Positions 1-28,497 of a DNA stretch of 28,497 nucleotides are shown here, one piece after another. The notes beneath the pieces were generated by a model that did not search any database, was not told the DNA's origin, and saw only the letters and a list, made by a program, of their open reading frames with translations. Every line of letters starts with the position of its first letter. Position 1 is the stretch's first letter. A program made the translations under genes and the position numbers. Source of the stretch: a virus; IMG/VR virus record IMGVR_UViG_3300004770_000005, positions 1-28,497 of that record; one strand, given 5' to 3'.

Positions 1-120
1 TGTTGATAGAACATTAGGGAAGTGTCCCCTTTCCTTTCGTTCCTCTTTGATTCCGTTCCGTTCCTTTGACATTCCAAGGAATTCATGCGGAAATCCCGTC
101 ATGAGTCAGCTTTAATTGAA
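1..120. repeat. Terminal direct repeat, left copy (120 bp)
   Basis: Bases 1-120 are identical to 28378-28497. The repeat includes the leader and first 36 bases of the terminase small subunit gene, so it is most simply the overlap left when a circular or circularly permuted genome was assembled, rather than a true physical end repeat. Unique genome length is then about 28,377 bp. Confidence 0.95.
65..71 (+). promoter_or_regulatory. TTTGACA start-upstream motif (terS)
   Basis: TTTGACA followed by exactly 13 nt and then ATG at 85. This copy also has an AAGGA Shine-Dalgarno-like sequence at 76-80 in the spacer, which most other copies lack. Confidence 0.6.
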
Positions 121-669
121 GAGTGTTCCAAAGTTCACTCTGTTTCCGTTCGTGCTGTCCGCAACTGGAGAAACCTTGATGACCCACGCTGGCGAGATTT
201 TTTAAGATCTCGTGCCCAAGAGTCCACGTTTTCTTTTGCGCGCCCGGAAGCCAATGCAAAAGCAATGACTCCAGAGGAAACGGAAGAAGCTGCTGCCATC
301 CGTCACACCCGTCTTTCGCTATTATGCGATCAAGCTGAAGGCCGTGGGGACATGAATTCCCTTCCCACATTGCTCAAAGCCTCAATCGAAGCGCACAAAC
401 TTTGGACCCTTGTTTCGGAAAACAACTTAAAACTGGCCACGGCCTCGGGTAAATTGGTCGAAGTCTCAAAGGTTTCCGAGTTTATCCTTGGTAATCTTGC
501 AATGGCCAAGCAACTTCTGGAAAACCTTCCTGACATCTTGGCTTCGAGAATTGAATCTTCAATCGATGTCGCGGCCATCACTCGGCAAGAGGTTCATGTC
601 ATCCTCAAAGAATTAGCGGTTTCTTCCCGATCCATGCCGGGGTGCGATTCCCATGTCACCGGCGCTTAA
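85..669 (+). CDS. Terminase small subunit (Nu1-like, putative)
   Basis: This 194-residue protein lies directly upstream of a GpA-type large terminase, the standard place for the small subunit that recognises the packaging site and recruits the large subunit. The N-terminus (about residues 8-30, ending in RAVRNWRN) reads as a helix-turn-helix, as in DNA-binding terminase small subunits of the Nu1 type. The rest is mostly helical with no motif I recognise. The start is supported by AAGGA 5 bases upstream and by the TTTGACA motif 13 nt upstream. The end overlaps terL by 17 nt. The repeat-rich non-coding region just before it is the natural place for its binding sites. The assignment rests mainly on position and the N-terminal helix-turn-helix. 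Confidence 0.75.
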   Translation: MRKSRHESALIEECSKVHSVSVRAVRNWRNLDDPRWRDFLRSRAQESTFSFARPEANAKAMTPEETEEAAAIRHTRLSLLCDQAEGRGDMNSLPTLLKASIEAHKLWTLVSENNLKLATASGKLVEVSKVSEFILGNLAMAKQLLENLPDILASRIESSIDVAAITRQEVHVILKELAVSSRSMPGCDSHVTGA

Positions 670-2386
670 ATCTTTGGAAAGCGATTTGGCTTCCATGTGG
701 GAGCCGCGCTACCGCTTGGATCCGCTGACTTGGGCAGAAAACGAAATCACCCTCGACCCTCGATTCAGTCCACGCCCTGGACGGTTCAATTGCGATTTCA
801 CCCCTTACCTTCGGCAGCTTCATCTTTGGTTTGGAGATTCAAGCATCCGCCAGATTACCCTGGTGAAGTCCGCGCAAGTCGGAGGGACTACCTTGTTGGC
901 CAATCTCATCCAGTGGGCCATCGCCGAGCAGCCGGGCCCGATGCTCTATGTGACCAGCACAGCGGACAATGCCAAGTCCTGGAGCGAACGCGAGTTGTTG
1001 CCTAGGATCCGAAATTGCCCTGCGCTGCGTAATCTTCTTCCGGATGACCCGGACATGATAAAAAAAACCGAGATGGCTTTCCGAACTTGCACCCTTTCGC
1101 TTAAAGGGTCCAACTCCGCCAACCAACTTGCCTCCCGCCCAATCCGTTATCTTTTTGCAGACGAGGTCAGCAAATGGCCAGATTCTTCCGACACCGAAGC
1201 CCCCTCCCTCGATCTTGCGCTTGCCAGGACAAACTTTTACCGGACCATCTGCAAGCGGGTGTTGGTCTCGACTCCCACCGTCCCGACATCTGCCATCTGG
1301 ATCAATTTCCTTGCCGGTTCCCAACACCGATTCCATGTCCGATGCCCCGATTGCAATCGAAGCCAACATTTGCAATTTGAACAGGTCAAATGGTCGCTCG
1401 ATCTGCGCGGGGAGAACGGGGTCTGGGATCTGGACGGAGTGGCTGCCTCGGCTTGCTATCAGTGCGAGGAGTGCGGGGGGCTGTGGCCCCAAGAACTCCA
1501 GCGAGAATTGGTGGGACGCGGGGAGTGGGTCGCGGGGAATCCCTACGCTCCCAAAGACCATATTTCGTGCCATATCAACTGCCTCTATTCCCCCCAGATG
1601 ACTTGGGGTGAAACCGCAAAACTCTTTCTTCAAAAGCAATCCACGCCGGGCGGGTTGCATGATTTTCGCAATACCTACGAAGGCCTGCCTTTTGAAGCCA
1701 GATCCACCACTTTAAAAGATGAAAGCATCCTCGATCTGCGCGGTGGATACCGTCAACGTGAAATACCCACCGAAGCCGTGGTCAATGGAGAGGCTCCGAT
1801 CTTAACACTTTGCGCCGATCCGGGTGGCAAAAGGACGCATTGGTCCGTGGAAGCCAGGACACTTTCTGGAGAAAGTTGGGTCATTGATTGGGGTGAGGTC
1901 AGCGAAATCGAAGAACTGATTTCCGAATCTTTTATTTCCGCTCGGTCTTACCTTCTTCCGGACGGTCAGACGATTGTTCGCCCTTCGGCGGGATTGGTCG
2001 ATTCAGGCTTTATGACCGAAACAACTTATTCGGTATGCAGTCGATCGAATTCTCTGCTTTTTCCCAGTAAAGGAGCCGAGAGCACGTTCAAGCCCTTTCA
2101 TGCTTCACCCATCCCTGGCATGGGACTAATCCTTTACAGCTATTCGGATTATATCTGGAAGACCCACCTCTACCTTGACCGAATTCAAAAAAGGCTTCCT
2201 CCCCTTCTTCATTTTCCGACCGACGCATCAAGGGATTTTTTGGCCGGACATTCTGGCCAAATCTTGTTGGAAAATAAGAACAGCCGTTCCACTCCCTATG
2301 CTTGGAAAAAAGTGGAAAATGACCACTTTGGAGATTGTACAAAGCTTCATTGCGTTGCTTGGGCAATCCTTCGTGAGAAAATCTGA
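653..2386 (+). CDS. Terminase large subunit, GpA family
   Basis: ATP-driven packaging motor and nuclease that cuts concatemeric DNA and fills the prohead. The 577 residues show the expected order: an ATPase with a Walker-A-like segment (K72 to T80, VKSAQVGGTT), a Walker B YLFADE at 166-171, and cysteine pairs at 231/234 and 268-274 (CPDC, CYQCEEC) that look like the zinc-binding insert of GpA proteins. A C-terminal RNase-H-like nuclease follows, with candidate acidic residues at D389 (CADPGG), D450 (VDSGF) and in the DHFGD stretch near the end. The length fits a slightly short GpA. It overlaps terS by 17 nt in another frame, so translation is probably coupled. Confidence 0.93.
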   Translation: MSPALKSLESDLASMWEPRYRLDPLTWAENEITLDPRFSPRPGRFNCDFTPYLRQLHLWFGDSSIRQITLVKSAQVGGTTLLANLIQWAIAEQPGPMLYVTSTADNAKSWSERELLPRIRNCPALRNLLPDDPDMIKKTEMAFRTCTLSLKGSNSANQLASRPIRYLFADEVSKWPDSSDTEAPSLDLALARTNFYRTICKRVLVSTPTVPTSAIWINFLAGSQHRFHVRCPDCNRSQHLQFEQVKWSLDLRGENGVWDLDGVAASACYQCEECGGLWPQELQRELVGRGEWVAGNPYAPKDHISCHINCLYSPQMTWGETAKLFLQKQSTPGGLHDFRNTYEGLPFEARSTTLKDESILDLRGGYRQREIPTEAVVNGEAPILTLCADPGGKRTHWSVEARTLSGESWVIDWGEVSEIEELISESFISARSYLLPDGQTIVRPSAGLVDSGFMTETTYSVCSRSNSLLFPSKGAESTFKPFHASPIPGMGLILYSYSDYIWKTHLYLDRIQKRLPPLLHFPTDASRDFLAGHSGQILLENKNSRSTPYAWKKVENDHFGDCTKLHCVAWAILREKI

Positions 2387-2392
2387 TCTTCC

Positions 2393-2399
2393 TTTGACA
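2393..2399 (+). promoter_or_regulatory. TTTGACA start-upstream motif
   Basis: TTTGACA, 13 nt, then ATG at 2413. It lies 6 nt after the terL stop codon. No Shine-Dalgarno sequence in the spacer. Confidence 0.6.
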
Positions 2400-2412
2400 G
2401 GCGGACGCTTTC

Positions 2413-2712
2413 ATGGCGTCACCGAACACAGGGGGAATCAAAGCATATCTGAGGTACAAGTCTCTTGAAGAGCTTCAAATCCTTTCTGACGTGGTGTTCA
2501 CGGGAGCCTCTGAAGAGGTCACCATTACCGGAACTGCAGCCGATGGAGGATCGGCATCTGGTCAAGTAACTTTTCCAAGATTGGATTACCTTGCATGTAT
2601 TATGGAAGTTCGCCGTGAGCAAGGGGACTATCCTTACAATTCAGACGGAAGTGTCACATCTCGCCAGTTGGGAACCCGTCCAGATTATTCAAGGACGTGG
2701 GCAGTCACTTAG
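2413..2712 (+). CDS. gpW-position head-tail joining protein (putative)
   Basis: A 99-residue protein between the large terminase and the portal, the place of lambda gpW, the small protein that completes the filled head before tail attachment. The N-terminal part contains YLRYKSLEELQIL and the C-terminal part PRLDYLACIMEVRRE, giving the helix-strand-helix outline expected for gpW-like folds, but I see no diagnostic residues, so the function rests mainly on position and length. ATG 2413 is favoured because TTTGACA stands exactly 13 nt upstream. The stop codon TAG directly abuts the next TTTGACA motif. Confidence 0.6.
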   Translation: MASPNTGGIKAYLRYKSLEELQILSDVVFTGASEEVTITGTAADGGSASGQVTFPRLDYLACIMEVRREQGDYPYNSDGSVTSRQLGTRPDYSRTWAVT

Positions 2713-2719
2713 TTTGACA
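2713..2719 (+). promoter_or_regulatory. TTTGACA start-upstream motif (portal)
   Basis: TTTGACA begins at the first base after the upstream TAG stop and is followed by exactly 13 nt and ATG 2733. No Shine-Dalgarno sequence is visible. Confidence 0.6.
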
Positions 2720-2732
2720 GGTCTCGGCTGTC

Positions 2733-4244
2733 ATGGCCGAAATCAAAAAATCAAACCGAGGCGGCCGTCGCCAAGGAGCAGGACGCCCTAAAAAATCAGA
2801 CGAAAATTCAAAGACGGATTTTGCCGCCTACGAAGCTTCTTATCGGTTTAACCCGCAGCGCATGTGGGTTTATTCCCCCACGCTTGATGCGGCAAAAGAA
2901 CTTTCCGCAGGATCCCGGCAAGAACTCATTAAGAAAGCTCAATGGCTTTACAACAATTCCGGTCTTGCCGGAGGAGCTGTTGAGAAAATCGCACGACTTG
3001 TTGGTCCGCTTATTCCTCAAGCACGTTCATCCGATGACGCTTGGAACAGAATGGCCGAACAAGCTTTTCAGGATTCTTGCACCAATGCCGCATGGGGCGT
3101 TGATGTTGCCGGCGGAGTCAATTTTTACCAAGCTCAAAGCCTCCTTGTCCGCCAGATGGCGATCGCAGGAGATGTTTTTTGGCAGCGCATGACTTCCAAA
3201 TCGGGTCGCGGAATGTTCCGACTTATCCCTGGAGAGAATGTCGGATCTGTTATTGGTGACGAAAAAAACGGGTGGCGAGATGGCGTCATGGTGGACAAAA
3301 AAGGACGTCCGATCAAATATCGTGTTCTTACTGCCCCGGCATCCAATGAATTTACGGATGTTTCAGCCGATGATTTAACCCAAGTTCGCCGGGCCTATCG
3401 TCTTGGTTACACCCGCGCTCCTTCGTGGTTGGCGCGAGCTGCCAATACACTTCAAGACATCGCCGAGTATCTGGCGTTTGAAAAGCAATCCGCCAAACTC
3501 GGAGCTTCGATGGCAATGGTCATTACTTCGCCAGAAGCGGGTTCCATTGGCCTCGGGTCATCATTGATTAAAGGGACTTCCAGCAGTTCTTCACAACCGA
3601 TGACCGTGGACGCCATGACTAACGGGTCAATCATCCCGCAACTGAAGCCGGGAGAGAAAGTGGAGTCGCTGATCAACTCCCACCCTGCGGCCAACATCAA
3701 GCCGTTCCTAGATACGCTGAAAGAAGAGATCGCTGTTGGCCTTGGGCTATCGGCGCAGTTCCTTTTCGATTCCACAGACGCCGGAGGTGCCAACCAACGT
3801 TGGATTCTGGAAGAAGCTTCCATTTTGGTAAAAGAGATTCAGGACATCATCATCCAGAGTTTTGCGGCTCCCTTCTGGCGTTTTTGGATCTGGAACGAGA
3901 TTGAGAATGGTCGTTTGCCGATGCCAGGGGACGGATCCGATTGGTGGAGATGTGATTTCACGCCTCCCGCTGACCTTAGTGTTGACTTCGGGCGCGATGG
4001 CCGTCTGATGAGCGACCTCTTCCTGCGCGGACAGATTTCACCGCATCGTTATTACGCTTTGCAAGGACTCGATGCCGACAAACAGGACGAAGATATCATC
4101 CGCTTTGCCGCCCGTCGCAAAAAGTTGATTGCCGAAATTTCCAAGGAAGAAGGCGTTGAGTTGACAGTGGCCGACGTATTCCCTCCGGCTCCCGGTGCTC
4201 CAATCCCTCCGACCGCATCGGAAGGAAGCAAACAAGGGGCATAA
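2733..4244 (+). CDS. Portal protein, lambda gpB-like family
   Basis: Dodecameric ring at the head vertex through which DNA enters and to which the tail joins. The 503 residues resemble lambda-type portals: an early RFNPQRMWVYSP...YNNSGLAGGAVEKIAR segment, then a strand-rich part with FRLIPGENVGSVIGDEKNGWRDGV, then FLDTLKEEIAVGLGLSAQFLFDST, the usual wing/stem region of this family. Length is typical. The first 20 residues are odd: a basic RGGRRQGAGRPKK tail that resembles the GGRRxGAGRP motif found at the ends of small DNA-binding proteins. Start fixed by the 13-nt TTTGACA spacing. Followed directly by the maturation protease, as in other lambda-like head modules. Confidence 0.9.
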   Translation: MAEIKKSNRGGRRQGAGRPKKSDENSKTDFAAYEASYRFNPQRMWVYSPTLDAAKELSAGSRQELIKKAQWLYNNSGLAGGAVEKIARLVGPLIPQARSSDDAWNRMAEQAFQDSCTNAAWGVDVAGGVNFYQAQSLLVRQMAIAGDVFWQRMTSKSGRGMFRLIPGENVGSVIGDEKNGWRDGVMVDKKGRPIKYRVLTAPASNEFTDVSADDLTQVRRAYRLGYTRAPSWLARAANTLQDIAEYLAFEKQSAKLGASMAMVITSPEAGSIGLGSSLIKGTSSSSSQPMTVDAMTNGSIIPQLKPGEKVESLINSHPAANIKPFLDTLKEEIAVGLGLSAQFLFDSTDAGGANQRWILEEASILVKEIQDIIIQSFAAPFWRFWIWNEIENGRLPMPGDGSDWWRCDFTPPADLSVDFGRDGRLMSDLFLRGQISPHRYYALQGLDADKQDEDIIRFAARRKKLIAEISKEEGVELTVADVFPPAPGAPIPPTASEGSKQGA

Positions 4245-4251
4245 TTTGACA
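4245..4251 (+). promoter_or_regulatory. TTTGACA start-upstream motif
   Basis: TTTGACA starts immediately after the portal TAA stop; the spacer to ATG 4267 is 15 nt. Confidence 0.55.
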
Positions 4252-4266
4252 TGACCGGAAAAAGCA

Positions 4267-5361
4267 ATGTCTAAGCTTTCCCTTTTTGCCGCAGCAACCG
4301 ATTCGCGTATTGATGCCGAAGCCGGGATCCTTCGTGGAGTTTCACTGATTTCCAAAGGATACGCCAGGGGGCACGAGTTTCTGGGCGAACCAATCATCGC
4401 CGATGACACGACTTTGGATGAAGTGACAAATGCCGCGCAAGGATTTAAGGACGGGGTTCCCGTCATGTTTGATCACGGCAGCGGAATCGCGGATCTAGTC
4501 GGTGCTATTAAGGATATCTACCGCGACGGGGACAAAGTTCGCGGAGATTTGCATCTCTTAAAAACCCACGAATCGTTCGACACGATCTTGGAGATGGCCA
4601 ATTCCATGCCCTCCAATTTTGGCCTTTCCATTTCGTTTATGAATGCTCCGGAGCCAATCATGGGCAACGATCAGGAGCCGGATGACGATGGCGATGAAGA
4701 TGCAAACGACGTCACCGGAGATCCCAATGACATTGTGGCCTATGCAGCTCGTATTGCCGAACTTTATTCCTGCGATCTCGTTCAGGCTCCAGCGCTGAAT
4801 GCTTCTCTTTTTATGGCAAACCAAGACCCTGAACCAAAAACAGAAGGAGAAATTCTTCCGGAGCACGTTGAAGAAGAAATTCCTCAACCTATTGAAAACT
4901 CCATTCATCCTGTTACGGAATTAAACGAAGAAAAAATTTCAACGAATAACCCGTTGATTGTCGGGGAGCCACCCGTGATTCCTGCTGAACAGGTTGATCC
5001 AAACAAAATCGAAAATCCCTTGGTTCTGCCCGAAGAACTGGCTCGTCTCCGTGATATTGAAACAAATTTTACCAGCAACCGGACGGAATTGGCATCCATT
5101 CGCACCGAACTTGCATCTGTAAAAGCGCACCTTGCCATTAAGGAAGCTCAACTGGTGGAACTCAATATGCTCCATCGTTCGGTCAAGACCGTCTTGGGAC
5201 TCATGCCCGCCGACGAGATCCCCGTGGTCACCGACGTTCAGCCTGCCCCTTCGGTTATTGAGGCCTATGAAGCAATGTCCGCAGGCCCCGAACGCCTTGC
5301 CTTTTTCCAAGCCAACCGCCGAGCCATTGAAACGGCTCTCAGCTCTCGGGTTGGGAAGTAA
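4267..5361 (+). CDS. Head maturation protease with C-terminal scaffold (putative)
   Basis: The 364-residue protein has two parts. Residues 1-130 look like a prohead serine protease: a strand-rich fold with a candidate catalytic histidine H70 in FDHGSG and serine S121 in FGLSISF, the spacing and surroundings expected for phage capsid proteases. Residues about 130-250 are acidic and proline-rich, and about 255-310 form a heptad-like coiled coil (RTELASIRTELASVKAHL). Fused protease-scaffold proteins with such a helical tail are common between portal and capsid genes. It would self-assemble inside the prohead and then be cleaved away. The catalytic residues are my reading of motifs and not proven. 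Confidence 0.75.
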   Translation: MSKLSLFAAATDSRIDAEAGILRGVSLISKGYARGHEFLGEPIIADDTTLDEVTNAAQGFKDGVPVMFDHGSGIADLVGAIKDIYRDGDKVRGDLHLLKTHESFDTILEMANSMPSNFGLSISFMNAPEPIMGNDQEPDDDGDEDANDVTGDPNDIVAYAARIAELYSCDLVQAPALNASLFMANQDPEPKTEGEILPEHVEEEIPQPIENSIHPVTELNEEKISTNNPLIVGEPPVIPAEQVDPNKIENPLVLPEELARLRDIETNFTSNRTELASIRTELASVKAHLAIKEAQLVELNMLHRSVKTVLGLMPADEIPVVTDVQPAPSVIEAYEAMSAGPERLAFFQANRRAIETALSSRVGK

Positions 5362-5395
5362 TCAGTAAATTCAGTCAACCAAACCTTAAAACACC

Positions 5396-6307
5396 ATGTC
5401 CAACTCATATAGCAGTTCATTGGTCGTGGATGTCGCCACACAGAGCGCCATCACGGTCCTTCAAAATAAACTCGCCGCCCTCAACAGCTTTAACACGGAT
5501 TTCTCTTCCGACGTAGTAAGCGGTGCAGGCCTTCGCAGACTTCAGGTCGCCGTTGTCAACAATGGAGCCGCTGCGGTTACCAACCCGACTTCCTTTGAAA
5601 GCCAGGGCGACACCGTGACCAACGCCGCCGTCACGATGAACCACATCTCGGCTCAATTCGGACTCACTTCCGGACAATTAAACCAAGGTTTCCGTTTGGA
5701 AAAGGTTCTGAAGGCCAACCTTCGTGCCCTTTGCAACGCGATCATGGACGTGGCTCTTACGCCTCTTTCCACGGCAAACTATGGTTCGGCTGCGTACAGC
5801 ACGGCCATCACGACGGCCACCGGTGGCAACATCGGCAACAGCCTTATCACCGCAGGACTTCCGGCCCTTTTTGCCGCCCTCGGCAATGGTTCTGAGCGCA
5901 ACCTGGTGCTTGATCCCACATATTACAGCTACCTCCTTCCTCAGACAGGAATGAGCCTTGATGCTGGCAAGTCCGGCGCTTACGGGTTTGATCGCATCCT
6001 GCTCAACAACCGCTGGACCGCAGTCACCGGTGGATCTGACACCGCCCTGAACGGCACAACCAAGACGATCCACGGCTTTGTGGCTTCTCCAGAAGCTCTT
6101 GCAATGGCCGCAGCGATCCCTTACGTGGATCCCGCAGTTGCCGGACTTCTCCAACAGAGCGAGATCATCGAGGTGCCTGACCTTGGGATTGCAATCCAGA
6201 TGAACATCTGGGGCAGCCTTAGCTCCCGCAGCTTGAACGGATCTTTCGACGTGCTCTTCGGCGCGGCAAAGGCCGACGGCAGCGCTCTTAAGTTCATCAC
6301 TGCCTAA
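5396..6307 (+). CDS. Major capsid protein (putative)
   Basis: A 303-residue protein placed directly after the protease-scaffold and followed by a strong terminator, the usual setting of the most abundant structural protein. Its composition is that of a coat protein: Ala/Gly/Ser/Thr/Asn rich, few cysteines (one, in ALCNAIMD). It has an N-terminal helical arm (VDVATQSAITVLQNKLAALN) and a central region with VLDPTYYSYLLPQ. I do not recognise a specific family from sequence alone; an HK97 fold is expected from the module. Unlike its neighbours it has no TTTGACA motif; the leader (5362-5395) is A/C-rich without a Shine-Dalgarno sequence. Confidence 0.8.
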   Translation: MSNSYSSSLVVDVATQSAITVLQNKLAALNSFNTDFSSDVVSGAGLRRLQVAVVNNGAAAVTNPTSFESQGDTVTNAAVTMNHISAQFGLTSGQLNQGFRLEKVLKANLRALCNAIMDVALTPLSTANYGSAAYSTAITTATGGNIGNSLITAGLPALFAALGNGSERNLVLDPTYYSYLLPQTGMSLDAGKSGAYGFDRILLNNRWTAVTGGSDTALNGTTKTIHGFVASPEALAMAAAIPYVDPAVAGLLQQSEIIEVPDLGIAIQMNIWGSLSSRSLNGSFDVLFGAAKADGSALKFITA

Positions 6308-6337
6308 TCTTAACGGAAAATAGTGTGTGCATAGAGA

Positions 6338-6369
6338 GGGGGGTCTCGGAAACGAGGCCCTCCTTTTTT
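6338..6369 (+). terminator. Rho-independent terminator after the capsid gene
   Basis: Left arm GGGGGGTCTCG (6338-6348), GAAA loop (6349-6352), right arm CGAGGCCCTCC (6353-6363), then six T (6364-6369). The 11-bp stem contains two G-U wobbles and a stable GNRA-type tetraloop. It probably lowers read-through from the highly expressed capsid gene into the tail genes. Confidence 0.9.
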
Positions 6370-6392
6370 GCGTTTAGGACTCATTAGGATTC

Positions 6393-6399
6393 TTTGACA
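6393..6399 (+). promoter_or_regulatory. TTTGACA start-upstream motif (selects GTG 6413)
   Basis: TTTGACA followed by 13 nt gives GTG at 6413, in the same frame as the longer GTG 6401 start. The conserved spacing argues for 6413. This is the first motif after the capsid terminator. Confidence 0.6.
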
Positions 6400-6412
6400 G
6401 GTGGACTTCCTT

Positions 6413-6733
6413 GTGAACTCCGCCTTGATTGCTTCTTTCCGCGCCAAAGCCGCCGGGGAAATTGCCGATTCCCTTGGCACTCCTATCACGATTGGAGGGC
6501 AGACTTTCAATGCCTTTGTTTCCACGCCTGCCCCGCAAATGGATTTGGAGATGGGAGGATTCAAAACCAATCGCTCCATCCGCTTGCGTTGGCCGATTGG
6601 CCGCTACATCAAACCATCGCTCGGAACTTCCGTACTTCTAGTAAATCAAAACCTTACTTTCCGAGTTGAAACGGCCGAAATCGGCAACGGCGCACTTGGA
6701 GCCGAAGTCTTAGTCACAGCCGTCCGCGAATAA
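6413..6733 (+). CDS. Head-tail joining protein (putative)
   Basis: A 106-residue protein after the capsid gene, where lambda-like phages carry head-tail connector genes (gpFII position). It is predicted mostly beta (TPITIGGQTFNAFVST, RWPIGRYI, NLTFRVETAEI). No catalytic or metal-binding motif is visible. I chose GTG 6413 instead of GTG 6401 because the TTTGACA motif would otherwise overlap the start with only one base between them, whereas 6413 gives the standard 13-nt spacing. Function is inferred from position and size. Confidence 0.6.
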   Translation: MNSALIASFRAKAAGEIADSLGTPITIGGQTFNAFVSTPAPQMDLEMGGFKTNRSIRLRWPIGRYIKPSLGTSVLLVNQNLTFRVETAEIGNGALGAEVLVTAVRE

Positions 6734-6735
6734 TT

Positions 6736-7158
6736 ATGAATCCTCTCCTGGTAGAATCTGCCCTTCAAACCGCTTTTACGGCATCGGCTTTTTCATCTAC
6801 CACGGTTTACACCGGAACGAGTTACCAAGAACTCACTCCTGAAAATCTCAATCTCATTGTTGCCTGCACCCAGCTCGAACACGTGGCTGGAGTCGGTGGA
6901 GGGGTCAACCTTTACAAAGCGACGGTGGACATCAAGGTTGCTGCGCCGGCATTGATCGGATCCAGCCAGCTTACCGCGCTGACATCCACACTTGAGACCC
7001 TTCGCACAACCGCACTGACTTCCAGCTACCTAACAACCAACTGGCCTTCCGCAAGCGCAGCGGTCTTTGCAGGAGTCTGGATTAACGAAACCAAAATGTC
7101 CCAACACGAGCACGGTTGGGTCGCTGAGATCACCGCCATCATCGGCGTCAGCGAATAA
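6736..7158 (+). CDS. Tail completion / minor tail protein (putative)
   Basis: A 140-residue protein that starts 2 nt after the preceding stop, so it is probably translated by re-initiation; it has neither TTTGACA nor a Shine-Dalgarno sequence. Position between the head-tail joining gene and the tail tube candidates matches tail terminator/completion proteins (gpU/gpZ position in lambda). The sequence has an N-terminal helix (MNPLLVESALQTAF), an Ala/Thr/Ser-rich middle and a C-terminal VAEITAIIGVSE strand. No specific motif. The name rests on gene order. Confidence 0.5.
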   Translation: MNPLLVESALQTAFTASAFSSTTVYTGTSYQELTPENLNLIVACTQLEHVAGVGGGVNLYKATVDIKVAAPALIGSSQLTALTSTLETLRTTALTSSYLTTNWPSASAAVFAGVWINETKMSQHEHGWVAEITAIIGVSE

Positions 7159-7163
7159 AAGAA

Positions 7164-7170
7164 TTTGACA
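7164..7170 (+). promoter_or_regulatory. TTTGACA start-upstream motif
   Basis: TTTGACA with a 16-nt spacer to ATG 7187, near the long end of the observed range. No Shine-Dalgarno sequence. Confidence 0.5.
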
Positions 7171-7186
7171 CCTTAGAAATCTGTAT

Positions 7187-7504
7187 ATGGCCGCCACCAT
7201 CGGAATCGTCACTCTTAACAGCCTCATCACGACCCCCACCGGGTGTGTCCTTCAGGAGGCATCCAAGGAAACCTCCAAGAAAGTCGTTACGGTGAAATCT
7301 TTGGTCGGCGTCACGGTTCAGGCCGCTTTACTTCCAATGACCGAGACCAAGATTTCTTTGAAATACAAAGGAGTTGCCGGACTTTCCCTTGCCGCCGCCA
7401 ACTCCACGATTGCTTCCGGCACCGCCGTTGTGACCGGAGTCTCGGTGGAAGAATCCAACAGCGATTATCCCGACACGACGCTTGACGTCATGGCTTGGAG
7501 CTAA
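7187..7504 (+). CDS. Small beta-rich tail protein, possible tail tube (first of pair)
   Basis: A 105-residue protein rich in Thr, Val, Ser and Ala with alternating hydrophobic residues, suggesting a beta barrel. It ends with ESNSDYPDTTLDVMAW, a stretch of the kind seen at the end of tube-type beta sandwiches. Together with the next gene it lies where the major tail protein should be; the two may be related copies or may build the tube together. No enzymatic motif. The following gene starts 5 nt after its stop. Confidence 0.5.
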   Translation: MAATIGIVTLNSLITTPTGCVLQEASKETSKKVVTVKSLVGVTVQAALLPMTETKISLKYKGVAGLSLAAANSTIASGTAVVTGVSVEESNSDYPDTTLDVMAWS

Positions 7505-7509
7505 ATTTT

Positions 7510-7836
7510 ATGTCCGCCGTTACCGCATCCCTCGGAATCAATTCCTTCACGTCCGGAACCGTCACCAAGGTTTCCACAAGCGCCAAGGTCACGACCAAGG
7601 TGCTTACCGATTATTCGGGAGCATTTTCAACCGCAGCAGCGTTTGACCCGCTTTATGAGGCCACGGTGGAAGGATCCGGAACCTATCCAAGCGTGGCGCT
7701 TGGCGTGATCGCCACCAACATCCCAAGCACAATCACGGGCGGTGTCATTCTTTGCGACAGCTACACTCAGACCGAGAAGAACGACGAATTCCAGAGCTGG
7801 AAGTACACCATCAAGGGATTCCCTTCGGCTTCTTAA
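7510..7836 (+). CDS. Small beta-rich tail protein, major tail tube candidate (second of pair)
   Basis: A 108-residue beta-rich protein with a C-terminal NDEFQSWKYTIKGFPS stretch typical in character of tail tube subunits, which end in a charged-aromatic strand. It is the best candidate for the major tail protein along with its upstream neighbour. Start ATG 7510 follows the previous TAA by 5 nt; an in-frame ATG at 7495 overlapping the previous gene is less likely. GGAG at 7497-7500 lies 9 nt upstream and may serve as ribosome binding site. Confidence 0.55.
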   Translation: MSAVTASLGINSFTSGTVTKVSTSAKVTTKVLTDYSGAFSTAAAFDPLYEATVEGSGTYPSVALGVIATNIPSTITGGVILCDSYTQTEKNDEFQSWKYTIKGFPSAS

Positions 7837-7859
7837 TCTAAGGCCTTCCACAGTTTAAT

Positions 7860-8312
7860 ATGATCGAAACCAACAAGAAATTCTCCGTGATCACGGATCA
7901 CGAGGCTCCCTTAAAAAGCGCCAACACCCATTTGATCGCCGCAGCTTGCACGGCAGGGGGAACTCTCTCTCAAGACGGATATCTGGACACGATTGAGCAA
8001 GGTCTGGATGGAAAGCCCCGCCGGACGGTGGTCTGGCTAATGGAAGAAAAGGAAATTACCTTTTCCGCAACTAAAGACGAAACGATTTCCACCCAAGAGT
8101 TGATCCGTCGCTGGAATGACCGCGAATGGTGCTTTGCCAATCCAGACCATCCGATTGTCTGGATGCGTTACTATCAGCAGACCCTCACCCAACTTCGGGA
8201 CGCCATTCGGGACCAGACTCCGACCATCGTGGTCAAGCGCGGGGGCCGCGCAGCCTACATTCCCGGCAAGGCTACCGAAGCCGAGAAAGCCGCCCTTCTC
8301 TCCAAGCTATGA
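7860..8312 (+). CDS. Unknown tail-module protein, 150 aa
   Basis: No family recognised. The N-terminal half is mixed alpha/beta (NKKFSVITDHEAPLKSANTHL). The middle has KEITFSATKDETISTQELIRRWNDREWCFANPDHP and the C-terminus is basic (VVKRGGRAAYIPG) ending in a short Ala/Lys helix. It overlaps the chaperone gene by ATGA, so the two are translationally coupled; a role in tail assembly is likely but unspecific. No TTTGACA and no convincing Shine-Dalgarno sequence upstream. Confidence 0.55.
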   Translation: MIETNKKFSVITDHEAPLKSANTHLIAAACTAGGTLSQDGYLDTIEQGLDGKPRRTVVWLMEEKEITFSATKDETISTQELIRRWNDREWCFANPDHPIVWMRYYQQTLTQLRDAIRDQTPTIVVKRGGRAAYIPGKATEAEKAALLSKL

Positions 8313-8734
8313 TTGATGTGACCAAAGACATGCTCTACAACGAGGAGCCGGCATCCCTCAACGAACGCCTTTTTCAGGAGGAACCAATTATCGCAGGGCG
8401 AAAAGTCCGTCCTTGGAACAATGCGGTCAAATTAAAGTTAGCCAGGATCTTTTCTTGGATTTCGCATCTTGATCAATCCACCCAACATGAAGAATTGCTT
8501 TACGCTTTTCTTTATTTAGTGGCAGCACCGATTGAACGGGTCGCTTTGAACACGCTCAACAAAAAAGCCTATTTTATAGATAAAGACGAGTTTGTGGGAT
8601 CGCTTTCCGAACAAGAAATTGCCTCCGGGGGAAAATGGTTTATCACCGTTACCAATTTAGAAAAAGAAACCACCGTTGAAGTGGTTGCAAAACCAAGTTC
8701 AGGAACAGGGGAAACACCACCCCCAAACTTGTAG
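8309..8734 (+). CDS. Tail assembly chaperone, short form (gpG-like)
   Basis: The 142-residue zero-frame product lies just ahead of the tape measure region, as lambda gpG does. It starts in an ATGA overlap with the previous gene. The middle is helical (LARIFSWISHLDQSTQHEELLYAFLYLVAAP) and the end is Thr/Pro-rich and probably flexible (SSGTGETPPP). Near its 3' end is the canonical slippery heptamer C CCA AAC (8722-8728) in the correct frame, four bases before the TAG stop. Such short/long chaperone pairs bind the tape measure protein during tail assembly and are absent from the virion. Family identity is inferred from position and the frameshift, not residues. Confidence 0.8.
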   Translation: MIDVTKDMLYNEEPASLNERLFQEEPIIAGRKVRPWNNAVKLKLARIFSWISHLDQSTQHEELLYAFLYLVAAPIERVALNTLNKKAYFIDKDEFVGSLSEQEIASGGKWFITVTNLEKETTVEVVAKPSSGTGETPPPNL

Positions 8735-8964
8735 AGCCTCCCTCGCTTGCCACGCTGATTTTTACGCTTGGCAAGGAGGGGGGCTTTACAGAGCAGCAGA
8801 TCATGGATTTTGAAACAGGCATGCCCGTTTATCGCGTCAATGCCTACTACCATGCGGCTCTTCGATCTCACGACATCTGGACATGTATTCCGTCTGCCCC
8901 TGCGGAGCACCAAATTGATGACCTCTTAGCCTTTCTTGACACTTCGCAAGAAGAAGATGAGTAA
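8309..8964 (+). CDS. Tail assembly chaperone, long -1 frameshift form (gpGT-like)
   Basis: A -1 slip on CCCAAAC at 8722-8728 moves ribosomes into an open -1 frame that continues to TAA 8962-8964. It adds about 78 residues (beginning LVEPPSLATLIFTLG, ending DTSQEEDE) to give about 218 residues. The -1 frame has no good start codon of its own near the junction, keeps protein-like composition and fills the otherwise empty 8735-8956 gap. The T-like extension would contact tail tube subunits, as known for lambda gpGT. It overlaps the next CDS by 8 nt. Frameshift efficiency cannot be judged here. Confidence 0.82.
8722..8728 (+). promoter_or_regulatory. -1 ribosomal frameshift slippery site CCCAAAC
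   Basis: Heptamer of the X XXY YYZ type in the zero frame (CCA AAC can re-pair as CCC AAA). It sits 3 nt before the zero-frame TAG. GC-rich sequence with potential pairing between CTTGCCACG (8749-8757) and CGCTTGGCAAG (8765-8775) follows and could act as stimulator. Confidence 0.8.
8935..8941 (+). promoter_or_regulatory. CTTGACA variant of the start-upstream motif
   Basis: CTTGACA with a 15-nt spacer to ATG 8957, located inside the -1 frame of the chaperone. One mismatch at the first T. Confidence 0.45.
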
Positions 8965-9628
8965 AACGGGACTGACTATTGACACGACCAATTTCAACCG
9001 GGCTATCAACGAAATGGCCCGATTAACGGGTGTTTCTATGGAAGAGATTGTTTTGGCGGAAGTTGGAAGCGTTCTTTCTCAAACAATTACGAACACCCCC
9101 AAAGCGACAAAAGAATCCATTATGAAAAGTTCAAAAGACTTTATATGGATTCGGAACGAAGGAGGGACTTGGAACCGAAAAGGGAAAACCTATCACGGGG
9201 GAACTTTCTACCCGTTGAAATGGCATTACAAAGATGATCTTTGGAACTTTATTGTAACTTCCAAGGATGCGCGGATCAAAGAACTGATCAAACGCATCGG
9301 CGTCGCCAAACAATCATGGTTTAAACTGGCAAACAATCTTGGAATCAAACTCCCGAAAAATGTTCCGGGATACGTTGCAAAAGCGGAAATCAACGGACAG
9401 ACGTTTGCAACGCCAGTAAATCAACAAAAAATCACTTCTGGTTCCAAAGTTCAGATTTCTATTGAAAACATGACCCGTTCCGCGATTGAAGGCGGTGGTC
9501 GAGCCGCATTACTCAAAGCCATCAATGGCCGCACTGGGTATTTTTACCGCAACCTAAAATCTGGAGCTTTTAAGAAAGTTTCTGATATTGCCAAAAAATA
9601 CCCCGGATTCAACGTGCGCGGCATTTAA
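8957..9628 (+). CDS. Unknown tail-module protein, 223 aa
   Basis: No family recognised. The protein is basic, with a helical N-terminus (TTNFNRAINEMARLTGVSMEEIVLAEVGSVL), a central aromatic, charged part (WHYKDDLWNFIVTSKDARIKELIKR) and a C-terminal GYFYRNLKSGAFKK segment. Its position between chaperone and tape measure suggests a structural or assembly role in the tail. ATG 8957 is preferred to the in-frame TTG 8936, because 8936 lies inside the CTTGACA motif. The start overlaps the frameshifted chaperone end by 8 nt. Confidence 0.6.
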   Translation: MSKTGLTIDTTNFNRAINEMARLTGVSMEEIVLAEVGSVLSQTITNTPKATKESIMKSSKDFIWIRNEGGTWNRKGKTYHGGTFYPLKWHYKDDLWNFIVTSKDARIKELIKRIGVAKQSWFKLANNLGIKLPKNVPGYVAKAEINGQTFATPVNQQKITSGSKVQISIENMTRSAIEGGGRAALLKAINGRTGYFYRNLKSGAFKKVSDIAKKYPGFNVRGI

Positions 9629-9634
9629 TTGACA
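9628..9634 (+). promoter_or_regulatory. ATTGACA variant of the start-upstream motif
   Basis: TTGACA begins right after the previous TAA (its last A is the first base of the variant). Spacer to ATG 9650 is 15 nt. Confidence 0.5.
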
Positions 9635-9649
9635 TTCCGTCACTGATTT

Positions 9650-11146
9650 ATGGCTTCCTCTAAAGAATCATTGTTTGCGGTGTTCGGCATGGACATTGCG
9701 CCTCTATTGCAAAGCCTCAAAAGGGCGACTAATAGCGTCCAAGAAGCCACCACTAAGATGGGCAAAGAATCTTTTGGTTCATTATTGGCACCTATTGGAA
9801 GCGTTGTGGCAGCCATCGGATCGGTGGCGGCCATCATGGAAGGAATGAAAAGCGGCCTTGAATTGGGCGCTCAAATGCAAGAAGCCGCTGAACAAACCGG
9901 CATCGCTGCCGGAAACTTCTACATGCTTCGCCTCGCCGCGAAAGATGCGGGACTTGAAGTGGACAAGATCCCAGGAGTCATTGGGAAAATGCAAGCTGTC
10001 CTAGCTGCATCTGTCAACGGCGGTGGACAATCCAGATTACTGACAAGCCTTGGGTTGGATCCTCGTCAATTAGCGGAAGCAAAACCAGATGAAGCATTAA
10101 GGAAGATAGGAGCAGCTATTGATTCGGTGGAAAACCGAGCTGCTCGAGCCGGAGCCGCCCGCGCAATCTTTGGCCGAAGTGGAACGGAACTTTTGCGTCT
10201 CTTTGCTTCTCCAGAATTCAAAAACTCGGGAAATCTTTCCGACGCCGCCAGAGTCATTGAAGAAAATGCCGCATTGTTTAAGCAGATCATGAATGATCTG
10301 GAACACGTTTGGGATCGTCTTAAAGAAATCTTTGTCGGTCTTGATAAACAACTTTTTCCCACCATTGATGCCGCATTAAAACGGTTGGAAGGGGTCGATT
10401 TTACTTCGTGGGGGGAAAAGATGGGAAATGTCATTGCCGGATTCTTTACAGATTTTACCAACCGCATGGAAATCCTTGGAGAACTCTTAAAAGAAGTGTT
10501 TTTGGGGGTTATCCTTCCTTTTATTACTCCTTTTACGGCATTGCTAAAAGATTCAGCGATTGTTTTTGGTCGCGCCATGAAGGATGTCCTTTTAGAGCCT
10601 CCTGCGTGGATTAAATGGACAATGGATCATGCCAAAGCCGGGGCGGCAATCGTCTCATTGGTTTCCGATCCTTTGCGGAACAGCCCCGTTTCAAAAGGTC
10701 TTGATTATTTGGAAACCCCCAATAAAAGCACCGGTCCTGATTTTCTTGGCGACATGAAAAAAGCATTGGACGAATCCTATGCTGCCAACAATGGACACCG
10801 GGATAAAATGACCGAGCTATTTGAAAAACTAGCTGCACCAACCGGATGGGTGGAATCCCTGAATAAAAACGCCCGAGATAAAGCCAACGAAGAAGCCTCA
10901 AGAAATGGCGATTCCCCGATTTCCGGTGATCTTGGACTTGGAGGAAAGGGATTTGGATTGATTTCAGATTCTTTGGCACGGGTTGGCGGTGGTGGAAATT
11001 TCCAACTTGGGGGTGAAATGACTAATCCGATTGTGACCGAACAAAAACGATCCAACACTTTGCTTCAGCAAATCCTTCAAGAAGCAAAAAACAACAAGCT
11101 TCCAGCCAATAATCTTCCAACCGGACAATTTGCTTTTTCAGTTTAA
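9650..11146 (+). CDS. Tape measure protein
   Basis: The 498-residue protein follows the chaperone pair and precedes the tail tip genes, the standard tape measure position. The N-terminal 90 residues contain SLKRATNSVQEATTKMGKESFGSLLAPIGSVVAAIGSVAAIMEGMKSGLELGAQMQEAAEQTGIAAG in outline (helix, hydrophobic segment, then the LAKDAG-type helix), a pattern common at the start of tape measure proteins. A hydrophobic stretch about residues 282-302 (LGVILPFITPFTALL) could be membrane-active during DNA injection. It is short for the class; by the known rule of about 1.5 angstrom per residue the tail would be roughly 75 nm or less. Confidence 0.85.
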   Translation: MASSKESLFAVFGMDIAPLLQSLKRATNSVQEATTKMGKESFGSLLAPIGSVVAAIGSVAAIMEGMKSGLELGAQMQEAAEQTGIAAGNFYMLRLAAKDAGLEVDKIPGVIGKMQAVLAASVNGGGQSRLLTSLGLDPRQLAEAKPDEALRKIGAAIDSVENRAARAGAARAIFGRSGTELLRLFASPEFKNSGNLSDAARVIEENAALFKQIMNDLEHVWDRLKEIFVGLDKQLFPTIDAALKRLEGVDFTSWGEKMGNVIAGFFTDFTNRMEILGELLKEVFLGVILPFITPFTALLKDSAIVFGRAMKDVLLEPPAWIKWTMDHAKAGAAIVSLVSDPLRNSPVSKGLDYLETPNKSTGPDFLGDMKKALDESYAANNGHRDKMTELFEKLAAPTGWVESLNKNARDKANEEASRNGDSPISGDLGLGGKGFGLISDSLARVGGGGNFQLGGEMTNPIVTEQKRSNTLLQQILQEAKNNKLPANNLPTGQFAFSV

Positions 11147-11148
11147 CA
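11142..11148 (+). promoter_or_regulatory. TTTAACA variant of the start-upstream motif
   Basis: TTTAACA in which TAA (11144-11146) is the stop codon of the tape measure gene; spacer to ATG 11163 is 14 nt. The single change from TTTGACA converts TGA to TAA, so the stop function and the motif overlap. Confidence 0.45.
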
Positions 11149-11162
11149 CCTAACCAACGATC

Positions 11163-11846
11163 ATGGCCGCCACGACATCCACCTCCACCACGTTTGACGC
11201 ACGTCTGGGAACCTATATCACCACGACGGTTGCCCAAGACGTCTCTTCCCAACCCGTGCCTCCAAGCGGATCTGGAGCGTTTGAAATCACGACAGCCTAT
11301 TCCGACGGAATCTACACGACCACTTGGAAAACCGAATCGGGAACAAATCCCACGGGGTTTCCTGCCCTTCCATCAGGAAGCACCTATAATTACGAAGTCC
11401 ACACATCGGTCAGCACGGAACCGCTGGTCACGCATACGTATTTTACCTCCGGCGGAAAATGGGCGCTTTCTTCAACGGATCTCCAAGCCATCAAAATTGC
11501 GGAAAGCGATCCGGCTAATACGGTCACTGGATGGGTGGCGATCTCCACGGCATCGGGATCATCTGCCAATCTCAAACAATATGCCACGCTTGTTTCTCAG
11601 GGAATTGATACCTACCTGAACCCTTCCATCACGCTTTCCATTACCGATGATGAATCCTCCCTTCCTAGCATTGCAACGATTGGTCAGATCGCTTCGGGAC
11701 TGACCAACGCACCCACCCTCCCCTCGGGAGGGAATTGGCTTTTCACAGGAATGAACGCCACGGCCCTTTCCAATGGGAAATGGAGGATTGCCAAAGAATA
11801 CCGTGCAAGCGGTCAAAAAGGTTGGAACACCTCGATCTACCAATAA
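11163..11846 (+). CDS. Thr/Ser-rich tail tip protein, unknown
   Basis: A 227-residue protein very rich in Thr and Ser with predicted beta strands; it contains DLQAIKIAESDPANTVTGWVAIST and ends KEYRASGQKGWNTSIYQ. No known domain recognised. It lies directly after the tape measure protein, so it is likely a distal tail or tip component. The next gene starts 3 nt after its stop. It shares the Ser/Thr-rich composition of the large protein at 12451-14625. Confidence 0.6.
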   Translation: MAATTSTSTTFDARLGTYITTTVAQDVSSQPVPPSGSGAFEITTAYSDGIYTTTWKTESGTNPTGFPALPSGSTYNYEVHTSVSTEPLVTHTYFTSGGKWALSSTDLQAIKIAESDPANTVTGWVAISTASGSSANLKQYATLVSQGIDTYLNPSITLSITDDESSLPSIATIGQIASGLTNAPTLPSGGNWLFTGMNATALSNGKWRIAKEYRASGQKGWNTSIYQ

Positions 11847-11849
11847 CCG

Positions 11850-12431
11850 ATGAAACGCATCCCACGGATGAGTTCGGGAGGAGTTTTGACCCCTCAAGGT
11901 TGGGACATGGTGGCTCAGGTCATTGATGCCAACTTCCGCGAATGCCAGATCCAGCCGGGCAAGGGCGTCACCATTTCCAACGGGACCGGAGGTCAAAGCG
12001 TTTCCGTAAAACAAATTCCCGTAAAAGGTGCTACATCCGTTTATCCATTTGATTTTATCGGGGTCACTTCCACCACGTGCAAATTTCAGCCAGGGACAAT
12101 TGCGGGGCTCATCCCGACCAACATGTTTGCCACGCTGACCTTTTCCACAACGACCAGCTATCTTTTGGCAACTTGCACGACCTCGGGACAAAAAGTCACG
12201 GCAGCCACGCTTTCCATCGTGACAACCGTCCCATCGTTTCCGATTCCTACCGTGGGAGCTGCTCCAAGCACCCTATACATTGTCCTGGGAACCTTTACCT
12301 CGGGATTATACACAAATCTTTGGCAACAATCGATTTCTGCCACACCCAAGGAAGTCATGCGGGTACCGGTTTCTAATCCCACCGCTTTTCAGCTTCCCTT
12401 CACTTCGTATTGGGATTGGTCGGTTTCTTAA
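11850..12431 (+). CDS. Tail tip protein, unknown, 193 aa
   Basis: No family recognised. The N-terminus (MKRIPRMSSGGVLTPQGWDMVAQVIDANFRECQIQPG) reads as a helical module of the kind found in phage tip and receptor-binding proteins, followed by beta-rich Thr/Ser sequence (LATLTFSTTTSYLLATCTTSGQKVTAATL) and a WQQSISATPKEVMRVPVSNP stretch. It follows its neighbour by 3 nt with no separate signal, so translational coupling is probable. A structural tail role is an inference from position and composition. Confidence 0.55.
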   Translation: MKRIPRMSSGGVLTPQGWDMVAQVIDANFRECQIQPGKGVTISNGTGGQSVSVKQIPVKGATSVYPFDFIGVTSTTCKFQPGTIAGLIPTNMFATLTFSTTTSYLLATCTTSGQKVTAATLSIVTTVPSFPIPTVGAAPSTLYIVLGTFTSGLYTNLWQQSISATPKEVMRVPVSNPTAFQLPFTSYWDWSVS

Positions 12432-12450
12432 TCTTAATCCGAGTAAGGCC

Positions 12451-14625
12451 ATGACACCTCAAGCCTCGGTCACGTTCACGGTTGCCAACTCAAACACTTA
12501 CCTCAACGATTTCATCTATCAAAAAACGTGGAAGCGATTGCAAAGTGGATCTGGTAACGCCACAACATCCACAGTCTTAAACGGTGATACCAATTATACA
12601 ATTTTACATTCGGCATTTTTAGGAACTTCAACGCAGTCGTACACCCGAAATTATTTGATTAACTCCTCTAAAGCTCCATCTTATACGTTTACCTCAAGTT
12701 CTGCTTACACGGAGTCATATAATAGCCCGTTAACCTATTATTGGTATTCAAGCGGAGGTGCTGACGGCACAGGAGCAGTTGAATTAACTTCGTCAGATGC
12801 ACAAGGAACCGGAGTCTACAAAGCTCAAACATTTTCGCCTTTCTTTGTTACTTCCGGCTCAACCAGTTCCACGGGCAACTATTCGGCGTCTGGGGCAAGT
12901 TATACGGATTACCAGACGGTCAATGATTTTAATGGATATGACTCTGATGGGAATATCCGATACTCGGGGTATTCCACATCCGTGGTTTACACAACTTCCC
13001 TCACTTTTGCCACCACGATTGATTCGGCAATTCGCGCTACGGCTGCCTACACGACAACCTGGACCACGGCCGCTTCCAACACTTCTTTTACGGTCACTTC
13101 CTACGACACATTCACGACGGCGACGACAAACGCTTGGGGATCCGCCTCAAGTCTCTCCACATCGAGCAAGACCACGCTTTCCGTGGATACCTACACGGCT
13201 CTTTCCAGCTCGCAAACGACTACCTATATTTATGCCGGAATCTACCCGTTTGGAACCGGATCTCTTTGGAAAAGCCGGATTGAAACATTTGCCGACACAA
13301 TAGTTTTTGTGCCTTCTTCGGCAGTGGCGTATGCGTTCACGACCACGGGAAATAACGTGGCCTCGGCGATTGCAACAACATTTGCTTCGTCATTAGTTCA
13401 AAGCAGTTTCTCGGTGTCGATGGTGACCACAAGTTTTGCTGCCGTCAGTTCTTCCATTACTTATTCCAGAAATAATGGCGGGCTAATTACTTCGTACCTT
13501 GTTTCCAGTTCACTTGTTCAAGGCGTCACTTCAAGCGTGACTTATCCAACCGGACTTGCTTTCAGTGACGTGACTTCTTCACTGACTTCTTCGTCCTATT
13601 CAGGAACTGCCGCCACTTATGCTGGATCCAATCCTACTGCAATAGTGACTTATTCGGCAGGATTGTCTCAAACGGGGTTGATTCCCTTTGTGTCCACACA
13701 AGCGGTCTCGTCGTTTGGGTCGGTCTATGTGGATTCAAACGGATTAAACCTAATCTACCCTCTGACCGATACGATTGCTGGAGGATCTAACCTTTCTGCC
13801 ACGGCAATAGTCTTTGGATCCCTTGGATCAAGTAATGATTCCGTCAATGGAACGGGTGGAGAATCATATTTTCTCACTTCTGCTTCATTTATTCCCATTC
13901 CTGCAATCGGAGCCTCGATTCGGACAAACATTCCGACAATACAGTTGACCACTCAACTTAAAGGAGGAGGGACGTCACAATCTTTTCGGGCTTTGCCAGG
14001 ACAAATGACCGGCGGATCAACTCCCGCCCCGGCTGCCTATTTTACCGCAGGATCTTTTCCGGCATGGCTTACGGTTTCGTCCGTTTTTTTCCAAGTGGGT
14101 TTTTCGGATCTTGGCTATGAGAATGTCCCGCGAGTTTTTCCGTTCAGTGGATCGGGAAGCTATGTTTCCAGCGTCTCTTCAATCCTTACTTCTATCTCTG
14201 GCAATACGATTTTTGCGACTTCTCAATCAACGGCCACTTCGCTCTCAGTCTCCAGCACCTCCACGGCCACCATCACCAACACGATCACCGGCTCAACCTC
14301 GATTGCTTTTGGCACCTCGGGAGCCGTCGCTAGTTTTTACGCCTCCTCAGTCACCAACTTGATCCCTGCCAACGTCACGGGATATGTCACTCCTCCGGGA
14401 GTTTTTGATGTCTGGGACTCGTCAAGTTCAACACGCTTTGTTCAAAACAAAGCGCAATTCTGGGGAGCCGGTGGCAATCAATCGTATTTCTCCAATGTAA
14501 ATGGTTTTTATGCTGCCAAACCCATGAATTTTTCCCCATATGCCGGAGGCTATGCGGATTCAGCGAATTCCACGTTAAGCGTCATCCCGGCAGTGGCGGC
14601 CCTGACTTACTCTTACGTTTTATAA
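12451..14625 (+). CDS. Large Ser/Thr/Tyr-rich tail protein
   Basis: A 724-residue protein with extreme low-complexity character: Ser and Thr make up about half of the residues around positions 205-265, and Tyr, Ala and Gly most of the remainder. No catalytic motifs, few charged residues and many short YTTTWTTAASNTS-like strings suggest an extended beta-rich or fibrous surface protein. It lies between the tip genes and a glycosyltransferase gene, so it is a plausible tail tip/fibre protein and possible sugar acceptor. ATG 12451 is chosen because the upstream in-frame ATG 12280 lies deep inside the preceding gene. AAGG at 12445-12448 is too close to be a standard ribosome binding site. Confidence 0.7.
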   Translation: MTPQASVTFTVANSNTYLNDFIYQKTWKRLQSGSGNATTSTVLNGDTNYTILHSAFLGTSTQSYTRNYLINSSKAPSYTFTSSSAYTESYNSPLTYYWYSSGGADGTGAVELTSSDAQGTGVYKAQTFSPFFVTSGSTSSTGNYSASGASYTDYQTVNDFNGYDSDGNIRYSGYSTSVVYTTSLTFATTIDSAIRATAAYTTTWTTAASNTSFTVTSYDTFTTATTNAWGSASSLSTSSKTTLSVDTYTALSSSQTTTYIYAGIYPFGTGSLWKSRIETFADTIVFVPSSAVAYAFTTTGNNVASAIATTFASSLVQSSFSVSMVTTSFAAVSSSITYSRNNGGLITSYLVSSSLVQGVTSSVTYPTGLAFSDVTSSLTSSSYSGTAATYAGSNPTAIVTYSAGLSQTGLIPFVSTQAVSSFGSVYVDSNGLNLIYPLTDTIAGGSNLSATAIVFGSLGSSNDSVNGTGGESYFLTSASFIPIPAIGASIRTNIPTIQLTTQLKGGGTSQSFRALPGQMTGGSTPAPAAYFTAGSFPAWLTVSSVFFQVGFSDLGYENVPRVFPFSGSGSYVSSVSSILTSISGNTIFATSQSTATSLSVSSTSTATITNTITGSTSIAFGTSGAVASFYASSVTNLIPANVTGYVTPPGVFDVWDSSSSTRFVQNKAQFWGAGGNQSYFSNVNGFYAAKPMNFSPYAGGYADSANSTLSVIPAVAALTYSYVL

Positions 14626-14631
14626 GCAACC

Positions 14632-14638
14632 TTTGACA
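14632..14638 (+). promoter_or_regulatory. TTTGACA start-upstream motif with long spacer
   Basis: TTTGACA with a 26-nt spacer to ATG 14665, the only long spacer in the set. The spacer contains a perfect 6-bp hairpin (14645-14661). Confidence 0.5.
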
Positions 14639-14644
14639 CCCCTC

Positions 14645-14661
14645 GGAGATCAACGATCTCC
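14645..14661 (+). promoter_or_regulatory. Hairpin inside motif-to-start spacer
   Basis: GGAGAT (14645-14650), loop CAACG, ATCTCC (14656-14661). Folding would remove 17 nt from the path between TTTGACA and the ATG at 14665. It also sequesters GGAG, the only Shine-Dalgarno-like sequence there. Confidence 0.5.
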
Positions 14662-14664
14662 ACC

Positions 14665-15693
14665 ATGCTTGTCATCACCGTCGCGGCCACCCGTTCTTAT
14701 CTCCATGCTTGGCCTCAATGCGTCCGAGCCATTGCTGCAGCCGCCGGCCACCACGAAGAAGCGCATTTTGTCTTGGCAACCGATGAGTCCAAGGAAGGAA
14801 AAATGGCCGAGGAGATCGCCAAGAACGAACTTCCCGAGGGGTGGAAAGTCACGGTCCTCCGTCTGCCGATCAAAGAAGACGAAAAAGACTACAAGGAGAC
14901 CGCCCAGCTTCGCATTGCAGCGTTGCAAGGGGCCTGCTTTAGCTTTGCCCGCAAGATCCGCGCTGCACAATGCCTTGTGGTTGAAAGCGACACCATTTTG
15001 CCTGCCCATGCCCTCCGAGTCTTGGAATGGACGCTTCAGATGCCCAAGGCGGACGGATCTCCCTACTACCAAGTGGCAGCCGCCACCTATCCCAACGGGC
15101 TTTTCCTTGGGGGATTCGGCTCGTATCAGAACCCGATTGCCGAGGATTTCTTGCCAGAAGAGCGAGTTTTGCCTGACCGATTGAAACTTTGCCTAACCAA
15201 ATGCGAGGAACGCTTGAAATCCTGCACGGATCAAAAGCTAGGAGAACGCGAGATGAAGCGTCTGGGACGCCTTCGAGAACGCATCAAAAACAAACCACCC
15301 ACCGGAAGCGTTTTTGAACTCAATGCCAAGGGATACCGTCGGCGTGGGTGGATGGACTTTGCTTATCCTGGTATCGGTCTGGGAGCTGTGGTTCCGACCG
15401 ATTGGTGTGGCCTCGGATGCACCCTACTTTCCAAAGAAGCTCTCTTGCACGCCGATTTCACCGGTTACGATGGCCGAGGGACTCAGGACCTCTTCCTTTG
15501 TTGGCACCGCTGGCACCCCGCCGGGATGAATCTGGCCATCGTCCCTCACGTGGCATGCGACCATATCAAGCGCCGTTCCTCGGAGGCCCCCATCACCGAC
15601 CCAGAGATCATTCACTACCGAGCTTACCACGAGACCTCGGGTGAATGCCAAGGCCACCTCCGTCAACGAACGCAAGCCTTTATCTCTGTTTGA
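14665..15693 (+). CDS. Glycosyltransferase-like protein, GT-A fold (putative)
   Basis: The 342 residues follow a GT-A layout: an N-terminal MLVITVAATRSYLHAWPQCV nucleotide-binding strand-helix and a DxD-like site in LVVESDTILP (E107-S108-D109). Next come CGLGCTLLSKEAL near 248-260, the GTQDLFLCWH segment (about 272-281) in the place of the acidic base motif, and VACDHIK with H300 as a possible metal ligand. Such enzymes move a sugar from a nucleotide-sugar to an acceptor. Residues 160-215 form a charged helical insertion (KCEERLKSCTDQKLGERE). It sits among tail fibre genes, which suggests that a tail protein or host surface sugar is the acceptor. Substrate unknown. Confidence 0.7.
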   Translation: MLVITVAATRSYLHAWPQCVRAIAAAAGHHEEAHFVLATDESKEGKMAEEIAKNELPEGWKVTVLRLPIKEDEKDYKETAQLRIAALQGACFSFARKIRAAQCLVVESDTILPAHALRVLEWTLQMPKADGSPYYQVAAATYPNGLFLGGFGSYQNPIAEDFLPEERVLPDRLKLCLTKCEERLKSCTDQKLGEREMKRLGRLRERIKNKPPTGSVFELNAKGYRRRGWMDFAYPGIGLGAVVPTDWCGLGCTLLSKEALLHADFTGYDGRGTQDLFLCWHRWHPAGMNLAIVPHVACDHIKRRSSEAPITDPEIIHYRAYHETSGECQGHLRQRTQAFISV

Positions 15694-15695
15694 CA
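15689..15695 (+). promoter_or_regulatory. TTTGACA start-upstream motif containing a stop codon
   Basis: The TGA inside TTTGACA (15691-15693) is the stop codon of the glycosyltransferase gene. Exactly 13 nt then lead to ATG 15709. Confidence 0.6.
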
Positions 15696-15708
15696 TCCAC
15701 TTTTGAAC

Positions 15709-16065
15709 ATGGCTGCCACCTATAATATCGCAATTCAACAAGGGGCAGATTTTTCTGATAAAATCACACTGACGGATTCATCGTCCAATCCGATCAATTT
15801 GACGGGAGCCACGGTGACGTCTGTTATCCGGCGCGGCCCCTCCACGGCGGGATATGCCATTCTGGGATCTTTTACGATCACAATTTCAGCTCCCACCACC
15901 GGAGCAATTTCCCGATTTATGGCCGGATCGGTCACGGCCAATTTGCCGATTCCTTTTGGAACCGGAGTTTCTTTTTTGCATGACGTCAAAGTGGTTACTT
16001 CAACGGGAACAATTTTCTATCCGGTCACTGGATCGGTGACAATCAACGGCGCATCCACGGTTTAA
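15709..16065 (+). CDS. Beta-sandwich tail fibre/baseplate-associated protein
   Basis: A 118-residue protein beginning with TYNIAIQQGADFSDKITLTD and NPINLTGATVTSVIR. This pattern, well known to me from small proteins in phage fibre clusters, resembles the N-terminal domain of BppU-like upper baseplate proteins. The rest is alternating beta strands ending VTGSVTINGASTV. It likely anchors or caps the collagen-like fibre encoded 3 nt downstream. ATG 15709 is chosen over the in-frame TTG 15703 because it gives the 13-nt TTTGACA spacing. Confidence 0.65.
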   Translation: MAATYNIAIQQGADFSDKITLTDSSSNPINLTGATVTSVIRRGPSTAGYAILGSFTITISAPTTGAISRFMAGSVTANLPIPFGTGVSFLHDVKVVTSTGTIFYPVTGSVTINGASTV

Positions 16066-16068
16066 GCA

Positions 16069-17706
16069 ATGAGCAACGATTTTACGGCAGTCATTACTCC
16101 CGCTGCCGCAATTTCTGTCACGGCAACACAAAACACCACAGGCGTTGTCACGTTAAATGTCGGACCTCCCGGCATTCAAGGGGCAACTGGTCCACAAGGA
16201 TCCACGGGAGCAACTGGAGCTACCGGATCAACAGGGGCGACAGGTCCAGCCGGCCCAACCGTCAATCTTCAAGTATCGGGTGGATATGTTCAATATCAGC
16301 ATGTGGGAGATTCCTCATGGGTTAATCTGATTTCCGTGGCTACATTGACAGGAGCCACGGGCGCAACAGGGCCGACAGGTGCGACGGGTGCGACGGGAGC
16401 TACCGGAGCAACAGGTCCGCAAGGTCCAACGGGACCGCAAGGTTCTCAAGGTATAACGGGAACTACCGGAGCAACTGGAGCTACCGTAAACCTTCAAGTT
16501 TCAGGCGGATATATCCAATGGCAGCATGTTGGGGATTCATCTTGGACAAACCTTATAGCAGTTTCTTCCTTGGCGGGTGCTACCGGGGCAACCGGAGCAA
16601 CGGGAGCAACTGGTTCACAAGGACCTCAAGGACCTCAAGGAATTCAAGGAATCCAAGGCCCAACAGGGGCAACTGGAGCCACGGGCGCAACTGGAACTGC
16701 GGTCTACAATCAATCGCTGAACACGACCAATGATGTGGTGTTTGATAAATTAACCATTGGAGCTGATAGCAATATCGTCCTTAATGCCGACGGATCGGCT
16801 TTATTTGCGGGTGGAAATGGTTCTTTATCAATAGCGGCCGATGGGTCGCTTAATCTGCAAGGAAACATTGAATTAAATGCAAGCAATGGAAGCGCGTCGT
16901 TTGTATCAGGAGCATTTATTGTTCAATCTGATGGAACAATAAATTTTGATAGTGGAGCTGGATCAAGCGACTCGTATGGCGGATTAAACAATAACAATGG
17001 AAATGATAATTGGGGAATAAATGGGCAAAATGGAGCTGCATCGTTTGCTTCGGGTAATTTTTATATAAATCCAAATGGATCATTTACTTTTGATAGTGGC
17101 AGCGGCTATGGGGGAAGAAGTGACGGACAAGGCGGATTTTCAAATCAGTTTGGCAATAATAATTACTCCATCAATGGATCAGATGGTTCCGGGAATTTTC
17201 AAGGCCTAAACATCGGTTCAGGCTCTGCATCGGTCGATTACACGGGAGCAGCTCGATTTAATTATATTGGAACAGGACAAACCACGGAATATCTGGGACA
17301 GGAGCATTACAATGAATTGTGCGCCCCGGTCGGGGGAGGAGATCCGTTGTTTATTGCTGGTGGAAATGGCGTCATCGAAATCTGGGACAATCCCAACTAT
17401 GACGATGCCACATCGTTTGCGTCTTTTGGTTTAGCCATCCCTGGCCATGCCATTACTTCCGACCTGATTTTTTCAAATTACACGGGAGGGTGGAATGAAT
17501 CGCTGCGATTAACGTCCAATCGATCTGCCAGTTTTAACGGAGGTGTTGCCACAATTTCCAATACCGGGGATGGATCGTTTCACTCAATCAAACTTTCCTC
17601 TATTTCAGCCCCCTCATCGCCGGTCGCCGGGCAAATTTATTTCGATACGTCATCTCATCATTTCTATGGATACAATGGTTCCGCTTGGAAGCAACTTGAC
17701 AATTAA
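16069..17706 (+). CDS. Collagen-like tail fibre protein
   Basis: The 545-residue protein has an N-terminal beta segment (1-31) and three Gly-X-Y collagen-like blocks (about 32-63, 95-138, 170-209; mostly GAT, GPQ and GPT triplets). The blocks are separated by two near-identical 29-residue modules (65-93 and 140-168, [20 protein letters not shown] type). Residues 220-400 are Gly/Asn/Ser-rich with repeating SADGS/FDSG elements, likely a beta helix. The last 40 residues ([26 protein letters not shown]) match the C-terminal tip common in phage fibres. It should form trimers and bind the host receptor. It starts 3 nt after the previous stop. Confidence 0.85.
16261..16347 (+). repeat. Fibre spacer module, copy 1
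   Basis: Codes for a 29-residue module between collagen-like blocks; its protein sequence is nearly identical to copy 2 (16486-16572), with about six substitutions (V/I, Y/W, V/T, S/A and similar). Confidence 0.85.
16486..16572 (+). repeat. Fibre spacer module, copy 2
   Basis: Second copy of the 29-residue module of 16261-16347. Synonymous differences between the two copies show the duplication is not very recent. Confidence 0.85.
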
Positions 17707-17722
17707 CCCTTATTAACCCTTA
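17703..17722 (+). repeat. Tandem TTAACCCTTA duplication
   Basis: Two perfect tandem copies of TTAACCCTTA (17703-17712, 17713-17722). The first contains the TAA stop codon of the fibre gene. Confidence 0.7.
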
Positions 17723-17739
17723 GCAATCACCTCACTCCC

Positions 17740-18003
17740 ATGTCCATCACGCTCGCACCCGCTCCAACATCCGCATCGGCTCAACTTCAATCCGCCGATG
17801 TGCAAACGTTAATTTCCGTCCTGGCTCCCCTTTTCACACTGACTCCTCCTCAAGCATTAAGTAACTGCACGGCAGCCAATCTCAATGTGCGTCCCGACGG
17901 AACCGGCATGATCACATTGCGTTTTGCGGCCGCTTCCCCGGTGACACCTCCGGTAACATCCACGGCATCCCCGGCGCTTTCCACGGCCACCCCGTTGGCT
18001 TAA
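17740..18003 (+). CDS. Small Ala/Pro/Thr-rich protein, unknown
   Basis: An 87-residue protein without charged clusters or a signal peptide. Residues 20-40 (DVQTLISVLAPLFTLTPPQAL) are amphipathic and the tail is Pro/Thr/Ala repeats (PVTPPVTSTASPALSTATP). No family recognised. It lies between the fibre gene and the lysis region; a fibre accessory role or unknown virion role is possible. The upstream 33 nt hold a tandem 10-mer repeat but no TTTGACA at the normal distance (a CTTGACA lies 38 nt upstream, inside the fibre gene end). Confidence 0.5.
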   Translation: MSITLAPAPTSASAQLQSADVQTLISVLAPLFTLTPPQALSNCTAANLNVRPDGTGMITLRFAAASPVTPPVTSTASPALSTATPLA

Positions 18004-18008
18004 AATAA

Positions 18009-18257
18009 ATGAGCGAACCCGAAATCGCGTGCATCCGAGAAGATATTGCCGAGCTTCGGGCTATCGTCGAGGAACGGGGCAAGACATCGGCCAATCATGC
18101 CAGTTTGCTTCGGATCGGGGTGGGGGCGGTATTAATTCAGATCGTAACCTCGGTCTACTTTGCAGGTCAAAAAACTCAACTTCTCGACACTCTCCGCGAC
18201 GAAGTGATTACTCTTCAGGATCAGGTGGCCGCGATTAAACACGGAAATCCTTCCTGA
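18009..18257 (+). CDS. Small coiled-coil membrane protein (possible holin-associated)
   Basis: An 82-residue protein: an acidic helical N-terminus (CIREDIAELRAIVEERG), one predicted membrane helix about residues 33-52 (LLRIGVGAVLIQIVTSVYFA) and a C-terminal coiled coil (TLRDEVITLQDQVAAIKHG). This coil-membrane-coil shape resembles XhlA-like holin-associated proteins, and the gene opens the lysis cluster. It starts 5 nt after the preceding stop without a clear ribosome binding site. The function is inferred only from topology and neighbours. Confidence 0.55.
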   Translation: MSEPEIACIREDIAELRAIVEERGKTSANHASLLRIGVGAVLIQIVTSVYFAGQKTQLLDTLRDEVITLQDQVAAIKHGNPS

Positions 18258-18262
18258 TCCTT

Positions 18263-18269
18263 TTTGACA
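18263..18269 (+). promoter_or_regulatory. TTTGACA start-upstream motif (lipoprotein)
   Basis: TTTGACA followed by exactly 13 nt and ATG 18283. Last exact copy in gene order before the sequence returns to terS. Confidence 0.6.
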
Positions 18270-18282
18270 CCGGGTCTTCAGC

Positions 18283-18450
18283 ATGAAGATCCCGTGGCTT
18301 ATCCTTCTTGGTTGCCTTTCCCTTTCAGCCTGCGCATCGGCACCGAAAAAACCGACGCTGATTGATCATTCCATTTCCAAAGCGATCACCGAAAGCGATC
18401 AACTCGATGGCAAAGCCGTGGTAATCGAGTCCTGGCTGCGCTCCCACTGA
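18283..18450 (+). CDS. Small prolipoprotein, outer-membrane spanin candidate
   Basis: A 55-residue protein with a typical lipoprotein signal: positive start MKIP, hydrophobic WLILLGCLSLSAC, and lipobox LSAC with lipidated Cys17. The mature part is only 39 residues (CASAPKKPTLIDHS...WLRSH). Short lipoproteins in phage lysis clusters usually are Rz1-like outer-membrane spanin subunits, which join with an inner-membrane partner to fuse the membranes of Gram-negative hosts. The next gene product (signal or anchor plus coiled coil) could be the partner. Proline content is low compared with Rz1, so the role is not certain. Confidence 0.7.
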   Translation: MKIPWLILLGCLSLSACASAPKKPTLIDHSISKAITESDQLDGKAVVIESWLRSH

Positions 18451-18462
18451 TCTGTTGAAAAA

Positions 18463-18903
18463 ATGAGAAAATCTTTACACGTTTTGCTGTTTTTGTTCAC
18501 GGCATCGACATGTGTCCTTGGTTCAACTGCCGAAATTTCAAAAGAAGACATTCTGGCCACTGTCCGGCACATGCAAGCCTTGGCCGCTGATCAAAAGGCT
18601 GCGCTGATCCAAGCCCAAAATGATTATTCCCAACAAACCACAAAGCTTCAGGAACAAACGATCCTGACCGACAAGTTCCACAAGGAAGCCAGTGACAATG
18701 CCCGCCAGCGGGACGTGATCCTCTATCTTTTTGCCATCGTGATCGGATTTTATGTCGGGACGCTTTTTGGAGGGGAAGTCATGCGCGACTTTCCCGCCCC
18801 TTGGTCATTTGTCGCTTGCGCCGGGGTTTATATCGTGTCGGCTTTCTTTGCGTATACCGTGGGACGGATTGTCCTGGCATCGCTTGCCCATTTCATCCCA
18901 TGA
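18463..18903 (+). CDS. Membrane protein with coiled coil, lysis cluster
   Basis: A 146-residue protein: a signal or anchor segment at residues 1-20 (MRKSLHVLLFLFTASTCVLG), a periplasmic coiled coil about 25-88 (HMQALAADQKAALIQAQNDY and on), then two membrane helices about 88-107 (ILYLFAIVIGFYVGTLFGG) and 115-140. This layout fits an inner-membrane spanin-like or holin-related partner for the lipoprotein upstream, but I know no exact family. The start follows an A-rich GAAAAA stretch. The stop overlaps the next start as ATGA. Confidence 0.55.
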   Translation: MRKSLHVLLFLFTASTCVLGSTAEISKEDILATVRHMQALAADQKAALIQAQNDYSQQTTKLQEQTILTDKFHKEASDNARQRDVILYLFAIVIGFYVGTLFGGEVMRDFPAPWSFVACAGVYIVSAFFAYTVGRIVLASLAHFIP

Positions 18904-19151
18904 AAGCAATGCTCTCCTACATCTCGAAAGTGATGTCGGAGAAAGATGGGACGCCCAGTTCCCTGCGATGGGCGATGGTCGTGATCATCCTGACGATCTG
19001 CGGTGTCGTGATCCACGCGGAGCTGACCCATCAGGACTTAAGCGCCAACTTGCGCGACATCCTAATCTGGCTAGGCGGCATCGCTTTTGGATCCAAGGTT
19101 ACAAGCAAACCATTTGAAAACACTCCTGCGCAGCCATCTAGCAATCCATGA
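18900..19151 (+). CDS. Holin-like membrane protein
   Basis: An 83-residue protein with two predicted membrane helices, about residues 19-38 (SLRWAMVVIILTICGVVIHA) and 50-68 (RDILIWLGGIAFGSKV), a short loop with HQDLSANLRD and a hydrophilic tail. The SSxRWxMV start of the first helix and the GxxFGxK end of the second recall class II-type phage holins. Its ATGA overlaps with both neighbours and the directly following endolysin gene support a holin role: forming the inner-membrane hole that releases the muramidase. An alternative start is ATG 18909. Confidence 0.7.
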   Translation: MKAMLSYISKVMSEKDGTPSSLRWAMVVIILTICGVVIHAELTHQDLSANLRDILIWLGGIAFGSKVTSKPFENTPAQPSSNP

Positions 19152-19708
19152 CGCCCACCGACATTCTGGCGGCTTCCAATGTATCGGGATTTTCTTCCCG
19201 ATTCCGCTCGTGGATTAATTTTATCTTGGCGTGGGAATGTGATCTCGATCACGACGGGTCAATCCGATTTGAGTCCCTTGGAGATGGTGCCGGAACCACA
19301 TTTGCAGGCCTGACTTCCCGCGACGATGGACTCACCGATGCGCCCACGGCCCTCTGGGTGGCCAATACCTATCGGGAGAAATACTGGATCCCTTCTCAGG
19401 CCGAAACCTTGCCAATGCCGGTGGGGGAAGTAATCGCCAATTATGCGGTGAACTGCGGCATCGGACGTGCTTCCCGATTTTTGCAATCTGCTTTGATTGA
19501 TTACGGCGCCCGCATCGAGCTCGACGGGATCACCGGAGCCAACACGGTCTCGGCTGCGTGGAAAGTTCCAACATCAAAAGATTTGGCCTTGGCCGTCATT
19601 GCCAAGTCGCAAGCCTATTACAACTCCATCGCCCTCGAAGGACGCCAGCAGTGGCTCACCGGATGGATTAACCGGAATAAGAGCCTACGCGACACCTTCT
19701 GCGCTTAA
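19148..19708 (+). CDS. Endolysin, GH108-type muramidase
   Basis: The 186-residue protein matches the GH108 (secretion-activating/zliS-type lysozyme) layout: FILAWECDLDHDG with probable catalytic Glu30, then GAGTTFAGLTSRDDG (the usual GGxTxxGIT region), YREKYW at about 75-80, and a C-terminal PG_binding_3-like part ANYAVNCGIGRASRFLQSAL...DGITGANTVSAA. The enzyme hydrolyses the beta-1,4 bond of peptidoglycan. It has no signal peptide, so it depends on the holin. The usual EGG after the glutamate is changed to ECD. The start overlaps the holin-like gene by 4 nt (ATGA). Confidence 0.88.
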   Translation: MTPTDILAASNVSGFSSRFRSWINFILAWECDLDHDGSIRFESLGDGAGTTFAGLTSRDDGLTDAPTALWVANTYREKYWIPSQAETLPMPVGEVIANYAVNCGIGRASRFLQSALIDYGARIELDGITGANTVSAAWKVPTSKDLALAVIAKSQAYYNSIALEGRQQWLTGWINRNKSLRDTFCA

Positions 19709-19712
19709 TTTT

Positions 19713-20711
19713 ATGCCCGGCAACCCGATTGGTACAAAACTTGTATTAGAAGCTTTGGAACGATTTTCAGATCATGGTTCCCTGACAATCGCCAAGGCGC
19801 TTTATAAAAAGCACCCCGAAGTTTGGTCTTCTTTGGATGCCGTTCGGAATTCACTAAGGTATTTTCGCGGAGCAAAAGGTAAATTTGCGCTTAAAGAATT
19901 AAAATCGATTGAATTTGTGCGTCCAAAAGGGAAACAACACGATCCGATGGCCCTTCCGCCCAGCGATGAACGCCAGTTTGTGCCGTTTGTGATCGAAGGG
20001 TCCGAACGAATCGGCGTTCTTTCGGACATCCACGTCCCCTTTCATAATAACCCCGCGCTTACCTGCGCCCTAGCACACTTTAAAAAACGCCGCATCGATA
20101 CAATCCTGCTCAACGGCGACACAATCGATTTCTACGCCCTTTCCCGCTTCGAGAAAGACCCCCGTGAACGCGACACCGCCTACGAGCTAAAAATGGTCGG
20201 GCAGCTCCTCGACTATATTCGGGAGAAATTCCCGAAGGCTCGCCTGATCTGGAAGGATGGTAACCACGACGAGCGCTGGATGAGCTACATGCGGGTCAAG
20301 GCCCCCGAACTGCTCGACATTCCCCAATTTCAATTTTCCGCCATTATGAAGTTTGCCGATCGAGGCATGGAATACGTCAGCGACAAACGTCTCATTTTGG
20401 CAGGGGGACTGACGATCCTGCACGGCCACGAATATCGCCAAGCCATCCTGGCACCGGTCAACGCGGCGAGGGGATTCTTTCTTAAAGCCAAAGCCAGCAC
20501 CCTGACCGGCCACCTCCACCAATCAAGCGAACACACGGAACCCACCGTGCGCGGAAAGATGATCACCTGCTTCTCGGCGGGAGCCCTTTGCGATCTGCAC
20601 CCGGCCTACATGCCGCTGAATCGCTGGAATCATGGATTTGCCGTGGTGAATCTTAGGGGAGAAGACTTCGAGGTGGAGAACCGGCGCATTGATCGCGGCA
20701 AACTTCTTTAA
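19713..20711 (+). CDS. Calcineurin-like metallophosphoesterase
   Basis: The 332-residue protein shows all blocks of the two-metal phosphoesterase fold: DIH (D105, H107), GDTID (D136, D139), GNHDE (183-187), HGHE (237-240) and GHLH (266-269). These residues coordinate two divalent metals and hydrolyse phosphomonoesters or phosphodiesters. The N-terminal 55 residues (FSDHGSLTIAKALYKKHPEVWSSLDAVRNSLRYFRG) look like a small winged-helix DNA-binding domain, which would suit a nucleic-acid substrate. It follows the endolysin by 4 nt and precedes small genes leading to the replication side. The start is ATG 19713; longer in-frame starts overlap the endolysin. Substrate unknown. Confidence 0.88.
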   Translation: MPGNPIGTKLVLEALERFSDHGSLTIAKALYKKHPEVWSSLDAVRNSLRYFRGAKGKFALKELKSIEFVRPKGKQHDPMALPPSDERQFVPFVIEGSERIGVLSDIHVPFHNNPALTCALAHFKKRRIDTILLNGDTIDFYALSRFEKDPRERDTAYELKMVGQLLDYIREKFPKARLIWKDGNHDERWMSYMRVKAPELLDIPQFQFSAIMKFADRGMEYVSDKRLILAGGLTILHGHEYRQAILAPVNAARGFFLKAKASTLTGHLHQSSEHTEPTVRGKMITCFSAGALCDLHPAYMPLNRWNHGFAVVNLRGEDFEVENRRIDRGKLL

Positions 20712-20719
20712 GTGATCCC

Positions 20720-20908
20720 ATGAGCGTTGTCAGTGATGCGATTCCCCACCCGGAGCCGACTCCACGAACCGATGCCCTGGTATTCCCCAACGGCTGCATG
20801 TCCGGAAACCTCCTCGAGCATGCCCGATGCCTTGAGCGTGAAAATATCAAACTAAGAGCGCTTATTGAATCGATGCTCATGATCAAACGCCCAACTTCAG
20901 AGGATTGA
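20720..20908 (+). CDS. Small phage protein, HARxLERE type
   Basis: A 62-residue protein with PTPRTDAL near the N-terminus and LLEHARCLERENIKLRALIE as a C-terminal helix. This RTDA...HARxLERE pattern recurs in many short uncharacterised phage proteins. The helix could mediate dimerisation. No function is known to me. It begins 8 nt after the phosphoesterase stop. Confidence 0.6.
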   Translation: MSVVSDAIPHPEPTPRTDALVFPNGCMSGNLLEHARCLERENIKLRALIESMLMIKRPTSED

Positions 20909-20912
20909 TCCA

Positions 20913-21095
20913 ATGAAAATTCTTTCTGACGAAGAGGGAAAAGTCAGATGGGCGCTCTCACTCGATGTCACGATCGAGGGAATCAAGCTACCATTCCGGC
21001 TGCGGATCACCACGGACGACCTCGACCAGGTACACGATGCGCTTAGCGACTTTCAGGCATTGATTGTTGAAAAGATCGACCAACAACTGGGATGA
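20913..21095 (+). CDS. Small unknown protein, 60 aa
   Basis: No family recognised. Mixed alpha/beta: VRWALSLDVTIEGIKLPFRLRITTDDL forms likely strands, and DQVHDALSDFQALIVEKIDQQLG a C-terminal helix. GAGG about 10 nt upstream (20899-20902) acts as a plausible Shine-Dalgarno sequence. The stop overlaps the next start (ATGA), so it is probably co-translated with the metalloprotease-like gene. Confidence 0.55.
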   Translation: MKILSDEEGKVRWALSLDVTIEGIKLPFRLRITTDDLDQVHDALSDFQALIVEKIDQQLG

Positions 21096-21343
21096 AATCC
21101 CCGCGTCGGATTAAGATCATTGATCGCAAGCTCGGAAAGGAACGGGCCGTCGGTCAAGCGCATCACGGCGATAATCTGATCGAGATTGATCCTCGGCAGC
21201 GATCCCGCGACCGGCTCGACACCGTCTGCCATGAAGTGATTCACCTTCTCGGCCCCCATTTAAGCGAAGAAACCGTCATCTCCCACGCCAATATCCTAAG
21301 CGACGCTCTCTGGCGCGACAAGTGGCGCCGGATAGAACACTAG
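21092..21343 (+). CDS. HExxH zinc metalloprotease-like protein
   Basis: An 83-residue protein with the zinc-binding motif HEVIH (H47, E48, H51) inside RLDTVCHEVIHLLGPHLSEE, as in SprT-like and ImmA-like minimal proteases. It has a basic N-terminus (KSPRRIKIIDRKLGK) and the IEIDPRQ strand that precedes the helix in this class. A third ligand could be E59/E60 or H65. It starts in an ATGA overlap. Its TAG stop lies in the CTAG palindrome shared with the convergent gene. Substrate unknown; small proteases of this type sometimes act on regulators or DNA-protein crosslinks. Confidence 0.7.
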   Translation: MKSPRRIKIIDRKLGKERAVGQAHHGDNLIEIDPRQRSRDRLDTVCHEVIHLLGPHLSEETVISHANILSDALWRDKWRRIEH

Positions 21344-21666
21344 ACCTCGGGCTCATGCCCGTAGGCCCGAAGCAGCTGCCGAGTCAGGTGATTCTGATTC
21401 TGTATTTCAAACGCGGCCAACGTAGATTGAGCTAAAAGTTCCTGCTGAAGTTTGTTTGAATCTCGAATCTCTTTAAGAAGAGCAGCTTGGTATTCATGCA
21501 ATTTTTTCCCCTGACTTTCTAATCGCGAAAAACTGATCAAATAAAGAATCGGACAAAGCACATAGATCAAACCAATGATCGCACAGAGCAACCACACTAT
21601 TCCGCCGATTGACGCGATTGATCCCAACGCTTCTTGATTTGTGACCGCCAGTAAAAATGAGTTCAT
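21340..21666 (-). CDS. Single-pass membrane protein with coiled coil, unknown
   Basis: The only minus-strand gene. From ATG 21666 it encodes 108 residues: a long hydrophobic stretch about 18-48 (ASIGGIVWLLCAIIGLIYVLCPILYLISF), then a heptad-rich cytoplasmic helix (SQGKKLHEYQAALLKEIRDSNKLQQELL) and a polar tail. An in-frame GTG at 21738 would add 24 residues with less membrane-like character. No family recognised; a lysis-timing or superinfection-exclusion function would be typical for an isolated convergent membrane gene but is speculation. Its stop overlaps the stop of the metalloprotease-like gene. Confidence 0.6.
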   Translation of the reverse strand: MNSFLLAVTNQEALGSIASIGGIVWLLCAIIGLIYVLCPILYLISFSRLESQGKKLHEYQAALLKEIRDSNKLQQELLAQSTLAAFEIQNQNHLTRQLLRAYGHEPEV

Positions 21667-21738
21667 GAATAAAGCATGCAACAAGCGTTCAGCAGGATCA
21701 AATTTAATGCAAAAGAGATACTCACAAATTATTCCCAC

Positions 21739-21892
21739 GACTTACAAAGAACAAAATTTTGAAAACGTTACATTTACTTTTGGTTAATGCGTTTTTGAAT
21801 TTAACTTGATTAAAAAATGTCCAATTCTCTGATATGGTCTCATTTAGTAAATAATCAGTTGACGGAAATCAAGTGCAAGCTGACTTTTTAGC
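21739..21892. promoter_or_regulatory. AT-rich divergent intergenic control region
   Basis: This 154-nt AT-rich stretch separates the minus-strand membrane gene from the early rightward genes. It contains a spaced inverted pair AAAACG (21762-21767) / CGTTTT (21790-21795), and TTGACG at 21859-21864, a fair -35, but no clear -10 at the right distance before ATG 21893. Probably holds the divergent early promoters and operators; exact elements are not resolved. Confidence 0.45.
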
Positions 21893-22342
21893 ATGAACAC
21901 ACTAGACTACATTCGAGGACAGACTGTGGTTTCCAAGGTTGGGAAAGCCACAAAAGATTGGCAGTTTTTCCGCATCACCAACCGTCTTGAAAATTGGATT
22001 GTTCTCAAGCCCCTCACCTCCATAGAGGCCGGAGGAATATGGGTTCCCGGCATACCAGACCCCAAAAAGAAAACTATCCGCAGGCTCGTTTTGGGAGCAT
22101 CTGGGCGCGAGCATATTGGAGGCATTGTCATTGACGGATTTGCTGCGCCTTTGCGCATTTATCGCAAGCCTCGCGGGGGTAAAAGAGCCGGTTCAGGACG
22201 CAAAGCTGGTGGTGGAAAAGGACGCACAGCAATTACCCGATCCATTTCGATGCAGCCGGAGGATTGGAAGCGATTTGATTGCCAACAACAAGGTATGTCC
22301 CGTGGTGGATTCCTTTCTAAAGTCCTAAAAGACAGGGAATAA
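21893..22342 (+). CDS. Ribbon-helix-helix-like DNA-binding protein (putative regulator)
   Basis: A 149-residue protein. Residues 1-92 form an unfamiliar beta-rich domain (DWQFFRITNRLENWIVLKPL and more). Residues 95-110 are a basic linker GGKRAGSGRKAGGGKG of the GGRRxGxGRK type seen in DNA-binding proteins. Residues 111-147 (RTAITRSISMQPEDWKRFDC...SRGGFLSKVLKD) look like a ribbon-helix-helix domain: a strand followed by two helices. As first gene of the rightward early cluster and next to the divergent region it is likely an early regulator. No clear Shine-Dalgarno sequence. Confidence 0.6.
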   Translation: MNTLDYIRGQTVVSKVGKATKDWQFFRITNRLENWIVLKPLTSIEAGGIWVPGIPDPKKKTIRRLVLGASGREHIGGIVIDGFAAPLRIYRKPRGGKRAGSGRKAGGGKGRTAITRSISMQPEDWKRFDCQQQGMSRGGFLSKVLKDRE

Positions 22343-22371
22343 AAATAATTGAAAAAAGTTCAGAAAAAGTA

Positions 22372-22400
22372 TTGACGTCTTCCAATCATCAAAATAGGGT
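22372..22400 (+). promoter_or_regulatory. Weak candidate promoter
   Basis: TTGACG (22372-22377), 17-nt spacer, TAGGGT (22395-22400). The -35 is good, the -10 poor. Two AAGTTCA repeats (22356-22362, 22407-22413) flank it and could be operator half-sites. Would drive the small-gene operon starting at 22487. Confidence 0.3.
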
Positions 22401-22486
22401 TTGAAGAAGTTCATTATTTCTGACCCATAACCGCACTGCGATATATGTCATGAATAGTGGGCGATAACCAACGAACCTATAACGAC

Positions 22487-22651
22487 ATGCAAAAACCCAA
22501 AAAAGTCATGATTCAGGTGCAAGTCCCTGACGAGCTGTATTTGATGATTAAAGAGCGAGCTAATGAGACCGATCGGTCAGTAGCTAATTATGTCCGCACC
22601 ATCCTGCGGATGATGCACCCGGAAAACGAAGAGACGACGCATATTGATTAG
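22487..22651 (+). CDS. Arc/CopG-like ribbon-helix-helix protein
   Basis: A 54-residue protein: VMIQVQVPDELYLMIKERANETDRSVANYVRTILRMM gives strand, helix A, turn and helix B of the ribbon-helix-helix fold, used by small dimeric repressors. Acidic tail (PENEETTHID). An in-frame GTG at 22457 would add ten residues (MGDNQRTYND) without motif support; ATG 22487 puts the DNA-contact strand near the N-terminus, as usual. It likely represses its own promoter region at 22343-22486, where AAGTTCA repeats lie. Confidence 0.72.
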   Translation: MQKPKKVMIQVQVPDELYLMIKERANETDRSVANYVRTILRMMHPENEETTHID

Positions 22652-22676
22652 GTCATTACCCATTATCAATACGAAA

Positions 22677-22787
22677 ATGATTGCCCTCTTTTTCTTGATT
22701 TTAGGTCTAACCCTCTGGGTTGGTCGCATTGAGTTTGCCGAGATGATCGCCCTCGGACTTTCCCGTTTATCACGCCTTCGCAAATGA
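22677..22787 (+). CDS. Tiny single-pass membrane protein, 36 aa
   Basis: ATG 22677 opens a 36-residue product beginning MIALFFLILGLTLWVGRIEF, which is one membrane helix followed by an amphipathic basic tail (GLSRLSRLRK). The stop overlaps the next ATG (ATGA at 22784-22787), a strong sign that it is a real member of the operon. No family recognised. Confidence 0.55.
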   Translation: MIALFFLILGLTLWVGRIEFAEMIALGLSRLSRLRK

Positions 22788-22990
22788 GCACCGATTCTTG
22801 CCTCAATGCTGCGATCCGGTCAGTCGGAAAGCGTCCTTTTTTTGATGGTGGTCGGTTTGTGACCCCAGAACCTTTTCATCCCTGGCATTTGATTCTTCCA
22901 AGGATTTTCAGTTGGGAGTTAAACCATTGGAGTAGTTTTCCACGTTTTCGGAGTTCGATTTACCCCTCTCTTAGGAGGGCGGGAAAATGA
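22784..22990 (+). CDS. Small unknown protein, 68 aa
   Basis: Joined by ATGA overlaps to both neighbours, which is the main support. The product is rich in Pro, Phe, Trp and Arg (FVTPEPFHPWHLILPRIFSWELNHWSSFPRFR) with a basic end. No known domain. It could also be a non-functional frame kept open by chance, but the double overlap is against that. Confidence 0.45.
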   Translation: MSTDSCLNAAIRSVGKRPFFDGGRFVTPEPFHPWHLILPRIFSWELNHWSSFPRFRSSIYPSLRRAGK

Positions 22991-23064
22991 GCGTCGATAC
23001 CACCTGTGCCCTTACTTTGGCAGCCATGTTGCTGATTGCTTTGGTTTCCTGCCGTCCACGCTGA
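22987..23064 (+). CDS. Micro-ORF, 25 aa hydrophobic peptide
   Basis: ATG 22987 to TGA 23062-23064, between an ATGA overlap upstream and a TGATG overlap downstream. The peptide has a hydrophobic core LTLAAMLLIALVSC that ends in a lipobox-like LVSC followed by RPR. If processed as a lipoprotein only a four-residue mature CRPR would remain; otherwise it is a minimal membrane peptide. The N-terminus lacks the positive charge typical of signal peptides. Confidence 0.4.
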   Translation: MSVDTTCALTLAAMLLIALVSCRPR

Positions 23065-23321
23065 TGAAGTCCCCTCACCTCGATCTTGGATCATGCTACT
23101 TGTGCGACCAATACTATGCGATAAAGTCCCCGGCGCTTTGGTTGGCGGATGGGTATATCCCGGTCTGTGATGAATGCTATGGGGCGCTGAATGCTTCCAC
23201 GGCGGATCTGGATCGGGTTTTTGGTCATGTCGAACCGGTGATGGTGGAGTTGGATCGGATGCGGGTGGGGCTACGGACGCTTATCTCAAAGGCGAAGGAC
23301 TCCGGGGAGGTGTCGCTATGA
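23064..23321 (+). CDS. Small zinc-ribbon-like protein
   Basis: An 85-residue protein with two CxxC knuckles, C11/C14 (CYLC) and C35/C38 (CDEC), spaced as in zinc ribbons, then a helical tail (ADLDRVFGHVEPVMVELDRMRVGLRTLISKAKD). Such proteins often bind nucleic acid or act as adaptors. Start overlaps the preceding stop (TGATG), the end overlaps the next start (ATGA). Specific function unknown. Confidence 0.6.
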   Translation: MKSPHLDLGSCYLCDQYYAIKSPALWLADGYIPVCDECYGALNASTADLDRVFGHVEPVMVELDRMRVGLRTLISKAKDSGEVSL

Positions 23322-23875
23322 TCTCAGGCTCCCCTCAGGCGGGTCAGGCCCAGTTCCTCCGCAATACGGAGTCGGCCTTCGGTCAGGACGCTTCGGAAGC
23401 CTCTTACACGCCGGACATGGCTGCGGAGTGTGACTCGGATGCTGATGAGCTGGCGGAGGAGTTCTTCTGGTTTATCAAAAACAATATCCCGGCATCGAAG
23501 ATGCAGGTGGATTGGTTGGTGATGAAGGAGGTGATCTCCTGCGCCGGGCGCTGGGGGATCACGGTTCAGGAACGGGAGCGCAAGAATATGGCCGGGGTGG
23601 CTTGGGAGATGCTGGGTCGGGTGATCGGTCTTCTCCTGGGGGCGAAAAATCTGGCCGTGCAGGTGCATGCCCTCGCCTTTGCCGCGGGGCTCGATCAGCT
23701 CAATGGGCTTAAAAGTCAGGCGGAGGTGGCCCGGGAGCTAGGATGCACCCGTGCGCTGATCTCTCACTATGTCGTGGGCTTCAGCGATCTGCTCCAGCTC
23801 CACATCACAAAGTTCCGGAAGACGGAATCGAGCCGTCCGACTTATTCGGCGGTCCAGTTGAAAAGAAATAACTAA
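23318..23875 (+). CDS. Helix-turn-helix protein, 185 aa
   Basis: Mostly helical protein. Residues about 132-158 (KSQAEVARELGCTRALISHYVVGFSDLL) form a typical helix-turn-helix of the kind found in sigma-like and Xre-type DNA-binding proteins. The N-terminal 45 residues are acidic and likely flexible, and 60-125 form helices of unknown role. A strong Shine-Dalgarno sequence GGGGAGG (23304-23310) stands 7 nt before ATG 23318, in contrast to the late genes. Candidate transcription regulator of early or late genes; it could be the factor that reads the late-gene signal, but nothing shows this directly. Confidence 0.65.
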   Translation: MISGSPQAGQAQFLRNTESAFGQDASEASYTPDMAAECDSDADELAEEFFWFIKNNIPASKMQVDWLVMKEVISCAGRWGITVQERERKNMAGVAWEMLGRVIGLLLGAKNLAVQVHALAFAAGLDQLNGLKSQAEVARELGCTRALISHYVVGFSDLLQLHITKFRKTESSRPTYSAVQLKRNN

Positions 23876-23886
23876 CAAAAAAAATT

Positions 23887-24330
23887 ATGAATGATGCATT
23901 AACCGTAAAAAATTATTTTACTCCGGAGGGGTTGGCTCTTCCGGAGGTGTTGAGTGGGCAGGAGTTCTTTGAACTCGGGCGTCATATCAAGATGGCCAAG
24001 AAGCTTTCGGTCCAGTGGCTGAAGCAGTGGCGCAACTATGGGTCAAATCAGTTCGGGGAGGAGTTTGTCCAAGACACTGAAGCCCAGATCGAACTGGATC
24101 TGGGGCTGGCGGCCCTCGAGGTGACCGAAAAGCCGACTCTCAACCCGAAGGATAAGTCCACTGCCATCGTGACGATCCAAGGCATCCGGCAATCCTTTGA
24201 TCTCTGGCACCGGAAGATGGCTCCCCAGATCCCCGACTGGAGTCGGGATCAACGCAAGATGGCTGCCGAGTTGCTTCGCCCGATGGTGGAGGTCTACGAC
24301 AAGCTGCTTTATCTGGAGGAGAACAAGTGA
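23887..24330 (+). CDS. Unknown protein of the replication side, 147 aa
   Basis: No family recognised. It is helical, with QEFFELGRHIKMAKKLSVQWLKQWRNYG in the N-terminal third and a C-terminal RKMAAELLRPMVEVYDKLLYLEENK helix. The start lies behind an A-rich stretch (ACAAAAAAAATT) with no Shine-Dalgarno sequence. The stop overlaps ATG 24330 (TGATGG). Position between a DNA-binding protein and primase genes suggests a role in DNA metabolism, without proof. Confidence 0.6.
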   Translation: MNDALTVKNYFTPEGLALPEVLSGQEFFELGRHIKMAKKLSVQWLKQWRNYGSNQFGEEFVQDTEAQIELDLGLAALEVTEKPTLNPKDKSTAIVTIQGIRQSFDLWHRKMAPQIPDWSRDQRKMAAELLRPMVEVYDKLLYLEENK

Positions 24331-24623
24331 TGGAAAACAAGGACTATGAATCCCAGCGTCGGGAAAAGAATATCTTAAAGGATAAAAAGACGCTTTCCCT
24401 AGATTTTAGCGCAAAAGAAGAATCTGAAAAATCTTTGGAAAAGTTCCCTGTTTGTAAGAGTTGCCGTTATTTTTATGATGCTGCCTCAAGTTGGGGAGAA
24501 TGTCATAGGAATGCTCCAAGTCCTCTTCTTTATTCTCCAGAAGATAAAGAAATCCTAAAAACTTTAGTTTTGTGGCCTTCCGTTAATGAGGATGAATGGT
24601 GTGGCGAATGGAGGGCTATCTGA
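24330..24623 (+). CDS. Small Cys-rich protein (CxxC...WCGEW family)
   Basis: A 97-residue protein with a charged N-terminal helix and four conserved-looking cysteines: C42, C45, C58 and C91 in VCKSCRYFYD, GECHRNAP and DEWCGEW. This pattern CxxC-x12-C-x32-C with the WCGEW end recurs in small phage and bacterial proteins and likely binds zinc or an iron-sulfur cluster. GGAGGAG (24315-24321) is 8 nt before ATG 24330; the in-frame GTG 24327 is too near it. Overlaps both neighbours. Confidence 0.6.
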   Translation: MENKDYESQRREKNILKDKKTLSLDFSAKEESEKSLEKFPVCKSCRYFYDAASSWGECHRNAPSPLLYSPEDKEILKTLVLWPSVNEDEWCGEWRAI

Positions 24624-24868
24624 TGGATGCGCTTGTTGCTGAACTTTCCGATCAGGTGGCTGTGATGAAGGATCTCCATGTCGGACTTCTGGCGGAGATC
24701 CGGAGGATCCGCGCTGCGGCCCAGCATGTCTTGGACAAGTCGGCTTTTGCCAATGCGGAGGAGTTGGAGGATCTTGGGCGGGCGCTTCGCAAGCTACAGA
24801 TGGAACTTGATCGGTTCGCTCCTTCTTCGATTCCCGTGAAGAAAGCTAAAAAAACGACCCGTCAATAG
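24623..24868 (+). CDS. Small coiled-coil protein, unknown
   Basis: An 81-residue helical protein (MDALVAELSDQVAVMKDLHVG, AEELEDLGRALRKLQMELDRF) with a basic KKAKKTT tail. No known domain. Start in a TGATGG overlap with the previous gene and GGAGGG about 8 nt upstream. The basic tail may bind nucleic acid. Confidence 0.55.
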   Translation: MDALVAELSDQVAVMKDLHVGLLAEIRRIRAAAQHVLDKSAFANAEELEDLGRALRKLQMELDRFAPSSIPVKKAKKTTRQ

Positions 24869-24869
24869 C

Positions 24870-25073
24870 ATGAAGGGCGATCCGAAGATGAATGGGAGGA
24901 TCATGGAAGTGAGAATACCAGGTGATGAGGCGGGGTATGCGATTTGGGAGAATGGAGTCTCTTTTCGGGATGTCGATCGGGCGTGTGATCGTTTCTTTAA
25001 GAATCGGAAGATGATTCATCTCTTTCGCTATTCATTCGGGTCGATTAAAGGGATCGGAGAAAAAAGCAAATGA
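24870..25073 (+). CDS. Small unknown protein, 67 aa
   Basis: A compact basic protein (IMEVRIPGDEAGYAIWENGVSFRDVDRACDRFFKNRKMIHLFRY). No family recognised. It begins one base after the previous stop and its stop overlaps the primase start (ATGA), so it is coupled to the primase gene and may serve in replication. Confidence 0.55.
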   Translation: MKGDPKMNGRIMEVRIPGDEAGYAIWENGVSFRDVDRACDRFFKNRKMIHLFRYSFGSIKGIGEKSK

Positions 25074-26263
25074 GTCTTTCGATTCAAGAACGGGCTTCGC
25101 GTTATGTGGCCCGAATGGATGCCGCTGTCTCGGGATCTGGTGGCCATGATGCGACCTTTGCCGTCGCTGTGGCGCTTGTTCATGGGTTCGCTCTGGGCGA
25201 ATCGGAGGCGATGGGGGTGATGCAGGAATACAACTCCCGCTGTGCTCCTCCTTGGAGCGATCGGGATTTGGCCTATAAGCTTCGGTCTGCCGCCAACTCG
25301 CGCTCGCCTAGGGGGAGTGGATATTTGCTAGGGGACTCCAAACGTTCGGAGAACTATCCTTACCAGTATCAGGCCGTTCCTCCTCCGGAGAAAGTGGCTT
25401 TCGATCCGGATGCGCTGGCCTTCATGGCGGGAGATTTTCGTCCAAGGTTAAATTGGTTTGCCAATCGTTCCTATGCCGATCCCTCTTTGATGAGTTCGGC
25501 AGATTTTCTGTCGCTGCTCTATGCGGGGGAGAAGGTGTTGATTTTTTCCGATGATCGTTCTCAAGGTCAGGCTCTCTGGCCTGACGATCCGATCCCTGCG
25601 AATGGAAATCGCGGAATGTGGTATCTCTCCAATCCTGTCGATGGGAAAGAATATCCCAATCCTCGAACGGGAAAGATGTCGCGTCGGTCGGAGGAGTCGG
25701 TGACGAAGTGGAAATTTGCCCTTTTGGAGTCGGATGAGGCGGATCCACGCATCTGGCTGGGCGCATTGGCTAAGTCTTCACTTCCAATTGCTGCCATTTA
25801 TTCCTCAGGGGGTCGCTCCGTTCATGCTTTGGTGCGCGTGCCAGGACAAGGAGGACCAATGGCTACGCTCTCGGGTCCATCTTCAAAAATAGAATGGGAT
25901 GAGTGGGCTCGCGCCCAGAAGCCGATTCTTTCCCGAATGGGTGCCGATCCCAAAGCTTTGACGGCTGTCAGGCTGACTCGCTTGCCTCAAAAGTGGCGTC
26001 CAGAAAAGGGTGCCCTTCAAAAGTTGATCTATGTAAATCCCACTCCCTTCGGTGAAAGGATTTTAGATCGCCCTGCTTCAAGGGATGTCCTGCGCGATGC
26101 AGTGCAGGCTGCCAAGGCTGCCATCGCATCCGAAAGTGTTGAGGCGATGGAATCGGCTGCCGAGAGGTTGCAATTTTACATCGCCATGAACCCGAAATTC
26201 ACCGCAATGGTCGATGAACTACGACGGGATGCACAAGCGATCCGAGACCTTCACAACAGGTAG
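25070..26263 (+). CDS. Primase with PriCT-like N-terminus and AEP-like catalytic part (putative)
   Basis: A 397-residue protein. Residues 1-78 resemble the PriCT helical domain of phage and plasmid primases (HDATFAVAVALVHGFALGES...PPWSDRDLAYKLRSAANS). Residues about 210-325 carry the hallmarks of an archaeo-eukaryotic-type primase: FALLESDEAD (acidic motif, E220/D222), YSSGGRSVHALVRV (sxH motif, 245-257) and RLTRLPQKWRPEKGALQKLIYV near 301-321. It would make primers at the phage origin. ATGA overlap with the previous gene and GGAG upstream support the start. It works with the helicase encoded downstream; in related elements primase and helicase parts may be in one chain. Confidence 0.72.
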   Translation: MSLSIQERASRYVARMDAAVSGSGGHDATFAVAVALVHGFALGESEAMGVMQEYNSRCAPPWSDRDLAYKLRSAANSRSPRGSGYLLGDSKRSENYPYQYQAVPPPEKVAFDPDALAFMAGDFRPRLNWFANRSYADPSLMSSADFLSLLYAGEKVLIFSDDRSQGQALWPDDPIPANGNRGMWYLSNPVDGKEYPNPRTGKMSRRSEESVTKWKFALLESDEADPRIWLGALAKSSLPIAAIYSSGGRSVHALVRVPGQGGPMATLSGPSSKIEWDEWARAQKPILSRMGADPKALTAVRLTRLPQKWRPEKGALQKLIYVNPTPFGERILDRPASRDVLRDAVQAAKAAIASESVEAMESAAERLQFYIAMNPKFTAMVDELRRDAQAIRDLHNR

Positions 26264-26319
26264 TGGTCGGGAAAAAACCGATTTCCCAAGATTTGACTGA
26301 CTCAAGAATCCCACACGCT

Positions 26320-26805
26320 ATGACTGAAAAGATTGTTACTTCCCCTGAAGAGGAGGAAATTTTTCTTCCTCAAATCGAACTGCCCCGAGTTGGGCGGATC
26401 CTGAGTGAGTTCGCCAGGGATGTCGGCCAAGTGATGAGTCAGAACGGAGTTTTCTTGCAAGATGGGCTGCCGGTTGTTCTGGAGCCGCGCACGGATCGGA
26501 TGACTCCCCTCACCCCGGCCTGCTTCCGAACCTATGCCGAAAAGAATTTGAGGACGATCAAGATTGTGAAGCGGGCTCATACCGATGAGAAGGGAAACAG
26601 CTCGTCGACCTATGTGGGGGAGCCGGACTCGATGAACAAGATGCAGGCCGAGGCGGTGCTGACATCGCACCAGTTCCTCGAGCTCCAGCGTCCCCTTCGA
26701 CGAATCTCCCGGGTGCCATTGCCGATCTTTAAGAATGGCGAACTGACTCTTCAAACCTCGGGATATGACCCAGAAACCAAGATCCTCGTGAAGGAGGCCT
26801 GTTAA
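26320..26805 (+). CDS. Primase-helicase linker protein (helicase N-terminal part)
   Basis: A 161-residue protein lying between primase and helicase. Its C-terminus (SRVPLPIFKNGELTLQTSGYDPETKILVKEA) is the kind of segment that, in D5-like replication helicases known to me, sits just before the helicase core, so the gene looks like a separated N-terminal portion of the helicase. The middle holds FLQDGLPVVLEPRTDRMTPLTPACFRTYAEK. Start could be ATG 26320 or the upstream GTG 26263 that overlaps the primase stop; a TTTGACT string (26292-26298) precedes the ATG by 21 nt. Function is inferred from neighbours. Confidence 0.6.
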   Translation: MTEKIVTSPEEEEIFLPQIELPRVGRILSEFARDVGQVMSQNGVFLQDGLPVVLEPRTDRMTPLTPACFRTYAEKNLRTIKIVKRAHTDEKGNSSSTYVGEPDSMNKMQAEAVLTSHQFLELQRPLRRISRVPLPIFKNGELTLQTSGYDPETKILVKEAC

Positions 26806-26847
26806 ATATTCAGCTAAATTAACACGAACTAAACACATGCAAATCAA

Positions 26848-27951
26848 ATGACTTACGACCTGATGCCCAAAGAGGTGGCTGTCGATTACCTCAAGGATCT
26901 CTTACATGAATTCCCTTTTGCCGATGATGGGGGAAGATCGCTTTCGTGCCAGATTGCCGCGATGATGACTCGCTTTGCGGTGTCGCTTCTTCCGGAGCAG
27001 GCGCAAGTGCCGATGGTGGTCTGGAACGCAAACGGTCCAGCTGCCGGTAAGTCACTGCTTGCGATGGTGGTGGAGATTCCCGTGCGAGGGTTTGCCTCGA
27101 TGAGGTCATTCCCTGAAGAGAAGGAGGAGTTGGAGAAGGTGCTGGCATCGGAGGTGTTGGCCGGGAGCGACTCGATCATTTTCGACAATATCAAGGACAA
27201 GGTGGACTCGGCTTACCTCGAGCAGTTTTCCACTTCATCGGTCGTATCAGTGAGACGGCTCGGGTCGTCGGCCAAGTATGAGGTCGCCAAGCAGACGATG
27301 GTGATGATGACCTCAAACCAAGCAGAGGTCTCAAGTGATATCGCACGTCGCTCGATCTTCGTGGATCTCTTTCAAAAGGAGGCAGATCCTCAAGCGCGGA
27401 AAATCGAACGGCCAATGGGGGCGGAGTACCTAGCACGGCCTGAAATTCGATTCCAGATTCTTTCGGCTCTCTGGTCACTGATCGTTGTCTGGGATAAAGG
27501 TGGGCGTCCACCATGCTCGTCGAGGCTGGCTGGCTTCGATGATTGGGCTCGCGTGATTGCGGGGATCGTAGAGTTCGCTGGCTTCGGTGATCCGCTGCGT
27601 AAGCCTGAGAGCGAGGAGTTCGGTGATCCCGATGCCGGGGATATGCGTGACTTGGTGAAGGCGATGGCCGAAGGGGTTTTTCAAGATGGGTTGGAGTTCC
27701 GCTGCCGGGAAGGGATTAGCTTCGATGACGTGATCTGGATTTGTCGCCACCGTGGCCTATTTGATGAACTGATCAAAGGGAAGGTGGATCGGGAGACCAA
27801 GGAGTTCGAGATCTACCAGTCGAGCCGAGGGAAGATGTCCAAGATGTTCGCTCGTTACAATGGACGGGTTTTCCGTTTTGGGGAGGATCTTGGAACGATT
27901 AAGCTTGAACGAGTCGGTGGCAAAAATGAACGGAAGTGGAGAGTTAGTTAG
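26848..27951 (+). CDS. Replicative helicase-like P-loop ATPase
   Basis: A 367-residue protein. Walker A GPAAGKS at 63-69 (ANGPAAGKSLLA), Walker B DSIIFDN at 108-114, a sensor-type MMTSN at 153-157 and arginine pair R167/R168 in ARRSIFVDL fit the ATPase core of D5-like or SF3-like primase-helicases. The N-terminal LKDLLHEFPFADDGGRSLSCQIAAMMTRF also fits the usual start of this domain. It would unwind DNA for phage replication together with the primase. Residues after 220 are helical and end basic. The start has an A-rich leader without a Shine-Dalgarno sequence. The gene is followed by a strong terminator. Confidence 0.8.
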   Translation: MTYDLMPKEVAVDYLKDLLHEFPFADDGGRSLSCQIAAMMTRFAVSLLPEQAQVPMVVWNANGPAAGKSLLAMVVEIPVRGFASMRSFPEEKEELEKVLASEVLAGSDSIIFDNIKDKVDSAYLEQFSTSSVVSVRRLGSSAKYEVAKQTMVMMTSNQAEVSSDIARRSIFVDLFQKEADPQARKIERPMGAEYLARPEIRFQILSALWSLIVVWDKGGRPPCSSRLAGFDDWARVIAGIVEFAGFGDPLRKPESEEFGDPDAGDMRDLVKAMAEGVFQDGLEFRCREGISFDDVIWICRHRGLFDELIKGKVDRETKEFEIYQSSRGKMSKMFARYNGRVFRFGEDLGTIKLERVGGKNERKWRVS

Positions 27952-27970
27952 AATCAAATAACTTATTTTT

Positions 27971-28005
27971 AACCCCGATCTGGCGTTTGTTGGGTCGGGG
28001 TTTTT
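27971..28005 (+). terminator. Rho-independent terminator after the helicase gene
   Basis: AACCCCGATC (27971-27980) pairs with GGTCGGGGTT (27993-28002) with one G-U wobble and a 12-nt loop, followed by T tract (28001-28005). Ends the replication operon. Confidence 0.88.
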
Positions 28006-28046
28006 ACGTTTAATCCATCGTCCCGCGCCCTTGGTTGATTAAATTA

Positions 28047-28069
28047 TTCAGGACGGTCACCGTCATCAA
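28047..28069. promoter_or_regulatory. Dyad site 1, TTCAGGACGGT-C-ACCGTC
   Basis: Left arm TTCAGGACGGT (28047-28057), central C 28058, right arm ACCGTC (28059-28064) that stops matching after six bases. The left arm is the reverse complement of the full ACCGTCCTGAA arm of sites 2 and 3. Confidence 0.65.
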
Positions 28070-28122
28070 ATGCCAATTTTTGTGATAAAAAAGGGACTGG
28101 GGGATTGGAATCAGCTTAATAT

Positions 28123-28142
28123 AGGACGGTCACCGTCCTGAA
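28123..28142. promoter_or_regulatory. Dyad site 2, perfect AGGACGGT-C-ACCGTCCT
   Basis: Perfect 8-bp arms (28123-28130 and 28132-28139) around C 28131; the right arm extends to ACCGTCCTGAA (28132-28142). A symmetric DNA-binding site for a dimeric protein is the simplest reading. Confidence 0.7.
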
Positions 28143-28159
28143 TTGGAATGTGTCTCCTT

Positions 28160-28219
28160 ATCACCTCCTTAAGTTCAATCCTATTAACCATAACTCTTTA
28201 CATATTCTTAAAGGAGGTG
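28160..28219. repeat. Spaced inverted repeat of SD/anti-SD sequence
   Basis: CACCTCCTTAAG (28162-28173) and CTTAAAGGAGGTG (28207-28219) are inverted copies with one extra A in the right arm, 33 nt apart. ATCACCTCCTTA at 28160-28171 is identical to the conserved 3' end of bacterial 16S rRNA. No gene with a usable start follows on either strand. Confidence 0.65.
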
Positions 28220-28293
28220 TGACGGTAAAAGGGGATATTCTTGAAATTTTTTTGGTTCGGTAGGTAAATGAAAACTGTTGGAAAAGTCATTCG

Positions 28294-28304
28294 ACCGTCC
28301 TGAA
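28294..28304 (+). promoter_or_regulatory. Half-site 3, ACCGTCCTGAA
   Basis: Exact 11-base copy of the right arm of dyad site 2. A partial left-type half-site GACGGT lies at 28221-28226. Confidence 0.6.
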
Positions 28305-28314
28305 GTACCCCGGT

Positions 28315-28343
28315 AAGGAATCTTTTAATTAAAGATATTCCTT
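28315..28343. promoter_or_regulatory. AT-rich hairpin/dyad
   Basis: AAGGAAT-CTTT (28315-28325), loop TAATT, AAAG (28331-28334), AT bulge, ATTCCTT (28337-28343). An 11-bp stem with one bulge and no T tract, so not a terminator; possible origin or cos element. Confidence 0.55.
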
Positions 28344-28375
28344 CCAGCAGTGGCCGTTTTCGTGATTTTTATGAG

Positions 28376-28392
28376 AATGTTGATAGAACATT
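28376..28392. promoter_or_regulatory. Junction dyad AATGTT-GATAG-AACATT
   Basis: Perfect 6-bp dyad with 5-nt centre lying across the start of the terminal repeat, about 85 bases before terS. Candidate terminase or regulator site. Confidence 0.5.
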
Positions 28393-28497
28393 AGGGAAGT
28401 GTCCCCTTTCCTTTCGTTCCTCTTTGATTCCGTTCCGTTCCTTTGACATTCCAAGGAATTCATGCGGAAATCCCGTCATGAGTCAGCTTTAATTGAA
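28378..28497. repeat. Terminal direct repeat, right copy (120 bp)
   Basis: Exact second copy of bases 1-120, including the TTTGACA motif (28442-28448) and the first codons of the terminase small subunit. It closes the circle across the packaging/control region. Confidence 0.95.

Follow-up and report, generated by a model that had tools for sequence, protein, structure and literature searches.

A predicted GT-A-fold glycosyltransferase gene paired with a hypervariable Ser/Thr-rich tail-module gene in phages

Does a phage that carries a glycosyltransferase (GT) gene within its tail module use the enzyme to decorate its own tail? The question arises from a 28,497-base virus record (IMG/VR IMGVR_UViG_3300004770_000005; the window, meaning the whole stretch analyzed), in which terminase, portal, tape measure, tail module, collagen-like fibre, and endolysin genes follow the normal tailed-phage order. 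A first-pass annotation made from the letters alone had proposed that a Ser/Thr-rich tail protein and the product of the next gene serve to O-glycosylate the tail tip or fibre.

The window features listed here all lie on the plus strand. The tape measure gene (9650..11146; PHROG 9483 and others, E value, 2e−16) is followed by genes for two conserved tail-module proteins, one (11163..11846; the 11163 protein) with profile matches in loci both with and without the GT and the other (11850..12431) with BLAST matches in 77 loci. Next comes the gene for the 724-amino-acid Ser/Thr-rich protein (12451..14625), and 40 bases past it begins that for the 342-amino-acid GT (14665..15693). Downstream are genes for a small beta-domain tail-fibre-associated protein (15703..16065), which matches PHROG 1084 (E value, 3e−17) and also PHROG 3304, "L-shaped tail fiber protein assembly" (5e−12), and for a collagen-like tail fibre (16069..17706; Pfam Collagen, 1e−15, and tail-fibre PHROGs). 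The count of promoters and terminators across the region was not above that in shuffled sequences.

The two genes and their products

The 12451 product contains 134 Ser and 110 Thr residues, together 33.7% of its 724 amino acids, and 44 charged residues (D, E, K, or R; 6.1%). Ten percent of its 40-residue windows reached 50% Ser+Thr, with a maximum of 57.5%; mononucleotide shuffles of the gene, used as a control, gave 17.6 ± 1.4%. These values bear out the earlier description of the product as Ser/Thr-rich and charge-poor. The accompanying term "mucin-like" suits the Ser/Thr content but not the remaining features, which comprise just 3.5% Pro, 13% aromatics, 30% VILMFYW, and no tandem serine-rich repeats in the 724 residues examined, where just one 5-mer was present twice. 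The ORF starts at ATG 12451, with the same MTPQ start in relatives L002 and L005, and is taken to be a real gene because its dN/dS values of 0.10 (L005) and 0.30 (L002) denote purifying selection. Between the window and L002, dS was 0.76 over the first 145 codons (12451-12885) and 0.02 to 0.09 elsewhere in the gene; a recombination breakpoint within the gene is likely.

Searches with the Ser/Thr-rich protein in Pfam, PHROGs, NCBIfam, and PDB sequences gave nothing useful and no tail-protein profile match. As the AlphaFold2 model of its family (26 sequences, with relative L057 as the query) failed, with a pLDDT of 36, its role was read from gene order; the slot it occupies, behind the tape measure gene and the genes for two small tail proteins, makes a tail tip or adhesin most likely. 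High Ser/Thr content is commonplace among beta-rich phage adhesins.

For the GT, AlphaFold2 with an alignment of 54 homologues gave a model with a pLDDT of 80, of which residues 144 to 159 and 216 to 249 are low-quality parts. The best Foldseek match in the PDB was the collagen galactosyltransferase COLGALT1 (E value, 3.6e−8), followed by other GT-A enzymes, and VIA-align returned Z scores of 16 to 18 (up to 17.8) to many GT-A enzymes over ∼170 to 240 residues. Z was at least 8 for 990 of the 998 chains compared, the highest-scoring all being GT-A enzymes. An ExD motif (E107-S-D109; 14983..14991), the putative metal and nucleotide-sugar site, follows core strand 102-107 in the model; E107 and D109 are invariant in the 54 homologues, and two distant homologues (L159 and L160) have VEAD and MDSD at this position. 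Also invariant in the 54 are T273, Q274, D275, L276, C279, and W280, within a TQDLFLCW motif (15481..15504) of which T[QE]DLF is retained in the distant homologues, as well as H295, D299, and H300. D275 is a candidate catalytic acidic residue, and the conservation of D275, H295, D299, and H300 suggests that the protein could transfer sugar.

No match to the window GT was found in Pfam, PHROGs, NCBIfam, or PDB sequences, or in 50,697 GenBank phage records (tblastn; E value, 0.01). Pfam Glyco_tranf_2_3 (PF13641) weakly matched 15 of the 54 homologues (best, 4e−5), and the window protein itself was without a match. A weak Toprim_2 hit (0.03, below the cut-off) was set aside in view of the predicted GT-A fold. 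Judged by the AlphaFold2 model, the structural matches, and Glyco_tranf_2_3 in its homologues, the 14665 product is a glycosyltransferase of predicted GT-A fold, in agreement with the first-pass annotation.

Pairing of the two genes across relatives

Adjacency was assessed in 106 GT-bearing sequences (103 IMG/VR loci from two GT scans, two from species genomes, and the window), many of them closely related to each other and on incomplete contigs. A long Ser/Thr-rich ORF immediately adjoined the GT in 101. In 92 of the sequences, a Ser/Thr-rich ORF of >300 amino acids immediately preceded the GT on its own strand; in 9, such an ORF lay directly downstream on the opposite strand. The remaining five (L016, L027, L072, L097, and L098) were cut by a contig end or fragmentary, and no counterexample was found among the 106. 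As a control, 405 other long ORFs of the GT-bearing loci had a mean Ser+Thr content of 15.3%. The co-occurrence of the two genes, named in the initial proposal as a check, was thus seen in relatives.

Relatives with the GT in unrelated places, which the initial proposal had named as evidence against the pairing, were found in one phage group (L092 to L095, L101, L102, L104, L106, and L107), where the GT lies in another operon. The Ser/Thr-rich gene still adjoins it there, converging from the other strand with the two stop codons ≤30 bases apart, and partners of this type (L093, L095, and L101) fell into one BLAST cluster with partners of the upstream type. The two genes therefore remained neighbours through inversion, an arrangement for which simple co-transcription fails to account. 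A 142-amino-acid cupin gene precedes the GT in this group (e.g., L093:7576-8001), overlapping the GT start by 4 bases; its product matched Pfam Polysacc_synt_C (5e−9) and, weakly, FdtA/WxcM. Such a cupin beside a GT would be expected for sugar-nucleotide chemistry and hints at a deoxysugar donor.

The pairing also extends to diverged enzymes. In L159, a GT related to the family profile (E value, 2e−83) begins 17 bases past a 660-amino-acid ORF with 31% Ser+Thr, and in L160 a GT 38% identical to that of L159 overlaps a 587-amino-acid ORF with 29% Ser+Thr. In the gene order, read by eye, both pairs follow small tail genes and a gene resembling a tape measure. The pair thus persists in GT homologues at ∼40% identity, and the view that the GT is part of the tail module and evolutionarily tied to the Ser/Thr-rich gene is supported.

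Several further ORFs were observed directly past the GT or near it. In L159, the ORF past the GT (10174-11562) has 55% Ser+Thr over 462 amino acids and is a possible second acceptor. Five phages carry a second conserved ORF of 324 to 330 amino acids directly past the GT (L017:9046-10020, L024:9095-10087, L086:9045-10034, L098:1688-2674, and L099:9055-10041), with an ExD-like motif, FLWMEPDAV; it looks GT-like, yet had no database match or profile support. A DUF3431 protein follows the GT directly in L053 (9028-9708; Pfam, 1e−14), and by eye similar ORFs occur in L042, L047, and L057.

One locus of the group, the prophage L080, comes from a genome assembly of Chthoniobacter (Verrucomicrobiota) and points to Verrucomicrobiota hosts for these phages. 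A longer sequence carrying it (L158; contig C20 of G011) continues into cellular genes, among them by eye a leucyl-tRNA-synthetase-like ORF. The L159 source genome and the Chthoniobacter assembly fall within one phylum group, and the closest deposited terminase is that of Akkermansia phage Moulinsart (31% identity).

Relatives lacking the GT, identified by a scan for the 11163 family, share the tail module. The ORF in the slot of the Ser/Thr-rich gene was 191 to 595 amino acids long in these loci, with a Ser+Thr fraction of.130 to.202 and none of eight rich, versus 74 of 74 rich (.234 to.394) in GT-bearing loci; the cut-off between rich and normal was chosen post hoc, and the two ranges do not overlap. 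No GT was found elsewhere on the contigs lacking it at this position, although because these contigs are incomplete its absence is not proven. On the 11163 tree, strongly supported branches carried four label changes (sign test, P = 0.125) and the best tree six, and all changes were concordant. Adjacent genes can vanish in one deletion, and coupling alone is therefore no proof of an enzyme and its substrate.

Partner hypervariability and candidate acceptors

Partners were compared by BLAST (E value, 1e−3) without masking; SEG masking exaggerates divergence. Among phage pairs with 90 to 99% identical GTs, 63% had partners without a BLAST match, and at GT identities of <80% nearly all partner pairs were unmatched. 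The 11163 protein was alignable in 99% of the pairs whose GTs are >80% identical. The L004 GT is 92% identical to that of the window, and the partners are related solely over the C-terminal 200 amino acids; in profile comparisons of the window Ser/Thr-rich cluster with other clusters, this same stretch of L004 was the only match (probability, 77). Given so variable a partner, the GT, if it acts on its neighbour, cannot depend on a fixed sequence, and the cue for the acceptor would then likely be composition or exposed strand structure.

We regard it as probable that this dedicated GT O-glycosylates the hypervariable tail-tip adhesin, guided by composition and not by sequence. The GT could instead modify the host receptor (O-antigen or capsule) and so block re-adsorption of progeny or superinfecting virions, traveling with the adhesin because adhesin and enzyme must match. 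Modification of host surface glycans by phage GTs is well known, and co-inheritance would likewise be expected of an adhesin and an enzyme that modifies the receptor. A receptor-matched GT should diversify too, however, and this one is 60 to 95% identical despite complete adhesin turnover; it also sits in the tail module, with no gtrA/gtrB-like partner recognised beside it. As receptor modification further leaves unexplained why the neighbour is Ser/Thr-rich where the GT is present and the slot Ser/Thr-normal where it is absent, we consider this explanation unlikely.

Another virion protein could also be the target (the 11163 protein, the collagen-like fibre, or the capsid or tube), with the Ser/Thr-rich ORF as a linked, fast-evolving adhesin. 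The Thr-rich (GAT) collagen-like repeats, the collagen galactosyltransferase as the best Foldseek match, and the glycosylation of capsid and tail tube by mycobacteriophages described in PMC12619734 all favor such a target, and the 11163 protein and the fibre had both been suggested as acceptors in the first-pass annotation. Neither tracks GT presence, and both are therefore unsupported in that role: within the same clades the Ser/Thr fraction of the 11163 protein was 0.206 with and 0.215 without the GT, independent of the enzyme on which the Ser/Thr-rich slot fully depends, and collagen-like repeats were present in 3 of 6 loci without the GT and 17 of 62 with it, hence absent from most GT-bearing loci. 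This makes a different virion target rather improbable in our view. We find it very hard to credit that linkage is modular only, a beta-rich, Ser/Thr-rich adhesin and a functionally unrelated GT being exchanged as one recombination block. The mosaicism evident in the dS step between the window and L002 is in keeping with such exchange, but the adjacency outlasts inversion, placement in a different operon, and divergence to ∼40% identity, which is hard to reconcile with unrelated genes.

Proposed mechanism and known systems

Under the favored explanation, glycosylation of the neighbouring adhesin, the GT and its substrate would form a two-gene cassette of the tail module, with the GT presumably produced together with the late structural genes. 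Acting in the cytoplasm, the enzyme would move sugar from a host nucleotide-sugar onto exposed Ser/Thr residues of its neighbour, before or during tail assembly. Since it could not rely on sequence, it would probably recognise Ser/Thr-dense, charge-poor strands, and selection would maintain the composition of the partner while its sequence turns over. We infer that the glycan would benefit the phage by shielding or stabilising the tip or by tuning receptor binding.

A broader interpretation is offered tentatively and seems to us somewhat more likely to fail than to hold: the pair may represent a widespread phage "glyco-adhesin" system, found in Verrucomicrobiota phages and relatives absent from culture collections, in which one conserved GT reads Ser/Thr density and the adhesin is free to change while still sugar-coated, the glycan either shielding it constantly or contributing to receptor binding. 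To our knowledge, few phages glycosylate their virions, and none does so by means of a dedicated enzyme linked to a tail adhesin that is hypervariable. If the interpretation is correct, uncultured environmental phages could diversify their receptor-binding proteins beneath a constant sugar coat, and it becomes testable whether a protein glycosyltransferase can choose its acceptor from composition alone.

In mycobacteriophages, phage-encoded GTs are reported to place glycans at the C termini of the subunits that build the capsid and tail tube (Freeman et al. 2023, doi 10.1016/j.chom.2023.05.028, according to PMC12619734). The present GT resembles these in being phage-encoded and in that it would act on a virion protein, but it is paired with a hypervariable, Ser/Thr-rich protein of the tail module rather than with the capsid or tail tube described there, and it is without a sequence match in the 50,697 deposited phage records. 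The serine-rich repeat protein (SRRP) adhesins of Gram-positive bacteria contain repeats rich in serine and come with dedicated cytoplasmic GTs and an accessory Sec exporter (PMC6973325, PMC5207161). The present pair resembles them in having a Ser/Thr-rich protein, here a putative adhesin, and a linked GT that would act on it, whereas the 12451 product has no repeats and would be built into a phage tail. Compared with GT-A enzymes such as COLGALT1, hyaluronan synthase, mannosylglycerate synthase, and GT2-like enzymes, the window protein shares the predicted fold over ∼170 to 240 residues but only 8 to 16% sequence identity, falls below Pfam recognition, and has ExD in place of DxD. The GTs of phage O-antigen (gtr) conversion are likewise phage-encoded, but the window GT lies in the tail module, with no gtrA/gtrB-like partner recognised. 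The pair unites the idea of virion glycosylation, known from mycobacteriophages, with that of a dedicated adhesin GT, known from SRRPs, but in sequence, repeats, and location it falls outside both families.
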